Below are positions 1-64,000 of a DNA stretch of 64,000 nucleotides, in pieces. Within the stretch, counting starts at the first letter, position 1. Each line of letters opens with the position of its first letter. The position numbers and the translations under genes were made by a program. The notes beneath the pieces were generated by a model that saw only the letters and a list, made by a program, of their open reading frames with translations, made no database searches and was not told where the DNA came from. The DNA lies in NCBI RefSeq assembly GCF_028657945.1, contig NZ_CP059693.1, positions 5,208,001-5,272,000 on the forward strand, written 5' to 3'. Source of the DNA: Thalassomonas haliotis (GTDB lineage: Bacteria; Pseudomonadota; Gammaproteobacteria; Enterobacterales; Alteromonadaceae).

Positions 1-942
1 ATTCAAATCTGTACTTTCAATATGGCCGACAACATTTTGCCAGTTAATGCCCTGCTGGAAGTCGTCATTAAGGGTAACTTCCATGATCTTCGCCTCGATT
101 ATCACCTGGCGTCTTAATCTGTCCTGGCTGTCGTTGATAAAATCTTTCACCGCCTTGATTTCATCCGGCAATGCACGCACCGTCACCAAGCCGGCATGGG
201 GGGAAATAAATACAGAGCGGTCATCACCTTCGCCGACCAACACCTTCAGGGTTTCTTCAAGTTCGCTCCAAAAATCTGAACTGCTTTCCGTGCGAATATT
301 GATGCCGCTTCCTGACTGGTTATTACGGTTGTCGCTGTTATTGTCCGAGTCATCATTATTCGATGAATTATTGCCGGAGTTATTATTATTGCTGCTGCCA
401 TCGACATTTTCCGAGACCCCGCCGGAATTGATCTGAGTACTGGAGCGGCCAAACCGTTTGACGAATAAATAATTTAACGGAATAGTTTCGGTGCGGATCC
501 CCGCAGGATAAACCTGGATAATTTTTCCCTGACGATTGATATCAAAGCCGTAAAGCTGCTCCAGCACTTCCAGCACTTCATCCAGGGTGACCCCTTTCAG
601 GTTGAGGGTGATATTGCCGGAAACCCCCGGGTGTACTGCAACACTGTACTGGGAATCGTCAACAATTGCGGCAAAAAATTCTGCTGCCGGGATCTGGTTG
701 GCAGCAATTTCCAGACGCTTTTGTGCCAATAAGCTTTGTTTTCCCTGCTCCAGGCCTTGCGCCATTAACTCCTGATTGACAACATCAGGCACCTGCTCCA
801 GGGGTTTAGGGGTATTAAGCTGAGCGCTTTCACTGATAGCCTGCTCTAATGCCTGATTGATCTCTGTCGGCGCTTCAGGCACCGACTGGCAGCCCAGGAG
901 CAGCAAGGAGCAGATAAGCGATGTGATTTTTAACTGTTTCAT
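1..942 (-). CDS. mshL: MSHA biogenesis secretin MshL (3' part outside window)
   Basis: Outer-membrane secretin of the MSHA type IV pilus, forming the pore through which the pilus passes. The 314 visible codons read open to the window edge, so the C-terminal secretin domain is missing here. The N-terminus is a lipoprotein signal with lipobox LLGC, with Cys near residue 18. It is followed by a STN/secretin N-domain (about residues 85-140, containing GNITLNLKGVTLDEVLEVL) and a Ser/Asn/Asp-rich low-complexity linker near residues 180-205. The ATG at 942 lies 15 nt after the mshK stop, so it is probably cotranscribed. The family is known as a PilQ/MshL secretin; the exact gene name rests on the msh gene order. 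Confidence 0.9.
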   Translation of the reverse strand, partial: MKQLKITSLICSLLLLGCQSVPEAPTEINQALEQAISESAQLNTPKPLEQVPDVVNQELMAQGLEQGKQSLLAQKRLEIAANQIPAAEFFAAIVDDSQYSVAVHPGVSGNITLNLKGVTLDEVLEVLEQLYGFDINRQGKIIQVYPAGIRTETIPLNYLFVKRFGRSSTQINSGGVSENVDGSSNNNNSGNNSSNNDDSDNNSDNRNNQSGSGINIRTESSSDFWSELEETLKVLVGEGDDRSVFISPHAGLVTVRALPDEIKAVKDFINDSQDRLRRQVIIEAKIMEVTLNDDFQQGINWQNVVGHIESTDLN

Positions 943-956
943 GCGATAAATTCTTT

Positions 957-1307
957 TCATTTTTGTTGTTTTACTTCGCCGGAAAGCGCTTCGCCGGAAA
1001 AAACGGCCCCGGAAAACAAGGATAACTCAAGCTGGTTTTCTGCGGACTGTAACAGTACCGAAGATGACCTTATTTCCATCACCTTATATGCATTGATGCT
1101 GTCCCCCTGACTCACCACTGCACCATTTATCACTGCCTTATATGCCTGCTGTTTGCGGATAATAGACTGCAACACGATATCGCCTTTATTTTTTACCGCA
1201 GCAGCCGCTTGTCCCGGCACCAGAGGGCGGGTAGGATCAGCCCCCTGCCAGCCCAGCGCAGGAAGCGATAATAACAGGCTTAATAACACTAACTTTACGC
1301 TACACAC
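957..1307 (-). CDS. mshK: MSHA biogenesis protein MshK
   Basis: Small 116-residue exported protein with an N-terminal hydrophobic signal (LVLLSLLLSLPALGW), then a short PilP-like stretch (DPTRPLV ... VLQSIIRKQQAYKAVINGAVVSQ). PilP-type proteins bridge the inner-membrane PilN/O complex to the secretin. The start overlaps the end of mshJ by 8 nt and the gene is followed directly by mshL, which matches the usual msh order. Assignment rests on size, signal sequence, the DPTRP segment and position between mshJ and mshL. Confidence 0.85.
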   Translation of the reverse strand: MCSVKLVLLSLLLSLPALGWQGADPTRPLVPGQAAAAVKNKGDIVLQSIIRKQQAYKAVINGAVVSQGDSINAYKVMEIRSSSVLLQSAENQLELSLFSGAVFSGEALSGEVKQQK

Positions 1308-2043
1308 CGAGAAAAGCCCTCTTGGTACTCAGGCTATAAATTTCCACCTCCAGCTCACTGCTGGGATATTCAACTAAGCGGTAATCAAAGTCCTGCCAGA
1401 AAAAACGCCAGGATAAGTTTTCCATTTGCGCCAGGTAATCCCGCAACTGAAAATAACGGCCCCGGAGCCTCAATTTAATGCCGTGACGGTATAAGGTCAT
1501 GGCCTTAAGTCCGACATCATTTTTTACCTCTACGGCGTTTGCCTGTTTACTGTTTAATTCTGTGGTTAAAGCCGGTGTTGCCGGTTCCTGACCGGCCAAC
1601 TCCTGGGTTGGCGGCGCGGAAATCAGCTCTGCCGGCGGGAGCAGTTCAAACGAAAGCAATTTGATCTCAGGTTGCATCGCCAATAAATCAATCAAGGCAT
1701 AACGCATCTCTACCGGGTCAATCAGATCCGAAGTCAGGGCCAACAACTGCTGATCTGCGGCTAACAGTTCTTGCTCATATTGCTCCAGTTGCAGCTTCAA
1801 GGCAACATTGGGATCCCGTTTTAACGCCTGCTGCAGGCCGGTCACCGACTGGGCCAAGCCTTTATTCGACGAAGCAAGCTGCTGTTTTTGCTGTTGCAGA
1901 TTCCTCGCGGCCACCAGGTTATTATCTATCGCCAGGGTAAAAAATGTAAAAACAATCAATACGGTACCCGTTAACAGGATCAACAGCTGCTCCCTTGGAC
2001 TCAGGGATAAAAACTTTTCACTTAACTCCTGCCACTGCTGCAT
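1300..2043 (-). CDS. mshJ: MSHA biogenesis protein MshJ (PilO-like)
   Basis: Inner-membrane assembly protein of the MSHA pilus, 247 residues. A short cytoplasmic N-terminus precedes one membrane helix (residues about 19-39, LLILLTGTVLIVFTFFTLA), then a coiled-coil segment (about 45-110) and a periplasmic PilO-like domain. A Pro/Thr/Ala-rich linker lies near residues 135-155. The ATG at 2043 touches the stop of the upstream PilN-like gene, so translation is probably coupled. PilO-type proteins pair with PilN to align the pilus motor with the secretin. Confidence 0.85.
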   Translation of the reverse strand: MQQWQELSEKFLSLSPREQLLILLTGTVLIVFTFFTLAIDNNLVAARNLQQQKQQLASSNKGLAQSVTGLQQALKRDPNVALKLQLEQYEQELLAADQQLLALTSDLIDPVEMRYALIDLLAMQPEIKLLSFELLPPAELISAPPTQELAGQEPATPALTTELNSKQANAVEVKNDVGLKAMTLYRHGIKLRLRGRYFQLRDYLAQMENLSWRFFWQDFDYRLVEYPSSELEVEIYSLSTKRAFLGV

Positions 2044-2714
2044 TATTTTTGCCCCATCAGAGAAAGTAAACTGGCTTTTTTCACCCCGTCAGCTGGTTTC
2101 CCATCCCCCTGAGCTGCCATAGTGCCCGAGGTGCTGACCTTAAATCTCAAATGCTGCTCCTGCTCCAGATCTTGCGCTAAACTAAAATCAGAAAAAACCT
2201 GCCCGGATAAAACACTCGATTGTTCAAAATTGGCCAGCCACAGGGGGACCGCCCGGGCAGAGCGAGTCAGGCCTTCAAAACTTATCTGCTTACCGGCGAT
2301 ACTGATATGCTCTAAACTGATATCTGCACTATGAAACTTGGCCAGTTCAGTCATGGCTCCGGCAAACCCGGTAACATAACTGCCTGAAACATCAGTTAAC
2401 TGCCCGTGCAGGGCTTTTTTATTCGCCACGATAAGCTTCATGGTATCGAGCCTGGCCAATAACAGCGCATCCGGTTTATGGCCGGTAATATCCTGCTCTA
2501 ATTTTTCCAGTAATTTCGTCTTTTTATTTTTTTCTGCATTGAGCTGCCCGACCTCGGCCTTAACCTGAATCAGGTTGTGGTCACTGCTGTACCACCAGGC
2601 CAACATCAAGAGCAAAATCGCCAGCCACAATACCAGTACCCGGTTTAAGGTTACCAGGGCCGTTGGCGGCAATAACTCCGGCTGTAACAGGTTAATACCG
2701 GTTTTCATTTCCAT
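2043..2714 (-). CDS. mshI2: MSHA PilN-like protein (MshI2)
   Basis: PilN-like inner-membrane protein of 223 residues. The cytoplasmic N-terminus carries a conserved PilN-type motif (INLLQPELLPP), which in PilN binds the PilM-like partner. One membrane helix follows (about 25-45), then a coiled coil and a periplasmic domain ending in a Gly/Asp/Lys-rich tail. It sits between the PilM-like mshI and the PilO-like mshJ, overlapping each by one nucleotide or less, as in other MSHA loci where it is called mshI2. A second ATG two codons in (MKTGINLL) is an alternative start. Confidence 0.75.
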   Translation of the reverse strand: MEMKTGINLLQPELLPPTALVTLNRVLVLWLAILLLMLAWWYSSDHNLIQVKAEVGQLNAEKNKKTKLLEKLEQDITGHKPDALLLARLDTMKLIVANKKALHGQLTDVSGSYVTGFAGAMTELAKFHSADISLEHISIAGKQISFEGLTRSARAVPLWLANFEQSSVLSGQVFSDFSLAQDLEQEQHLRFKVSTSGTMAAQGDGKPADGVKKASLLSLMGQK

Positions 2715-3610
2715 CAGGCAACTCCCCGGCGATCGGCTAAAATCGCCCCCCGGGCCGCGGAGTTTTCACGCGGCACAGTCTCTTCCAGGGCTAACAAGGT
2801 GACCGGCACATTGGTATTTTCACCAAGTTTTTCCGCCAGAAAAGCCTCCTGTGCCATCGGCAGCATTAAGCGGATATGTTTAATCGGCGCCTGTTTAAGC
2901 TGGCGTTCAAAGAAATCACTCGACCTTTGTATCTCCAGGCTCAGTGCGTCAACCACTCCCGCCTGTAATTCAAGTGCAGAGCGCTGGGCAATCTGGCTAA
3001 AGCCGCGTAAGCGACGATGAAAATACAACTGCCCCTGCTTGATAATCAATAACACAATCTCTTCGTGCGGCTGCTGGCATACCAGCAAACTGGCATCTTC
3101 CTCCGGCGGCAACAGGGCACTGAAAGCAAACTCCTCGGTAATAATGCTCTTTAAACGCAGGCGTTTATCCTGCAACAGGGTCACCATTTCCTTCAATACC
3201 GACTGGCGCGCGCAAACAACATTTATTTTATGCTGGCTGTTCGGCAACTGCGGCGCATCAAAATAATCCAGCACCATATCTTCGGGAGGAAAAGTGACCA
3301 AATCTTTTACCTGCCACTTTAATGCCGCATTAATCTCGTCCGGCGGCACCTGGGGTTTATCCAGTTGCACTACCTGATAAAACTGGGAGGATAACACCAG
3401 GTGGCAATCCCCTTTAACGGCATTATCGTCGGCAAGCTTCATCAGACCAAGTTGATAATTATTATCAATTAAGGGGATTTCCCGCACCTGAGGCGCTGAA
3501 TTTTCGGGAAAATAGCAAAAGGCCAGGGCATCCTGGCGTAAGCTGACTCCAAGCTGGTGATGGGATTCTTTTTTTACAAAGAATTTTGTCAATGAGTTAA
3601 TAACTGGCAT
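2714..3610 (-). CDS. mshI: MSHA biogenesis protein MshI (PilM-like)
   Basis: PilM-like actin-fold cytoplasmic protein of 298 residues, first gene of the visible msh operon. PilM-type proteins anchor the PilN N-terminus at the cytoplasmic face. The sequence has no membrane helix and shows the PilM/MshI pattern (LGVSLRQDALAFCYF at the N-terminus, ALKWQVKDLVTFPPEDMVLD near residue 100). The region 3611-3749 upstream separates it from a divergent PLP-enzyme gene and should hold its promoter, although mshH is not adjacent here. Confidence 0.85.
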   Translation of the reverse strand: MPVINSLTKFFVKKESHHQLGVSLRQDALAFCYFPENSAPQVREIPLIDNNYQLGLMKLADDNAVKGDCHLVLSSQFYQVVQLDKPQVPPDEINAALKWQVKDLVTFPPEDMVLDYFDAPQLPNSQHKINVVCARQSVLKEMVTLLQDKRLRLKSIITEEFAFSALLPPEEDASLLVCQQPHEEIVLLIIKQGQLYFHRRLRGFSQIAQRSALELQAGVVDALSLEIQRSSDFFERQLKQAPIKHIRLMLPMAQEAFLAEKLGENTNVPVTLLALEETVPRENSAARGAILADRRGVA

Positions 3611-3749
3611 TTATCAATATTATTATTGCTATTGGCATGATGCTATAATCCATTATCGTCTATTCATCTCGCGGCGCAAGCTTTTTAATTTTAAAAAACA
3701 AAGCTTAAGAGATCAAAATCAAGGTCTGGTACCGACAGTTTAAATTTTT

Positions 3750-4694
3750 ATGCAAACTCGCTCTCCTTTACAAACTATACAACACCCGCTCTTTGCAAAA
3801 CATAGGCTGGAAGTAAAAATTAAACGGGATGACCTCATTCACCCGATTATTTCCGGCAATAAATGGCGTAAACTCAAATACAACCTCAGCTATGCCCGGG
3901 AGCTGGGATTTAAGGGAGCGCTTAGCTTTGGCGGCAGTTACTCCAACCATATCCACGCCCTGGCTTTCGCCTGTTACCAACAACAACTCCCCTGTATCGG
4001 TATTATCCGCGGTGAAAGCCAATATGCGGGTAACTGCACCTTAAGTCAGGCAAAAGCCTGGGGCATGGAGCTGGATTTTGTCGACCGTAAAACCTACCGC
4101 TTACGCCGGGAGCAAAACTACCTGCAAGAGTTGCAAGCCTTATACCCGGATTATTTTATGATCCCCGAGGGAGGCAGCAACGAGCTGGCCTTAGCCGGTG
4201 TCGGGGAAGTCATTAGCGAATTAAATAAGCAAGCAGACTTTGACACCTTAATGACCCCGGTAGGCAGCGGCGGCACCTTGGCAGGCTTGATAGCCGCCGA
4301 TAACAGTCAGCACCAGCTGCTGGGGGTGGCGGTATTAAAACAGGAAGATTACCTGGTACAGGAAGTCAGCCAGCTATTAGGCCCTGATGCCGCCCAATAT
4401 AACCGCTGGCAAATACTGAACAAGTTTCACCGGGGCGGTTATGCCAGGTTCAGTGAAGCCGATTGCCGGCGCATTTTAGCCTTTAACCGACAGACCGGCC
4501 TCACTTTTGAACCTGTATATTCCGGCAAAATGCTGCTGGCATTGTTAGATTTAATCGAGCAGCAATATTTCCCGCCGGGGCACAAAATAGTGCTGTTGCA
4601 TACCGGGGGATTACAGGGGTTAGGCGGATTGGCGGAGCGGGGACTGATTACAGCTGAAGACTGGCCTGTGCCTTCTTTTAAAAAGACGAGTTAG
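3750..4694 (+). CDS. PLP-dependent ACC deaminase / D-cysteine desulfhydrase family protein
   Basis: Fold-type II PLP enzyme of 314 residues. The family deaminates 1-aminocyclopropane-1-carboxylate or desulfhydrates D-cysteine; the true substrate cannot be read from sequence. The PLP-lysine region SGNKWRKLKYNL is at about residues 35-46. A substrate-binding GGSYSNH motif is near residue 70, and a Gly/Ser loop PVGSGGTLAG near 170 would hold the PLP phosphate. It stands alone, divergent from the msh operon and convergent with rplI. A hairpin begins at its stop codon. Confidence 0.75.
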   Translation: MQTRSPLQTIQHPLFAKHRLEVKIKRDDLIHPIISGNKWRKLKYNLSYARELGFKGALSFGGSYSNHIHALAFACYQQQLPCIGIIRGESQYAGNCTLSQAKAWGMELDFVDRKTYRLRREQNYLQELQALYPDYFMIPEGGSNELALAGVGEVISELNKQADFDTLMTPVGSGGTLAGLIAADNSQHQLLGVAVLKQEDYLVQEVSQLLGPDAAQYNRWQILNKFHRGGYARFSEADCRRILAFNRQTGLTFEPVYSGKMLLALLDLIEQQYFPPGHKIVLLHTGGLQGLGGLAERGLITAEDWPVPSFKKTS

Positions 4695-4715
4695 CTTATG
4701 CCGGGAACATAAGCT
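4693..4715 (+). terminator. Hairpin at the end of the PLP-enzyme gene
   Basis: Perfect 8-bp inverted repeat, AGCTTATG (4693-4700) and CATAAGCT (4708-4715), with a 7-nt loop starting within the stop codon. There is no T-tract after it, so it is a weak terminator or an mRNA 3' stabiliser. The tandem repeat array begins at the next base. Confidence 0.4.
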
Positions 4716-5087
4716 GAAATACCTCCATGTATAAACCCTGCTCCTTCAAGTCCATTTGACCGCAGGATTGCTTGCCGGATGTAAGTACGTAACTTACGCC
4801 TGGAGCGTGTAAGTTGAAATACCTCCATGTATAAACCCTGCTCCTTCAAGTCCATTTGATCGCAGGATTGCTTGCAGGATGTAAGTACGTAACTTACGCC
4901 TGGAGCGTGTAAGTTGAAATACCTCCATGTATAAACCCTGCTCCTTCAAGTCCATTTGATCGCAGGATTGCTTGCAGGATGTAAGTACGTAACTTACGCC
5001 AGGAGCGTGTAAGTTGAAATACCTCCATGTATAAACCCTGCTCCTTCAAGTCCATTTGATCGCAGGATAAATACCTCCATGTATAAA
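4716..5087. repeat. 100-bp-period tandem repeat array, 3.5 units plus a broken end unit
   Basis: The string GAAATACCTCCATGTATAAA recurs at 4716, 4816, 4916 and 5016, exactly 100 bp apart. Units differ at only a few positions (for example GACCGC/GATCGC near 4759, TGGAGCG/AGGAGCG near 5001). The fourth unit stops at about 5068 and a further 19-bp copy of the unit start (5069-5087) is joined directly to the terminator. Each full unit holds an inverted repeat AACTTAC...GTAAGTT around the junction. It lies between two convergent genes. On the minus strand each unit has AAGGAG followed by ATGGAGG, but 100 is not a multiple of three, so a repeated peptide is unlikely. Confidence 0.95.
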
Positions 5088-5120
5088 AAAACACCGCCCT
5101 GTTGCCAGGGCGGTGTTTTT
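5086..5120. terminator. Bidirectional terminator downstream of rplI
   Basis: A-tract, then a GC-rich stem ACACCGCCCTG / CAGGGCGGTGT with loop TTGC, then a T-tract. It reads as an intrinsic terminator on both strands, serving the rpsF-rplI operon on the minus strand. Confidence 0.9.
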
Positions 5121-5177
5121 ATTAATTTTAATGGCACCGGCGTATTCGCGAAGAATAAAGCCCGTTAACCGGTAAAA

Positions 5178-5630
5178 TTAAGCTTCAGCGATAACAATTA
5201 CTTTGATGCTGGTATCAACATCGTTGTGTAAGTGAATAGCGATATCGAATTCACCTGTTTCGCGGATAGTACCTAAAGGTAAACGAACTTCAGCTTTAGC
5301 AACTTCAACACCGGCTTCGGTGATAGCATCAGCAATATCACGAGTACCGATAGAACCGAATAGCTTACCTTCGTCACCGGCTTTAGAAGCGATGGTCACT
5401 TCAGCCAATTCAGTAACTTTAGCAGCACGAGCTTCAGCAGCTTTTAATACTTCAGCAAGTTTCTTTTCTAAGTCGGCACGACGTGCTTCAAAATGTTCAA
5501 CATTTTCTTTAGAAGCGAAAACAGCTTTACCTTTTGGCAATAAGTAGTTACGAGCGTAACCAGATTTTACGCTAACTTTGTCACCAAGACCGCCTAATTT
5601 GGCGATTTTATCTAGAAGAATTACTTCCAT
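5178..5630 (-). CDS. rplI: 50S ribosomal protein L9
   Basis: Large-subunit protein L9, 150 residues, the usual length. The N-terminal RNA-binding domain begins [17 protein letters not shown] and contains the signature [13 protein letters not shown] (about 24-36). A long charged connecting helix (about 42-75) leads to the C-terminal domain. Last gene of the rpsF-priB-rpsR-rplI operon, 18 nt after rpsR, and followed by a strong terminator. Confidence 0.98.
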
Positions 5631-5648
5631 TATAAACCCCTTATTAGC

Positions 5649-5876
5649 TTACTTATGTAAATCGGTGTATGGTAAAAGCGCTAAGTAACGAGCACGCTTG
5701 ATCGCACGACCAAGTTGACGTTGGTATTTAGCATTAGTACCGGTAATACGGCTAGGAACAATTTTACCACTTTCAGTGATATAGTTTTTCAGCGTAGCGA
5801 TATCTTTGTAATCGATAGAGCTAACGCCTTCCGCTGTGAAGCGGCAGAACTTACGACGTCTAAAAAAACGAGACAT
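5649..5876 (-). CDS. rpsR: 30S ribosomal protein S18
   Basis: Small-subunit protein S18, 75 residues, basic. The N-terminus is Arg-rich ([17 protein letters not shown]) and the core [20 protein letters not shown] is the typical S18 sequence. S18 binds S6 on the 16S rRNA platform. It lies between priB and rplI in the conserved order, with 9-18 nt gaps. Confidence 0.98.
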
Positions 5877-5885
5877 GGATTTCTC

Positions 5886-6194
5886 CTAATTAATCATTTC
5901 AATCTGTTGGGCATGTAATACCAAAAGCGGATTACCGTTTCTGGATTCATGGCGGTTGATAAAACCACTCACTTTTATATTACTGCCTGCAGTTAAATCA
6001 CGAGTTAAGTGTTGTGACCATTCCCCGGTTGCCACTACCTGCATCCTGACAAATGCTTGTCGGTTCAGGCCAGCTTCGTTTTGTATAGAGCGGTGCTCTA
6101 TCGAAAACTGACAATGATGAATGCCTGCCGGGCTGGTTGATAATTTAGGGGTCTTAACCACCTGCCCTATCAACACCAGGTTATTTTCAATCAC
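5886..6194 (-). CDS. priB: Primosomal replication protein N (PriB)
   Basis: Single-stranded-DNA-binding OB-fold protein of the PriA restart primosome, 102 residues. The start MIENNLVLIGQVVKTPKLSTSPAGI and the central CQFSIEHRS match the PriB family, an SSB-like fold. Position between rpsF and rpsR is diagnostic. There are 9-nt gaps on both sides, so it is cotranscribed with ribosomal protein genes. Confidence 0.95.
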   Translation of the reverse strand: MIENNLVLIGQVVKTPKLSTSPAGIHHCQFSIEHRSIQNEAGLNRQAFVRMQVVATGEWSQHLTRDLTAGSNIKVSGFINRHESRNGNPLLVLHAQQIEMIN

Positions 6195-6203
6195 AGACGA
6201 CTA

Positions 6204-6626
6204 TTATTCGCCGGCAGCTTCTTCTGTTTTTTCAACAGCAGCTGGGGCTTCAGCAACGTCTTTCTTAACTTCGCTGCGCTCTTCGCGACGGTCGTCACGA
6301 CGCTCTTCTTTGGCAGTAGCCATAGCAGAAGCTTCGGTAACGGCAGTTTTAGTGCGCATGATCATGTTACGGATGATGACATCGTTATAACGGAAAGATG
6401 TTTCTAGTTCATCAATAACTACTTGAGGCGCTTCAATGTTCATAAGAACATAGTGTGCTTTATGTAGTTTGTTGATTGGGTATGCTAATTGGCGACGTCC
6501 CCAGTCTTCTAGACGGTGGATTTGACCTTCGGCACCAGTGATAAGATCAGTATAACGCTGGATCATACCTGGTACTTGTTCACTCTGATCAGGGTGAACC
6601 ATAAATACGATTTCGTAATGACGCAT
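6204..6626 (-). CDS. rpsF: 30S ribosomal protein S6
   Basis: Small-subunit protein S6, 140 residues. The core begins [21 protein letters not shown] and includes [21 protein letters not shown] long acidic/charged C-terminal tail after residue 100 ([14 protein letters not shown], ending Glu-rich) is usual in gammaproteobacteria, where RimK can add glutamates; RimK is not in this window. First gene of the operon, with a candidate promoter at 6724-6752. The ATG lies within a 7-bp inverted repeat. Confidence 0.97.
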
Positions 6627-6630
6627 TACG
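6614..6630 (-). promoter_or_regulatory. Start-codon hairpin of rpsF
   Basis: Inverted repeat CGTAATG / CATTACG with a 3-nt loop contains the rpsF start codon (6624-6626). In the mRNA this 7-bp stem could limit initiation. The downstream half is also constrained by the conserved codons for Met-Arg-His-Tyr, so the pairing may be partly coincidental. A small CTAC/GTAG hairpin with loop AACC lies just upstream (6637-6648), in the place where the known S6:S18 autoregulatory leader would be expected. Confidence 0.35.
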
Positions 6631-6723
6631 AGCTCCCTACGGTTGTAGCCTCATACCTGGCTCAGCCAACACCAGCATTAAGGCAAGGAACAAAAAAAGT
6701 CTTGGGCTGAATTAAGGTCGCGT

Positions 6724-6752
6724 ATTGTAGGGAAAACAGGCAAAAAAGGCAA
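6724..6752 (-). promoter_or_regulatory. Candidate sigma-70 promoter of rpsF operon
   Basis: Minus strand: -35 TTGCCT (6752-6747), 17-bp spacer, -10 TACAAT (6729-6724), about 100 bp upstream of rpsF. Both hexamers are close to consensus. Confidence 0.55.
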
Positions 6753-6917
6753 GCGGCGGCTAAGGGTATTTTACTTTTAATTCATTTTTCCGGCCTTAAC
6801 TTATTTTTTACCTGAGATAACGGGCCAAATAACACTGAGTTTGCGAGCGCCGATTTTGAAATTAACGGGGCTAACTGCTAGACCTATAGATATCTGTGCC
6901 CAAAGGGAGTTAGCACT

Positions 6918-8768
6918 ATGTCCTTGCCTATCCTAAACCGTATTGCAAACCTTACGATCAAACGCAAACTACACCTGTTGTTTTTCCTGATCCTCGCCAG
7001 TATCCTGATACTTGGCTTAACCGGGCAGTATTTTCAACATAAAATCAGCACACTGGCAAAAATAAAAAGCCAGGTACAAGATCTGCAGTTATTACAGCTG
7101 CAGCTGCGCAGAAATGAAAAAGACTTTCTGATGCGCTTTGATGCTAAATACCCAAAACGTTTTACCGGCAATTACCAGACATTAACCGCCGACTTATCCA
7201 GACTGAGCGAGCAACTATCCCGGGAAGCTATCCGTTATGATACCGAAAAATTTAGACAGCTGATGCAAAGTTACCAAGATCACTTTTCTACTTTAGTGCA
7301 GGCCCATTTCAAAAAAGGCATTGCCAAAAACAAAGGCCTGTATGGCGAGTTGCGCGCCAAAAGCCACGAGTTAGAGCAGCGTTTTATCGATAACAAGCAC
7401 CAGCAAAATTACCTGACCTTGCTAAAAATCAGGCGTAACGAAAAAGATTATATGATGCGCCTGGAGCTAAAATATGCCGACCAGCATACCCAACTGTCCG
7501 GGCAGCTAAGACAGGCCCTGGGCAATGACAACCACTCGCTCCTGCTGCTCGATAACTACAGCCAATTATTCAGCGCTTTTTCCGATCTGACCACAAAAAT
7601 AGGTTTAGATGAAAACAGCGGCCTGAGGGGAGAATTACGCCAAAGCGTCCACCTGGCAGAGCAGGAGCTTAAAACCCTGTCCGCTACCGTCATAGAAGCC
7701 AGTTTGGCAAAAACCACCAGCAGCTACCTGAACGCTATCATCTTATTTATCCTGATCGCCCTGGTGCTGGCCACCGCCATTTATTATATGATCCGTACCA
7801 TATTGACCCCGATCAATTACTTTATTGAAGACATCAACACCATCAAAACCAGCAAAGAAATGAGCCTGAGGGCCAGGAAAATCCGCGATGATGAAATCGG
7901 CGGTTTTGTCGATGTCTTTAATGACTTTATGAATTTTACCAATAAGGTATTACAGCAGGTAAAACAGCTGTCAAATGTTACCTTTGATGTACAAAACAAT
8001 GCCGAAAAAATCTGCGGCCACCTGAGCCAGCAAATGGGCCAAAGCGAAATGGTGGCTTCGGCAGCCACCCAGCTCGAAGCATCCGCCAATGAGATTGCCG
8101 TTAATACCAGCGATACCGCAGAATCTGTCGCCAATGCCAATGAATTTGTAAAACAAGGCCAGGAAAAACTCAAGCAGGCAAGCGAAATGATCAGCCAGTT
8201 ATCCGATCAGTTAGTGCATTCAGATCAACAGATAAATACCCTGAATGAAAAAAGCAGCGGCATTTCAGATGTGATTGAAGTGATCCGCAGTATCGCCGAG
8301 CAAACCAACTTACTGGCCCTTAATGCCGCTATCGAGGCGGCCCGTGCCGGTGAGCAGGGCCGGGGCTTTTCAGTGGTGGCCGACGAAGTCAGGATGCTCG
8401 CCAACCGCACTCAAGAATCAACCGAACAAATTTCACAGATCATCAGTGAATTACAGCAATTTACTCAGCTCATAGTCACCGACACCCAAAGCTGTAAGCA
8501 AGCAGGTCTTAACAGCCTGGAGAGCATCGACAGCACCAGCGACATCCTGGGTCAGGTGGTGGAGAAAATGCACCAGGTTAATCAAAAGAGCGCCAGCATT
8601 GCCACCGCAGTAGAACAGCAAACCCAGGTCATGCACGAAGTTTCACAGAGCATAGTGCAGATCAAGGACTTTACCGAGCAGGTAAGCACACATTCAAAAA
8701 GCAACCTGCTTTCCTGCAAGGATGTCAATGAACAAACCCGGGGGTTATTAAGCTTATCCGCCCATTAA
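6918..8768 (+). CDS. Methyl-accepting chemotaxis protein with HBM-type sensor
   Basis: Transmembrane chemoreceptor of 616 residues. TM1 is at about 19-38 and TM2 at about 268-292, enclosing a periplasmic helical domain. The motif RRNEKD(F/Y) occurs twice (residues 64-70 and 172-178), a spacing typical of helical bimodular (HBM) sensor domains; the ligand is unknown. A HAMP domain follows (about 293-345), then the signalling hairpin tip [19 protein letters not shown] near residue 463. A good SD (GGGAG, 8 nt before ATG) supports the start. Single gene, convergent with rlmB. Confidence 0.93.
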
Positions 8769-8786
8769 AGTCATGGCCAAAAACAG

Positions 8787-8811
8787 CAGCGCAGGCATAG
8801 GACCTGCGCTG
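8787..8811. terminator. Hairpin between the chemoreceptor gene and rlmB
   Basis: Perfect stem CAGCGCAGG / CCTGCGCTG with a 7-nt loop lies between two convergent stops. The plus strand continues into GAAAAATCTT and no long T-run is present, so it is a moderate terminator candidate. Confidence 0.6.
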
Positions 8812-8831
8812 AAAAATCTTATTTAATCTGT

Positions 8832-9587
8832 TTACAGGCGACGTTGCCTGACCATCTCGAACAAACAAATCCCGGTAGCCACCGAGACATTTAAACTTGA
8901 AACGCTGCCCGCCATCGGCAGCTTTACCAGCTCATCGCAGTTTTCCCGGGTTAAGCGGCGCATGCCTTTACCTTCGGCCCCCATTACCAGCGCCATAGGC
9001 CCGGACAATTTGACATCATAAAGGCATTTGTCGGTTTCACCCGCCGTACCTATGATCCATACTCCCATTTGCTGCAGGCTTTTCATGGTACGGGCCAGGT
9101 TGGTTACCTGCACCAAAGGCACACTTTCTGCGGCCCCTACCGCCACTTTACGCACCACACCGGTAATACGCGCGGCATTATCTTTGGGCACAATAATCGC
9201 CTGTACCCCGGCGGCATCGGCATTACGCAAACAGGCACCCAGGTTATGCGGGTCGGTTACCCCATCGAGGATCAATAAAAATGCCTGCTCACCTTTGGCT
9301 TCTGCCCGGGATAACACATCATCGAGATCGCCTTCCGTTAACGGCTTCTCCGCTTTGACCCGCGCCAATACCCCCTGGTGCTGCTCGCCATTACTTTTAT
9401 CATCAAGCACCTTGCGCTGGACAAACTGGGCATTAATGCCGTATTTACGGGCAAGGTTTATCACCGGCATTAAACGTTCGTCATCACGCCCCTTTAACAG
9501 CCATAATTCAATAAAGCGCTCCGGCGCCCTTTCTATTAATGCTTTTACGGCATGAATGCCAAAAACGAGTTCTTCTTGTTTCGCCAT
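8832..9587 (-). CDS. rlmB: 23S rRNA (guanosine-2'-O-)-methyltransferase RlmB
   Basis: SpoU-family (SPOUT) 2'-O-methyltransferase that modifies G2251 of 23S rRNA, 251 residues. The N-terminal L30-like RNA-binding domain starts [18 protein letters not shown]. The three SpoU motifs are visible: [14 protein letters not shown] (about 117-130), [10 protein letters not shown] (about 198-207) and [14 protein letters not shown] (about 228-241). It lies 52 nt downstream of rnr in the classical rnr-rlmB order. Confidence 0.97.
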
Positions 9588-9639
9588 GATCTTTGTTTAC
9601 CTAACTAAATTCTGTGTACCGGTTGATGCCGTAAAGGCC

Positions 9640-12090
9640 TTATTTCTCTTTTTTGCGGGCATTTTTTCCGGGCCTTGATTTTCTTGCCTTGCGCTTGGCC
9701 ACCTTAGACTTTTCTTTTTTGGCCTTATCTTTTTTAGCGCCTTGTTTCTTAGCCGTACTTTTACCTTTTGCCGGCTTATCGCCTGCTTTGCCTTTACCCG
9801 GGGCCGACTTTGCCCCCGTCTCGGCACTCGCGCGACTTTTAGCGGGCGATTTCCCCGCCCCTTTGCCGGAGCGCCTGCCGCGCAGCGGTTTGGCCCGGCT
9901 CAGCAGCGCATTTTCACCGGATAAAACCAGGTCGATTTTTTTCTCATCCAGGTTCACGGCGGCAACTTTCACTTCCACCACGTCACCGACATGGTATTTG
10001 GCACCGGTATTTTCCCCGGTCAGCGACATGCGGATATCATCATAATGATAATAATCATGCCCCAGGGAAGTAATATGCACTAAACCTTCGATATGCAGCT
10101 CGCTTAAACGGACAAAAAGACCAAAGTTAGTCACCGTCGCTATCACCCCGGTGAAGATATCACCGACATGGTCCTGCATAAATTCACATTTCAACCAGTC
10201 GCTGACATCCCGGGTAGCATCATCGGCACGCCTTTCCGTCAGCGAGCAATGCTCACCCAGTTCAATCACGGCTTCCGGCGGATAACTGTAACAGCCGATA
10301 TTAACAACATCATCTTTCTGGCCCTGCAACACGGCTTTGATCACCCTGTGGATGACCAAGTCGGGATAGCGGCGTATCGGTGAAGTGAAATGGGCATAAG
10401 ATCCCAGCGCCAGGCCAAAATGGCCGACATTTTCACTTTGATACACCGCCTGCTTCATCGAACGCAGTAACATGGTCTGGATCAGCTCCTGATCCGGCCT
10501 GCCCGCTACTTTTTCCAGGATATCCGAATAATCTGCCGGCTCGGGCTGCTCCCTGGCAGGCACTTCAATGCCAAGCTCGCCAAGATAAGTGACAAAGTTT
10601 TTATACTTGTCTTCACTCGGTTTGTCATGCACCCTGAACAAACCCGGCACCTGATGTTTTTCGACGAATTTAGCGGTAGCAACATTGGCCAGGATCATAC
10701 ATTCTTCGATGATCTTATGGGCGTCATTGCGTACCACTTCCTCAACCGCTTCAATTTTACGCTGGGCATTAAAAATAAAACGGGATTCGTTGGTTTCAAA
10801 AGCGATGGCGCCGCGTTTGTTTCTGGCCTGTGTCAGCGCATGATACATTTGATGCAGATTTTCCAGATCTCCCACCAAAGGGAGATATTGCTCGCGCAGC
10901 TCCTTATCGCCATCGAGTATCGCCGCCACTTTGGTATAGGTAAAACGGGCATGGGAGCGCATCAGCGCAGGATAAAATTTCGAACCCGATAACTTGCCCT
11001 TGGCGCTGACCGTCATTTCACACACCATACACAGGCGGTCAACATCCGGATTAAGCGAGCATAAACCGTTGGAGAGTTTTTCCGGCAGCATAGGGATCAC
11101 CTGGCTGGGGAAATACACCGAGTTACCCCGGCTGATCGCCTCGTCATCTAATGCCGAGCCGGGACGCACATAATAACTGACATCGGCAATGGCCACCCAT
11201 AAACGCCAGCCGCCGCTTTTTTTCTTTTCACAATACACGGCATCGTCAAAGTCGCGGGCGTCTTCACCGTCTATGGTCACTAAGGGTAAATCCCGCAGGT
11301 CGATGCGCCCGGCTTTGGCCTTGGCATCGACTTCTTCCGCTAAAGGTTCTACTTCATCCAGCACCGCCTGGGACCATTGGTGCGGCAGATCATGTTCGCG
11401 CAGGGCAATTTCAATTTCCATGCCCGGCGCCATATGATCTCCCAAGACTTCCACCACCTTGCCGACGGCATTGGCCCTTCGCGTGGGCCGCTGAATAATT
11501 TCCACCACCACCATTTGGCCGTGGCGGGCACCGTGTTTTTCATCTGGGCTGATCAAGATATCCTGTTTAATGCGGGCATCGTCCGGCACCACACAGGCAA
11601 TTTTATGTTCAACAAAAAAACGCCCGACGATACCGGTTTTTCTCGGCTCGATCACATTAAGGATACGAACCTCTTTGCGGCCTTTTTTATCCAGGCGTTC
11701 GATCAGGATAGCTTCGACGATATCGCCGTGGAAAACCCTTTGCATTTCATGGGAGGAAATATAATAGTCTTTGCCGCCGCTGTCGGGGGCAAAAAAACCA
11801 TAACCGTCCCTGTGACCGATAACCTTGCCCGTCAAGACGCTGTCTTTGGGGGCGAGCACATATTGTTTAAATTTATTAAAAAATAACTGACCGCTGTTTT
11901 CCATCGCCCGCAAACGCCGCTTTAACCCTATCTGCTGATCATCATTATGATAGTTAAGGGTTTTACACAGGGCTTTAAAGGTATAGGGGGAAGGTGCTTT
12001 TTCAATTATCGATAACAAGAGTTCTCTGCTTGCTACCGGGTTTTCGTATTTTTGTGCTTCTCGCTTCGAGAATGGATCTTTATGTGTCAC
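9640..12090 (-). CDS. rnr: Ribonuclease R
   Basis: 3'-5' exoribonuclease of the RNB family, 816 residues, which degrades structured RNA and acts in trans-translation quality control. Domains in order: N-terminal winged helix (about 20-75), cold-shock domains (about 85-230), the RNB catalytic domain with the acidic active-site cluster DGEDARDFDD at 274-283, an S1 domain (about 645-725), then a Lys/Ala/Gly-rich basic tail of about 80 residues. Upstream of rlmB as in E. coli and Vibrio, with motX beyond it. Confidence 0.97.
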   Translation of the reverse strand: MTHKDPFSKREAQKYENPVASRELLLSIIEKAPSPYTFKALCKTLNYHNDDQQIGLKRRLRAMENSGQLFFNKFKQYVLAPKDSVLTGKVIGHRDGYGFFAPDSGGKDYYISSHEMQRVFHGDIVEAILIERLDKKGRKEVRILNVIEPRKTGIVGRFFVEHKIACVVPDDARIKQDILISPDEKHGARHGQMVVVEIIQRPTRRANAVGKVVEVLGDHMAPGMEIEIALREHDLPHQWSQAVLDEVEPLAEEVDAKAKAGRIDLRDLPLVTIDGEDARDFDDAVYCEKKKSGGWRLWVAIADVSYYVRPGSALDDEAISRGNSVYFPSQVIPMLPEKLSNGLCSLNPDVDRLCMVCEMTVSAKGKLSGSKFYPALMRSHARFTYTKVAAILDGDKELREQYLPLVGDLENLHQMYHALTQARNKRGAIAFETNESRFIFNAQRKIEAVEEVVRNDAHKIIEECMILANVATAKFVEKHQVPGLFRVHDKPSEDKYKNFVTYLGELGIEVPAREQPEPADYSDILEKVAGRPDQELIQTMLLRSMKQAVYQSENVGHFGLALGSYAHFTSPIRRYPDLVIHRVIKAVLQGQKDDVVNIGCYSYPPEAVIELGEHCSLTERRADDATRDVSDWLKCEFMQDHVGDIFTGVIATVTNFGLFVRLSELHIEGLVHITSLGHDYYHYDDIRMSLTGENTGAKYHVGDVVEVKVAAVNLDEKKIDLVLSGENALLSRAKPLRGRRSGKGAGKSPAKSRASAETGAKSAPGKGKAGDKPAKGKSTAKKQGAKKDKAKKEKSKVAKRKARKSRPGKNARKKEK

Positions 12091-12210
12091 AGGCTAGGGT
12101 CGTTGTTTTTTTGTCTAGTATATCCCAGAATAGCATTCAAATACATCTGCTATGGATAAACTGACGTTTTCACCTTAACCTTTACCTCAACTTAAGGTTT
12201 CTTCTAAAAA

Positions 12211-12224
12211 GCAAAGCGCTTTGC
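12211..12224. promoter_or_regulatory. Perfect 14-bp palindrome upstream of rnr
   Basis: GCAAAGCGCTTTGC is self-complementary and lies about 120 bp upstream of the rnr start, between rnr and the end of motX. It could be an operator or the stem of a motX terminator. No assignment can be made. Confidence 0.3.
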
Positions 12225-12312
12225 CTGCTACAGGCCAAGCTGGGTGTTTTTATTTATTTCCCGGCAAATGCCCGGTTAAAGTCACCGACAGCGCAGCTCA
12301 CTGGCGGCGAGA

Positions 12313-12924
12313 TTAATACACCGACTTTTTCGCCGCCCGCACTACATGCTCAGGCATTTTTTCCGCCAATTGCGCCAGCAGCTTACTGATTTTCTTGTGC
12401 TGTTTTTTATCATCCGTCACCGAATGGTGCAGCTGGGAATAGAGCATAGGGTAATCTAACGGGCTGCCAAAGCCCTGATGATAAATGTCCGCCAGCCGCA
12501 TCTGGGCCTTAAGATTGTTTTGCGAAGCCGCCACACGCAAAAAAACAATGGCTTTTTCAATATCCACCTGCATAAACTTGCCTATATGGTAATAACGCCC
12601 CAGTTGCTCAAGCGCTTCCGCCAGCCCCTGATCTGCCGCCTCTTGCATATAATGCAGGCCTAGCTCGATATTTTTATCAACACAAACTCCATAGGCAAGC
12701 ATATCTCCCCACAGAAACTGATAAGAAGGCATTTCCGCCTTGATCGCCCGTGCTTCAATATCTTGTACTAACTGGCATTCATCCAAAACCACCTGACCCA
12801 AGTGTTTATTTTCTTTGATTAAATCCAGCAACTGGTCATCGGTATAAACCTGAACCGCCTGTAAATTCTGTCCCTGGGCCACACCGGCCAGGGAAAACAT
12901 CATTAAAACTATCAAGTAGCGCAT
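12313..12924 (-). CDS. motX: Sodium-type flagellar motor protein MotX
   Basis: Periplasmic T-ring component of Na+-driven polar flagellar motors, 203 residues. A signal peptide (about 1-18, ending VAQG) is followed by Sel1-type repeats. Segments such as DECQLVQDIEARA, YQFLWGDMLAYGVCVD and EALEQLGRYYHIG closely resemble Vibrio MotX as I recall it. The two Cys residues (about 49 and 76) are conserved there. In Vibrio motX also lies near rnr and rlmB, which supports the call. The motor genes pomA, pomB and motY are not in the window. Confidence 0.88.
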   Translation of the reverse strand: MRYLIVLMMFSLAGVAQGQNLQAVQVYTDDQLLDLIKENKHLGQVVLDECQLVQDIEARAIKAEMPSYQFLWGDMLAYGVCVDKNIELGLHYMQEAADQGLAEALEQLGRYYHIGKFMQVDIEKAIVFLRVAASQNNLKAQMRLADIYHQGFGSPLDYPMLYSQLHHSVTDDKKQHKKISKLLAQLAEKMPEHVVRAAKKSVY

Positions 12925-13254
12925 ATATGTCCTGCTTATTTTTCCGCTTGTTTTTCCGCATGTTTTTCCACAATAAGGCCTGCCGCCTGGCAGGCATATC
13001 GATATCTTATCTGCCGTTTATCGTCAAGCAAGCCCGCCTCTCTTTATTATCGGCCAATAAGCAAATAAGTTAAGTATCGGCTTAGGGTATAAAACCCTCG
13101 CGCATAAAGGCAGCCACCTTTTTTAATGTCTAATGGCATTTAAATACCAAGCAATTTCGATACCAGAAATTAGTCAACATTATGCCATCTGACTATTATA
13201 TTCGCTAAAAGTTTACGCAAAGTTTGCTTGCTAAAAAACCGTAAAAAAATCACA
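12925..13254. other. Divergent intergenic region between motX and the diguanylate cyclase gene
   Basis: About 330 bp, AT-rich, with no open reading frame that has a ribosome binding site. It must hold both divergent promoters. Nothing more specific was recognised. Confidence 0.5.
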
Positions 13255-14298
13255 ATGCCGGTAAAGTTCAGTATTAACAAAGTTACAGCTATGCCCGATT
13301 TACAACAATTAATTGAGAACTCCAGAGTTAATGAAAGCATAGCGAACAAGTTGTTTGAAATTGAAACCGAAATCCTTGCCTGCCAGTCCAGCCAGGAACT
13401 GCTGCAGCGCCTGTTGGAGCTGATCAAAGAAAAGTTCGCCTTAACCGGTATCAGCCTGTTACTGGCTGAACCGACCCCCATCAGTTATCTGCTTGGTGTC
13501 AAATTACAGTCAAGCTGGCATCAGAACAACAGCCGCCAGATAAGCGCCGCAGCGCTTAAAGCGTTTCATCCCGACAACAAGCCTTTACTTTGCAACGAGC
13601 TAAGCTCGCTGAAACCGGCTTTACCGCAACCTCTACTTGCAGGCGCCGAGTCGGTAGCCTTAATTCCGCTGAGACTGGAAAATAAGCTTTTTGCCAGTTT
13701 ATTATTTACCGATAGCGACAAAAGCCGCTTTCATCCCGCCCTGGGTACCCTGCATTTAGAGCAATTGGGGGTTAAAACCAGTTTATGCCTGTCCAATGCC
13801 CTGATCCGCGATCAACTTGAATATATGGCCCATTACGACCGGCTTACCGGCGTCGCCAACCGCCGCTTAATGGAAAGTACTATCTCCGAGGAACTGGTGC
13901 GGCAACGGCGCTACGGTGTGCCTTTTTCCCTGTTATTTATTGACTGTAACAAATTCAAACAAATCAATGATACCTATGGCCATGATTGCGGCGACAAGGT
14001 CCTGACCTATGTTGCCGGTCAACTCAGCCAGCTGATCCGGGAGAATGACCATTGTTTTCGTTATGCCGGTGATGAATTTGTCATCACATTGGCAGGCCAG
14101 AACGAAAAAGAAGCCCGGGCGGTGGCCGACCGCCTGATGGCCTTCTTCGACAATAATCCTATGCCCTATCAGAGCCAAAAGCTCGCGGTCACCATCAGCT
14201 GCGGTGTTGCCCAAAGTAAAGGGCAAGAAAACATGGATGAGCTGTTAAAACTTGCCGACCAGGATCTGTACCGGAAAAAATCAGTTCAGTTCAGCTAA
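13255..14298 (+). CDS. GAF-like and GGDEF diguanylate cyclase
   Basis: Predicted cytoplasmic c-di-GMP synthase. The N-terminal half (about 30-165) resembles a GAF/DUF484-like sensor fold. The C-terminal GGDEF domain carries AGDEF in place of GGDEF (in RYAGDEFVITLAG); the A variant is known in active cyclases. An I-site RxxD (REND) lies five residues upstream, so product inhibition is likely. No membrane helix is present. The start is uncertain: the frame is open from TTG 13228, ATG 13255 is used here, and ATG 13291 (MPDLQQLIE) is also possible. None has a strong SD. Confidence 0.85.
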   Translation: MPVKFSINKVTAMPDLQQLIENSRVNESIANKLFEIETEILACQSSQELLQRLLELIKEKFALTGISLLLAEPTPISYLLGVKLQSSWHQNNSRQISAAALKAFHPDNKPLLCNELSSLKPALPQPLLAGAESVALIPLRLENKLFASLLFTDSDKSRFHPALGTLHLEQLGVKTSLCLSNALIRDQLEYMAHYDRLTGVANRRLMESTISEELVRQRRYGVPFSLLFIDCNKFKQINDTYGHDCGDKVLTYVAGQLSQLIRENDHCFRYAGDEFVITLAGQNEKEARAVADRLMAFFDNNPMPYQSQKLAVTISCGVAQSKGQENMDELLKLADQDLYRKKSVQFS

Positions 14299-14530
14299 GC
14301 TAAAGTAAGCTCCTAATATCATTCCTTTTTTAGCCTCCTACTCTTTGCCTTGGCAGAAAATTGGCAAATTCGCCCATCTTGAGCTTATATAAATAATAAC
14401 ATTAAAAAACCGGCGCTATCGCCAACCAGCTACAGGATGTCAGCCGCCCCTTCTCATCTCACGGAAGTATGCTGCGCTTTTTTGCCTGTAGGCCTTCAAC
14501 CCTGCTTAGATGTAATGAAACTGACGTAAT

Positions 14531-15721
14531 ATGATAACGATAAAAAAAATTACAGAATTATCCGTCGGGCACTATGTAGTTGCCATAGCCGAACAAACAG
14601 GTCACTTTACCCTGACCCATCCCGGTTATATAAAAAGCAAACTGGTGATTCGTAACCTCAATAAAAAAGGCGTGTTATCGGTTAAGGTTGATATCAGTAA
14701 AAGCCTGGATATTAAGAAAACCATCCAAAGTGTAGAAGCGGTAACAGAATACCCGGTAGCACCTTTCCCCCAGGCACCGGTGATACGGGATCTGAACAAG
14801 GCGCGCAAGCTGTTTAATGAATCAAAAGAAATACAGCAGCAGGTGATCGCCGATGTGCAAAACGGCCGTCAGCTTGATTTACGCCCGGTGGCAGATATCA
14901 CCGGCCAGACCATGGAAGCCATTATTAAAGATCCCGATGCCCTGGCCTGCGTGATCAATATCCGGGAAAAAGATGCCTATTTACTCGAACACTCGATTTC
15001 GGTGTCGGTATTGATCACTATTTTCGCCCGGCATCTAGGCTTTAAAAAGAAAATCATTCACCAGCTGGCCATAGGGGCCTTTCTGCACGACGTCGGTAAA
15101 ATCAAGATCCCGGATAATATTTTAAATAAACCGTCAAAACTAAGCTATGACGAATTCGAGCAGATGAAAAGCCATGTCAATCATTCCATCAAAATTGTCA
15201 AAAACCTGCCGGGGATCAGTAATGCCGCCTTGTCCGTGGTCGCCCTGCATCATGAAAAGCTCACCGGGCAAGGTTACCCGCAACAGCTAAGCGCCGAGAA
15301 AATATCCAGGTATGGCCGGATGATCACTATCTGCGATATTTTTGATGCCTTAACCGCCGACCGGGTATATAAAGAAGGCTACTGCCATGTCAAAGCCTTT
15401 AGCATATTACGTAAGCTGGCCCAGAAAAAAGAACTCGACCACCAGCTGGTGGATCAATTTATCAAGTGTATGGGCATTTATCCTGTCGGCACCCTGGTAG
15501 AGCTGAATTCACATCGCTTAGCCATAGTCGACGGCCGAAATCTGGAAGATCCCATCCGCCCTAAGGTACGTTCTTTTTATAATGTCGAACATCATCATTA
15601 TATGATGACGGAAGACATAGACTTGGCCGTCAATGAAGACTTTATCATCAAGGGGGTCAGGGCAGACGATTTTAATCTCGATATGAATAAAATCGTCGAG
15701 TTCCTGCTGATGGAAGGCTAA
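14531..15721 (+). CDS. HD-GYP domain c-di-GMP phosphodiesterase
   Basis: Predicted c-di-GMP hydrolase, 396 residues. The N-terminal DUF3391-type domain (about 1-110) is typical of one HD-GYP group. The HD-GYP domain (about 145-310) has H154, H186-D187 followed by VGKIKIP, HH at 240-241, and GQGYP at 246-250. These are the residues expected for metal binding and c-di-GMP hydrolysis. Its position 230 bp after a diguanylate cyclase pairs synthesis and degradation. Its stop codon lies inside a strong hairpin. Confidence 0.9.
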   Translation: MITIKKITELSVGHYVVAIAEQTGHFTLTHPGYIKSKLVIRNLNKKGVLSVKVDISKSLDIKKTIQSVEAVTEYPVAPFPQAPVIRDLNKARKLFNESKEIQQQVIADVQNGRQLDLRPVADITGQTMEAIIKDPDALACVINIREKDAYLLEHSISVSVLITIFARHLGFKKKIIHQLAIGAFLHDVGKIKIPDNILNKPSKLSYDEFEQMKSHVNHSIKIVKNLPGISNAALSVVALHHEKLTGQGYPQQLSAEKISRYGRMITICDIFDALTADRVYKEGYCHVKAFSILRKLAQKKELDHQLVDQFIKCMGIYPVGTLVELNSHRLAIVDGRNLEDPIRPKVRSFYNVEHHHYMMTEDIDLAVNEDFIIKGVRADDFNLDMNKIVEFLLMEG

Positions 15722-15748
15722 GGTTAACTGCCCGGCAGTTAACCTTAG
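15718..15748. terminator. Perfect 13-bp stem hairpin between convergent genes
   Basis: CTAAGGTTAACTG / CAGTTAACCTTAG with loop CCCGG. It overlaps the HD-GYP stop codon and lies just before the end of the convergent peptidase gene. It has no long T-run, so it acts as a weak terminator or as an RNA 3' end. Confidence 0.6.
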
Positions 15749-15761
15749 CGGCAAAAACGGC

Positions 15762-17162
15762 CTATTTCCTGAAGTCTATAGCGCTTTGGGCGGCAAAATA
15801 ACTGAACAGGGTATAAACAGCGGTGGTTTGCTTGAGATCTTCGGCGTTGACCTTATCCAAAGTATCATTTTCGGTATGGTGATAATCAAAATAAGCCAGG
15901 CCGTCCGGCGAAAAGTTAACGCTCGGCATACCGGCGTCGCTTAACAGTCCCATGTCCGACTGGGCCCGGGCATTGTTTTCAGGTGCCAGGGAAACCCCCA
16001 AAGGTGCCAGGTAAGCGGCCAGTTCACGCACGCCGTTAAGGGCACTTGCGCCAACGCCAGGCGTCATCCGGTAAATGCGGCCACTGCCAAAGTCCCATTC
16101 CGCCCCTATCATATGTTTATCCATATCATTTTTATGTCTTTTAACATAATCTTTCGCCCCCAACAGGCCGATTTCTTCCGCGGCAAAGAGGATCACCCGT
16201 ATGCTGCGCTTAGGGCGTTTCGGCAGCTTGGCAATATAATGGCCGGCTGATAACACCATGCCTATGCCTAAACCGTCATCCAGGGCGCCGGTGCCGACAT
16301 CCCAGCTATCAAGATGTGCGCCGATCACTACCACTTCATCCGGTTTTTCACTGCCGGTGATTTCGCCGATGACATTCGCCGACTTCACCAATTGTTTTTC
16401 CCGGCTTGAACTCATGTTTAAATGAAAACTCACCGGCTTGCCGCGCTTAAGCTGGTTCACTAACATATCGGCATCCGGATTGGACAGCGCCGCCGCCGGG
16501 ATTTGTTTCACCCCGGCTTTATAACGCATCAAACCGGTATGGGCGGTGCGGTTATCGTCTGTACCGACCGAGCGCATGATCAGGGCAAGCGCGCCCTTTT
16601 CAGCGGCAATGCTGGCGCCGACAACCCGGGTGCCCACCGCGGCGCCATAGCCATGACCGTCGATATGGCGCTCCATACGGTAGGACACAAAAGCAATTTT
16701 CCCGTCCAGGCTACCGGGCTTGGCAGCTTTTAACTCGTCCAGGGTAGCAAAATGCGCTACCTGTGCCGTGATGCCGTCGCCTGGCGTACCGACACTGCCG
16801 CCAAGGGCCAATATCGTCATTTCTTGCGGATAGGGAGCAACAATTTTTGCCCGGGCTTGCCCGCGCAGCCATAATTCACTGCTGATTTCTTCGGTCCAGA
16901 CCTTATCAAAACCCAGGGCCTTCATTTTCTCCTGCGCCCAGATTACGGCTTTTTCATCCCCCGGCGTACCCATCATGCGGTTACCCACTTCTGTGGTTAA
17001 CGACTCGATCAGCTGATAAGACAGATCGGAATTTAACGTGATCTCTTTTAATTGCATCAAATCTGCCTGTTCGGCAGCCGACAAGGAAGCAGCCTGGCTT
17101 AGGGGTGTAAGCAAAGTAGCGGCACTGACTAGTGCCATAAAACCGAATGTTTTAATGAACAT
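15762..17162 (-). CDS. Exported M28-family zinc aminopeptidase/carboxypeptidase
   Basis: Secreted di-zinc peptidase of about 466 residues. Translation is taken from ATG 17162, which gives a clean signal peptide (MFIKTFGFMALVSAATLLTPLSQA) and has AGAGG just upstream. The reading frame stays open 37 codons further upstream but without a signal. A PA-like insert lies at about 130-270. The M28 metal motifs are visible: GAHLDSWDVGTGALDDGLGIG (His, Asp) and AAEEIGLLGAK (Glu-Glu). A conserved H in DYHHTEND near the C-terminus is probably the last ligand. It resembles carboxypeptidase Q/PGCP-type enzymes. Probably periplasmic, used in peptide scavenging. Confidence 0.85.
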   Translation of the reverse strand: MFIKTFGFMALVSAATLLTPLSQAASLSAAEQADLMQLKEITLNSDLSYQLIESLTTEVGNRMMGTPGDEKAVIWAQEKMKALGFDKVWTEEISSELWLRGQARAKIVAPYPQEMTILALGGSVGTPGDGITAQVAHFATLDELKAAKPGSLDGKIAFVSYRMERHIDGHGYGAAVGTRVVGASIAAEKGALALIMRSVGTDDNRTAHTGLMRYKAGVKQIPAAALSNPDADMLVNQLKRGKPVSFHLNMSSSREKQLVKSANVIGEITGSEKPDEVVVIGAHLDSWDVGTGALDDGLGIGMVLSAGHYIAKLPKRPKRSIRVILFAAEEIGLLGAKDYVKRHKNDMDKHMIGAEWDFGSGRIYRMTPGVGASALNGVRELAAYLAPLGVSLAPENNARAQSDMGLLSDAGMPSVNFSPDGLAYFDYHHTENDTLDKVNAEDLKQTTAVYTLFSYFAAQSAIDFRK

Positions 17163-17320
17163 GGGAGACCTCTTATTAGTAAGGGGTCCTATGGTAATGG
17201 AAAAAATCACCGGGGGTAAAGTAAAGTTTTGGCAGATAAACAATAAGCGGGTGTAGCAAAGAGATTGGCACACCCGCTATTAAGGTTTACGCAAGTTTAG
17301 CTAAGTTAAGGCAAAAGCCC

Positions 17321-20300
17321 TTAAGCGGCATCATTCACGCTATTCACTACCGCTTGCCTTTTAATTGCCCGGGTTCTAGCCCGCTGACTTTTACGCCTGT
17401 CACGCAGCACCAGCAAACATGGGGTTAATACCAGGGTTAATACCGTGGCAAACGCCAGGCCGCCGGCGACAGCCGTGGCCAGTTGTGTCCACCACTGGGT
17501 TGAAGGCGCGCCGACAACCGCCGTACGTGCGAAAAAGTCGAGATTGACCTGCAACACCATAGGCAATAATCCCAGAATAGTGGTCACTGTGGTCAGGGCC
17601 ACCGGGCGAAGGCGCTGGGCCCCGGTACGTAAAATCGCATCTATGGTATTGTAACCTTCCCTTCTCAGCACGTTATAGGTATCGATAAGCACGATATTAT
17701 TATTGACCACTATGCCCGCCAGAGAAATAACACCAATGCCGCCCATCACTATGCCAAAAGGCTTCTGGGCCAGTAACAGGGCTAAAAAGACCCCGACGGT
17801 AGAGAAGATCACCGCACTGAGAATTAAAAACGCCTGGTAAAAACTGTTGAACTGGGTCACCAGGATGATCGCCATCACAAACAAGGCGATACCAAAAGCT
17901 TTCATTAAAAAGTCCTGGGATTCCTGCTGATCCTGGTTTTGCCCTTTGACATTGATTTCAACACTCGGATCTATGCCCAGGCTTGGAAATGCCTGTTGCA
18001 ACTGCGGCAATTCTTTTATCAGCTGCTTGCCCGGCATCAGGTTCGCCTGCACGGTAACGACACGCTTACCGTCCACCCGGCGGATAGTATCGACTTTTTC
18101 TGCCGCCTTGCGGCTGACAAAACTGCCGATAGGAACCAGGCCTTCATTGGTTTTTAAGCGTAAAGAGTCCAGACGGCTGATATTACGTTTTTCCAGCGGG
18201 TAACGCACCCGGATATCAAGCTCATCATCAACATCATCCGGGCGGTATTCCCCCAGCTTAAGACCGTTGGTTACCATTTGCACCGTAGTCCCCACCAGGG
18301 CGGCATCGGCGCCATAGGTAGCGGCCAGGTTACGGTCAACATCCAGTTGCCATTCGATACCCGGCTTGGAGCCAGAATCTTCGATATCGGTGAAATTCCC
18401 GTTTTCCATCAAGCCCTGGCGGATAAGCGCCACCGACTGCTGCAGCTTCTCGGGAAAACGCGAGCTCAGTTCAATTTTTAAATCTTTGCCGCTTTGCGGG
18501 CCGTCTTCATTTTTCCTGACTTCAATTTCAACCCCCGCCAGGTCTTGGGTGCGCTGGTGGATTTCTGCTATGATGACATCCGCCGGACGCCGGAACTGCC
18601 AGTTGGTAAAGTTCACCTGGAAGCTGCCCACCTGATCATTACCGCCGGTGCGGGTATACAAAGTACGGATTTCCGTCATATCAAGGATGCGCTCTTCTAT
18701 CGACACCATAATGGCATCTTTTTCCTTAATCGACAGGTCGCCGTGGGAGCGCACCACCATAGTGGCGCTATTGGGTTCGATATCCGGGAAGAAAATCGCT
18801 CCAAGCCCCGAATTGCCGTAAAGCATCATCACAGTGATCGCGATGGCAATCGTGCCGAGCACAACTTTCCACGGGTGGTGGATAGCTTTTGTTAACAGGG
18901 CAACATATTTGCCGGTGAAGCCGGTAAGCTTGGTTAAGTCCCCCTGCTCCGCCTGTTTTACCTGTGCCTGCTCGGCGGCGCTGATCACCCTGGCCTTACC
19001 TATCACTGTGCCTAAAGTCGGCACAAAAACCAATGCCATCGCCAGCGATGCCGTTAATACCGCGATCAGGGTAAAGGGCAGATATTTCATAAACTCCCCC
19101 ATCATGCCCGGCCAGAACATCAAGGGAGCAAAAGCGGCCAATGTTGTCGCCGTGGAGGCGATAATGGGCCAGGCCATACGTTTGGCTGCCTGGCCATAGG
19201 CCTCTTTGCGGGGCACCCCTTCATTCATTTGCCGGTCGGCAAATTCCGTCACGACTATGGCGCCGTCCACCAACATGCCCACCGCCATAATCAAACCAAA
19301 CAAGACCACGATATTGACCGTCATACCGGCAATGGCAATCACCAGGATACCGGTAAGGAAAGCACCGGGAATGGCCAACCCCACCAACATGGCGGTACGG
19401 CCGCCCAGGGCGGCAATAACCACAATAACCACCAGCAGCACGGCAGAGAAAACATTGTTTTGCAAATCGGTCAGGGTATCTTTAACGTCCTTGGACTGGT
19501 CGCCGATATAATCCACATTCACCTGCTGTGGCCAGCGCAAACGCTGCTCTTCGATCAGGGCTTTGACCTTATCGACGGTATCGATAATATTTTCACCTGA
19601 GCGTTTTTTCACTTCCAGCGAAATGGAGCGGTCACCGTTTAAGCGCGCGAAGCTGCTGGGATCTTTATAGGCGCGGCGCACTTGTGCGACATCCTGGAAA
19701 GTGATCACCCGATCGCCGGAGGTTTTAATCGGCAACTCCAATAAGTCCTGGATATTTTCAAATACCGAAGGCACCTTAATCGCAAAACGTCCTTTACCGT
19801 TATCCATGGTACCGGCGGGGACTAAGCGGTTATTGCGCTCAACCAGGTTATAGATATCATTTTGATCCAGGCCGTAACTTTCCATCAGCAAAGGATCAAC
19901 GATGATCTCCAGCATATCCTCACGGTCGCCGCCGATATCCACTTCCAGCACTTCCTGCATGCCTTCAATTTTATCTTTGACATCCCGGGCCAGGGTCAAT
20001 AAGCCGCGCTCGGTTACGGGTCCGGATAAGATCACCGTCACCGCCGGCACCTGGTTGGCCATAGTCACTTCATGTACTTCCGGCTCTTCGGTTTCCGAAG
20101 GCAATTTGGCTTTGGCCAGGGTGACTTTATCCCGTACGTCCGCCAGCGCCTCTTTGGGGTCTAAACCGGCAATAAATTCCAGGTTAATGGAGGCATGGCC
20201 TTCGCTGGCATTGGATTTCATTTCCTTGATGCCGGCAATGGACTTTAATTCGTTTTCCATCGGCCGCACCAGCATACGCTCGGCATCTTCCGGTGAAATA

Positions 20301-20461
20301 CCGTCGTGTACGATAGAGACATAAATATTGGGGATAGTAATATCCGGGTTCGATTCCTTGGCGATATTGGCGTAGGTTACCGCCCCGGAGATCAGCAATA
20401 AGACAAAAATCATCAGCACCGAGCGGGTGCGGGCCAAAGCCGCTTCTATGATAGCTAACAT
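17321..20461 (-). CDS. RND efflux transporter permease subunit
   Basis: Inner-membrane proton-driven efflux pump, 1046 residues, the normal length, with 12 predicted helices and two large periplasmic loops. The N-terminus is RND-like (a first membrane helix, then DITIPNIYVSIVHDG). The TM4 motif reads GMLVDGAIVVTEF, so only one Asp of the usual DD pair of AcrB is present. TM10 has NNNIVLIDTYN, with Asp rather than the AcrB Lys position. Such changes occur in other RND subfamilies. Nine nt downstream of the adaptor gene; no outer-membrane channel gene is adjacent. Substrate unknown. Confidence 0.92.
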   Translation of the reverse strand: MLAIIEAALARTRSVLMIFVLLLISGAVTYANIAKESNPDITIPNIYVSIVHDGISPEDAERMLVRPMENELKSIAGIKEMKSNASEGHASINLEFIAGLDPKEALADVRDKVTLAKAKLPSETEEPEVHEVTMANQVPAVTVILSGPVTERGLLTLARDVKDKIEGMQEVLEVDIGGDREDMLEIIVDPLLMESYGLDQNDIYNLVERNNRLVPAGTMDNGKGRFAIKVPSVFENIQDLLELPIKTSGDRVITFQDVAQVRRAYKDPSSFARLNGDRSISLEVKKRSGENIIDTVDKVKALIEEQRLRWPQQVNVDYIGDQSKDVKDTLTDLQNNVFSAVLLVVIVVIAALGGRTAMLVGLAIPGAFLTGILVIAIAGMTVNIVVLFGLIMAVGMLVDGAIVVTEFADRQMNEGVPRKEAYGQAAKRMAWPIIASTATTLAAFAPLMFWPGMMGEFMKYLPFTLIAVLTASLAMALVFVPTLGTVIGKARVISAAEQAQVKQAEQGDLTKLTGFTGKYVALLTKAIHHPWKVVLGTIAIAITVMMLYGNSGLGAIFFPDIEPNSATMVVRSHGDLSIKEKDAIMVSIEERILDMTEIRTLYTRTGGNDQVGSFQVNFTNWQFRRPADVIIAEIHQRTQDLAGVEIEVRKNEDGPQSGKDLKIELSSRFPEKLQQSVALIRQGLMENGNFTDIEDSGSKPGIEWQLDVDRNLAATYGADAALVGTTVQMVTNGLKLGEYRPDDVDDELDIRVRYPLEKRNISRLDSLRLKTNEGLVPIGSFVSRKAAEKVDTIRRVDGKRVVTVQANLMPGKQLIKELPQLQQAFPSLGIDPSVEINVKGQNQDQQESQDFLMKAFGIALFVMAIILVTQFNSFYQAFLILSAVIFSTVGVFLALLLAQKPFGIVMGGIGVISLAGIVVNNNIVLIDTYNVLRREGYNTIDAILRTGAQRLRPVALTTVTTILGLLPMVLQVNLDFFARTAVVGAPSTQWWTQLATAVAGGLAFATVLTLVLTPCLLVLRDRRKSQRARTRAIKRQAVVNSVNDAA

Positions 20462-20470
20462 AAGAACTCC

Positions 20471-21586
20471 CTAGCGCACCTGGGCCTTAACGGCTTCAAC
20501 CTTATCACCGGCACGGACAAAACCCTGCCCTAAGGTAATAATATCTGCCTGCTCACCTAAACCGGATAACCAGATACCGTCGCTTTCGCTTTTGACGATA
20601 TTAATCGGCGTAAACACCACAATATCATCCACCACAGACTTGATGCCGACATTACCGGCTTCATCAAGCGCTAATAACGCGGGGGAAACTTTCACCGCCG
20701 GCAGCTTCTTCATGGCGATGCTCACTTCACTGCTGACACCTGCCAAAGTCTGGTAATCGCTGTTATCCAGGGTAACTTCAATTTTAAAGGTATTGGTGGC
20801 TTCATCGGCAACGCTGGCAATATAACGGATAGTGCCCTGCTTTAATTCCTGCCCCAGCAAACGGACATCGGCTGTTTTACCCGATGTTAAAAAAGGCACC
20901 TGATTTTCTGTGGCATAGGCACGCACCACCAAAGGATCGAGATCGGCGATTACGGCAATATCATCGCCGGAGGCAACATAGTCGCCTACTTCCACCATAC
21001 GGGTATTTAATACGCCGTCAAAAGGCGCGCGAATAACGGTATTTTCGATATCGATTTCCAGACGGGCAATTTCCGCTTTCGCCGCTTCGAGATCGGCAAA
21101 AGTACGGGCAAGATCGGCTTCCCCCTGGTGCCCTTTAGCATGTAATTTTTTTGCTCCCCGGTGTTCAATTTCCCTTTGTTTCAGCAAAGCTTTGCTATGG
21201 GCCAATTGCGCCTTGAGATCGTTCAGGGCAATTTTAACTATCACCTGCCCCTGTTTGACCTGGGAACCGCGCTCGGCAAAAACGGCGGCAATTTTCCCGC
21301 GTACTTCCGCCTTTAACGTGGTAATACGATCCGGCTCGGTACGGCCGTAAAGCTCTATGACTTCGGAAACATTTTCGGCAAAGCGGGTATCGATTTGCAC
21401 CTTAGGGATAATGGCTTCTTTTATACCGGCGCCCATATCCTCTTCCGTGGCCTGTGCAGAGCCCGACAACATGCCCGATAACATCCATAACACTAAAGCT
21501 ACGGCAATTACTACCGCGAAGATATAAGGTCGTTCTGCCAGCCATTGACGACGGCCACTTGCCATGTTGTTCATATTATTTCCCAA
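20471..21586 (-). CDS. RND efflux periplasmic adaptor subunit
   Basis: Membrane-fusion protein of 371 residues that links the RND pump to an outer-membrane channel. One N-terminal membrane anchor (about 18-40), then barrel-sandwich/lipoyl halves (KAEVRGKIAAVFAERGSQVKQGQ near 100; ENTVIRAPFDGVLNTRMVEVGDYV near 185) flanking a coiled-coil hairpin (about 128-180). A beta-barrel domain follows. First gene of the two-gene efflux operon. Confidence 0.92.
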   Translation of the reverse strand: MGNNMNNMASGRRQWLAERPYIFAVVIAVALVLWMLSGMLSGSAQATEEDMGAGIKEAIIPKVQIDTRFAENVSEVIELYGRTEPDRITTLKAEVRGKIAAVFAERGSQVKQGQVIVKIALNDLKAQLAHSKALLKQREIEHRGAKKLHAKGHQGEADLARTFADLEAAKAEIARLEIDIENTVIRAPFDGVLNTRMVEVGDYVASGDDIAVIADLDPLVVRAYATENQVPFLTSGKTADVRLLGQELKQGTIRYIASVADEATNTFKIEVTLDNSDYQTLAGVSSEVSIAMKKLPAVKVSPALLALDEAGNVGIKSVVDDIVVFTPINIVKSESDGIWLSGLGEQADIITLGQGFVRAGDKVEAVKAQVR

Positions 21587-21791
21587 GCGCTAGGTTAATT
21601 TAAGAGAGTTAACGGCGGTTATTATATCGTCTAGACGCGAGAATTAGTGTAAAAAATTGTTAGAGAATGATACGAATATCAGCAAAAGGAAAAAACAGGG
21701 GAAAAATGCTGTCAGGGGGCTTTAAAATGCAGGGTGAAATTTACATCAAGGACACAGACAGTAAATGCCCGCGCCCTTTATAACACCAGGA

Positions 21792-22133
21792 CTAGATCGA
21801 GAATGACGATCCACAGCCGCAGGTGGTAGAGGCATTGGGATTGTTGATCAAAAACCGGCTGCCTTCAAGGCCTTCGGTATAATCAACTTCACCGCCGACC
21901 AGGTACTGTAAACTCATGGGATCTACCACCATAGTGACACCATTTTTTTCTATGGTCATATCACCGTCATTGACTTTCTCGTCAAAGGTAAAACCGTATT
22001 GAAAACCAGAACATCCGCCCCCGGTAACATACACCCGTAATTTCAGCTGGGGATTTTCTTCCTCGGTGATCAAAGTCATCACTTTATTGGCCGCAGCATC
22101 GGTAAATTGAATAGGCAGTTCAGGGTTTGACAT
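21792..22133 (-). CDS. erpA: Iron-sulfur cluster insertion protein ErpA
   Basis: A-type Fe-S carrier of 113 residues that delivers clusters to apo-proteins, including IspG. The three conserved cysteines are in [11 protein letters not shown] and in the C-terminal CGCGSSFSI. The segment [25 protein letters not shown] is typical of ErpA rather than IscA. Monocistronic by spacing. Confidence 0.96.
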
Positions 22134-22188
22134 GTATCTTTCTTCGCACTAGAGAGTTTAAAAGCCAATTATCTTAAACCTGACCTCT

Positions 22189-22944
22189 TTAATCAAGTAT
22201 TAGTGTCGAAGTTTGTAGATCATTTTTAACTATCATAGGCCAGGGATAGCTTTCATCCAGGCGGCGGTATTTTTGCCACTTGCCTTTGGGCAGGATAGCG
22301 GCCACCTCAACTTTTTCGGGAATAAAAGCTTGTGGCAAGGTAAATTCCCCTTCAATCACCTGGAAATATTGAAAACTGAATTTTAAGTCTTCCCGCTTTA
22401 AAGTCGAAATATCGGCAAGTTTTATTTCACTGGGTTTATTGTTTAAGCTGCCGCTTAAGACCAGTTCGACAAACCCTTTGGCATAACGTTTTTTCAGTAC
22501 CTGCTGCACCAGCACTACCTGGAAGCGATAATGGTTCGGGCTTTCGGTGGCCGTTACTGAGACCTGATCTATCACCAGGCCGTCCGCCTGTTTCTCCGGC
22601 GCCATCACTTTTTCATAAAACGCCAACTCCTTTTTCAGCTGGTAATGTTTTTCTCCCATTTGCTTGAGGCTGTTCTGGGTGCCCTGGTTCGCCAGCCGTT
22701 CAAAGGCAAGCTCGGCTTCCAGGGTATTTATCTGGCGTATATATTCTACCTGGCGGGCATAATAATCATCCAGGCGGGCTTTTTGCTGATCCAGGGTTTG
22801 TACCTGAAAGCTATGAAAACGGTTGCCGAGACGATAACCGCAATAGACACAGAGACCGACGACGGCCAGGATCAGGATTGTCAGGCGAAACGGCCCCAGG
22901 CGCCCCGGTATAGTGTTAAAATTATTCTTTGCTAACCAGTTCAT
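22189..22944 (-). CDS. DUF6776-like membrane-anchored protein
   Basis: Unknown function, 251 residues. One membrane helix (about 21-41), then a coiled coil (about 50-115, YVRQINTLEAEL-like heptads) and a C-terminal beta-rich domain. The sequence resembles the DUF6776 family found beside erpA/hemL in other gammaproteobacteria; this family name is from memory. It lies upstream of erpA on the same strand and divergent from the ClC channel gene. Confidence 0.7.
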   Translation of the reverse strand: MNWLAKNNFNTIPGRLGPFRLTILILAVVGLCVYCGYRLGNRFHSFQVQTLDQQKARLDDYYARQVEYIRQINTLEAELAFERLANQGTQNSLKQMGEKHYQLKKELAFYEKVMAPEKQADGLVIDQVSVTATESPNHYRFQVVLVQQVLKKRYAKGFVELVLSGSLNNKPSEIKLADISTLKREDLKFSFQYFQVIEGEFTLPQAFIPEKVEVAAILPKGKWQKYRRLDESYPWPMIVKNDLQTSTLILD

Positions 22945-22984
22945 TTGTAAAGTATTATATATCCTACAACTAATAAGGGGTTAT

Positions 22985-24709
22985 GTGACGATATCGGATA
23001 TAAGATCGTCTTTTTTGTTTATGGTATCAGCTGCTTCCCTCAGAAAAAGACTGGCCTTGCCGAAAACGTCCTGGCAGTTATGCCTGTTGGCCATTATTGG
23101 CGGCGCTGTCTCCGCACTGCTGGTGATAGTGTTTACCCTGAGCATAGATCTGCTCCAGCAGTTTTACCTAACAAAACTTGGTGACTATACCAGTTTAAGC
23201 GGCATAAGTCGTTTGCTATTACCAATAATCGGCGTCTGCGGCATTTTGCTGTTTGCCTGGTTAACCGGATACCACTACCTCAGGGCCGGCATTCCTTTTG
23301 TTTTGCACCGGCTGAAAATATCCTACGGCATCATCCCGTTAAAAAATACCCTGAACCAGTTTGTCGGCGGCGTGATCGCCCTGTCCACCGGATTTTCCCT
23401 CGGCAAGGAAGGCCCGGCGGTACACCTTGGCGCCGCCTGTTGCGGTTATCTCGGCAGTAAATTATACCTGCCTTTTAACAGTATCCGAACCTTGTCCGCC
23501 TGCGGCGTTGCCGCCGGTATTGCCGCCTGTTTTAATACCCCGGTGGCCGCGGTAATTTTCGTTATGGAAGTCATATTACGGGAATACAAGGTACATATGT
23601 TTATTCCCGTAATGCTCTCCGCCATCGTCGGCTCCATGATCACCCGCAGCTTTTTGGGCCAAAGCCATGGCCTGGAATTCTTTACCAATGTTTCTTTCGG
23701 CCCCGAGCATTATCTGCCGCTGATCTTATTGGGGGTTTTACTCGGCTGCCTGGCCTCCATCTTTAATCACCAGCTGGTGTTGATCATCAAATATTTTCAG
23801 CGCTGGCATATTATTACCCGCTTGCTGATAGCGGGAGTTATTACCGGCACCCTGGGCTATTTTGCCCCTTATGCCATGGGCATAGACAGCAGCGCCATCT
23901 CCTTTACCCTGGCCAACCAGGATCAGCTGTCGGTTTTGCTGTTATTATTGCTGGCAAAGTTTTTGATGACGATATTTGCCATCGGCTTAGGCGTGCCCGG
24001 CGGTATTATCGGCCCTATTCTCGGCATAGGCGCCATCGCAGGTACCTGTTCCGCCCTGGTGATTATGCAGCTGTTACCCGGGGAATATGCCGGCAGTGAT
24101 TTTGCCCTGATGGGCATGGCAGGCTTTATGGCCGCCACCTTAAATGCACCGTTAGCGGCGCTGCTGGCGGTGGTCGAACTTTCCAACCAGGTAGAGCTTA
24201 TTATCCCGGCCATGCTGTCGATCGCCAGCTCCTGTTTGATCGCCGGGCAATTTTTTAAAAACCGTTCGGTATTTTTGATGCAACTGGATGTACAACAACT
24301 CAGCTACCGCAAACCGCCGATTGAAAGTTCCCTGCAAAAAATAGGCGTGGCCGGCGCCATGAGAACCGAGTTCAGCTTGCTGGAAAGCCCCTCGCCACAG
24401 GAAATTGCCCAGGTATTAACGTCAGCAGATAACCAGGCACTGGTTATCAAAAAATCGCGACAAAACGCAAACGAATATTATTTCACTGAATTTAATACCC
24501 TAAATCAAGAACCCGCGGCGGAAACCGTGATAAAACATAAAATGATGCCGCTTTCGAGCCAGGAAACCTTAGCCGAGGCTTACCTGGCCCTGGGGGAAGC
24601 TCGTTGCGGCGCCGTTTATATCTATCACAGGGACCCGGACACTATCCTGGGCATTATTACCTTTGAACAAATTCGCCGTTATCTATTAGAAGGAAAACTG
24701 AGTTCATGA
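22985..24709 (+). CDS. ClC-type chloride channel/antiporter
   Basis: ClC-family anion transporter of about 574 residues. GTG 22985 is chosen as start because AAGGGG lies 5 nt upstream. The frame also opens earlier (22913, overlapping the divergent gene), and ATG 23021 is possible. Selectivity motifs are visible: GKEGPAVHLG (GxEGP type), GAGIP-like RAGIPFVLHR, and GVPGGIIGPILGIGA (GxFxP type). After the last helix, a cytoplasmic tail of about 140 residues contains a CBS-like stretch (LSSQETLAEAYLALGEAR ... ILGIITFEQIRRYL). The end overlaps the hemJ start by 4 nt. Confidence 0.9.
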   Translation: MTISDIRSSFLFMVSAASLRKRLALPKTSWQLCLLAIIGGAVSALLVIVFTLSIDLLQQFYLTKLGDYTSLSGISRLLLPIIGVCGILLFAWLTGYHYLRAGIPFVLHRLKISYGIIPLKNTLNQFVGGVIALSTGFSLGKEGPAVHLGAACCGYLGSKLYLPFNSIRTLSACGVAAGIAACFNTPVAAVIFVMEVILREYKVHMFIPVMLSAIVGSMITRSFLGQSHGLEFFTNVSFGPEHYLPLILLGVLLGCLASIFNHQLVLIIKYFQRWHIITRLLIAGVITGTLGYFAPYAMGIDSSAISFTLANQDQLSVLLLLLLAKFLMTIFAIGLGVPGGIIGPILGIGAIAGTCSALVIMQLLPGEYAGSDFALMGMAGFMAATLNAPLAALLAVVELSNQVELIIPAMLSIASSCLIAGQFFKNRSVFLMQLDVQQLSYRKPPIESSLQKIGVAGAMRTEFSLLESPSPQEIAQVLTSADNQALVIKKSRQNANEYYFTEFNTLNQEPAAETVIKHKMMPLSSQETLAEAYLALGEARCGAVYIYHRDPDTILGIITFEQIRRYLLEGKLSS

Positions 24710-25137
24710 CAAGTCTACTCTGGTTAAAAGCATTTCACGTGATTTTTATGGTGGCCTGGTTTGCCGGGATTTTTTACCTGCCGCGGCTGTTTGTTAACCA
24801 TGCCGAAACAGACAATAAGGACATCAGCGAGCACTTTAAAGGCATGGAACGCAGGTTGCTTTACTTCGTCACCCCGTTTGCCATTTTCACTATTCTGTTG
24901 GGTTTGGCCATGATTTATATCTATGGCTACGAATGGTTCGTGCAGTCGAAATGGCTGCACATCAAAATCACCCTGGTCATTTTCCTGGTGGCTTATCATC
25001 TTTATTGCTTTAAGCTGGTAAAAGTTTTTCGCCAAGATAAAAATACCCGCTCCGGCAAGTTTTACCGCCTCTTTAATGAAATTCCGGTATTGATCTTATT
25101 TGCGGTGATTATCCTGGCCTATGTAAAACCTTTTTAG
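24706..25137 (+). CDS. hemJ: Protoporphyrinogen IX oxidase HemJ
   Basis: Heme-pathway membrane enzyme of 143 residues with four predicted helices, converting protoporphyrinogen IX to protoporphyrin IX. The start LLWLKAFHVIFMVAWFAGIF carries the conserved His of the family. A second conserved segment is KWLHIKITLVIFLVAYH. The start overlaps the ClC stop by 4 nt, so translation is likely coupled. hemL lies 1.3 kb downstream. Confidence 0.9.
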   Translation: MTSLLWLKAFHVIFMVAWFAGIFYLPRLFVNHAETDNKDISEHFKGMERRLLYFVTPFAIFTILLGLAMIYIYGYEWFVQSKWLHIKITLVIFLVAYHLYCFKLVKVFRQDKNTRSGKFYRLFNEIPVLILFAVIILAYVKPF

Positions 25138-25172
25138 CGTCTTTATTGCCTCTTAGTTACCGCTTACTTACC

Positions 25173-25200
25173 TTCCCGCACCGACGCTCAGGTGCGGGAA
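25173..25200 (+). terminator. Hairpin downstream of hemJ
   Basis: Perfect 10-bp stem TTCCCGCACC / GGTGCGGGAA with an 8-nt loop, 35 bp after hemJ. No T-tract follows, so it may be a weak terminator. The rest of 25201-25461 is the pyrB leader, containing TATATGCTATATT as a possible -10 region near 25363. No other signal was recognised. Confidence 0.5.
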
Positions 25201-25461
25201 AATTGCTTACCGAAATTCCCTTATTCCCCGGAACAATTTCTTTTTCCTGCGGTCCAACTGCCAAATCCTGCGCCAACCAATAAAAGCCGTTTTTATGATC
25301 CAGCTCTGCTTGTGCCGATATTTTCACCCGCCATTCGATTATAAATTTTCAACTTTGCACATATATGCTATATTCCTGCGGCAATTTACCGGTGAACGTT
25401 AATAGATCTCCGGAAAACCTTAACCATGAAACACTAAGTTCACTCGCTCAGGTAACCCGTT

Positions 25462-26472
25462 ATGATGAAGTTTCAAGGCAGCCATATCCTTTCCGTATCT
25501 CAGTTTGATCGGGATGCTATTTCCAGAATATTAGAAGTTTCTGCCCGGATGGCCCCTTACGCCGCCCGGAAAAAACGCTGCCACGTGCTCGATGGCGCCA
25601 TTTTAAATAATCTTTTTTTTGAACCCAGTACCCGTACCCGGGTCAGTTTCGGCACCGCCTTTAACTTACTCGGCGGTTATGTCCGGGAAACCGTGGGCGA
25701 AGAAAATTCTTCGTTAAGCAAAGGGGAATCCCTGTTTGATACCGCCCAGGTACTGAGCGGTTATTCCGATGTTATCGCCATGCGTCACCCGAAAATTCTT
25801 TCCGTGGAGGAGTTTTCCAAGGGCAGTACCGTGCCGGTGATCAACGGCGGCGACGGCGCCAACGAACACCCGACCCAGGCCTTGCTGGATTTGTTTACCA
25901 TAGAGTCTGAAATGGCCCCTTTCGGCAAGGGCCTCGACGGTCTCAATATCGTGCTGATGGGCGATCTTAAACACGGCCGCACTGTACATTCATTGTCGAA
26001 ATTACTCAGCCTGTATAACAAGCTTAAAATCACCCTGGTCTCCCCCAAGGCCCTGCAAATGCCGGATAATGTCATCTCTATCCTTAGCAACGCCGGCCAC
26101 AGGATTGAAATTACCGATGAACTGGGCGCTAACCTCGCCTGCGATGTGATTTATCAAACCCGGATCCAGCAGGAAAGGTTTGCCAATAAAGAAGAAGCCG
26201 ATTTATACCGCGGACATTTCAGCCTGAACAAACAGGTTTACCAGCAATACTGTAAAGAAAATACCGTGATCATGCACCCGCTGCCCAGAGACTCACGTCC
26301 GGAAGCCAATGAACTGGATGTCGACTTAGATGGTATGCAAAACCTGGCAATTTTCCGCCAGGCACAAAACGGCGTCCTGGTACGCATGGCATTATTTGCA
26401 CTGACCCTGGGCGTGGAAGACAAATTAAGTGAATTTGAACAACCGGTTCACTGGTACACAAACAAAAATTAA
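25462..26472 (+). CDS. pyrB: Aspartate carbamoyltransferase
   Basis: Catalyses carbamoyl-phosphate + aspartate to carbamoyl-aspartate in pyrimidine synthesis, 336 residues. Carbamoyl-phosphate loop FEPSTRTR at 53-60 (STRT 55-58), NGGDGANEHPTQALLDLF near 140 and HPLPRDSRPEANELD near 275 are all conserved. No pyrI regulatory-subunit gene is adjacent, unlike E. coli pyrBI. The next gene is hemL, 12 nt downstream. An ATG pair opens the gene (Met-Met). Confidence 0.95.
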   Translation: MMKFQGSHILSVSQFDRDAISRILEVSARMAPYAARKKRCHVLDGAILNNLFFEPSTRTRVSFGTAFNLLGGYVRETVGEENSSLSKGESLFDTAQVLSGYSDVIAMRHPKILSVEEFSKGSTVPVINGGDGANEHPTQALLDLFTIESEMAPFGKGLDGLNIVLMGDLKHGRTVHSLSKLLSLYNKLKITLVSPKALQMPDNVISILSNAGHRIEITDELGANLACDVIYQTRIQQERFANKEEADLYRGHFSLNKQVYQQYCKENTVIMHPLPRDSRPEANELDVDLDGMQNLAIFRQAQNGVLVRMALFALTLGVEDKLSEFEQPVHWYTNKN

Positions 26473-26484
26473 AGCGAAATTATT

Positions 26485-27765
26485 ATGCAAAAATCTCAAC
26501 AATTATTTGAAAATGCAAAAAATATCATTCCCGGTGGCGTAAATTCACCGGTGCGTGCCTTTAATGGTGTCGGTGGTACCCCATGCTTTATTAAGCGCGC
26601 CGAAGGCGCCTATATTTATGATGCCGATGACAAGGCCTATATCGATTATGTCGGCTCCTGGGGGCCGATGATCTTGGGCCACAACCATCCGGCCATCCGT
26701 GAAGCCGTGATCGAAACCGCACAAAACGGCTTAAGCTTCGGTGCCCCCACCGAGCTGGAAATTACCATGGCGGAAAAAGTCCGTGAACTGGTACCGTCAA
26801 TGGAATCCCTGCGTATGGTCAGTTCAGGCACAGAAGCCACCATGAGCGCCATCCGTTTGGCCCGAGGTTATACCGGCCGGGATAAAATCCTGAAATTTGA
26901 AGGTTGCTACCACGGCCATGCCGATTCCTTGCTGGTAAAAGCAGGCTCTGGCGCCTTAACTATGGGTGTGCCGAATTCTCCCGGCATCCCGGAAGATTTT
27001 GCCAAACATACCTTAACCGTCAGCTACAACAAGCTCGATGAAGTAAAAGCCATGTTCGAAGCGCTAGGCCAGGAAATCGCCTGTATTATCGTCGAGCCGG
27101 TTGCCGGCAACATGAACTGCATCCCGCCGGTGGAAGGTTTCCTTGAAGGCTTACGCGAGATTTGCGACCAGTACGGCAGCGTATTGATTTTTGATGAAGT
27201 AATGACAGGTTTTCGCGTTGCCTTAGGCGGCGCCCAGGCGTTTTACAATATCACCCCGGACCTGACCACTTTAGGCAAAGTGATCGGCGGCGGCATGCCG
27301 GTTGGCGCCTTTGGCGGCAAAAAAGCCATTATGGATTATATCGCCCCGGTAGGCCCGGTTTACCAGGCAGGTACTTTGTCCGGCAACCCAATTGCGATGG
27401 CTGCAGGCCTGGCGTCATTAAATGAGTTGTCGCAGGGTGATAAACACCAGCAACTGGCCAACGCCACAGAAAAACTGGCAATGGGCTTTAAAGCGGCGGC
27501 AGAGCGTAACGGCGTTTCCTTGAGTATTAATTATGCCGGCGCCATGTTCGGTTTCTTCTTCACCGACGAAGAGCAGATCACTACCTATGAGCAGGCCACT
27601 AACTGTGACGGTGAAAAATTCAAACGTTTCTTCCACCTGATGTTAGAGCAAGGGGTTTACCTGGCCCCTTCAGCGTTTGAAGCCAGCTTCTTGTCTACCG
27701 CCCATACAGAGGAAATTCTGGATAAAACCCTGGAAGCAGCAGACAAGTGTTTCGCTCAATTATAA
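26485..27765 (+). CDS. hemL: Glutamate-1-semialdehyde 2,1-aminomutase
   Basis: PLP enzyme of the C5 heme pathway making 5-aminolevulinate, 426 residues, normal length. The Schiff-base lysine is K265 in [31 protein letters not shown] and [16 protein letters not shown] are also diagnostic. Twelve nt after pyrB, probably cotranscribed, and followed by an intrinsic terminator. Confidence 0.97.
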
Positions 27766-27785
27766 GCCTCTTGGCTTAACCCTTT

Positions 27786-27818
27786 AAAAAGGCAGACTAA
27801 TGAAGAGTTTGCCTTTTT
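27786..27818 (+). terminator. Intrinsic terminator after hemL
   Basis: AAAAAGGCA / TGCCTTTTT inverted repeat with a 15-nt loop followed by TATC, 20 bp after the hemL stop. Confidence 0.7.
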
Positions 27819-27930
27819 ATCTGATATGTCTCCTCCAGAGAGAAGTTGCCATAAAATGCTCCCCTATCTGTTCTCCAGCAATTGGGTTCCACCCCAAGGT
27901 AAACACTTCACCTGGCTTTTCTTTTTCAAC

Positions 27931-28796
27931 TAGGGCGTGTTGATCTTTTGTGTTCATAACTTAATCAACCCGCATAGGTAACCACATCATAGCAAATGCC
28001 AGATTAACCATGCTGGCATAGTTTTGCTCTGACTTATCGTATCTTGTTGCTATTGCCCGAAAATATTTAATTCTGGCAAAAGCATTTTCAACCAAATGCC
28101 GATGCTTATAAAGACACCAACCCAGCATTGCCCGTTTTGCTATTTTTCCTACGCGGTATGACCGAGGTTGCACCGTTATTTTCGCTACCATAGCTAACAG
28201 CTTCGCTATCATAACCTTTATCTGCAGCCACATATTCAAATTGTGGTGAATGAGTTATCAATGAATTTGCATGGCTGGCATCATGAATTTGCCCACCGGA
28301 TAATTCAAAATATACGGGCAACCCATAGCTATCTACGGCGAAATGGATTCTAGTTGAATTCGCTCCCCGGCTTTCGCCGATCGCTCGGCTACCTTTTGAA
28401 GCTGAGCCGCTGCTATGTTGATGAGCACATACAATAGTTCCGTCCAGAAACAAGCATTCTACAGCGGAGATTTTAGATAAACACTTGAATAACAAGTCTA
28501 TAATCTTTTTCTTTGACCATAGGTTAAATCGACGAAATACCGTATTCCAGTAACCAAAGTCTGAGGGTAAATCACGCCAAGGCAAACCAGTTATCATCCG
28601 GTAAAGAATCCCTCAAACGTCATTATATGCTCGGGTTTGTTGTAAACTCTGCCGCTGTGCCGCATTCATTGGGACAGCTTCTGCCATACGGCATCTGTTA
28701 ACATAGTGCTTAGTATGATGGTTTGTTTTTGGCAAAATTAATTATAACGTTTCACCATGCTGTTCAAAATTCCTTCTTAAAAGATCAACCCCCTAG
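27931..28796 (-). mobile_element. Degenerate IS5-family insertion sequence
   Basis: Element of about 866 bp. The ends show an imperfect inverted repeat: CTAGGGCGTGTTGATCTTTT at 27931-27950 and, on the opposite strand, CTAGGGGGTTGATCTTTT at 28796-28779 (2 bp shorter). CTAG at both outer edges is consistent with an IS5/IS427-type target duplication. It carries one transposase gene with several inactivating changes. It abuts the remnant of a membrane-protein gene on its right side. Confidence 0.8.
27961..28704 (-). pseudogene. IS5-family transposase, disrupted
   Basis: DDE transposase read on the minus strand from ATG 28704. It starts MLTDAVWQKLSQ and then meets an in-frame TGA (28666-28668). 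A second lesion is a one-base loss in a G run at 28610-28612: restoring one G gives GILYRMITGLPWRDLP, the expected family sequence. The middle (28597 to about 28140) is open and contains FLDGTIVCAHQHSSG and ADKGYDSEA, with DDE Asp residues. A third break near 28121-28140 moves the C-terminal part (LYKHRHLVENAFARIKYFRAIATRYDK) to another frame. IS427-type elements can use one programmed frameshift, but three lesions point to a dead gene. Confidence 0.88.
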
Positions 28797-29026
28797 AGAA
28801 CTTTATCCGTTATTTGGATGCAATAGGCTTTAGCGAGGAAACCGCAGAAATCTTCTCCGGTTGGAACTGGATTTATTATCAATATGAGAATATTAAAAGC
28901 GTAATCAAGGGCTTATCTTTCTTCCTGCTCTGGTCAATGACCAGAGCAATCGGCAAAGAAAAGCACCAATCTCTAATGCCGGTTAAAAAGATAAACACGG
29001 CAAGTATCGATATTCTGTTCTTTTAG
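28793..29026 (+). pseudogene. 3' remnant of a membrane protein homologous to the 61.2-61.7 kb gene
   Basis: An open frame runs from the IS edge (CTA GAG AAC...) to TAA at 29026 and encodes LENFIRYLDAIGFSEETAE... with one membrane segment ending FFLLWSM. It aligns with the C-terminal part of the membrane protein at 61181-61711: ENFIRYLDAIG versus ENIIRHLDDFG, IYYQYENI versus IWQNYESI, LLWSM versus LIWSM. The 5' two-thirds is gone and the break is at the IS boundary. No SD precedes the TTG at 28814, so it is not expected to be translated on its own. Confidence 0.7.
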
Positions 29027-29055
29027 TGTCCATGCACACTCAGAATTTCCTGCAT

Positions 29056-29089
29056 AAAAAAAGCAAGTGACTACTCACTTGCTTTTTTT
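29056..29089. terminator. Bidirectional intrinsic terminator
   Basis: Seven A, stem GCAAGTGA / TCACTTGC with loop CTAC, seven T. It serves the remnant gene on the plus strand and the unknown gene at 29125 on the minus strand. Confidence 0.88.
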
Positions 29090-29124
29090 ATTTATGGCTG
29101 AAACTAGACAACTTAACAAAGCAC

Positions 29125-29520
29125 CTAGCTCGCCTCGGTCGTCACCAACTCATTCTGCAGCCAGTCATACGCCTGTTGCCAGCCTAATTCCAGGCCAGAA
29201 AAGCATTTCAGGTTCCAGTCGTCCATGGCGCGTTTAGCCAACAATTCCCGGGTAACTTGCTCGCCTTGTTTGTTATAGGTCACCACCGCCATCGCCTTGA
29301 TCTTTTCATAAGACACTACGGTAAGCTTGGCTTCGTAGGTAAAAGTGTAGTTATTGATGCGGTGTACTAAAATCCCGAGTTCGCCACAGAACATGGACGC
29401 CAGGAAATCATCACATTCTTCTGTCATTTCCAGCGTAATTTCAACATCTTCATCTACTATGATTTCTGCAATATTTTCCGAAAGGATATTTACATAACCA
29501 AAACTTAACTTATGCTTCAT
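29125..29520 (-). CDS. Conserved hypothetical protein (131 aa)
   Basis: Not recognised. About 131 residues, acidic, no signal peptide or membrane helix. The N-terminus MKHKLSFGYVNILSENIAEIIVDEDVEI suggests an alpha/beta fold reminiscent of SpoIIAA/STAS-like small proteins, but this is only an impression. ATG 29520 is chosen since AGGA lies 10 nt upstream; a GTG three codons earlier overlaps the SD. A single gene with its own terminator. Confidence 0.7.
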   Translation of the reverse strand: MKHKLSFGYVNILSENIAEIIVDEDVEITLEMTEECDDFLASMFCGELGILVHRINNYTFTYEAKLTVVSYEKIKAMAVVTYNKQGEQVTRELLAKRAMDDWNLKCFSGLELGWQQAYDWLQNELVTTEAS

Positions 29521-29832
29521 ACTTCTCACTTCCTTTTGTTTTAATTGTGTATTTTACTAGAGTAGCAAGCAGACAATCATGATATTGCTCAATGAAGTTT
29601 TAATGACAACTCCTGAAAATGTTTAAAATGTGCTGCCGTTACCAAACCCAGACTCCCGGTTGGGCTAAGACTCGGCTAAGGCCTGAACTAATGCCTTAGC
29701 TAGCCCTAAAGTATTAACGTAAAGTTACCACATGTTAATGAAGGAGCCTTTTTGTTAACTATAGTCCAGTAATTTTTATTTGCGCTAATTTCCTTTGTTC
29801 GCCCTTTTACTCACCTTTTTTAATTGTCCCTT
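29521..29832. other. Intergenic region between the unknown gene and mrcB
   Basis: About 310 bp. Contains an inverted repeat CTAAGGC / GCCTTAG (about 29674-29698), possibly a weak mrcB 3' hairpin. AGTAGCAAGCAG near 29563 and AT-rich DNA near 29530-29560 would be the promoter side of the minus-strand gene. No short coding frame with an SD was seen. Confidence 0.4.
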
Positions 29833-32169
29833 TTATTTACCAAGCAGACGCTCCAGCCAGGAGCGGGTATCAGGACGTTTCTGCAGACAATTTTCATTTA
29901 CCCTAATAGCCAGGCTGATGGCCGGATAGAGTTCGGTATTATCGCATTCATCGGTGACCGCATTGCCGCTTTGGCGTTCAAACAAGGTCATGGCGATCCC
30001 CTGCGGCATCACTTGCTGTTTATCGACAACCCCCTGTTGCTTTAAAAAATCGGCAAATAATACCAGGGCGCCGCTGCTGCCGGTAAGGCCCATGGATTTG
30101 TTATCGTCACGGCCGACCCAGGTGGTGACCAGGTGGCGGGCATCATAGCCGATAAACCAGCTGTCGCGTAAATCATTGGTGGTGCCGGTTTTACCCGCCA
30201 CCTGCTTGTCTTTCAAGCGCCAGCTAAGGGAGCGTGCCGTGCCCCGCTGCGTGACCTGCTCCAGGGCATAATCCAGCAAAAAGGCGGCGTTTTCCGACAT
30301 CCTGGGTTCAGCCGGGCGCTCGAACTGCCATAAGCTCTCTCCCTGCCCGGAAACGATACGGGTGATGGTGTGCGCTTGCTGATAACTGCCCTGCGCGGCA
30401 ATGGGTAAATAAAGCTGGTTGATTTCCATCGGCGACATATTGATGGAGCCCAGCAACATCGACGGCCGGGTGGTAATATCCTGCTGGTAACCGAGCAAAT
30501 GAATAGCGTCGGCAACCGCGTCCAGCCCCAAAGACATGCCCAGGTTCACGGTAGGAATGTTTAATGACAATACCAGGCTGTCAATTAAAGAGACCTGCTC
30601 CCGGTACTTGCCGTCATAGTTTTTCGGCCGCCACTCTTTGCCGCCGTCGCTGGCCAGGGTAATGGCCTTGTCATCAAGTACGGTAGCAAAGTTATATTCT
30701 TCATACCTTTCCAGCGCCGCCAAATAAACCGCGGGTTTGATCAAAGACCCCACCGGACGCCTGGCGTTTAGTGCCCGGTTGAAGCCGGAATAATTGCTTT
30801 TGCGGCCGCCGCTTAATGCCCGGATTTCTCCGCTGGCAATATCGGTCACCAGCATCGCCGCCTGCAACTCTTGCTGACCGCTGTTTTTTTCCAGCGCCGC
30901 CAACCGTTTAGTGATGGTCTGTTCCAATAAAGCCTGGCTGCGGTGGGAAAAGCCGGTAAAGACTTTAATATCCGACAACTCCCGGTAGTTTTCCAGGTGC
31001 CGGGATAATTCGCGTTTAACCTGCTGCAAATAAGCCGGGTATTTTTGTTTCACCAGGCGGCGGGACTTTCGCACCGACAGGGGATCGTTAAGCGCCGTTT
31101 CAAAATCCGGCTGACTGATTAAATGATGCTCATACATCAACCTGAGAATAAGGTCGCGCCGGGTTTTGGCGCGCTCGGGATAACGCCAGGGATCATAATA
31201 GCTTGGCCCTTTGATCTGGCCGATCAATAATGCCATTTCTCCGACATCGAGCTGAGCAACACTTTTGCCGAAATAAAATTTTGCCGCCAGGCCGAAACCA
31301 TAAATGCCATTGGCATAATGCTGGCCGAGATAAACTTCATTGACATAGGCTTCGAGCAACTGATCTTTGCTGTACCTGTATTCCAGGATAAGCGACATCA
31401 AGGCTTCATTCACTTTACGCCACAATGTTTTTTGCCGGGTCAGGAACATGTTTTTAACCAGTTGTTGGGTCAGGGTACTGCCCCCCTGCACCGTACGCCC
31501 GGCCCGAATGTTTTGCACCAGGGCCCGTAAGATCCCCAGCGGTGAAACCCCGGCATGAAAATAAAAATCCCTGTCTTCCACCAGCAACAGCGTATCAAGC
31601 AAGGCTTCGGGAACATTCTCCAGCCCCACCAAGACCCTGTCTTCCTTATTTTCCGGCACAATGCGGTCCAGCAATACCGGCTCAAGCAGCAACTGCCCTG
31701 CCTGCTCGCTGCCCTGATATAATCCGGAAATTTTCCCCTGGCTGACATCCACGGTTAACTCGGCGACAGGTTCGATGCCCGAGCCAAAATCAAAGGCGCG
31801 GCGAAAAATAATGATGCGCTTTTTCGATAAGGCAAATTGCCCCGCCCGGTGAACCTTGGCCACTTTTTGATAACCGTTGTAAGTCAGCGAAGCCGCCAGC
31901 GCCGGTAAGTCCAGCCGCTCTCCCGGCTGCAGGGTTTCAACCTGGCCATAAACCTGCACCGGCACCTGCCATTTCTGCCCTTCAAAGGTACGGCGGACTT
32001 TGCCGTCAAGATAAATGGCATACCCCCCCAGGGCCAGTATCCCCACCAGGGCTAATTTCAACCCGGTAAAAAACAGCCAGCTTAGCCAGCTCCTGCTGCT
32101 AACAGCGGCTTTTGCCTGCGGTTTTTTGCTGTTATTTTTTTTACTGCTTGCTGCTTTTTTTTTCGCCAT
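29833..32169 (-). CDS. mrcB: Penicillin-binding protein 1B (bifunctional transglycosylase/transpeptidase)
   Basis: Class A PBP of 778 residues that polymerises and crosslinks peptidoglycan. A Lys/Ser/Ala-rich cytoplasmic N-terminus is followed by one membrane helix (about 30-52), a UB2H-like domain (about 70-155), the GT51 glycosyltransferase domain (EDRDFYFHAGV, GGSTLTQQLVKN) and the transpeptidase domain. Its active-site Ser is in RRPVGSLIKPAVY (SxxK); SLN is in VLSLNIPTVNLG and KTGTTN follows. UB2H is the site for LpoB in E. coli. Confidence 0.96.
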   Translation of the reverse strand: MAKKKAASSKKNNSKKPQAKAAVSSRSWLSWLFFTGLKLALVGILALGGYAIYLDGKVRRTFEGQKWQVPVQVYGQVETLQPGERLDLPALAASLTYNGYQKVAKVHRAGQFALSKKRIIIFRRAFDFGSGIEPVAELTVDVSQGKISGLYQGSEQAGQLLLEPVLLDRIVPENKEDRVLVGLENVPEALLDTLLLVEDRDFYFHAGVSPLGILRALVQNIRAGRTVQGGSTLTQQLVKNMFLTRQKTLWRKVNEALMSLILEYRYSKDQLLEAYVNEVYLGQHYANGIYGFGLAAKFYFGKSVAQLDVGEMALLIGQIKGPSYYDPWRYPERAKTRRDLILRLMYEHHLISQPDFETALNDPLSVRKSRRLVKQKYPAYLQQVKRELSRHLENYRELSDIKVFTGFSHRSQALLEQTITKRLAALEKNSGQQELQAAMLVTDIASGEIRALSGGRKSNYSGFNRALNARRPVGSLIKPAVYLAALERYEEYNFATVLDDKAITLASDGGKEWRPKNYDGKYREQVSLIDSLVLSLNIPTVNLGMSLGLDAVADAIHLLGYQQDITTRPSMLLGSINMSPMEINQLYLPIAAQGSYQQAHTITRIVSGQGESLWQFERPAEPRMSENAAFLLDYALEQVTQRGTARSLSWRLKDKQVAGKTGTTNDLRDSWFIGYDARHLVTTWVGRDDNKSMGLTGSSGALVLFADFLKQQGVVDKQQVMPQGIAMTLFERQSGNAVTDECDNTELYPAISLAIRVNENCLQKRPDTRSWLERLLGK

Positions 32170-32202
32170 TTTATTCTTGCTCTAACATTAATGTGCCTGG
32201 GG

Positions 32203-34773
32203 CTAAGATCTGCGGGTTTTAATGGATCTGCCTGCTTTTTCCAGCAAAGGCTGCTCCGGCCAGCGATGTTTCGGATAACGGCCGCGCATATCTTTTGCCA
32301 CCTCAAAATAGGAGTTTTGCCAGAAGTGATTTAAGTCACTGGTCACCTGAATTGGCCTTTTCGCCGGTGATAACAATTCAAAACATAACGGCGCCTTGCC
32401 CCAGGCCAGCAGGGGTGATGCCAGCTCACCAAAAACTTCCTGCAACACCACAGACACTTTGGGATTATGCTGCGGGCTGTAGGTGATTTTGACTTTTTTA
32501 TCTGACGGTGTCAGGTAATATTGCGGCGCCTGTTGCTCCAGCTCTTCCTGCTTCGACCAGTCCAGGGTTTGCTTTAATATCGACAGCAGGTTGATTTTTT
32601 TCAGCTCGGCAACCGAAGTGATACCGCTCAGGTAAGGCTGTAACCATAGAGATAACTGCTCCAGCATGATCTGCTCGGTAAAGACCTCAAAACTGCTGTC
32701 ATATAACGCCAGCCACCTGGCCCTGTCCAGCCAGGACTGGCAGCTTTTATCCCAGGGTAAAATGGCTAACTTGGTTTCTTTTACCGCCGCCAGCAAGCAG
32801 GTTTCTATCGCCGCTTGATCCGGCTTGGTTATGGTTTGCCTGCCAAGAACCAGTGCCCCTAACTTATGCTCGACCGTGCCGGATATTTTATTTTTTTCTT
32901 TGTCGTAACTGTACTGGCTTTTTTGCTCCAGCTGGTCGCTAAACAGGGATTTAATGGCCTCCAGCGCAACCGGTGCCGCCAGGTAGATGCGCCCCTGTGT
33001 TTTTTGTCCGTCCACCTGGGGCGCGACTAAAAAGGCTTCTTCCGCCAGGCTGTCATCCTCAAACAGCATGGCCCCTTTACCGTTGGCCAGCTGGAAGTTG
33101 GCGGCATGGCCGGGGCGGCGTTTTGCTATTCTGTCCGGATAGGCCAGCGCCAGCAACTGTCCGCTGTATTGATGAATATCAGCCAGGGTATAAGCCCGGG
33201 CTTGTTTGTCGCCGCCAAGTTTTCGCTGCCAGTTTCGGCTGTTTTGCAGTGCCTGCTCGGCGGAAAAAGTTGCTAAGGGATGCTGCTCGCGGGCCTTGGT
33301 ACGCTGCAGGCGGTAATCTTGCAGGGCCACTAACCGGGCATTGAGATCTGCGCCCTGGCCGCCGGTAAAAATATCCCGTTCGGACAACAGCGCCGCCAAA
33401 TCGCAGGCCAGGGTCAGCTGCTGCCATTTTTTCCCCTGCATCAGCATTTTGGCAAAACGCGGTTCTATGCCCAAGGAAATGCCCTGCTGGCCGGTTTCGG
33501 TAATGGCGCCGTCTTCATCGAGCAGACCAACTTCGGTAAGCAGGTTTTTCGCCTGCTGAAAATGCGTGGCCGGCGGCGGCGTTAACCAGCTAAGCTCTGA
33601 AATTTGCTTAACCCCCCACATCGCCAGTTCCAGTACCAGGGAGGCAAGGTCAACGACCTTGATTTCTTCTTCGTAATAATCTGCCAGCTGCCGGTGCTGA
33701 CTTTCGGTCCACAACCGGTAGCAATTGCCTTCACTGAGCCGCCCGGCCCGGCCTTTTCTTTGCTCCGCCGAGGCCTTAGACACCATACAACTTACCAAAC
33801 GTGTCATGCCGCTTGAGGGGTCGTACAGGGATCTTTTGCTTAACCCGGTATCGATCACGCAGCGTATGCCTTCTATGGTCAAACTGGTTTCGGCAACATT
33901 GGTAGTAAACACCAGCTTACGCCGCCCTTTACCGTCCGGTAATATCGCCTGCTGCTGCTTGTCCGCCGACAATTCGCCATATAAGGGCAAGAGCAATACA
34001 TCCAGATCGCGGTAATCGACCGCCAGGGTTTCAATCGCCTTATTGATTTCTGCCTTACCCGGCAAAAATATCAAAATATCACCTTGGTGCTCGCGAAAGG
34101 CGGTTGCCGCGGTCTTTTTTAACGTCTCCAGATAACTATATCTGCCGGTTGTCGGCATTGGCCGGGGCAAATAAGTGGTCTGCACCGGAAATACCCGGCC
34201 GGGACAAATCACCACAGGCGCGGAGGATAAAAATTCGCTGATTGCCGCCGTGTCTATGGTGGCGGACATCACCAGAATTTTCAGATCATCGCGCAGCGCC
34301 TGCTGAATTTCCAGGCCCAGGGTTAGCGACAAATCCGCATGTATCGAGCGCTCGTGAAATTCATCAAAAATGATCAGGCCGATATCCGCCAGCTCGGGAT
34401 CGTGCTGGATCCTGCGGGTGAGGATACCTTCGGTCACAATTTCCAACAAGGTGGTTTTAGAGCAGGTATTATCGTTTTTTACCTGGTAACCGACACTTTG
34501 CCCGACTTTTTCCCCTAACTGCCCGGCCAGATAAGTGGCGATCGACTTAGCCGCCAACCGCCTGGGTTCAAGCATAACTATTTTTTTGCCTGCGCCGATA
34601 TTCGCCTTTAACAGGGACAGGGGCACCTTAGTGGATTTACCGGCACCGGGGTCCGCCTGCAATACCAGGGTATTGTTTGCTGTCAGTAACTGGGTGATCT
34701 CAGGCAGGAAATCGTCAATAGGCAGTGATTTAGTCAAGGTTATGTCTTTAATGCAAAGTAATATCAAAGGCAT
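32203..34773 (-). CDS. hrpB: ATP-dependent RNA helicase HrpB
   Basis: DEAH-type helicase of about 856 residues. Walker A ADPGAGKST, DEFH box FDEFHERS, MSATIDT, the TNVAETSLTIEGI motif and the QRKGRAGR motif are all present, followed by HA2/ratchet and a C-terminal HrpB domain. ATG 34773 is taken as start (MPLILLCIKDITLTKSLPIDDF). The frame continues upstream to 34914 but would overlap the divergent thpR gene and adds no conserved sequence. TTG 34743 is another option. Often found beside mrcB. Confidence 0.93.
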   Translation of the reverse strand: MPLILLCIKDITLTKSLPIDDFLPEITQLLTANNTLVLQADPGAGKSTKVPLSLLKANIGAGKKIVMLEPRRLAAKSIATYLAGQLGEKVGQSVGYQVKNDNTCSKTTLLEIVTEGILTRRIQHDPELADIGLIIFDEFHERSIHADLSLTLGLEIQQALRDDLKILVMSATIDTAAISEFLSSAPVVICPGRVFPVQTTYLPRPMPTTGRYSYLETLKKTAATAFREHQGDILIFLPGKAEINKAIETLAVDYRDLDVLLLPLYGELSADKQQQAILPDGKGRRKLVFTTNVAETSLTIEGIRCVIDTGLSKRSLYDPSSGMTRLVSCMVSKASAEQRKGRAGRLSEGNCYRLWTESQHRQLADYYEEEIKVVDLASLVLELAMWGVKQISELSWLTPPPATHFQQAKNLLTEVGLLDEDGAITETGQQGISLGIEPRFAKMLMQGKKWQQLTLACDLAALLSERDIFTGGQGADLNARLVALQDYRLQRTKAREQHPLATFSAEQALQNSRNWQRKLGGDKQARAYTLADIHQYSGQLLALAYPDRIAKRRPGHAANFQLANGKGAMLFEDDSLAEEAFLVAPQVDGQKTQGRIYLAAPVALEAIKSLFSDQLEQKSQYSYDKEKNKISGTVEHKLGALVLGRQTITKPDQAAIETCLLAAVKETKLAILPWDKSCQSWLDRARWLALYDSSFEVFTEQIMLEQLSLWLQPYLSGITSVAELKKINLLSILKQTLDWSKQEELEQQAPQYYLTPSDKKVKITYSPQHNPKVSVVLQEVFGELASPLLAWGKAPLCFELLSPAKRPIQVTSDLNHFWQNSYFEVAKDMRGRYPKHRWPEQPLLEKAGRSIKTRRS

Positions 34774-34832
34774 ATAATAAACATGAGTCGCACTCCCGCA
34801 AAGGCTTATTTTTTCACACAGGCAAGTTAACC

Positions 34833-35378
34833 ATGAACCGCTATTTTTTTGCTCTGAACCTGAGCCATAAATGTAAAAGGCAGCTGGTGCGCTGGCGAGA
34901 AACTGAGCTGGCACTGCCCTGCCGCCCGGTAGCCGAAGACAACCTCCATATTACCCTGGCGTTTCTCGGGCAATTAACGGATGAGCAAAAACATCAGCTG
35001 CTAAGTGGAGCAGAAGTTGTGGCGGCGTCATTAAAAAATAAAGCAATAACCCCGTTAAACTTTGATCGCCTGGGTTATTTTAAACGGCCTAAAGTGATGT
35101 ATCTGGCAAATAAGCAAATTCCTGACTGGCAAAATAAACTGGCGGCAGGGCTGGCAAAACTGGCACAGCAGACGGGGTTGACCCAGGAAGATCGCCGCTA
35201 CCTTTCCCATATCACTCTTTACCGCAAAGTAAACGCCTTACCCGGGACGTTGCCGCTAGCCAATGTGCTTATCCCCATAGACAGCTTCAGTTTATTTCAA
35301 TCGCTTTCAACAGAAACCGGGGTGCGTTACCAGGCGGTGAAAAGCTGGCGCCTGACAAGGCTTACCCGGGCGGGATAA
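34833..35378 (+). CDS. thpR: RNA 2',3'-cyclic phosphodiesterase ThpR (LigT family)
   Basis: 2H phosphoesterase of 181 residues, historically called 2'-5' RNA ligase. Both catalytic HxT motifs are visible: HITLAFLGQL (about 40-49) and HITLYRKV (about 129-136). Short N-terminus MNRYFFALNLS typical of the family. Divergent from hrpB with a gap of about 60 bp. Confidence 0.92.
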   Translation: MNRYFFALNLSHKCKRQLVRWRETELALPCRPVAEDNLHITLAFLGQLTDEQKHQLLSGAEVVAASLKNKAITPLNFDRLGYFKRPKVMYLANKQIPDWQNKLAAGLAKLAQQTGLTQEDRRYLSHITLYRKVNALPGTLPLANVLIPIDSFSLFQSLSTETGVRYQAVKSWRLTRLTRAG

Positions 35379-35554
35379 GGGCAAAACAGGCTGACGGGGA
35401 ACAAGTATAAAACGGCTTTAACAACTTTTTAGCGCTGGCAACGGATAAAAATCAGCCAGGATTTTCACAGGAATGCTTTGTCAGGCTTTCTTACTTGGCA
35501 ACTCAGGCTAAACTTGGTACTAATAAAGCTCACATTGACAAATGGAATTTGAAA

Positions 35555-35980
35555 ATGGCGAAACCCAGCACAGGAAATAAAAACGAACATAAACCCGGCA
35601 GCTACACCATAGAACATCAGGACAATATCCTCGATACCCGGGTATATGGTCCGTTACCCCCAAAAATACTCGAACAGTACCATGAAGATATGCGCAGCGC
35701 CTGTGAATGCTTCCAGGGAAAAAGCTGGGGAGCACTGGTCACTTATTACGGCGGAGAGCTGCTCACGCCGGACACCGAAAATACCCTGATCCGCATTGCC
35801 AAACACCGCATACAACATGGTATGGTGGCAAACGCCACAGTGATCCTCGAAAGTAAACATACCGACCTGCAACAAATGCAATTAAAGCGTATCTATCAAA
35901 GCTGCCAACTGGAATTTCATGTTTTCACTAATACTGAAATCGCCAGAAACTGGTTGTCCCAGTACTTAGCACAACAGTAA
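35555..35980 (+). CDS. Conserved hypothetical protein (141 aa)
   Basis: Not recognised. ATG 35555 preceded by GGAA is taken as start; the frame opens at TTG 35495 but upstream codons look non-conserved. The protein is soluble and has a SpoIIAA/STAS-like feel: an N-terminal YTIEHQDNILDTRVYGPL strand pair, LEQYHEDMRSACECF helix, then ESKHTDLQQMQLKRIYQSC. Both this gene and 29125-29520 may belong to small STAS-like groups, but this is inference only. Single gene between thpR and pepB. Confidence 0.7.
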   Translation: MAKPSTGNKNEHKPGSYTIEHQDNILDTRVYGPLPPKILEQYHEDMRSACECFQGKSWGALVTYYGGELLTPDTENTLIRIAKHRIQHGMVANATVILESKHTDLQQMQLKRIYQSCQLEFHVFTNTEIARNWLSQYLAQQ

Positions 35981-36088
35981 ATTATCGCAAATAGCAGCCG
36001 CCAAGGGCGCTTATTTGAAGCTATTTCATTTATTCGACTATACCGGGTCCGCCAGACACTGACGGTCCCGGTATAGCACAGAAAAGCT

Positions 36089-37381
36089 TTATGCTTTATC
36101 GCCGATCAAAGCGGCAATGGTAGCAATCCCCTGGCCTGTGCCGCCGGCAGCCCACAAACTGTTGGCACTGCCGTTATAGGCGGCGGCTAAATCCATATGC
36201 AACCAGCCGCGGCCTTCATTGGGGACAAAACGCGCCAGAAAACCTGCGGCATTGCTGGCACCGCCGGCACCGCCGCCTTTTTGGGTGCGGCTGTTGGCGG
36301 TATCGGCAAAGACCGAACTGCATTTATCCTGGTGCCAGCGCTCTAAAGGCAGCTGCCACACAGGTTCGTTGCTTTTAACGGCTTCGGCTTTAGCCTGCGC
36401 CATCAAATCGGCATCTAAACCGAATAAGGCGGTGTAATCGCCGCCGGTGGCCATCATCGCCGCCCCGGTCAGGGTTGCCGCATTGATAATCAGCCCGCTG
36501 TCAGCTTCTGCCGCCGCCAGTAAACCATCTGCCAGCACTAAGCGGCCTTCGGCATCGGTGTTGGCCACTTCCACCGTCAGGCCGTTTTTATAGGTTAAAA
36601 TGTCACCGAGTTTATAAGCATGGCTGCTGACCATGTTCTCGGCGCAACATAAAAATAATTTGACCCTTTTATCCAGCCCCTGGCTTATTGCCAGTGCCAG
36701 GGCTCCGGAGACAACGGCTGCGCCCCCCATATCACATTTCATGTCAAACATACCGGCGCTGGGTTTTATGCTGTAGCCGCCACTGTCAAAGGTGATGCCT
36801 TTACCCACCAAACTGGCCGCCACCGGCGCCTGACTGTCACCTGTGGGGTTATAATCAAGTATCATCAAACAGGGGGGATTGATACTGCCTTTACCGACAT
36901 TATAAATCCCGGTCCAGCCCTGCTGTTCTAATGCTTCCCCGGAGATCGTTTCTATTGATACATGCTCCGGTGCCTGCGCCTTAATGTACTCGCCCGCCAG
37001 CTCTGCCAGTTTCAACGGATATAACTGGGAAGGCGTTTGATTGGTCAGATCCCGGCTCCAGGCAAAAATGTCCAGTTTCTCTGCCAGCTGCTGAGCCCGG
37101 GATCCGGTAAATTCAACATTGGTGAGTTTACCGACACAGGTAAAGCCCATAGCGAATGCCCACTGGCTCTCTTCTGTCCATAAATCGCCGGTTAATTTCG
37201 CGCTATCTATGCCCAGGCCTTCTATTTTGCGCCCGGCCCTTTGGATATCCCTTAACGACAATTCCTGCCCGTCTTTAAGGCAGATATGAATTTCATTCTT
37301 AAAAATCTGTACCGTATTATCCGCCTGCCAGCCTTCTGACACCGGGATATTGGTTAATATGATATTGGTTGTTTTGCTCAT
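36089..37381 (-). CDS. pepB: Peptidase B (M17 leucyl aminopeptidase family)
   Basis: Cytosolic di-metal aminopeptidase of 430 residues. M17 signature NTDAEGRLVLADGLLAA near residue 285, and metal/substrate residues in GKGITFDSGGYSIKPSAGM and DMKCDMGGAAVVSGAL near 200-230. The length of about 430 and N-terminal domain fit PepB rather than PepA (about 500). Monocistronic, divergent from sfsA. Confidence 0.92.
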   Translation of the reverse strand: MSKTTNIILTNIPVSEGWQADNTVQIFKNEIHICLKDGQELSLRDIQRAGRKIEGLGIDSAKLTGDLWTEESQWAFAMGFTCVGKLTNVEFTGSRAQQLAEKLDIFAWSRDLTNQTPSQLYPLKLAELAGEYIKAQAPEHVSIETISGEALEQQGWTGIYNVGKGSINPPCLMILDYNPTGDSQAPVAASLVGKGITFDSGGYSIKPSAGMFDMKCDMGGAAVVSGALALAISQGLDKRVKLFLCCAENMVSSHAYKLGDILTYKNGLTVEVANTDAEGRLVLADGLLAAAEADSGLIINAATLTGAAMMATGGDYTALFGLDADLMAQAKAEAVKSNEPVWQLPLERWHQDKCSSVFADTANSRTQKGGGAGGASNAAGFLARFVPNEGRGWLHMDLAAAYNGSANSLWAAGGTGQGIATIAALIGDKA

Positions 37382-37500
37382 TATTTTTCCTTCACTGGAC
37401 GTTATCTGCCTTAGTCTATCTTAATAACAGCGATTTTTTGCAATATTAGTAATAAAAATGATATTTATAGCCTTTTCCACCTTGCCAACAAAATAACCCT

Positions 37501-38211
37501 ATGCAATTAGCCTTACAAAGCGCCACCTTATTAAAACGTTATAAACGCTTTTTAGCGGATATAGAATTTCCCGGCGGCGAGCAAACCACCATACATTGTG
37601 CCAATACCGGCGCCATGACCGGGTGCGCCGATCCCGGCAATACCGTCTGGTACAGCCAGTCGGACAACCCGAAACGCAAATATCCCTTCAGCTGGGAGCT
37701 GTCGCAAACGCCGGCACAAGATATCATTTGCGTCAATACCATACGTGCCAATCAACTGGTGGAAGAAGCCATAGTTGCCGGAAGCATAAAAGAGCTAACC
37801 GGCTACGATGAACTCAGGCGGGAAGTCAAATACGGCAGTGAAAACAGCAAAATCGATTTTTACCTGTCCAGCCCCGGAAAAACCGAGACCTATATCGAAG
37901 TAAAAAGCGTCACCCTGCTCACCGACGGCCAGGGTTATTTTCCCGATGCCGTTACTACGCGCGGACAAAAACACCTGAGAGAATTAACCGAGCTGGCGAC
38001 ACAAGGCAAAAGAGCGGTATTATTTTTTGCGGTATTGCACAGCGGCATCAATTCGGTGAAAGCGGCGGACCATGTAGATCCGCTTTACGGCGAGTTATTG
38101 GCAGAAGCCATCAAAGCCGGGGTAGAAATTTTGGCCTATAAGGCGAGCTTTAGCCAAGGTGATAAAGTAACCGAGATCCGTTTAAGCCAGAGCCTTGATT
38201 TTAATCAGTAA
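37501..38211 (+). CDS. sfsA: DNA/RNA nuclease SfsA
   Basis: SfsA family protein of 236 residues, originally 'sugar fermentation stimulation', with an OB-like N-terminal domain and a PD-(D/E)XK nuclease-like core. Signature features: [40 protein letters not shown], and the catalytic-like stretch KIDFYLSS...YIEVKSVTL. sfsA is adjacent to dksA in many gammaproteobacteria, as here. Confidence 0.95.
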
Positions 38212-38620
38212 CATTAAATTTTACGGTACTTTTATGGTACTATAGTGGAATTATATTTGACTGACGGTGTCAATCATTGATAGAAAGGGCTGATTGAGAG
38301 CCTGATTGGCAATCAGATTGAAAGCCAGGTTAAAAAAACTGACTAGCAAGTGTTCTCGAAACAGATAACAGCGCCGGTAAATTAATCTTGATAATTAATG
38401 ATTTTATCATATTTATAAAAGATTGATTTATAATGAATATGGTTTTTTTTGCAATTAAGCCTTGATATTTATTTGCACCGGCACAATATAGGCCTGATAC
38501 CAATGGTCTATTTAATATTGGCAATTGCAACCACGTGGTTTTAACGGGTATACGCAATAGAGTGCGCTTTACCCGCTAAATTAAGGTCACTTTGGTCTAT
38601 GTAGCATTAGGAGATTCAGC
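38212..38620. promoter_or_regulatory. sfsA-dksA intergenic region with hairpins
   Basis: About 410 bp without a gene. Contains short direct repeats of GATTG...AGCC (about 38291-38326), a perfect palindrome AACCACGTGGTT (38529-38540), and a stem CGGGTA..CGCA / TGCG..TACCCG (38545-38575) shortly before dksA. An SD AGGAG lies 8 nt before the dksA ATG. A long AT-rich stretch (38380-38470) is a likely promoter region. Functions are not known. Confidence 0.45.
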
Positions 38621-39067
38621 ATGCCAAACAGTAAAAATAAAGCATTAGGCATCCTAGCATTAGCCGGCGTTGAGCCGTATCAGGAAAAGCCTAACGAAGA
38701 ATACATGAACGTTGAGCAACTGGAGCATTTTAAAAAAATACTCGATGCTTGGCGGGTTCAACTCAGAGAAGAAGTTGACCGTACAGTAACCCATATGCAA
38801 GATGAAGCGGCCAACTTCCCAGACCCGGTAGATCGTGCAGCCCAGGAAGAAGAGTTCAGCCTGGAATTACGCACCCGGGATCGCGAACGTAAGTTGATCA
38901 AGAAAATTGAGAAAACTTTACAATTAATCGAAGAAGATGAATTCGGTTTCTGTAAGTCTTGCGGCATCGAAATCGGCATTCGCCGCCTTGAAGCCCGTCC
39001 GACCGCAGACCTTTGTATTGAATGTAAAACCTTACAGGAAATCAAAGAGCGCCAGATGGCAGGTTAA
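38621..39067 (+). CDS. dksA: RNA polymerase-binding transcription factor DksA
   Basis: Coiled-coil protein of 148 residues that enters the RNA polymerase secondary channel and works with ppGpp. The tip motif DPVDRA (DxxDxA) is near residue 68. The C4 zinc finger is CKSCG...CIECK. Almost all of [14 protein letters not shown] and [16 protein letters not shown] is shared with E. coli DksA. Fifteen nt upstream of gluQ. Confidence 0.98.
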
Positions 39068-39081
39068 TAACCGGCTTTTCT

Positions 39082-39984
39082 ATGGTATTACCGCTCCCCC
39101 GGCGACCACAGTCTACTTATCGTGGTCGCTTTGCTCCTTCTCCCTCCGGATTATTACACTTTGGCTCCTTGATCTCGGCCCTAGCCAGCTACCTGCATGC
39201 CAAAAGCTGCCAGGGAAAATGGCTGGTACGCATCGAAGACATAGATCCCCCCAGGGAACAGGCAGGTGCCAGTTCAGCCATTTTAACCACCCTGGAAGCT
39301 TTCGGTTTACACTGGGATGAAGAGGTGCTTTACCAGAGCCGACAAACCCAGGTTTACCTGGATGTGCTGGACTATCTCAAACAACAAAAACTCAGTTATT
39401 TTTGCCAGTGTACCCGGGCAGAAATCAAGGCCGCCGGCGGTATTTATCCGGGAGTCTGCAAATCCCGGGACCATCCTGCCGCCAACAGTGCCATCCGTTT
39501 AATCAATTCCGCCGGCCATTATCAATACCAGGACATTTTTCAGGGACCTGTCAGCTGCGATCCCGCGCTGGCACGGGAAGATTTTATCCTGCTGCGCAAA
39601 GACGGCCTGTTTGCCTACCAGCTGGCGGTTGTCGTTGACGATATTTGCCAGGGTATCAGCCATGTTATCCGCGGCTGCGATTTACTTGAACCCACGGCAA
39701 GACAGTTAAGCTTTTATCATATCCTCGGGCAGCCAAGTCCCCGATATGGCCATGTACCGTTAGCCGTAACCAATGAAGGTTATAAACTCAGCAAGCAAAA
39801 CAAGGCGCCGGCAATCGATAATCAGCGTCCGCAACCGGCACTGATCGCTGCATTAACTTTCCTCGGCCAGGCGGTACCGCCAGAGCTGATTTCCTGTTCG
39901 GTTGAAGAGATAATTAGCTGGGCCATCAGGCACTGGAGCCTGGATAAAGTGCCGAGAAAACAGCAAATCACCTTACCCGAATAA
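39082..39984 (+). CDS. gluQRS: Glutamyl-Q tRNA(Asp) synthetase
   Basis: Glutamyl-tRNA synthetase paralogue lacking the anticodon domain, 300 residues; it attaches glutamate to queuosine in tRNA-Asp. Class I motifs: APSPSGLLHFGS (HIGH-like) near residue 17 and YKLSKQNKAP (KMSKS-like) near 234. A zinc-site region CQCTRAEIKAAGG...CKSR is also present. The dksA-gluQRS-pcnB order is conserved in gammaproteobacteria. Confidence 0.96.
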   Translation: MVLPLPRRPQSTYRGRFAPSPSGLLHFGSLISALASYLHAKSCQGKWLVRIEDIDPPREQAGASSAILTTLEAFGLHWDEEVLYQSRQTQVYLDVLDYLKQQKLSYFCQCTRAEIKAAGGIYPGVCKSRDHPAANSAIRLINSAGHYQYQDIFQGPVSCDPALAREDFILLRKDGLFAYQLAVVVDDICQGISHVIRGCDLLEPTARQLSFYHILGQPSPRYGHVPLAVTNEGYKLSKQNKAPAIDNQRPQPALIAALTFLGQAVPPELISCSVEEIISWAIRHWSLDKVPRKQQITLPE

Positions 39985-40108
39985 ATCGGGATAAAAGCAA
40001 TCTTTGCAAAGAAGCGGATAAATTCGGCAAAGATCACTAAATAGTGCGGTTTTTTCATTCTCTTTTGCCCTGTGCTGTTATATCATTGCGCGATAATTTC
40101 TAGCGAAA

Positions 40109-41563
40109 ATGCGCATAACCTTGAGGTCAAAAATTATCAAAAGCGTGATTAATTTGTGTAAAAAAGTTCTGGGAAGAAAAACCAACAAAACGGAAAAGAC
40201 AGCAACATTTTCCAACCCGGTAGTTTTAACACGTGATCAACACCCTGTTTCCCGAAAACATATCAGCACCAATGCCTTAAAAGTACTGTATCGTCTCAAC
40301 AAAGGCGGTTACGACGCTTACCTGGTGGGCGGCGGCGTCAGGGATATTATTTTGGGGCTGGAGCCTAAAGATTTTGATATCGCCACCAATGCCACCCCGG
40401 AGCAGATTAAAGAGCTGTTTCGCAATTGCCGCCTTATCGGCCGCCGCTTTCGTTTAGCCCATATCGTTTTTGGCCGTGATGTCATCGAAGTCGCCACCTT
40501 CCGCGGACATCACGACAGTAACCAGGAAAAGGCCAAAAGCAACCAGAAAACCTCCAAGCAGAGCGAACACGGCATGCTGCTGCGCGATAACATTTACGGT
40601 TCAATTGAAGAAGACGCCGAGCGCCGCGATTTTTCCATTAATGCCCTCTATTACTCGGTCACAGATTTTAAAGTCTATGATTTTGCCAATGGCGTCGAAG
40701 ACGTCCATAACCGTATCATCCGCTTGATCGGCGATCCCGAAACCCGCTACCGCGAAGACCCGGTGCGTATGCTCAGGGCGATCCGCTTTGCCACTAAGCT
40801 GGATATGACCATCAGTGAAGAAAGCCAGGCGCCTATCGCCGAGTTAGCCCCCTTGCTGGCCAATATTCCCGCCGCCAGGATGTTTGAAGAATTCAATAAG
40901 CTTTTCCTGTCCGGTAAGGCCCGGGCAAACTTTGACATGTTAAGGGATTACGGCCTGTTTAAATATTTCTTCCCTGTAGTAGAACAAAGCCTGGAACAGG
41001 AAGAGAATATCCATTTAAACGACTTTATCCGCCTGGCACTGAAAAACACCGACCTGCGCATCAATAACAACCAGAGGGTCACCCCGGCCTTCTTGCTGGC
41101 AGCCATGTTATGGTACCCGCTGCAGGCCCGTATCCAAAGGTTAAACGCCGCCAGCCAGTTAACGCCGCAAGATGCCTTTTTTGCCGCCTATAACGAACTG
41201 ATCTCCGAACAGCAGCGCAGCATAGCTATCCCGAAACGCTTCCAGCTGGTGATGAAAGACATCTGGATCTTGCAGGATAAACTGGCGCGCCGTGACGGCA
41301 AACGCGCCTATAAAAGTTTCGAGCACCCGAAATTCAGGGCCGGTTATGACTTCCTGTTACTGCGCGGCGAAATAGAAGGCGGACCGGCGCAGGAGTTGGC
41401 CAAGTGGTGGACAGACTTTCAGACTGCCCACCCGGAAACCCAGCAGCAAATGATCAAAGCCGTTGCCGTTAACCGCCCGGGAGCACGCAGATCTACCCGT
41501 AAGCGGAGAAAACCCGGCAGCCAGAGCGCCAATAAGGCGAGTTCTGAGAAAAACAGCGTTTAA
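40109..41563 (+). CDS. pcnB: Poly(A) polymerase I
   Basis: Adds poly(A) tails to RNA 3' ends, promoting decay; 484 residues. Nucleotidyltransferase motif GGGVRDIILGLEPKDFDIAT (catalytic DFD) near residue 73-92, then NALYYSVTDFKVYDFANG, RFATKLDM and a basic C-terminal tail (RPGARRSTRKRRKPG). It is followed at 44 nt by folK. ATG 40109 gives a Lys-rich N-terminal extension; other starts within the first 50 codons are possible. Confidence 0.96.
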   Translation: MRITLRSKIIKSVINLCKKVLGRKTNKTEKTATFSNPVVLTRDQHPVSRKHISTNALKVLYRLNKGGYDAYLVGGGVRDIILGLEPKDFDIATNATPEQIKELFRNCRLIGRRFRLAHIVFGRDVIEVATFRGHHDSNQEKAKSNQKTSKQSEHGMLLRDNIYGSIEEDAERRDFSINALYYSVTDFKVYDFANGVEDVHNRIIRLIGDPETRYREDPVRMLRAIRFATKLDMTISEESQAPIAELAPLLANIPAARMFEEFNKLFLSGKARANFDMLRDYGLFKYFFPVVEQSLEQEENIHLNDFIRLALKNTDLRINNNQRVTPAFLLAAMLWYPLQARIQRLNAASQLTPQDAFFAAYNELISEQQRSIAIPKRFQLVMKDIWILQDKLARRDGKRAYKSFEHPKFRAGYDFLLLRGEIEGGPAQELAKWWTDFQTAHPETQQQMIKAVAVNRPGARRSTRKRRKPGSQSANKASSEKNSV

Positions 41564-41606
41564 TGACCCGAGCTTTGGCTTAGACCTTGGCTAAGCCTTT
41601 TTAGAG

Positions 41607-42149
41607 GTGGACTTTACCAAGAACATGACTAAAGACAACTCCCCGGTTATCACCGAACATCATACTGCCTACATAGGGTTAGGCAGTAATTTGTCCGACC
41701 CGCAAAATCAAATCCGCCAGGCCCTGGTGGCCATGGCAAAAATAGCAGACTCAAGCATCAGCCGGGTCTCTTGCTTATATTTCAGTAAACCTATGGGTCC
41801 GCAGGATCAGCCGGATTATATGAATGCCGTGCTGGCATTAACAACCCGGTTAACCCCATTAGCCTTACTCGATGCCCTGCAAGACATAGAAAACAAAGCG
41901 GGACGGGTGCGTAAAGACAATCGCTGGGGCGCACGGGTGCTGGATCTCGACATCCTGCTTTTTGACCAGGAAGTGATCAATAGCGAGCGCCTAATCGTGC
42001 CCCATTACGGCATGAAAGAACGGGAGTTTGTGCTTTTGCCCCTGGCTGAAATTGCCCCTTCGCTGATATTACCCGGCGGCGAATCCGTACTGGAACTGAG
42101 CAAAAACATTAACCCTAACGGCCTGAAAATACACAGCAAACTTGGCTAA
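41607..42149 (+). CDS. folK: 6-hydroxymethyl-7,8-dihydropterin pyrophosphokinase
   Basis: HPPK, the folate-pathway enzyme transferring pyrophosphate to the pterin; about 174-180 residues. Signature AYIGLGSNLSDP at the N-terminus and DNRWGARVLDLDILLFD, holding the Mg-binding Asp residues. GTG 41607 and ATG 41625 are both possible starts; neither has a well-placed SD. It lies between pcnB and panB as in E. coli. Confidence 0.95.
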   Translation: MDFTKNMTKDNSPVITEHHTAYIGLGSNLSDPQNQIRQALVAMAKIADSSISRVSCLYFSKPMGPQDQPDYMNAVLALTTRLTPLALLDALQDIENKAGRVRKDNRWGARVLDLDILLFDQEVINSERLIVPHYGMKEREFVLLPLAEIAPSLILPGGESVLELSKNINPNGLKIHSKLG

Positions 42150-42213
42150 GAGCTGGTAGAGAGAGCTGACAGACACTTATTTTTAACGGAAAAGAGCTTT
42201 AACGGAAAAAATT

Positions 42214-43008
42214 ATGGCGAAAATAACAACATCCCGCTTACTGAAAATGAAAGAACAGGGGGAGAAAATTTCTACCATTACCGCTTACGATGCCAGTTTT
42301 GCCAAGATCTTTGATCAGGCAGGCATTCACGCCATTTTAATCGGCGACTCCCTCGGCATGGTTTTGCAGGGCGAAAATGATACCGTACCGGTAACCATAG
42401 AAGATATGGCCTACCATACCCGCTGTGTCAGCAAAGGGGTAGAAGAAACCTTAATCATCAGCGATATGCCGTTTATGAGCTATGCCACCACAGAGCAGGC
42501 TTTTACCAACGCCACTAAATTGATGCAGGCGGGCGCCAATATCATCAAAATGGAAGGCGGCAGCTGGCTGGCGGAAACTATCGCCGCCCTGGTGGAGCGC
42601 GGTATTCCTGTATGCGGCCATTTAGGCTTAACGCCGCAGTCGGTTCACGTATTAGGCGGCTTTAAAGTTCAGGGACGCGATCAGGAAAAAGCACAAGAAA
42701 TGATCGCCCAGGCAAAAGAACTGGAACAGGCGGGTGTGCAGTTATTGGTATTGGAATGTATTCCGGCCGGATTGGGCAAAGCCATTTCAGAAGCGGTCAA
42801 TATCCCCACTATCGGCATAGGCGCAGGTAAAGACACCGACGGCCAGATCCTGGTCATGCACGATGCCCTGGGCATTTCCTGCAGTTATATGCCAAAATTC
42901 TCAAGGAACTTCCTGGTGGATACCGGCGATATCAAAAAAGCAATCGAGTTGTATATCAGTGAAGTAAGCGAAGGCAACTTCCCCGGACCCGAGCATATTT
43001 TTAAATAA
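42214..43008 (+). CDS. panB: 3-methyl-2-oxobutanoate hydroxymethyltransferase
   Basis: Ketopantoate hydroxymethyltransferase, first step of pantothenate synthesis, 264 residues. Mg-binding and substrate motifs include [12 protein letters not shown] near residue 43 and [20 protein letters not shown] near 136. [13 protein letters not shown] and [20 protein letters not shown] are also typical. Thirty nt before panC. Confidence 0.97.
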
Positions 43009-43038
43009 GCCGCCTAAAACGAGCCAACAAGCAATATC

Positions 43039-43890
43039 ATGAAAACAGTTAATGAAATTACCGCACTGCGTCAACAGGTCAATGAATGGCGTCAAAAAGG
43101 CCTTAAAATAGCCTTTGTGCCGACCATGGGCAACTTGCATGCCGGACATATAGCCTTAGTTGAAGAAGCCCATAAGCATGCGGATAAGGTGGTTGCCAGC
43201 ATCTTTATCAACCCGATGCAGTTTGGCGCCAACGAAGATATCGACAGCTATCCGAAAACCTTAAGCGACGACCAGCAAAAACTGATCGCCGCTAACACGG
43301 ACCTGCTGTTTACCCCGAGCGCGGATATCATCTATCCCAAGGGCCTGGCTCAGCAAACCTATATCGAAGTGCCGGATGTCTCCGAAGGCAGTTGCGGCGA
43401 AAGCCGTCCCGGACATTTTCGCGGTGTCGCCACTATAGTGTGTAAGCTGTTTAACCTGGTACAGCCGGATATTGCCTGTTTCGGTAAAAAAGATTACCAG
43501 CAACTCCAGGTGATTCAGACGATGGTGGAAGACCTGTCGATGCCGATTTCAATCATAGGCGTTGAAACCGTGCGTGAAGCTTCGGGATTGGCAATGAGCT
43601 CCCGCAACGGTTATTTAACCGAGCAGGAAAAAGCCATGGCTCCGGCCTTAAGGAAGGCCCTGTTATGGCTGGCAAAGCAGCTTGAACAAGGCAACCAGGA
43701 TTACCCTGCCTTGAGCAAACAGGCGGCAGGGAAAATCAATCTGGCGGGATTAAACACCGACTATATTGATATTCGCCACGCCCGGACCCTGGTCCAGCCA
43801 AAACCAACAGACAAAGAGCTGGTCATCCTGGCCGCCGCCCATTGCGGTAAGGCCCGGCTGATCGACAATTTACAGGTTTCGGTAAATTAA
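43039..43890 (+). CDS. panC: Pantothenate synthetase
   Basis: Joins pantoate and beta-alanine with ATP, 283 residues. HIGH-type motif [14 protein letters not shown] near residue 30 and the KMSKS-like MSSRNGYL near 187. [12 protein letters not shown] and [14 protein letters not shown]-type sequence are conserved. Last gene of the dksA-to-panC plus-strand run, with a terminator directly after. Confidence 0.97.
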
Positions 43891-43904
43891 AATTACGGAC
43901 AGAC

Positions 43905-43930
43905 AAAGGGGAGCTTGTTAGCTCCCCTTT
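43905..43930. terminator. Terminator between panC and panP
   Basis: Perfect stem AAAGGGGAGC / GCTCCCCTTT with a 6-nt loop between the two convergent stops. The T-run is short on the plus strand. Confidence 0.75.
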
Positions 43931-43997
43931 CGAATGGCAGGAAGTAATGTCTGTCATGGCTTCACAGACGAACAGCAATGACGACAATAGCTGTTTT

Positions 43998-45626
43998 CTA
44001 CAGCATAGCCTTCAGCTGCGGATAGAAATTTTCACTCTCCTGGGCCAGCTCGGTCTGCTCCTGCAAAATATCATGTAAAATTTCTTTTGAAGTCAGCGGA
44101 TTGGCCAGCACCACCCTGAATACCAGGATTTTCTCGCCGCCATAACGGGAGACTTCAATCCGGGTACGGGAAACAAAAGATTTACCGTTTTCCCGCTGGC
44201 GTTTCTGGATAAACTTGGTGAGTTTGCCTAACAGGCCATTAATCTCTTGTTGTTGCTCATCTGAGCCATTAAGCAAGAGTTCCTGTATGCCCGGCGGCAC
44301 ATAACGATAGGTCAATAAGCACAGCTCAGGTTCGGAAATTAATTCAAACTCCGGATGCTGCCTGATAATACCGGCAAAATAAGCGGCTTTTTCTATACCC
44401 TGGTTGATCAGCATTTCATAACCCGGGCGGCTGATAATATGCAAACTGGCGTACACCAGCATCGCCATGCCCGGACGGGAGCCTTCCAGGGTATGACTAC
44501 CCAAATCTTTTGAGCCCTTACGCAAAATATATTCGGCATGATGCTCGATGGCGGTTACCGAGGACGGATTTTTAAAGACCACCAGTCCGGCCCCCATAGG
44601 CACATACATTTGTTTATGGGCATCTATGGTCACGGAATCGGCGCGCTCTATGCCGTTAAGCAAAGGACGGTATTTCTCCGACAGCAAGGTGGCCCCGCCC
44701 CAGGCGGCATCCACATGGAAATGACACAGGTATTCGCCGGCGATATCCGCCATCTCGTTTAACGGATCGATATTGCCGGTTTCCGTGGTCCCTGCCACGC
44801 CGACAATACTTAAGATCTTAATGTTATTTTCCGTCAGCTCCCGGCATTTCTCCCGCAGTAACTGACAATCGATGCGGTTATCTTCATCGGTCGGGATAGC
44901 AATCACGCTCTCTTGCCCTATGCCCAGCACATCGGCGGATTTTTTCAGGGAATAATGACCGCGCTCCGATACCAGAATCGCCAAGCCCTCGCAGTCATAA
45001 TGTTTAAGGGCTTTAAACAGGCCTTCGCGGGCTATGCCTTTAAAGTCACCGTCCGGTTTTAACAGGTTGTTGCGCGCCACCCACAGGGCGGTCAGGTTGG
45101 CTACCGTGCCGCCTGAGCAAAAGGCGCCCAGGGAATGGTTGGCGCTGTGCATCCAGCGCTGGTAAAAGTCTTCGTCGTCCCGGTAAACCAGGCGGTGAAT
45201 CATGCCCAGCACCTGACGCTCTAACGGGGTAAAGGCTTTTGAGGTTTCTATCTTCACCAGGTTCTGGTTAAGACCTACCATCAGCTTGGACAGAGGCAAA
45301 ATAAAATATGGCAGCGCCGAGGTCATATGACCGATAAAACTCGGGCTGGAGGTATGTACCGACTGCGAGATCAGTTTATCGAGCAGGTGGTGCATATGAT
45401 CCGAAACAAATTCCGGCTCTTCCGGGATCTGCGAACAGGCAAAATCCTGCTCGATATCGGTTAATGGTTTTTCAGTAGCAACAATATGGTTGCCAAGAAA
45501 ACCTGCCAGGTTTTCTGAGATCTCTTTCTCGATCAAACCCAGGGTTGATTCCGGAGCTTCTGGAATTGTGAAGATGCGATGCAAAGACTCTTGAGTTGCT
45601 TTTGCTTTACGCTTGCCAGTCGTCAT
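43998..45626 (-). CDS. panP: PLP-dependent aspartate 1-decarboxylase PanP
   Basis: Group II PLP decarboxylase of 542 residues, glutamate-decarboxylase-like. The PLP lysine is in TIDAHKQMYVPMGAG near residue 340; PLP contacts include FCSGGTVANLTAL and HVDAAWGGA. In Vibrio and relatives such a protein replaces PanD and makes beta-alanine for PanC. The position facing panBC, with no panD between, supports that role. It is on the opposite strand and so separately expressed. It could act on other acidic amino acids, but context favours aspartate. Confidence 0.88.
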   Translation of the reverse strand: MTTGKRKAKATQESLHRIFTIPEAPESTLGLIEKEISENLAGFLGNHIVATEKPLTDIEQDFACSQIPEEPEFVSDHMHHLLDKLISQSVHTSSPSFIGHMTSALPYFILPLSKLMVGLNQNLVKIETSKAFTPLERQVLGMIHRLVYRDDEDFYQRWMHSANHSLGAFCSGGTVANLTALWVARNNLLKPDGDFKGIAREGLFKALKHYDCEGLAILVSERGHYSLKKSADVLGIGQESVIAIPTDEDNRIDCQLLREKCRELTENNIKILSIVGVAGTTETGNIDPLNEMADIAGEYLCHFHVDAAWGGATLLSEKYRPLLNGIERADSVTIDAHKQMYVPMGAGLVVFKNPSSVTAIEHHAEYILRKGSKDLGSHTLEGSRPGMAMLVYASLHIISRPGYEMLINQGIEKAAYFAGIIRQHPEFELISEPELCLLTYRYVPPGIQELLLNGSDEQQQEINGLLGKLTKFIQKRQRENGKSFVSRTRIEVSRYGGEKILVFRVVLANPLTSKEILHDILQEQTELAQESENFYPQLKAML

Positions 45627-46079
45627 ACCTTACCATTCTTTACATTTTGCTTATTTTTTTACTTAGTATTTGCTTAACTATTTACTTAGTAAAAGCCCGA
45701 TTGCTTTTGAATGCGGCACTGTAATAAAAAATGAAGCAAAAGTCTTCTCTTTTTAGTAAGAAGTCATACCAGCTTGCCGGTTTTTCCTATATTTCTATAG
45801 GGAACTCGCAACATAAATCAAAGCAAACTGTGATAAGGCAACACAGGATAAAGCCGGTAAAAAAACATTTTTTCTGATGGTTAAGCGCATGATGTTATCT
45901 CTTGTTAATTTCACAAGAACATAAACAAGATCCAGACCACAAAGCTAATCAATTGATTTATAAGGAATATATAAAAAGCTAGCAAATCCCCCAACCACTG
46001 GCTTAGCAGATAACACTAAATAGTGGGGAAAATTGCCACTATCCCCACTCACCTTCCGGCAAATATACCTAACTCCCCC
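45627..46079. other. Intergenic region upstream of panP
   Basis: About 450 bp, AT-rich, without a supported gene. Near panP the string TTTACTTAGTA is duplicated (about 45658-45692), a possible regulatory repeat. A hairpin AGTGGGGA / TCCCCACT (46022-46049) lies just after the methyltransferase stop and is a probable terminator for that minus-strand gene. Confidence 0.5.
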
Positions 46080-46733
46080 TTAAATCGTTAGCTGCCAGCA
46101 TTGCTGTCCGCTGGCCCGGTATTTCGCTTCAAACGGCGTTAACGGCTCTTCATCCGCCACTGCTGTGATGTCACCGCTTTTACCGGCAATTTCAGCGGCA
46201 AACAGGAACTCTTCCAAATACAAACGCCAGTTGCTGCGCAGGATGATCTGCTCGCCGATATTGATAATATCCGGGAACACGGCAGTGCCGTGCCAACGCC
46301 GCTGCACATGCTTGGCTTTAGGCCAGGGGTTAGGGTAAAGAATATAATGTTTAGCCACCTGCCACTGCGCCTTAGTGACCAGGCGGTAGAAGTCGTTAAG
46401 GTCGGCGCGAATTAAATGATAATTATCCGCCTGCCAGACATCTTCAACATTACGCTCGATACGGTGGGCGGATTTATCCACGCCGATCACTAAGGCCTTA
46501 GGGTTATTTTTTGCCAGGATACGGCTACTTTGCCCGACACCGCAGCAGGAGTCTAAAATCACCTCGCCGTCAAAAGCTTTTACCTTGGCATCGATTTCGG
46601 CAAAGGCGTCCAGGGTATGCTGCTGGAACGGCTTTTTCGAGGCATGACTTAAGTGTTTATTGACGATATCCGCCAGGTTCTCGTGGATGCCCGGCTGGTT
46701 GCTGATGATCGCTTTTGAATCTCCAAAACTCAT
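46080..46733 (-). CDS. TrmB-like SAM-dependent methyltransferase
   Basis: Rossmann-fold methyltransferase of 217 residues resembling tRNA (guanine46-N7)-methyltransferase. SAM motif ILDSCCGVGQSSRIL near residue 59 and the TrmB-type catalytic segment ILYPNPWPKAKHVQRRW near 133. The N-terminus differs from canonical TrmB and the usual GSG(K/R)G is replaced by CCGVGQS, so it may be a paralogue with another target. Its ATG overlaps the stop of the ABC permease (TAATG), indicating translational coupling with a transporter, which is unusual for TrmB. Confidence 0.75.
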   Translation of the reverse strand: MSFGDSKAIISNQPGIHENLADIVNKHLSHASKKPFQQHTLDAFAEIDAKVKAFDGEVILDSCCGVGQSSRILAKNNPKALVIGVDKSAHRIERNVEDVWQADNYHLIRADLNDFYRLVTKAQWQVAKHYILYPNPWPKAKHVQRRWHGTAVFPDIINIGEQIILRSNWRLYLEEFLFAAEIAGKSGDITAVADEEPLTPFEAKYRASGQQCWQLTI

Positions 46734-47506
46734 TAACTTCTCAATCCTATACCTTTGGTAATCAAGGTCATGGCTATGGTAAATAAGCTGACAATAAACA
46801 CGCCTAGCACAGTAAATGCCAGGGTCAGGTCAACATCTGTGATACCGAGAAAACCGTAACGGAAAGCATTGACCATATAAACAATCGGGTTGATTTGCGA
46901 TACCCCCTGCCAAAACTCGGGTAACAGGCTGATAGAATAGAATACCCCGCCCAAATAGGTTAACGGCGTCAGCACAAAAGTCGGAATAATGGAAATATCA
47001 TCAAAACTGCCGGCAAAAATCGCATTGATCAGCCCGCCCAGGGAAAATACCGCCGAGGTTAAACACACGGTAATAATAATCACCGCCAGGTTATGGATCT
47101 GGATATCGACAAAAAACAAAGACACCAGGGTGACAATCAGGCCCACCAGGATACCACGGGCCATACCGCCGCCGACATATCCGGCGACTATCACCCAGTT
47201 GGGCACCGGGGCCACCAGCATTTCTTCAACATTACGCTGCCACTTAGCGCTGAAAAAAGACGAGGCAACATTGGAATAGGAGTTAGTGATCACACTCATC
47301 ATGATCAACCCGGGCACAATAAAGGACATATAATCAAAGCCCCCCATTTCCCCGATACGAGCACCGATCAGCGAGCCAAAAATCACGAAGTATAAGGTGA
47401 TAGTGATCGCAGGCGGTACTAAGGTTTGCACCCAAATACGCGTAAAACGGTTTATTTCTTTATAAAGTATGCTCTTTAAGGCAATACGGTTAACCAAAGC
47501 CGACAT
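46733..47506 (-). CDS. ABC-2 type transporter permease (YadH-like)
   Basis: Six-helix ABC-2 membrane component of about 257 residues. ATG 47506, with GGAG upstream, is chosen; the frame opens at 47545 but that region overlaps the ATPase gene. Typical ABC-2 segment KWQRNVEEMLVAPVPNWVIVAGYVGG and a C-terminal PLTYLGGVFYSISLLPEFW. Paired with the ATPase just upstream. Substrate unknown. Confidence 0.9.
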   Translation of the reverse strand: MSALVNRIALKSILYKEINRFTRIWVQTLVPPAITITLYFVIFGSLIGARIGEMGGFDYMSFIVPGLIMMSVITNSYSNVASSFFSAKWQRNVEEMLVAPVPNWVIVAGYVGGGMARGILVGLIVTLVSLFFVDIQIHNLAVIIITVCLTSAVFSLGGLINAIFAGSFDDISIIPTFVLTPLTYLGGVFYSISLLPEFWQGVSQINPIVYMVNAFRYGFLGITDVDLTLAFTVLGVFIVSLFTIAMTLITKGIGLRS

Positions 47507-47507
47507 C

Positions 47508-48449
47508 TTAATTGTTCTCCCGGGCAGCGGCATCCGCCTGGCCATTGCCTATCAAATTGACAAATAATTCTTCCAGACGGTTACTTTTATTTCTCATGCT
47601 GTACACTTCAATGCCCTTTTCGCTCAACTGGCTGAACACCTGGTTAATGTTCTGAGATTTTTTCACATCCACTTCCAAGGTATGGTCGTCTATCATGCGG
47701 CAGCTGAAATCCGTTAATTTTTCGCAAACACTGCCTTTGGCAATGTCGAGCACAAAGGTTTCCATGTCCAGTTTGGCCAGCAGGGCCTTCATATTGGTAT
47801 TTTCAACGATAGTGCCTTTATCGATAATGGCGATATTGCGGCACAACATTTCCGCTTCTTCCAGATAATGGGTGGTCAATATGATAGTAATGCCCTGTTT
47901 ATTGATTTCCCGAAGAAAATCCCACATAGAGCGGCGCAATTCGATATCGACCCCGGCGGTAGGTTCATCGAGGATCAATATCTTAGGTTCATGCATCAAG
48001 GCCCGGGCGATCATCAAACGACGCTTCATACCGCCGGACAACATACGGGCAGAGTCGTTACGCTTATCCCATAATTCCAGTAATTTCAGATACTTTTCCG
48101 CGCGTTGACGGGCCAGGGAACGGTCTACGCCATAATAGCCCGCCTGATTGACCAGGATAGTCATCAGCTTTTCAAACTGGTTGAAATTAAACTCCTGCGG
48201 CACCAGGCCCAAATGGCTCTTGGCCTTTTCCAGCTCGGTATCGAGATCATGGCCGAAAACCTTGACCTTACCCGAAGTTTTATTCACCAGGGAGGAGATA
48301 ATACCGATAGTGGTCGATTTACCGGCGCCGTTAGGCCCCAACAAGGCAAAGAAATCCCCCTGTTTCACCGTTAAATTTATGCCTTTGAGGGCCTTAAATC
48401 CGCCTTTATATACTTTTTCTAAATGAGAAATTTCTAACGCGTGCTGCAT
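47508..48449 (-). CDS. ABC transporter ATP-binding protein (YadG-like)
   Basis: ATPase of 313 residues. Walker A GPNGAGKST near residue 39, signature LSGGMKRRL near 140, Walker B KILILDEPTAGVD near 160 and H-loop TTHYLEEAE near 193. The C-terminal extension of about 100 residues fits the YadG/DrrA-like exporters. Its stop is 1 nt before the permease ATG. Confidence 0.92.
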   Translation of the reverse strand: MQHALEISHLEKVYKGGFKALKGINLTVKQGDFFALLGPNGAGKSTTIGIISSLVNKTSGKVKVFGHDLDTELEKAKSHLGLVPQEFNFNQFEKLMTILVNQAGYYGVDRSLARQRAEKYLKLLELWDKRNDSARMLSGGMKRRLMIARALMHEPKILILDEPTAGVDIELRRSMWDFLREINKQGITIILTTHYLEEAEMLCRNIAIIDKGTIVENTNMKALLAKLDMETFVLDIAKGSVCEKLTDFSCRMIDDHTLEVDVKKSQNINQVFSQLSEKGIEVYSMRNKSNRLEELFVNLIGNGQADAAARENN

Positions 48450-48637
48450 GCTTAATACCTAAATCATTTGAACTTTACTAAATGAGGGAGCGGATCGTCT
48501 TTTTCAAGTAGTTGCCTGGATATATTCTAAACACCGCCAGGTGGACACTAAATGCTGTGATAAAGACATAGTAACGCTATGATGTCGGTTTGATTGCAAT
48601 ACACAGTCGCAATATACCGTCCATCCCCGGACATAAA

Positions 48638-48694
48638 AAAACCAGCAATGTTGTTATCCGAAATAAAAACCTGGATAACAAGATGGCTGGTTTT
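48638..48694. terminator. Nested hairpin terminator after efp
   Basis: Outer stem AAAACCAGC / GCTGGTTTT and inner stem TTGTTATCC / GGATAACAA. The 3' end on the minus strand is T-rich. It lies about 45 bp after the efp stop. Confidence 0.75.
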
Positions 48695-48738
48695 ATCAGC
48701 CCGGCTAAGGTCAGGCCCTGCCGGGAAACAAGCTTAAG

Positions 48739-49308
48739 TTACTTACCTGCGCGCGATACATATTCGCCGGAGCGGGTATCAACTTTAACCACTTCACCGA
48801 TTTGTACGAATAAAGGCACGCGGACAACGGCGCCTGTGCTTAAGGTAGCTGGCTTGCCGCCGGTACCTGCAGTATCGCCTTTAAGACCCGGGTCGGTTTC
48901 AGTGACTTCCAGCTCAACAAAGTTAGGCGGAGTTACCGAAATTGGCGAACCGTTCCACTGGGTAATGGTACAGAGATCACCTTCCACCAACCATTTTTCG
49001 GTATCGGCAACGGCTTTGTCATCGGCAGCGATTTGCTCAAAGGTTTCATTGTTCATAAAGTGCCAGAACTCACCGTCGGCATAAAGATACGCCAATTCAC
49101 TGTCCATCACGTCAGCGCCTTCAACACTGTCGCCTGATTTAAACGTTTTTTCCAGTACTTTACCGGAAATGAGTTTGCGAATTTTAACCCGATTAAAAGC
49201 TTGACCTTTACCCGGTTTAACGATTTCATTCTCAAGAATGTTGCAAGGTTCGCCGTCAAGCATTATTTTAAGCCCGGCTTTGAATTGGTTTGTACTGAAA
49301 TTAGCCAT
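48739..49308 (-). CDS. efp: Elongation factor P
   Basis: Translation factor that relieves ribosome stalling at polyproline, 189 residues, three beta-barrel domains. The beta-lysylation site is K34 in [11 protein letters not shown]. Divergent from epmB, whose product makes the (R)-beta-lysine used for modification, with only about 35 bp between start codons. epmA is not in this window. Confidence 0.97.
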
Positions 49309-49343
49309 AATGTTCTCAATTAACGCAGAGATAGAAATTAGAA

Positions 49344-50360
49344 ATGCCGCAGATAATAACCCAAATCAGCGAACAATTGCACACTTCTTGGCAAAAAGAA
49401 TTGGCAAATGTTGTGACAGATCCAAAAACCTTGTTGGAAATGCTCGATATTGCCCCGCAGGCCTATCAGGATCACTTTAAAGCGAGAAAATTATTTCCGG
49501 TACGCGTACCCCGCCCTTTTATCAAGCGCATGAAAAAAGGCGATATTAACGACCCGCTGCTAGCGCAGGTAATGCCGTTAAGCGATGAATTTGACCTCAG
49601 CGACGGCTACCTTAGCGATCCGCTACAAGAACATGACACAGTTGCAGAAGGGTTATTGCATAAATACCGCAACCGGGTGCTGATGATAGTAAAAGCCGGT
49701 TGTGCGGTAAACTGCCGCTATTGTTTCCGCCGTCATTTTCCCTACAGCGATAACAGCCCGAACAAAGCCAGATGGCAACAAGCCCTGGATTATATCGCCG
49801 GGCATGAACAAATCAGTGAAGTCATATTCAGTGGCGGCGATCCGTTAATGGCCAGCGATGAACACTTGGCCTGGCTGGTGGAAAAGATTGAAGCCATTCC
49901 CCATGTTAAACGCCTGCGCCTGCACAGCCGGTTACCTGTAGTGATCCCGCAGCGGATAACCCCGGCATTGGTTGATTTGCTGGCCAATACCCGGCTAAAA
50001 GCCACCATAGTCTTTCATATCAACCACGCCAATGAAATCGATGAAAGCTTTGTCGCAGCAGTAGAGTCCTTGCGGGCTGCGCGTATTCCGCTCTTTAACC
50101 AAAGCGTATTGCTCAAAGGCGTAAACGATAACAGCGAGCTTTTATGCCAGTTAAGCGAAGTCTTATTTGATAACGGCATACAACCCTATTACCTGCATAT
50201 GTTTGATCCCGTCCAGGGGGCCGCCCATTTTGATGTCAAAGAAAAACAAGCGGTACAAATAATCAATGAAATGCTCGCGGCTTTACCCGGTTTCCTGATG
50301 CCGAAACTGGTGCGGGAAATTGCCGGTGAAGCCAACAAAACACCGATTAATTTAACTTAG
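49344..50360 (+). CDS. epmB: EF-P beta-lysylation protein EpmB (lysine 2,3-aminomutase-like)
   Basis: Radical SAM, PLP-dependent aminomutase of 338 residues converting lysine to (R)-beta-lysine for EF-P. The 4Fe-4S motif CxxxCxxC is C120, C124 and C127 (CAVNCRYC), followed by [15 protein letters not shown] is a typical SAM/PLP contact. Shorter than catabolic lysine 2,3-aminomutases, as expected for EpmB. Divergent from efp. Confidence 0.96.
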
Positions 50361-50488
50361 GAAATAACGGCAGCTTATCTCATGCCCGATTGAGGGAAAT
50401 AGCGACATAAGCTAACAAAACCAGCACTAATTTGGCATAATAAGGCGATAATGGCAAAACAGCCGCTAAGTAAATAATGTGAAGATAT

Positions 50489-50800
50489 ATGACAGAAACA
50501 GCAAACGTTAACCAACAACTGATCGAGAATATTTCGATTATCCTGAAAAAGTCCCTGACCGCAGATGCCACCTTGCAGGATCTGCGCGAACATAAAAAAG
50601 CCGGTTTTGAAGCGATTTTTAAAAAAGACGCCGGCTTTAAATGCTCCGCCAATACTTTCCAGCCCTATGTCCAGGAAGTGGCGGATAACCTGCTGCACTG
50701 GCAGGAGCACCAGGATCAGCCGACCCTGGTCACTTTAGTCAAACAAATAGAACAACTGTTTACCGTGCTCGGCCAGTTTGAGAGCAGCCACAGTAAATAA
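50489..50800 (+). CDS. Conserved hypothetical protein downstream of epmB (103 aa)
   Basis: Not recognised. Small soluble, mostly alpha-helical protein without signal peptide; amphipathic helices such as NQQLIENISIILKKSL and QPTLVTLVKQIEQLFTVLG. It lies 128 bp after epmB on the same strand and may share its transcript, which could hint at a translation-related job, but nothing direct supports that. The start ATG follows AGATAT and has a weak SD (GTGAAG). Confidence 0.65.
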   Translation: MTETANVNQQLIENISIILKKSLTADATLQDLREHKKAGFEAIFKKDAGFKCSANTFQPYVQEVADNLLHWQEHQDQPTLVTLVKQIEQLFTVLGQFESSHSK

Positions 50801-50831
50801 CCTTGCAGGGGAATAAGCGAATTTATTCCCC

Positions 50832-51350
50832 TTATTTTACAGCAGCTACAACCGGTGAAAAAGTTTCTTCAAACCAGTCATCAAGCATGTTTTTTTCATA
50901 GTTTAAAGCTTCATGACGATGCTTTATCCCCCTGCCGTGCATAAAATTCAAGTCTTTAAGGTTTACCTCACCTGAACTGAGCAGCGTTTTATCAGCAGAC
51001 AATAGCTGATAGGAAAAAGCCATTCGCGGGGAATAAATGTCTTTAATGATCCTTATTTGCCGGTGACTGCCAAAGCGGACATCTCCGGCCAGGTCGACGT
51101 CGGTGACCTCAATTTTTAACGTTTGCTTTTCCGGCAACTTGGCTGCCAGCTTGGCAAAATATTTCTCAAGCTCTTTAAAGGTTCGTTCCTGGAAACGCTT
51201 GCGGTTCTCGTCACCGGGGCGGATATCCCGGTATTTTTCCGGCTCCGTCCACTTGACCTCGCTGTCTGCGGCAAAGGCAGTAGACAACGCCGTTGATGTC
51301 ATCAGTAACAAAGCGCCTGTGGTAATAATCAAACCTATATGTTTTTTCAT
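50832..51350 (-). CDS. DUF3016 domain exported protein
   Basis: Exported protein of 172 residues, function unknown. Signal peptide about 1-28 ending STAFA. The mature part has the DUF3016 pattern: VKWTEPEKYRDIRPGDENRKRF, LKIEVTDVDLAGDV and a C-terminal YEKNMLDDWF. Convergent with the small gene after epmB. Probably periplasmic. Confidence 0.8.
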   Translation of the reverse strand: MKKHIGLIITTGALLLMTSTALSTAFAADSEVKWTEPEKYRDIRPGDENRKRFQERTFKELEKYFAKLAAKLPEKQTLKIEVTDVDLAGDVRFGSHRQIRIIKDIYSPRMAFSYQLLSADKTLLSSGEVNLKDLNFMHGRGIKHRHEALNYEKNMLDDWFEETFSPVVAAVK

Positions 51351-52030
51351 TGTGAGATCCCTTATTTAAAGTTGCTGTCGGAGTAACATCAGCAGAACAA
51401 GCCATAGCAATGAAACTTCTATGATATAAGACCACAGGCAAGGGGAAAAAGTCACTGATAATTGTTATTTTTTGTCTCCTTTTGTCAATGGCTGATGACA
51501 AATTGAAGACTTCGTCACTCACTTTATTAAGCAACCAGACCCGGCTATTTATACCCATGACTTAAAAGCGCCACTTTGAGTCGTCTAACTTTATCTGGCA
51601 ACTCCACTTGCATCGAAGCAGCCATGGAGTTTGCCCGCGTTTAAGTAACTCAAATACACCTAATTATTTTAAAAACTGGTTGTACCCGATAAAGCGGCGA
51701 TGACGTATCGGCATAACAGCCAAATCGATGATCAATTTAAGCCGAAATGATTGCTCGAAATGCAGCAAAATTTACGAAAAAAACAATACATGAATAAAGC
51801 TCATTAATTGATGAATTAAAATCAATTTTATTCATACAACGAACCGGGTATAAATCACACTATGCTTTTAACTTCAGACAATATTGCCGTTGGCTCTTAG
51901 TTAAACCTTTAGGCATAAACCAGGAAAAGCGGTGAAGACTGCTGACTGGTAAAGTCAAAAAAAAGAAATTAAAAAGCCCTGAAAGAGCAAGAAATACATT
52001 CAGGTTTTATAACAGAAAATGGGATATCAG
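51351..52030. promoter_or_regulatory. mesX upstream region with MetR-like sites
   Basis: About 680 bp without a supported gene. Two near-consensus MetR boxes (TGAA-N5-TTCA) lie 21 bp apart: TGAATAAAGCTCA (51791-51803) and TGAATTAAAATCA (51812-51824). They are enclosed by a 9-bp inverted repeat ATGAATAAA...TTTATTCAT. A promoter candidate follows directly: TTTATT (51827), 16-bp spacer, TATAAA (51849-51854). Tandem sites two helical turns apart next to a -35 fit activation by a LysR-type regulator. The first 400 bp hold nothing I recognise. Confidence 0.5.
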
Positions 52031-53014
52031 ATGATCATGAATAAAGATTTTACATTTACTATTAAGAACATTTGTCTCGATGAAAACTATCAACCGTCAG
52101 ACAGTACACGTATTACCACCAACTTTGCTAATTTGGCCAGAGGAGAGAGCCGCCAGCAGAATTTGCGCAACGCTTTAAAGATGATCGACAATAGCTTTAA
52201 TGCCTTAGCGTATTGGGATAACCCCAAAGGCGACCGTTACTCTATCGAGCTTGAAATCATTTCTGTTGATATGGATATTGAGGGCAGCGGCCAGGCCTTC
52301 CCATCAATTGAAGTATTAAAAACCAATATTGTTGATCATAAAACCAACGAGCGCATTGAAGGCATTGTGGGAAATAACTTTTCTTCTTATGTACGAGATT
52401 ATGACTTTAGTATATTGCTGGGTGCTCATAATAAGGATCAAGCTACATTTAGCATTCCAGATAATTTCGGCGAATTACATGGAAAGCTCTTTCAATATTT
52501 TGTGAACTCAAACACCTACAAACAGCACTTTAATAAACTACCCGTTATCTGTTTGAGTGTTTCGGATAACAAGACCTATCAGAGAACGGAAAATCAACAT
52601 CCTTTATTGGGTTTTGAATATCAGCCCAATGAATCATCTTTGACTGAGCAATATTTCAAAAAAATGGGCCTACAGGTTCGATATTTTATGCCGCCTAAGA
52701 GTGTTGCGCCTTTGGCTTTCTATTTCTTTGGCGATTTACTGAATGATTACAGTAATCTTGAACTGTTAAGCACTATCAGCACGATGGAAACGTTTCAAAA
52801 AATTTACCGGCCTGAAATTTATAATGCGAATGCTGTTGCAGGAAATTGCTATCAACCCAACCTGAAAAATCTGGATCATTCACTAACCCAAATTGTTTAT
52901 GATCGAGAAGAGCGCAGTAAACTGGCTATTAAGCAGGGGAAATTTGCAGAGGAGCACTTCATCAAACCATACCAAACAGTACTTGAGCAGTGGTCTGCTA
53001 ACTACGCTCTTTAA
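52031..53014 (+). CDS. mesX: MesX, DUF1852 partner of folate-independent methionine synthase
   Basis: DUF1852 protein of about 328 residues. In Acinetobacter baylyi the DUF1852 protein MesX is needed, with oxygen, for methionine synthesis by the core MetE-like MesD. The recognisable stretch is QPSDSTRITTNFANLARGE near the N-terminus. ATG 52031 is preferred because GGGA lies 6 nt upstream; the frame opens 12 bp earlier, and ATG 52037 (MNKDF) is also possible. Soluble, no signal. mesD follows after 28 nt, so the two form an operon. Confidence 0.85.
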   Translation: MIMNKDFTFTIKNICLDENYQPSDSTRITTNFANLARGESRQQNLRNALKMIDNSFNALAYWDNPKGDRYSIELEIISVDMDIEGSGQAFPSIEVLKTNIVDHKTNERIEGIVGNNFSSYVRDYDFSILLGAHNKDQATFSIPDNFGELHGKLFQYFVNSNTYKQHFNKLPVICLSVSDNKTYQRTENQHPLLGFEYQPNESSLTEQYFKKMGLQVRYFMPPKSVAPLAFYFFGDLLNDYSNLELLSTISTMETFQKIYRPEIYNANAVAGNCYQPNLKNLDHSLTQIVYDREERSKLAIKQGKFAEEHFIKPYQTVLEQWSANYAL

Positions 53015-53042
53015 TTAACTCAAAGGTACAGCAGCATTTATT

Positions 53043-54077
53043 ATGAAAACACTATTACCTACATCAACAGCAGGCAGTTTGCCTAAGCCCTCATGGCTTG
53101 CACAACCAGAAGCACTATGGTCACCCTGGAAGTTACAGGGTAAGGAATTAACTGACGGTAAGCACGATGCGTTACGTCTGTCGCTGCAAGAGCAACAACA
53201 GGCAGGCATTGATATTGTGAGTGATGGCGAGCAAACGCGCCAGCATTTTGTGACTACCTTTATTGAGCACCTGACCGGCGTTGATTTTGAGAATCGTAAA
53301 ACCGTTAAAATTCGTGACCGCTATGATGCGAGCGTACCTAGCGTGGTCGGTGCGGTTTCCCGCCCAAAGCCGGTTTTTGTTGAAGATGCCAAGCTGTTGC
53401 GTCAGCAAACCGATAAACCGATTAAATGGGCTCTGCCGGGTCCCATGACCATGGTAGACACCCTTTATGATGCCCATTATCGAAGTCGCGAAAAGCTCGC
53501 TTGGGAGTTTGCCAAAATCCTTAATCAGGAAGCCAAAGAGTTAGAGGCAGCGGGGGTTGATATTATCCAATTTGATGAGCCTGCATTTAATGTGTTTTTT
53601 GATGAGGTTAATGACTGGGGGATTGCTTGTTTAGAAAGAGCTATCGAAGGACTTAACTGTGAAACGGCTGTACATATTTGTTATGGCTATGGCATCAAAG
53701 CCAATACGGATTGGAAAAAAACCTTAGGATCTGAGTGGCGACAATATGAAGAAGCTTTTCCCAAACTGCAAAAGTCTGCTATCGATATTATCTCGCTGGA
53801 ATGTCATAACTCTCATGTGCCAATCGAGCTGCTTGAACTTATTCGAGGTAAAAAAGTGATGGTAGGTGCCATTGATGTTGCAACCGACACCATTGAAACA
53901 CCAGAGGAAGTTGCCCATACCCTACGAGAAGCACTCAAGTATGTAGATGCCGACAAGCTCTACCCCTGTACCAACTGTGGTATGGCGCCTTTATCTCGTA
54001 CTGTAGCAAGAGGTAAATTAACGGCTTTAAGTGCGGGTGCAGAAATAATCCGAAGAGAACTCGCCAGCAATAACTAA
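53043..54077 (+). CDS. mesD: MesD, short MetE-like methionine synthase
   Basis: Only the catalytic barrel of cobalamin-independent methionine synthase is present (344 residues against about 755 for MetE). Zinc ligands expected from MetE are visible: H211 and C213 in AVHICYGYG, E253 or a neighbour in SLECHNSH, and C312 in YPCTNCGMAPL. Missing the N-terminal domain, it should not use polyglutamyl methyl-folate. The family MesD works with MesX. The methyl donor is not known to me. Confidence 0.85.
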   Translation: MKTLLPTSTAGSLPKPSWLAQPEALWSPWKLQGKELTDGKHDALRLSLQEQQQAGIDIVSDGEQTRQHFVTTFIEHLTGVDFENRKTVKIRDRYDASVPSVVGAVSRPKPVFVEDAKLLRQQTDKPIKWALPGPMTMVDTLYDAHYRSREKLAWEFAKILNQEAKELEAAGVDIIQFDEPAFNVFFDEVNDWGIACLERAIEGLNCETAVHICYGYGIKANTDWKKTLGSEWRQYEEAFPKLQKSAIDIISLECHNSHVPIELLELIRGKKVMVGAIDVATDTIETPEEVAHTLREALKYVDADKLYPCTNCGMAPLSRTVARGKLTALSAGAEIIRRELASNN

Positions 54078-54116
54078 CCAATATAACAATGTGTACCAGA
54101 GTAGCTTTTTGGGCTT

Positions 54117-54136
54117 GATGGGAGTTAACTCCCATC
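54117..54136. terminator. Perfect 20-bp palindrome between mesD and the permease gene
   Basis: The 20 bp are fully self-complementary (half-site GATGGGAGTT) and lie between two convergent stops. No T-run follows, so it may be a weak terminator or a protein-binding site. Confidence 0.45.
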
Positions 54137-54175
54137 GCCAAATTGCTAGCCCTTCATTACAGGCCAAAACACAAG

Positions 54176-55006
54176 CTAGAGGAAAAGTTGCGCCAACATA
54201 CGCAGACCGGTAAAGAGTAATACAAAGGCAAAAACCTTCTTCAGTTTCACTGCATCCAATTTAGCCGCCAAGGATGCCCCTACCGGTGCGAATAATACCG
54301 TTAGCGGCACAATACAAGCAAAACCAATAAGATTGACCAAGCCAAATGTGCCCCTTGGTGCATCGCTTGGTGTGTTGCCCAATGCCAACATAGTTAGCGC
54401 CCCCGGCAAGGAAATAATTAACCCTATTGCTGCTGCTGTGCCTACCGCCTTATGCGCAGGATAGTTATACAGGGAGAGCAGTGGCACAGAGATAGTGCCG
54501 CCGCCAATCCCCACCATTGAGCTGAAAAAACCAATGGCTGTGCCCATAACCGTTTGTCCTGCTGCAGCTGGCAGTTGTTGATACAAAGCGGATTTTCCAG
54601 TTCTGAACAGCATATTGAGTGCCGATAAGACAGCTATCACCCCAAACAACATAGTGAGCATAGTACCTTCAATACGCGTCACCAACCAACTACCAGCCAA
54701 TACCCCGAGAAGAATAAATGCAGCCCAACGTTTGAGCAGGCCAAAATCCACATTACCTTTTTGGCTGTGAGCACGAATTGAGCTAATGGACGTTGGTACT
54801 ATGGTGGCCAGCGAGGTTGCTGTGGCAACCAGCATCGCAGATTCAGGTGATACGCCAAAGCTCTGGAACAAGAAAAATAACACAGGTACAATGACGATAC
54901 CGCCGCCCACACCTAGCAGGCCTGCTAAAATGCCTGCAAATACACCTGTGGCAACCAGTGCCATAAAGGTAGAGATATTATTTGTTATAAATTCAATGAT
55001 ATTCAT
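54176..55006 (-). CDS. TauE/SafE family sulfite/sulfonate exporter-like permease
   Basis: Membrane protein of 276 residues with about eight helices in two halves. Each half has the DUF81 pattern: GVFAGILAGLLGVGGGIVIVP and MGTAIGFFSSMVGIGGGTIS. The family moves sulfite, sulfoacetate or other anions. Location between mesXD and the MetR-like gene suggests a role in sulfur-amino-acid metabolism, possibly exporting a sulfur by-product. That link is inference. Confidence 0.85.
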   Translation of the reverse strand: MNIIEFITNNISTFMALVATGVFAGILAGLLGVGGGIVIVPVLFFLFQSFGVSPESAMLVATATSLATIVPTSISSIRAHSQKGNVDFGLLKRWAAFILLGVLAGSWLVTRIEGTMLTMLFGVIAVLSALNMLFRTGKSALYQQLPAAAGQTVMGTAIGFFSSMVGIGGGTISVPLLSLYNYPAHKAVGTAAAIGLIISLPGALTMLALGNTPSDAPRGTFGLVNLIGFACIVPLTVLFAPVGASLAAKLDAVKLKKVFAFVLLFTGLRMLAQLFL

Positions 55007-55050
55007 TAACGACTACTTCTTTTTTTAAAAACCGACTAAGACCTTACCAT

Positions 55051-55080
55051 CAACTCCAGCAGCAATTGCAGCTGGAGTTG
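55051..55080. repeat. 30-bp near-perfect palindrome in the divergent permease/LysR region
   Basis: CAACTCCAGC and GCTGGAGTTG arms enclose GCAATTGC; only the two A positions flanking that core break symmetry. A further GCAGCTCCAGC lies about 20 bp to the right. It is 45 bp upstream of the permease start, so it may form a leader hairpin or an operator. Confidence 0.6.
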
Positions 55081-55196
55081 TTAGCTCTTTAACTAAAACA
55101 GCAGCTCCAGCATGCCCCACCAGCTCGGCTCAGGCCAAAGCCAGGATAAGCCATTGTCGTCATTGTTTATGCCTATTCAGTTAATTGTAAATAAAC

Positions 55197-55248
55197 TTGT
55201 TTGATGAAAAATAATGATATAATCTCATAAATCAATGAATTTAGTTCA
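55197..55248 (+). promoter_or_regulatory. Promoter and MetR box of the LysR gene
   Basis: -35 TTGTTT (55197-55202), 15-bp spacer, -10 TATAAT (55218-55223), then the exact MetR consensus TGAA-TTTAG-TTCA (55236-55248) just after the expected start point. A site over the start of transcription would fit autorepression. Confidence 0.55.
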
Positions 55249-55276
55249 TCATTTAAACTAAAGATAGGAGTTAACG

Positions 55277-56161
55277 GTGCTGGAGAGGATCCATTTAGAA
55301 ATACTAACCGCAATAAAAGAACATGGCACCCTGACTAAGGCAGCTGAATCCTTGCATTTATCCCAATCTGCGTTAAGTCACAGTATCAAAAAGCTAGAAG
55401 GCCAAGTGGCGACTCCTATCTGGAAAAAAGACGGTAGAAACCTGCGTCTTACCGCTGCCGGCGAGCGAATTCAAACGCTTGCTAATAGAGTATTACCCCA
55501 GTTTTTACACACCGAATTATTATTGAATCAGATTGCAAAAGGCGAAATGGGCTCGCTGCGCATAGGAATGGAGTGCCATCCTTGTTATCAATGGCTGCTC
55601 AGAGTAATACAGCCTTATCTAGAGCAGTGGCCAAACATAGATATGGATGTGAAGCAGGAATTCCAGTTTGGCGCTTTAGGTGCATTACTTAGCTACGAAA
55701 TAGACGTACTGATCACACCAGACCCGCTCTTTAAACCTCAAATAGACTACATACCCGTTTTTAACTATGAACATAGGCTGGTCGTTTCCGCGTCTCACAA
55801 ACTGGCACAGCAGGATTTTGTATTACCCGAGCAACTAAGCGAAGAAGTGCTGTTTAGTTACCCAGTTGAGCCGCTGAGGCTCGATATTTTTAGTCAATTT
55901 CTTAATCCGGCAAAGTGCTCGGTAAAGAAACACAAACTTATTGAAACAACCGAGATCATGCTACAGATGGTAGCCGCTGGTCGAGGTGTTTGCGCCTTAC
56001 CGGGCTGGCTGGTTGATGAGTACTCAAAATCAATGCCTATCAAGAGTATTCGTTTTGGCGAGAAAGGTATTGGCAAACAGATTTTTATAGGTATTCGCAA
56101 GAACGAACAAGATATTGATTATTTAAGCGATTTCATTGCTCAAGCTAAAAAAACCAAATGA
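55277..56161 (+). CDS. MetR-like LysR-family transcriptional regulator
   Basis: LysR-type regulator of 294 residues. Start is GTG 55277 with AGGAG 6 nt upstream. The winged helix-turn-helix is at about 16-40 (GTLTKAAESLHLSQSALSHSIKKLE); the effector domain begins near 90 (GSLRIGMECHPCYQWL, a MetR-type sequence). MetR activates methionine genes with homocysteine as co-effector. The consensus MetR box before this gene and near-consensus boxes before mesX support that reading. Confidence 0.85.
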   Translation: MLERIHLEILTAIKEHGTLTKAAESLHLSQSALSHSIKKLEGQVATPIWKKDGRNLRLTAAGERIQTLANRVLPQFLHTELLLNQIAKGEMGSLRIGMECHPCYQWLLRVIQPYLEQWPNIDMDVKQEFQFGALGALLSYEIDVLITPDPLFKPQIDYIPVFNYEHRLVVSASHKLAQQDFVLPEQLSEEVLFSYPVEPLRLDIFSQFLNPAKCSVKKHKLIETTEIMLQMVAAGRGVCALPGWLVDEYSKSMPIKSIRFGEKGIGKQIFIGIRKNEQDIDYLSDFIAQAKKTK

Positions 56162-56759
56162 TCAATCAGCCCGGCCTTTAGAGTAATTGCAAATAAAACC
56201 CAACCCCCTGTTTAACACGTATTCCAGAATGTCCAACCACACGGTCAGTTACGATCCGATCAGCCAATCACAGTAAAACCTCGGTGAGTTTGTTTATTTA
56301 ATTGTCAGCTCTGGCGACAAGCCTTTTATTTAAAGCACTCTATTTTGGCTGTACTTATCCTGGACCGGATAATTTTTACAATTTGCGCAACCACGCCTAA
56401 AACAATGCAAATTCAATGGACAAACATAGGTTCACCTACAAGGTTAATTATAAAAAATGAACTTCTGCTTTACTGCCATATAACCTCTAACCAGCTTAAA
56501 AACGGGTACTGAAAATGAGTCTAAACGGGAAACTTTGCCTCAGCACAACCCAGAAACAAGCAAACAAACCAGCATAAGTACCTGATATAAAAGGTATATT
56601 TGAGCATCAGCAAAAAGTCAGCTAAAAGTCATTGGAACTTCAAGTATTGAAATTTCAATTCGTTACCATTTGGCACTCTTAGTTTCGTTAAAGAACGAAC
56701 GCACATTAGTTGACCTAACCAATGTGCGTACTGATAGTTAACAAAAAATGGGGATATTC
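56162..56759. other. Gene-free region before the serine hydrolase
   Basis: About 600 bp, AT-rich, no supported open frame on either strand. No repeat or strong hairpin was recognised. It should hold the promoter of the downstream gene. Confidence 0.4.
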
Positions 56760-57959
56760 ATGACCATCAATTTAAAATTTCACAGCTTGCTCACTGTCGT
56801 CTTATTGAGCAGTTTCAGCAGCTTTACCACGGCAAGCGTCAAAGAAAATAATGACCTCGCACCTGAGGCCTCAGCCACAGAGGCCAAGCTCTCATTCCGG
56901 GATATTACACTACTGGAAAAAGCTTTTATCGACACCTCACCCGCGGCCAGAAAAGGGGCTATTCCCGTGGGGGAACTGGGCGTAGATGCCGGAAAAAAGG
57001 CCAGTATTGTCAAGCTGGCTGAGGAAATCGCTGATGGTAAACACGGCCGCTACGACAGCCTGCTTATCGCCCACAAGGACAAGCTCCTGTTTGAAAGTTA
57101 CTATCGGCGCGGTCGTATCAATCTGGCTCACCCACAAGCATCAGCCGTTAAAGCCATCACCAGCCTGGCACTGGGCCGCGCTATCCAGTTGGGCTATCTG
57201 AGCATGGCCGATCTCGACAAGCCGCTGGTGAGCTTTCTGAAAAACCTGAACTCAGCAAAACTTGTTGAAGGTGCAGAAAAAATCACACTGCATAAGGCAT
57301 TGACTATGCACGGAGGGCTTAGCGTCAGTAATGAAAAATGGGAAGAACTTCAAAAAAATCCCGCGCCGTTAAAGGGCCAGGGTCTGGTTCAGACCTTGCT
57401 TGAACATAGTGGACCCATTACCTCAGAATCTCAGACTTATTTATATGGCAACCATAATCCAATGTTGGTGATGACGGTCATCGACGCCGTCGTGCCAGGC
57501 ACCGCCAAGGATTTCATCGAAAATGAAATTCTCGATAAATTGGCCATCAGCAATTATAGCTGGCAGACTCACGTTAGTGGCCTGCCACAAGCGGGTTGGA
57601 TGGTGAGCATAACGTCTCGTGACATGCTCAAGTGGGGCAGCGTGGTGCTAAACAAAGGCAAGTGGAACGGCAAACAGTTCATTCCGGCAGATTATCTCGC
57701 CAAGGCCACCAGTGGCCTTGTTAAGCCTACCGAAGACTGGATGCCCGATAGCTACCGTTATGGTTATTTTTGGTATCAAACGCCTATCGCCGTCGGTGAT
57801 AAAAACTATAATGCCACCTTTGCCTGGGGCGGCGGCGGACAACGCATCATAGTGGTTGATGAACTTGGCCTGACCATAGCCATTACCGGCCATGATGGGG
57901 ACGATCAAATCATGGCTCAGGTATCAGAAAAAATCCTACCTGCATTTGTTGAACTTTAA
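56760..57959 (+). CDS. Exported serine hydrolase, class C beta-lactamase-like
   Basis: Exported protein of about 399 residues. ATG 56760 is chosen because GGGGA lies 5 nt upstream; the frame opens 12 bp earlier. Signal peptide about 1-26. The SxxK motif is S-A-V-K (S128, K131) in ASAVKAITSLALG, and a Tyr-containing stretch TYLYGNHNPMLV would be the second motif. WGGGGQRIIVVDE near the C-terminus fits the third box. The family includes esterases and peptidases as well as beta-lactamases; resistance is not implied. Confidence 0.8.
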   Translation: MTINLKFHSLLTVVLLSSFSSFTTASVKENNDLAPEASATEAKLSFRDITLLEKAFIDTSPAARKGAIPVGELGVDAGKKASIVKLAEEIADGKHGRYDSLLIAHKDKLLFESYYRRGRINLAHPQASAVKAITSLALGRAIQLGYLSMADLDKPLVSFLKNLNSAKLVEGAEKITLHKALTMHGGLSVSNEKWEELQKNPAPLKGQGLVQTLLEHSGPITSESQTYLYGNHNPMLVMTVIDAVVPGTAKDFIENEILDKLAISNYSWQTHVSGLPQAGWMVSITSRDMLKWGSVVLNKGKWNGKQFIPADYLAKATSGLVKPTEDWMPDSYRYGYFWYQTPIAVGDKNYNATFAWGGGGQRIIVVDELGLTIAITGHDGDDQIMAQVSEKILPAFVEL

Positions 57960-58123
57960 AAAACAGCGAGGAAAGCCATTTACACTGCAATATCTCTGTT
58001 ACTTGCACATTAATGGCTATGTTAATTGCGCATAACAAGGTAATAACAAACAAAGACGTAATGGTTCCGACGAAAGCTGACAGTTAAGCTTATAGCAGAG
58101 CCTATTAGCTGCACCTTCCAGAC

Positions 58124-58155
58124 AAAAAAGCCGGGCATACAAGTTGCCCGGTTTT
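58124..58155. terminator. Terminator between the hydrolase and the regulator
   Basis: A-rich flank, stem CCGGGCA / TGCCCGG with a 7-nt loop, then TTTT. It lies between the two convergent genes, about 170 bp after the hydrolase. Confidence 0.75.
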
Positions 58156-58247
58156 AACACCATTAAACACTTAAGCAGTGCTCAGCTTAAGTCAGATATA
58201 AATATCTTAGGGCAGAGAAGCTCGCTAACCTTTTGCTGCCAACAACT

Positions 58248-60452
58248 CTATTCGCTTAAGATTAATTCCGCCACTTCCTTTTTGCCGCTGATCATAACGG
58301 TCAATAAAATATCTGTCTGATTAATGTCTGTTAAATAATCATAGTCATCAAGTGTTTTCCCCAGGAGCTTAAAGGAATTTTCATGCAGATCATATGACCA
58401 CAATTGAAGTTCGTCACTGATCCCATAAATGACATTGTTTTTTACCAAAAATGGTTTATCACTTCCTTGATTGTCCAGTGCATCAATCAGTTGGTATTCG
58501 GCAGGGCCTGACTGCCAAAAACGATCCATATGATCGGTGTAAATGAATCGACCCTCTTCAGTTTTGAGCGCCCAGTTGACTTGGTTATTATGTATTACCC
58601 TAAGCTCTGAATTGTTCAGGTTGAATTCGACAAGCTTTATTATTCCCTTGATACGCACATTCATTAACGCGGTATTGGCTTCACTATCCCATTGAAACAG
58701 TTGCTCAACGGAGTGAACTAAAGGGATGGGCTTGACACTTGAATCCAAAAATACTTGAGTCAGTTTTTTATTGGCATTAACCAAAATGCTCGCGCCATCC
58801 ATGGCCCAGTTCATTCCAGCAATACGAGTATCTAACTGAAAATTTGTCAGTTGCTGTGGGTTGAGACCATCGGTTATCCATAGTTGCTCTTGTCCGGTAC
58901 GTCTGGACCTAAATGCCACTAAAGGACCATTTGGCTGAAAAATACCCTGTTGCTCTATTCGTATCGAACGTTGCAGTACCGAGTAATTGCTAATGGCTTC
59001 ATTTTGCCTTTGCCTATGCTCTGCTTGTGCATCGGCAAATTGTGACAAAGGCAATTTCACGATATCAGTATCGAAAATGGCCTTTGTCATCAACATACGA
59101 TTTCCATCAGGATGAAATAAGGGCGACCCCATTGGTTCATCTAAAGGCAGACTGATATTCGCGATATTACCTTCATAGGAAAGAGTAAAGAACTGCCGAC
59201 CCGTACTGAAAATAAGTTGGCCAGTTTGCGGCATAAAATTGGGATAGATATCCCTTAAGTTTGCAATTTCTTTCGGGTATTTAATTTGATAACTCGATAA
59301 CAGCTGGCCGTCGGGCTTGAGTATTTCAAGGTATTTTTGTCCGTCGCTATGGGTACTGGTTAATGCAATAAGATCTTCTTTGGATGAATAGTCGAAGTCG
59401 TTTATATTGCCCTCGTCCAGTTTATAGATGACAGAGCTTTGGCTGTCTTCAATCGAATAGCTGGTCAATTGTCTACGGCTTGAAAACTCCTGCAAGAAAG
59501 CAACATTGCTATTATTCAACCACTTAGGACTGATAATGGTTGAATTTTTACACTCCATCAGCACGCTCGGCGTTTGCGGCATTTCAAGCGCTTTATGAAA
59601 ATCCAGGTTCGATAGTTTATAACATTGCTTCTGGGTGATGGGTTTATTGCAGTCTTCCTTTTCGATAACGACCAGCTCTTTACCGTCTTTAGAAAAACTA
59701 TGTTCACCGAAAGAACCCAAATTTTTTGTCAGTTGAAATTCTTCCTGGGTGTTAACGTTTTTGGCCCAGAGGTTATTAACACACAAATCTTTGGGGAAGC
59801 GATTGAAAACAATGTATTGACCGTCGGGTGTATAATTGCCGTTGCTCTCTGAGTGGTCAGTGGTGGTCAGTGAACGCAATTCCGTGAAGGCTAATTTCAT
59901 GCCTTGAGCTGGTGTCAGGTAGTGAACCCCGATAAAACTCACCATTGCGATAATCCCCAGAATAACTATCCCAATAAGGGGAGAGTTCAGCGTTAAAACC
60001 GATCCGGAGGGCTTTGCTAAATCGGCTCTTTCAATTTGAGGCGGTATAACTGCATCTTCTTTCGGTGCTTCATCTTTAGCTGCAGTTACAGTTGCACTTG
60101 ATAAAGTATCTTGTGCAATTCGCGATTCGGTGTCAGTTAATTCCTGCCACCGAACTTCAACTTCCAGACTATAACCCTGTTTAGCATGGGTCTTAATATA
60201 GGAATGGCTGCCTTCACCGAGCGCTTTTCTTAATCGGGCGATGCATCTTTGCAGGGTATTAGGTGTGACGACACTGTCAGGCCACACTTCTGATAATAAC
60301 TCATCATGACTCACGACTTTATTGGCGTTTTTGGCCAGGTGAGTTAACACCGCTAAAGCTTTTGGTGGAATAGTTTGAGATTGCGTTTTCTGGGTTATTT
60401 GATTACGAGTTAAATCGATAAAAAAATCACCTACCCAATACTGTGCTGACAT
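58248..60452 (-). CDS. ToxR/CadC-like membrane regulator with TolB-type propeller
   Basis: One-component regulator of 734 residues. The N-terminal winged helix (OmpR/PhoB type, about 5-98; PPKALAVLTHLAKNANKVVSHDELL then CIARLRKALGE) is cytoplasmic. A single membrane helix is at 158-179 and the rest is a periplasmic WD40/TolB-like beta-propeller (repeats such as GNYTPDGQYIVFNRFP, LFHPDGNRMLMT). Such proteins sense an extracytoplasmic signal and control nearby genes. It is divergent from the small peptide gene at 60718, so that gene is a likely target. The signal is unknown. Confidence 0.85.
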   Translation of the reverse strand: MSAQYWVGDFFIDLTRNQITQKTQSQTIPPKALAVLTHLAKNANKVVSHDELLSEVWPDSVVTPNTLQRCIARLRKALGEGSHSYIKTHAKQGYSLEVEVRWQELTDTESRIAQDTLSSATVTAAKDEAPKEDAVIPPQIERADLAKPSGSVLTLNSPLIGIVILGIIAMVSFIGVHYLTPAQGMKLAFTELRSLTTTDHSESNGNYTPDGQYIVFNRFPKDLCVNNLWAKNVNTQEEFQLTKNLGSFGEHSFSKDGKELVVIEKEDCNKPITQKQCYKLSNLDFHKALEMPQTPSVLMECKNSTIISPKWLNNSNVAFLQEFSSRRQLTSYSIEDSQSSVIYKLDEGNINDFDYSSKEDLIALTSTHSDGQKYLEILKPDGQLLSSYQIKYPKEIANLRDIYPNFMPQTGQLIFSTGRQFFTLSYEGNIANISLPLDEPMGSPLFHPDGNRMLMTKAIFDTDIVKLPLSQFADAQAEHRQRQNEAISNYSVLQRSIRIEQQGIFQPNGPLVAFRSRRTGQEQLWITDGLNPQQLTNFQLDTRIAGMNWAMDGASILVNANKKLTQVFLDSSVKPIPLVHSVEQLFQWDSEANTALMNVRIKGIIKLVEFNLNNSELRVIHNNQVNWALKTEEGRFIYTDHMDRFWQSGPAEYQLIDALDNQGSDKPFLVKNNVIYGISDELQLWSYDLHENSFKLLGKTLDDYDYLTDINQTDILLTVMISGKKEVAELILSE

Positions 60453-60717
60453 ATAACCTCTGAGTCATTATCCAGTCAAAATTAATTTGATCAGGAATTT
60501 AATGAAAGTAGGAGCTGAGAAGTAAGTGTAAACAGGAGAACTTATCTTAGCATTAACTCCGATTGTAACTAATCATAACCGATTGATAAATACAAGATAC
60601 CTCAACCTCAGTAAGAGTGCAGCCAGATATCAGCAGAACTTCAAGCATATTTATTTCTATTCGCTTAAATTCAATTTTCAATCGAATCAAAGTAAAACCT
60701 TATAGCAAGAGATAAAA
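60453..60717. promoter_or_regulatory. Divergent promoter region of the regulator and small peptide gene
   Basis: About 265 bp, AT-rich. It must hold promoters in both directions. ATTCAATTTTCAATCGAATC near 60670 contains short inverted elements (TTCAAT, ATTGAA-like), which could be binding sites; this is not assigned. Confidence 0.35.
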
Positions 60718-60891
60718 ATGAAAAAGCGTTTAATCGTCATTCTTTTAGTGTTGTTGGCTTTTTTAAAACTTGAAGCAAGTGCTCCGACTCCCACTGAAAA
60801 TGGACGAAGCAATTTTTCAGGCAGATATTCTCAAAGAGCAATGGGTAAATATCCTGGGTATTTCTATAGTACAGTCAGAGGTTGCGGGTAG
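60718..60891 (+). CDS. Small exported peptide (57 aa)
   Basis: Not in any family I recognise. 57 codons from ATG 60718 (AAGAGA about 7 nt upstream) to TAG. The first 22 residues form a clear signal peptide (MKKRLIVILLVLLAFLKL, then ASA at the cleavage site). The mature part of about 35 residues is Ser/Gly/Tyr/Arg-rich, basic, ends in RGCG and has a single Cys. A 12-bp-stem terminator follows 60 nt later, so it looks like its own transcription unit. An overlapping frame (60770-60988) runs through that terminator and is less likely. Could be a secreted signal, a peptide toxin or a decayed gene. Confidence 0.5.
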   Translation: MKKRLIVILLVLLAFLKLEASAPTPTENGRSNFSGRYSQRAMGKYPGYFYSTVRGCG

Positions 60892-60951
60892 AAAAATTAG
60901 CCATAAATATTGTCCAATACGAATATCTAAATTTAAAAAAACTCAAATAAA

Positions 60952-60979
60952 AAAGCCCGAATATTGCTATTCGGGCTTT
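60952..60979 (+). terminator. Strong terminator after the small peptide gene
   Basis: Perfect 12-bp stem AAAGCCCGAATA / TATTCGGGCTTT with loop TTGC. A-rich before and T-rich at the end of the stem. Confidence 0.85.
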
Positions 60980-61155
60980 CTCAAATAAGGGGTTTAGGCC
61001 ACAAAAATTCTCACACAAAATACATATAGAGAATGATATTCCCTTTAAAAAACCGGGTCAGAATTTATTAATTAACATTTACCTCTAAGGGATGAAAAGG
61101 GCTCAACAAAGTCATCGTGCCACTATACTCGAAATCAAGCCCCAATTTCCCTTGT

Positions 61156-61177
61156 TAAGCCCCTTAAGCAGGGCTTA
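61156..61177 (-). terminator. Hairpin after the membrane-protein gene
   Basis: Stem TAAGCCC / GGGCTTA with an 8-nt loop directly after the minus-strand stop at 61181. No clear T-run, so moderate support. Confidence 0.45.
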
Positions 61178-61180
61178 CCT

Positions 61181-61711
61181 TTAAGTAGCTTCCACACTTA
61201 AGTATTCATTCCGCGCTTCCGGTATTACTACCATTGACCATATCAGCATAAATAATGCCCCCGTGAGTACCCCTATGATTGATTCATAATTCTGCCATAT
61301 GAAGATCCAATCACTATATTGACTAGCTATTTCAGCAGGTACTCCGAAGTCATCAAGGTGCCTGATGATATTCTCTCCAAACGCTAAGGCATCGGTTATC
61401 ATAAACACCACAAGCAAGCTTGAAATTCCATACTCGGCGTTGGTAATGAAAATATGCTTATTCGGTTTATCCCTGGCAATCAACGAAAGCTTCACTACCG
61501 AGGCCCTGAACGTTACGAGCATAAACGCCAATAAATCCATGATAAAGTGTGTACCGAACATCATAGCATTTATTGCGGTTGAGCTTAGGGTATCACTTTG
61601 TTTCACCAATACGATTTCACATATTATAGCTGTGGCTACGTATGCAAAAAATAGAATGGCACAAAGCTGTCGTACATTAGCATTGGTGCGATTTAGATAC
61701 CCAATCGCCAC
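61181..61711 (-). CDS. Polytopic membrane protein next to the double-glycine peptide
   Basis: Not recognised. From GTG 61711 it is 176 residues with about four membrane helices (near 12-35, 40-65, 95-115 and 150-170). The open frame continues upstream without a stop into AYHNICLSLVAIGYLNR, another hydrophobic segment. A well-placed SD and ATG at 61808 in a neighbouring frame would join it if one G of the run at 61738-61741 were removed. So the ancestral gene probably ran 61808-61181 with six helices. It follows the peptide gene by 26 nt on the same strand. A truncated homologue lies at 28793-29026. Candidate immunity, receptor or export partner. Confidence 0.65.
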   Translation of the reverse strand: MAIGYLNRTNANVRQLCAILFFAYVATAIICEIVLVKQSDTLSSTAINAMMFGTHFIMDLLAFMLVTFRASVVKLSLIARDKPNKHIFITNAEYGISSLLVVFMITDALAFGENIIRHLDDFGVPAEIASQYSDWIFIWQNYESIIGVLTGALFMLIWSMVVIPEARNEYLSVEAT

Positions 61712-61808
61712 TAACGATAAGCAGATATTGTGATAGGCCCCAGGTTGGGATCGATAAGTAAGCCATCCCGGCGAATAAAAGGAGCAACTTTCCCATGTTC
61801 GTATTCAT
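61712..61808 (-). other. Frameshifted 5' extension of the membrane-protein gene
   Basis: ATG 61808 has AAAGGA 7 nt upstream and encodes MNTNMGKLLLLFAGMAYLS, a membrane helix, ending PTWG. In the frame as written it stops after 43 codons (stop about 61679). Shifting by one base at the G4 run (plus-strand CCCC, 61738-61741) continues PTW-AYHNICLSLVAIGYL into the main frame. Either a real frameshift mutation, a slippage-controlled switch or a sequencing error. Confidence 0.5.
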
Positions 61809-61834
61809 AAATAGTCCTTTATTATTGTTATTTC

Positions 61835-61975
61835 CTATAGACCGGGCTTTTCATCCTTAGCTTGGGTTGTTGGGGGAATAATAGTTGCTACTTTGGGATC
61901 TACGCCTTTGCTCCCGCCTAAGCCGCCAGAAATTTTCTTAAGGTCATTGATTGTTAGTTGTTTTCCAGTATTCAT
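61835..61975 (-). CDS. Double-glycine leader peptide (46 aa), bacteriocin/pheromone-like precursor
   Basis: 46 codons from ATG 61975 to TAG. AAGGAG lies 8 nt upstream, an excellent SD. The leader is LTINDLKKISGG at residues 7-18: Leu at -12, Thr at -11, Asp at -8, Leu at -7, Ile at -4, Gly-Gly at -2/-1. This matches the consensus cut by C39-peptidase ABC exporters (PCAT). The predicted mature peptide of 28 residues starts LGGSKGVDPK, is hydrophilic, Lys/Pro/Thr-rich and has no Cys. A promoter candidate lies 34 bp upstream and a polytopic membrane protein gene 26 nt downstream. No C39 exporter is in the window. May be a secreted signal or a bacteriocin. Confidence 0.75.
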   Translation of the reverse strand: MNTGKQLTINDLKKISGGLGGSKGVDPKVATIIPPTTQAKDEKPGL

Positions 61976-62008
61976 TTATATAGCTCCTTGCAGTTATATA
62001 CCCAGGCT

Positions 62009-62037
62009 ATTTTACATTACAAACATATTACCGACAA
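62009..62037 (-). promoter_or_regulatory. Candidate promoter of the double-glycine peptide operon
   Basis: Minus strand: -35 TTGTCG (62037-62032), 17-bp spacer, -10 TAAAAT (62014-62009). Leader of roughly 27 nt to the ATG at 61975. Confidence 0.5.
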
Positions 62038-62163
62038 CAAACTGTATGCGAGTAATAAAGATTTCTAACCTTGGGATGCTCACTTCCCTCCCCTTTATTA
62101 CTCTTCCTCAAATATGAAATAAACAGCACCTTTCAGATGTGCCCGTCATGCCTGACACATTAT

Positions 62164-62192
62164 AAAAAGTCCAGCAAAAAGCTGGACTTTTT
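62164..62192 (-). terminator. Intrinsic terminator after the secreted-protein gene
   Basis: Perfect stem AAAAAGTCCAGC / GCTGGACTTTTT with a 5-nt loop, about 80 bp after the minus-strand stop at 62270. It separates this gene from the peptide operon. Confidence 0.85.
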
Positions 62193-62269
62193 AGTAAGTT
62201 GACAATAAATACTTAAAACAGAGATTTGGTTAATAATACACTCTAATACAAGCCTGGCTGGCAGGTGCC

Positions 62270-63094
62270 TTAGTTCAAAATAACACTCCCATATATAAAA
62301 GCACTATCTTCTCCGCTATCGGTGTGGCCCCAGCTATAGTTGAACATGGCATCATTTCTTGCTGTTATTGAGGCAGTTTGGTGTACAGATGTTTTCCAAG
62401 AGTCGAGTCCCCAGTCAAAATTATAATAATCCCCGGTCATACGGTGATAGCTTTGGGTATTGGCAGCTAATGGATATGGCCCATAGTGAGCTGCATCTTC
62501 AATAAACCAATGAGTATCTAAGGGGGATGGATTTACGGCGTACCATGCAAGGCTATAGCTGGTCCAGCATACCGTGCCGTCACTAAATACATACCATTGT
62601 AATTGATTTGAAGTCTCTGTTAACGTTATCCTAGGTATATCATACGTTCTCACCCGAACCCTGCCTTGCCAGTACCCGGTATTAACACTTGGGAATATTC
62701 CCTCTTGCTCTCGGTTTGCCATAAGCTTCAAGGCTTTTGGCTCAAGGTTTATCCTATTGGTTACTTCCTGGTGAGTAAAAGTTTCTTCATCAAGCGTACT
62801 TGGATCAACTACAGTGGTGCTGTATGACTTATTTTTAATATCAACTTCATATTGCATAACCATTGTAGGCTTTCCAACTCCGTACTCCCCCTCGCCAGAC
62901 AAGGTAATGGACCCATCGGAATACACTTTCGCATGAAAATTAGGAATTGCCATAGACGAACTAGGGTTCATCTCTAGCTTAAACTCTTCAGCAAGTTGTT
63001 TGGTTTCTTTTGAAAGTACTGATACTGATGTTAGTAGTAATGCTAAAACGAAGAGAATGAGATATTTTGTATTATTAAAATTTAACCTTGGCAT
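62270..63094 (-). CDS. Exported protein of unknown function (274 aa)
   Basis: Not recognised. ATG 63094 has AAGGA upstream (6 nt). N-terminal signal helix about 10-28 (YLILFVLALLLTSVSVLS), then a soluble part of about 245 residues. An N-terminal half of beta strands (FHAKVYSDGSITLSGEGEYG) and a C-terminal half rich in Trp, Tyr and His (GTVCWTSYSLAWYAV, HYGPYPLAANTQSYHRMTGDYYN). One Cys in the mature chain. Probably secreted or periplasmic. Own terminator; upstream neighbour is the small membrane protein gene at 63146. Confidence 0.75.
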   Translation of the reverse strand: MPRLNFNNTKYLILFVLALLLTSVSVLSKETKQLAEEFKLEMNPSSSMAIPNFHAKVYSDGSITLSGEGEYGVGKPTMVMQYEVDIKNKSYSTTVVDPSTLDEETFTHQEVTNRINLEPKALKLMANREQEGIFPSVNTGYWQGRVRVRTYDIPRITLTETSNQLQWYVFSDGTVCWTSYSLAWYAVNPSPLDTHWFIEDAAHYGPYPLAANTQSYHRMTGDYYNFDWGLDSWKTSVHQTASITARNDAMFNYSWGHTDSGEDSAFIYGSVILN

Positions 63095-63145
63095 TGATAT
63101 TCCTTTATTAATTTTTAGTTTTATAAAGTAATCCTTAAGGGTCTA

Positions 63146-63493
63146 TTACATACCGGCCTCCTTGTTCATTTTTATCCTTGTTTTCCAAAAAAGATGTAGT
63201 GCTATTATCAGGTAGACGATATTCAATATGCCGATAAAGCGCATATAGTTTTCAGCTCCTAACATATACAAACCCATGGGGATAAAAGAACCTATAAATG
63301 CAAAAAAAATAAGCCAGACTTTTTCAAAGATTAATCCAACAAACGCCAGCATTGAAAACCCAATCATGGCACTAGATATTATGTAGCCAACTGTATCCCC
63401 GCCTTGATAGGCGTAGGGGTCACCTGATAAATAAACTACCCATAAGAAAATAGTCAAAATTGAAGCGAGACAACCTATAATTTTAATGTAAAT
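63146..63493 (-). CDS. Small membrane protein, possible AUU start
   Basis: Not recognised. About 103-115 residues with three or four membrane helices (IFLWVVYLS, VGYIISSAMIGFSMLAFVGLIF, VWLIFFAFIGSFIPMGLYML, IGILNIVYLIIALHLFW). No ATG occurs in the frame before the first helix. TTG 63457 lacks an SD; a strong purine run GGGGAGGG lies just before an ATT codon at 63493, which would give IYIKIIGCLASIL. An AUU start, known in infC, is therefore possible. It stands 52 bp before the secreted-protein gene and may be cotranscribed. Confidence 0.55.
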   Translation of the reverse strand: MYIKIIGCLASILTIFLWVVYLSGDPYAYQGGDTVGYIISSAMIGFSMLAFVGLIFEKVWLIFFAFIGSFIPMGLYMLGAENYMRFIGILNIVYLIIALHLFWKTRIKMNKEAGM

Positions 63494-64000
63494 GTTCCCT
63501 CCCCATATTTTAGTTATAAAAAGTTAACCAGCAGCATGAACCTTATGCATATCAGCAATTTGATATTAAGCCATGCTAAAACAAATGTAGTCTATATTTT
63601 AGAAGGTGCCACTCGGCAGAAAGCCGGGTGTTATTATCCTCCTAAACTCTTGAGTAACTCTTCTGAATGGTAGGTATTTCTGAGTAAACCAGTTGTTTTA
63701 TCAGCTCACTTTTTCATGAGCCTGTTTTTCAGGATATATAAATATGCCTTTGTTTGTCTGAGAGTTTTATTTTCTGAGATAAATAATATTGAAAGAACCA
63801 ATTTTGAATCATTCTAAGAGATTGAATCATGCAGTAAGTTTTAGAATATAAGTAGTTTTTAACTAATTTCCTTGTGTGCAGCTACTGAGGCTATGGCGTG
63901 ATGAAAAACATATAAAAATGTTTTCAACTTTCTATAACATAGATAGAGAAGCCCCCCTCTTATCATACGAGCGAATCAGTTGAACTATTTCCTGTATTTG
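63494..64000. other. Gene-poor right end of window
   Basis: About 500 bp, AT-rich. A hairpin CACTCGGC / GCCGGGTG with a 5-nt loop lies at about 63609-63629. A 45-codon plus-strand frame near 63553 lacks an SD. No supported gene. Confidence 0.4.

What the first reader, a model, noticed from the sequence alone, without database searches (positions are those of the whole stretch)
61181..61975. Unlisted double-glycine peptide gene coupled to a polytopic membrane protein
A 46-codon gene (61975-61835, minus) has an ideal SD and a leader LTINDLKKISGG fitting every key position of the C39-protease (PCAT) consensus. The downstream membrane protein starts 26 nt later. The mature peptide (28 aa, hydrophilic, no Cys) is unlike classical pore-forming microcins, so a signalling peptide with its membrane receptor or immunity protein is a real possibility. 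The leader is seen in the sequence; the function is inferred.
Basis: partly seen in the sequence, partly recalled or inferred. Interest (0 to 1): 0.85.

Follow-up and report, generated by a model that had tools for sequence, protein, structure and literature searches.

The report
Repeated peptide signal with membrane receptor cassette
The short peptide gene is a real but damaged copy of an undescribed gene cassette in marine bacteria (a regulator, an exported peptide often encoded as repeats, and a membrane protein) that looks like a peptide-based cell-to-cell signalling system.

Summary
The peptide gene is real (61835-61975, minus); its leader passes NCBIfam's bacteriocin_sig cut-off. It is one of 8 cassette copies in this 6.45-Mb Thalassomonas-type chromosome. 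Intact relatives read HTH (XRE-type) regulator, GG-leader peptide, ~210-aa membrane protein (AlphaFold: six long helices; no Pfam, NCBIfam or PDB assignment). I scored 81 of 90 matched loci, in 24 genomes: HTH upstream in 73 (controls 9/81, 8/80, 0/80), strict GG leader upstream in 47 (controls 5/81, 2/80). In 12 of 81 the precursor has two or more leader sites; in six the unit is exactly 23 residues (12 leader + 11 core, S-G-G-x-x-G-x-x-P-K-x), up to five units. Leader and core change less than the tail. In five Pseudoalteromonas-group ORFs the HTH and membrane domain are one polypeptide. I infer a peptide - membrane receptor - regulator circuit, in logic like SdpC-SdpI-SdpR but built from other parts. 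Immunity is not excluded. The window copy is a poor example: no HTH, no shared upstream element, a long-branch membrane protein whose frame breaks after about 24 codons, yet intact leader and core: a signal-only or decaying copy, or partly an assembly error. Function is untested.

The parts
61835..61975 (-). GG-leader peptide precursor, 46 codons: leader 61922-61975, mature 28 aa 61838-61921 with core LGGSKGVDPKV
   Evidence: ORF; TIGR01847 17.4 over 15.7 bits; matches in all 4 genomes searched of the genus
61984..61988 (-). Shine-Dalgarno AGGAG, 8 nt before the start codon
   Evidence: sequence
61677..61808 (-). ATG-started 43-codon frame; its first ~24 codons resemble the membrane protein's N-terminus, then homology leaves this frame (near 61737)
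   Evidence: compared with the family
61181..61711 (-). main ORF of the interrupted membrane protein, 176 aa from GTG (frame open from 61804)
   Evidence: 36% identity to L007's protein; family profile E 1.9e-87
28793..28972 (+). relic of another copy of the membrane protein (model positions 143-202 only)
   Evidence: E 2.1e-17, open frame 81 aa

Best explanation
The locus is a degraded member of a multicopy three-gene cassette: cytoplasmic XRE-type HTH regulator, exported GG-leader peptide, polytopic inner-membrane protein. Proposed working of intact copies: (1) the precursor, with one to five leader+core units, is cut after GG by a C39 ABC exporter encoded elsewhere and released [inferred from leaders and exporters]; (2) the short core (S-G-G-x-x-G-x-x-P-K/R) is the active ligand [inferred from unit spacing and constraint]; (3) the membrane protein, N-terminus in the cytoplasm, senses the peptide on its outer face [inferred]; (4) it passes the signal to the HTH protein, which is encoded beside it and in some Pseudoalteromonas-group copies is part of the same polypeptide [gene order and fusion shown; signal transfer inferred]; (5) the HTH regulates its own operon [inferred from a shared upstream element]. 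The window copy keeps the ligand gene but has no regulator and an interrupted receptor gene, so it would act at most as an extra ligand source.
For: HTH upstream of the membrane gene in 73 of 81 scored loci (controls 9/81, 8/80, 0/80). Strict GG leader just upstream in 47 of 81, GG/GA/GS in 55 (GG controls 5/81, 2/80). Five single-ORF HTH-membrane fusions with a Pfam HTH over cut-off and the membrane profile at iE 1e-9 or better. Tandem leader+core units, exactly 23 residues apart in 6 precursors, up to 5 units. pN/pS leader 0.35, core 0.30, tail 0.58, membrane protein 0.19 over 40 non-independent pairs. Loop charges fit a cytoplasmic N-terminus. Orthologous cassettes kept across the four genus genomes (tree). 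TACGGA upstream of 16 of 32 Thalassomonas HTH genes.
Against: No experiment. L084, L085 and L088 have HTH and membrane gene without room for a peptide; L079, L081 and L082 have peptides without a GG leader, and L081's genome does have strong C39 genes. 26 of 81 loci show no G[GAS] leader by the pattern. No exporter is in the Thalassomonas cassettes read. SdpI shows that a receptor can also be an immunity protein. The HTH model was enriched from the same upstream regions, so 73 is generous. The window copy itself lacks HTH and the upstream element.
Confidence: 0.6

Rival explanations
1. Bacteriocin with immunity: the peptide is a narrow-range antibacterial agent, the membrane protein its immunity protein, the HTH a repressor of the pair.
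For: The leaders match bacteriocin_sig; GG leader plus a small membrane partner is the usual bacteriocin-immunity layout (recalled); SdpI is both immunity protein and receptor (PMC1626106, passages).
Against: The released core is short and hydrophilic (read by eye, not computed); cores are alike between parallel copies in one genome; HTH-membrane fusions are not expected of a pure immunity protein; tandem identical-type cores fit a ligand better.
Confidence: 0.25
2. The peptide stays in the cell and modulates the HTH or membrane protein directly; the GG motif is part of a conserved structure, not a PCAT leader.
For: Some cassettes have peptides without a GG leader (L079, L081, L082) or no peptide (L084, L085, L088); HTH and peptide reading frames overlap by 26 nt in L004 and L006.
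Against: Leader pattern far above controls; leader and core both constrained; the leader, not only the core, is repeated in tandem precursors.
Confidence: 0.1
3. About the window copy only, and compatible with the best explanation: it is a dead remnant with no function.
For: No HTH, no TACGGA, interrupted membrane frame, end branch 1.41 against a median of 0.14; other decayed copies exist (L048 TAG, L072 TGA, relic at 28793-28972).
Against: SD, leader and core are intact; of the 20 copies compared it has the widest gap between peptide (74%) and membrane-protein (45%) similarity, as if only the peptide were kept; the interruption could be an assembly error.
Confidence: 0.5

Closest known systems
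SdpC-SdpI-SdpR of Bacillus subtilis
   Same: Three-part logic: secreted peptide, polytopic membrane protein, small HTH autorepressor; SdpI senses SdpC and holds SdpR at the membrane (PMC1626106, passages)
   Different: Gram-negative; PCAT-type leaders instead of SdpA/SdpB processing; HTH is XRE-type, not the ArsR type of SdpR (recalled); membrane protein has no SdpI match in Pfam; precursors tandem; HTH and membrane domain sometimes fused
GG-leader pheromones of Gram-positives (ComC/CSP, BlpC)
   Same: Double-glycine leader; L004's precursor passes Pfam ComC (20.9 over 20.4)
   Different: L007 and L073 precursors do not pass it and the window peptide has no Pfam hit; no histidine kinase family among the Pfam matches of the membrane protein
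RRNPPA systems with repeated propeptides (AimR, NprR, PlcR, Rap)
   Same: HTH regulators (most members) with peptides; multiple pheromone copies in one propeptide (PMC9765709, passages)
   Different: There no repeats were found for Rgg and ComR; receptors are TPR proteins in the cytoplasm. Here each repeat carries its own leader and the partner is a membrane protein; no TPR match in the HTH proteins
Bacteriocin-immunity pairs with double-glycine leader
   Same: GG leader, small membrane partner
   Different: Regulator encoded with, and sometimes fused to, the membrane partner; short core repeated in the precursor; no exporter in the Thalassomonas cassettes read

Membership tests
PCAT (GG-leader) substrate peptides | GG motif preceded by hydrophobic residues at -4, -7 and -12 | tested here: met
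   Window leader LTINDLKKISGG; TIGR01847 over cut-off; -15 is Gly
PCAT (GG-leader) substrate peptides | C39-domain ABC exporter available in the genome | tested here: met
   Three in G000 over the Pfam cut-off; none in the window cassette itself
PCAT (GG-leader) substrate peptides | Cleavage after GG and export | not testable with these tools
   Needs biochemistry or mass spectrometry
SdpC-SdpI-SdpR | Membrane protein of the SdpI family | tested here: not met
   No SdpI match among families at E up to 1 in 38 members
SdpC-SdpI-SdpR | ArsR-type HTH repressor (recalled) | tested here: not met
   Three HTH proteins of G000 match HTH_3 over cut-off, no ArsR family listed
SdpC-SdpI-SdpR | Peptide-bound membrane protein sequesters the repressor | not testable with these tools
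   Fusions suggest coupling only
ComC/CSP pheromone systems | ComC family precursor | tested here: inconclusive
   L004 20.9 over 20.4; L007 18.6 and L073 18.1 below; window peptide none
ComC/CSP pheromone systems | Histidine kinase receptor | tested here: not met
   No kinase family in Pfam scan of 38 membrane proteins
RRNPPA | TPR-containing cytoplasmic peptide receptor | tested here: not met
   The three HTH proteins (112-146 aa) match HTH families and no TPR family
Bacteriocin-immunity pair | Antibacterial activity and protection by the partner | not testable with these tools
   Needs growth assays
Known anti-phage defence proteins | PADLOC model match of the membrane protein | tested here: not met
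   0 families at E 0.01 for 2 membrane proteins and 1 fusion; the one HTH tested matches RmrA models over its HTH region only

The most novel reading that the evidence does not exclude
A Gram-negative peptide pheromone system not seen before: polyprotein precursors in which every pheromone unit carries its own double-glycine leader, read by a new membrane receptor family that passes the signal to, or is fused with, an XRE-type transcription regulator, kept as up to about ten parallel channels per genome, with signal-only copies such as the one in the window.
Probability: 0.45. Interest if true: 0.9.

Novelty: new variant of a known kind. Interest (0 to 1): 0.78.

Why it matters
Peptide cell-to-cell signalling is best known from Gram-positive bacteria; secreted-peptide circuits of Gram-negatives with a named receptor are rare (recalled). 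If the reading holds, these marine bacteria run many parallel peptide channels through a one-step membrane receptor-regulator. The HTH-membrane fusions make the receptor question directly testable in a laboratory strain, and the leader-core repeats pose a clear question about how a PCAT handles a polyprotein. It also gives a function hypothesis to a membrane protein family without a Pfam assignment and to small genes that annotation can miss (in L110 the HTH and membrane genes are listed and the peptide gene is not, though that gene table is incomplete by design).

Tried and rejected
Phage or mobile origin: no match in phages for one membrane protein and none confirmed in viral contigs; plasmid hits were three Pseudoalteromonas replicons, two of them over 1.2 Mb. 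Known fold: Foldseek against PDB, best E 0.43; sequence profile against PDB chains, none at E 1. Single-sequence AlphaFold was useless (pLDDT 52); four sequences gave 79. RNA element: no Rfam match at gathering score in the window. Defence: no PADLOC match for the membrane protein. Wider distribution: order sample 3 of 394 and class sample 1 of 369 genomes (only 7-8 candidates scored per genome, so weak relatives may be missed). L008 peptides were set aside: other core, no such membrane protein. Exact-dyad operator search gave at most 4 of 32 loci; a 6-mer count gave TACGGA. Two of 11 extended sites lie inside an orthologous coding gene and are treated as chance. Promoter scan: as many sites as in shuffles.

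Rows left out: of 90 distinct matches were scored. Not scored: G044:C55, G069, G082:C1:2888167, G095:C1:4558034, G106:C59:46340, G146:C27:133186, G018:C12, G064:C14, G694:C44. Of these I read G018:C12 (HTH and GG peptide), G064:C14 (GG peptide, no HTH seen), G146:C27:133186 (fusion) and G694:C44 (cut by the contig end). The tree left out 8 far rows. Alignment A4 left out L054 and L063 (near-duplicates) and L012, L048, L050, L072 (broken or partial). In one search the L052-L072 membrane comparison covers only a few codons, because L072 has a stop.

Full report
What is in the window. Its leader passes NCBIfam's bacteriocin_sig model, 17.4 over 15.7 bits; Pfam gives it no hit. The membrane gene differs from the description. 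The ATG at 61808 follows the peptide by 26 nt, but after about 24 codons homology continues in another frame, whose long ORF runs from GTG 61711 to 61181. No HTH was found upstream; the next gene (62270-63094) has no Pfam family. Promoter-like sites are no more frequent than in shuffles.

The host. The window lies in G000, one 6.45-Mb contig. G061, of the same genus, has contigs of the same lengths as records titled Thalassomonas sp. RHCl1, so the genus is taken as Thalassomonas. G000 has three C39 ABC transporters. One is a stand-alone HlyD-C39 pair (L010); C39 proteins with the same 711-residue open frame occur in G013, G061 and G095 (their neighbours were not read). The other two sit beside other GG peptides (L009) or a radical-SAM-like gene (L011, judged by eye).

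A paralogous cassette. Searching G000 with the bacteriocin_sig model gave five places; three besides the window (L004, L006, L007) were HTH - GG peptide - membrane protein. A profile of the membrane proteins gave 9 places in G000 (8 substantial copies and one relic, itself in the window at 28793-28972), 8 in G013, 7 in G061, 11 in G095, and 14 of 196 genomes of the GTDB family. A broader profile gave 24 of 395 family genomes, 9 of 52 genera. Samples of the order and class gave 3 of 394 and 1 of 369, with few candidates scored per genome. In named records three Pseudoalteromonas replicons carry it, each read place with HTH, GG peptide and membrane gene; phages had none.

Census. I scored 81 of the 90 distinct matches. 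An HTH lies in the 1.1 kb upstream of 73; the same model hit 9 of 81 reverse strands, 8 of 80 downstream stretches and 0 of 80 downstream reverse strands. The model was enriched from the same upstream regions, so 73 is generous; tblastn with three HTH proteins had shown most of the first 44 loci to have one. A strict leader pattern occurs just upstream in 47 of 81, with GG/GA/GS in 55, against 5 of 81 and 2 of 80 for GG in the controls. Exceptions matter. L084, L085 and L088 have an HTH directly before the membrane gene and no room for a peptide. L079, L081 and L082 have peptides without a GG leader but ending in a similar core. The genomes of L079 and L082 (G101, G014) have only weak C39 hits and that of L085 (G044) none, while L081's genome (G082) has strong ones. 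So the link between leader and exporter is suggestive only, the more so as 144 of 196 family genomes have a C39 hit.

Core and tandem precursors. After GG the main Thalassomonas peptides share S-G-G-x-x-G-x-x-P-K-x. By the pattern, 12 of 81 precursors have two or more leader sites (one of them, L148, doubtful). In six (L049, L051, L054, L062, L064, L073) leader and core repeat at exactly 23 residues, with five units in L073; in L055 and L065 at 25; in the Pseudoalteromonas ones spacing varies (33-43). P. piscicida L111 has four units where its 78%-identical relative in NC201 (L136) has three. Between orthologues and close paralogues (40 non-independent pairs, no significance test) pN/pS is 0.35 for leader, 0.30 for core, 0.58 for tail and 0.19 for the membrane protein.

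The membrane protein. In 38 members the best Pfam match is DUF2569 at E 0.0012 in one member (cut-offs not shown there); the window, L004, L006, L007 and L111 proteins have no NCBIfam match over cut-off. There is no PDB sequence match and no convincing fold match (best E 0.43). AlphaFold with four sequences gave pLDDT 79, pTM 0.73 and six long helices. Loop charges favour a cytoplasmic N-terminus (mean net +3.68 for loop 4, -1.53 for loop 5). R103, E147 and R151 are invariant in 38 rows, and D93 too in 14 diverse rows.

Fusions. In genomes of the Pseudoalteromonas genus group (g18) five ORFs of 262-287 residues hold an HTH at the N-terminus and the membrane domain behind it (L139 twice, L154, L161, L163). 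Each has at least one Pfam HTH family over cut-off and the membrane profile at iE 1e-9 or better in a small test set. A sixth (L034) was only read. L144 is a short fused remnant. Fusion says that the two parts work together and agrees with the predicted topology.

Upstream element. TACGGA is the most frequent 6-mer in the 130 nt before Thalassomonas HTH genes (16 of 32), rare elsewhere (2 of 41), and absent from the 300 nt before the window's peptide. Its extended form GGCRATACGGAYAT occurs 11 times in the four genus genomes (control 0): by coordinates 9 lie before cassette HTH genes, including all 3 sites in G000, and 2 inside one orthologous coding gene. It may be an operator or an RNA leader; I did not separate these.

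The window copy. Its membrane protein has an end branch of 1.41 against a median of 0.14 and 45% best identity, while its leader+core is 74% identical to a unit of L073: the widest gap of 20 copies compared. With the missing HTH, the missing element and the broken frame this points to a copy whose receptor is decaying, or that came from an unsampled lineage, with the ligand kept. A sequencing error could explain the frame break but not the rest. Other decayed copies (L048 and L072 with stops, the relic at 28793) show that loss recurs.

Mechanism and rivals. The best reading is a peptide ligand, a membrane receptor and an HTH regulator. Shown: gene order, fusions, leaders, exporters in the genome, tandem units, constraint. 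Inferred: export, cleavage at each GG, binding, signal transfer and autoregulation. The nearest known logic is SdpC-SdpI-SdpR, where SdpI is at once immunity protein and receptor and holds the repressor SdpR at the membrane (PMC1626106, passages; PMC6818787, passages). That precedent also means immunity cannot be set aside. Repeated pheromone units are known in propeptides of AimR, NprR, PlcR and Rap systems, but were not found for Rgg and ComR (PMC9765709, passages); here each repeat carries its own PCAT leader.

In print. Searches (open-licence PMC full texts; listings and starts of abstracts seen) showed no description of this cassette; most papers of subscription journals are not held.

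Noticed in passing
window 28793-28972 (+): Relic of a second copy of the membrane protein (last third only), in the same window.
   Followed up: partly
L008 1420-1800 (-) and 1823-2983 (-): Two other GG-type peptides beside a large protein that looks like the C-terminal part of a lanthipeptide dehydratase (recalled resemblance); a different peptide family.
   Followed up: no
L009 10280-10604 (-): Two short GG-leader peptides of bacteriocin look near a C39 exporter and an HlyD-like gene.
   Followed up: no
L011 4281-10566 (-): A radical-SAM-like gene (by eye) beside a C39 exporter and HlyD-like gene: possible modified-peptide cluster.
   Followed up: no
L004 1-468 (+) and L007 2528-3037 (-): Homologous unknown genes lie tail-to-tail downstream of two of the cassettes in G000: a shared neighbour or a duplicated segment.
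   Followed up: no
window 62160-62195: Hairpin with A and T runs between the upstream gene and the peptide gene, terminator-like by eye; the scan listed none.
   Followed up: no
L078 2387-2970: Three separate small ORFs with similar GGYKGxGPRK-type motifs between one HTH and one membrane gene, instead of one tandem precursor.
   Followed up: no
window 58248-60452 (-): CadC/ToxR-like regulator (Trans_reg_C, 61.7 bits) with a beta-propeller-like C-terminal part, near but not part of the cassette.
   Followed up: no
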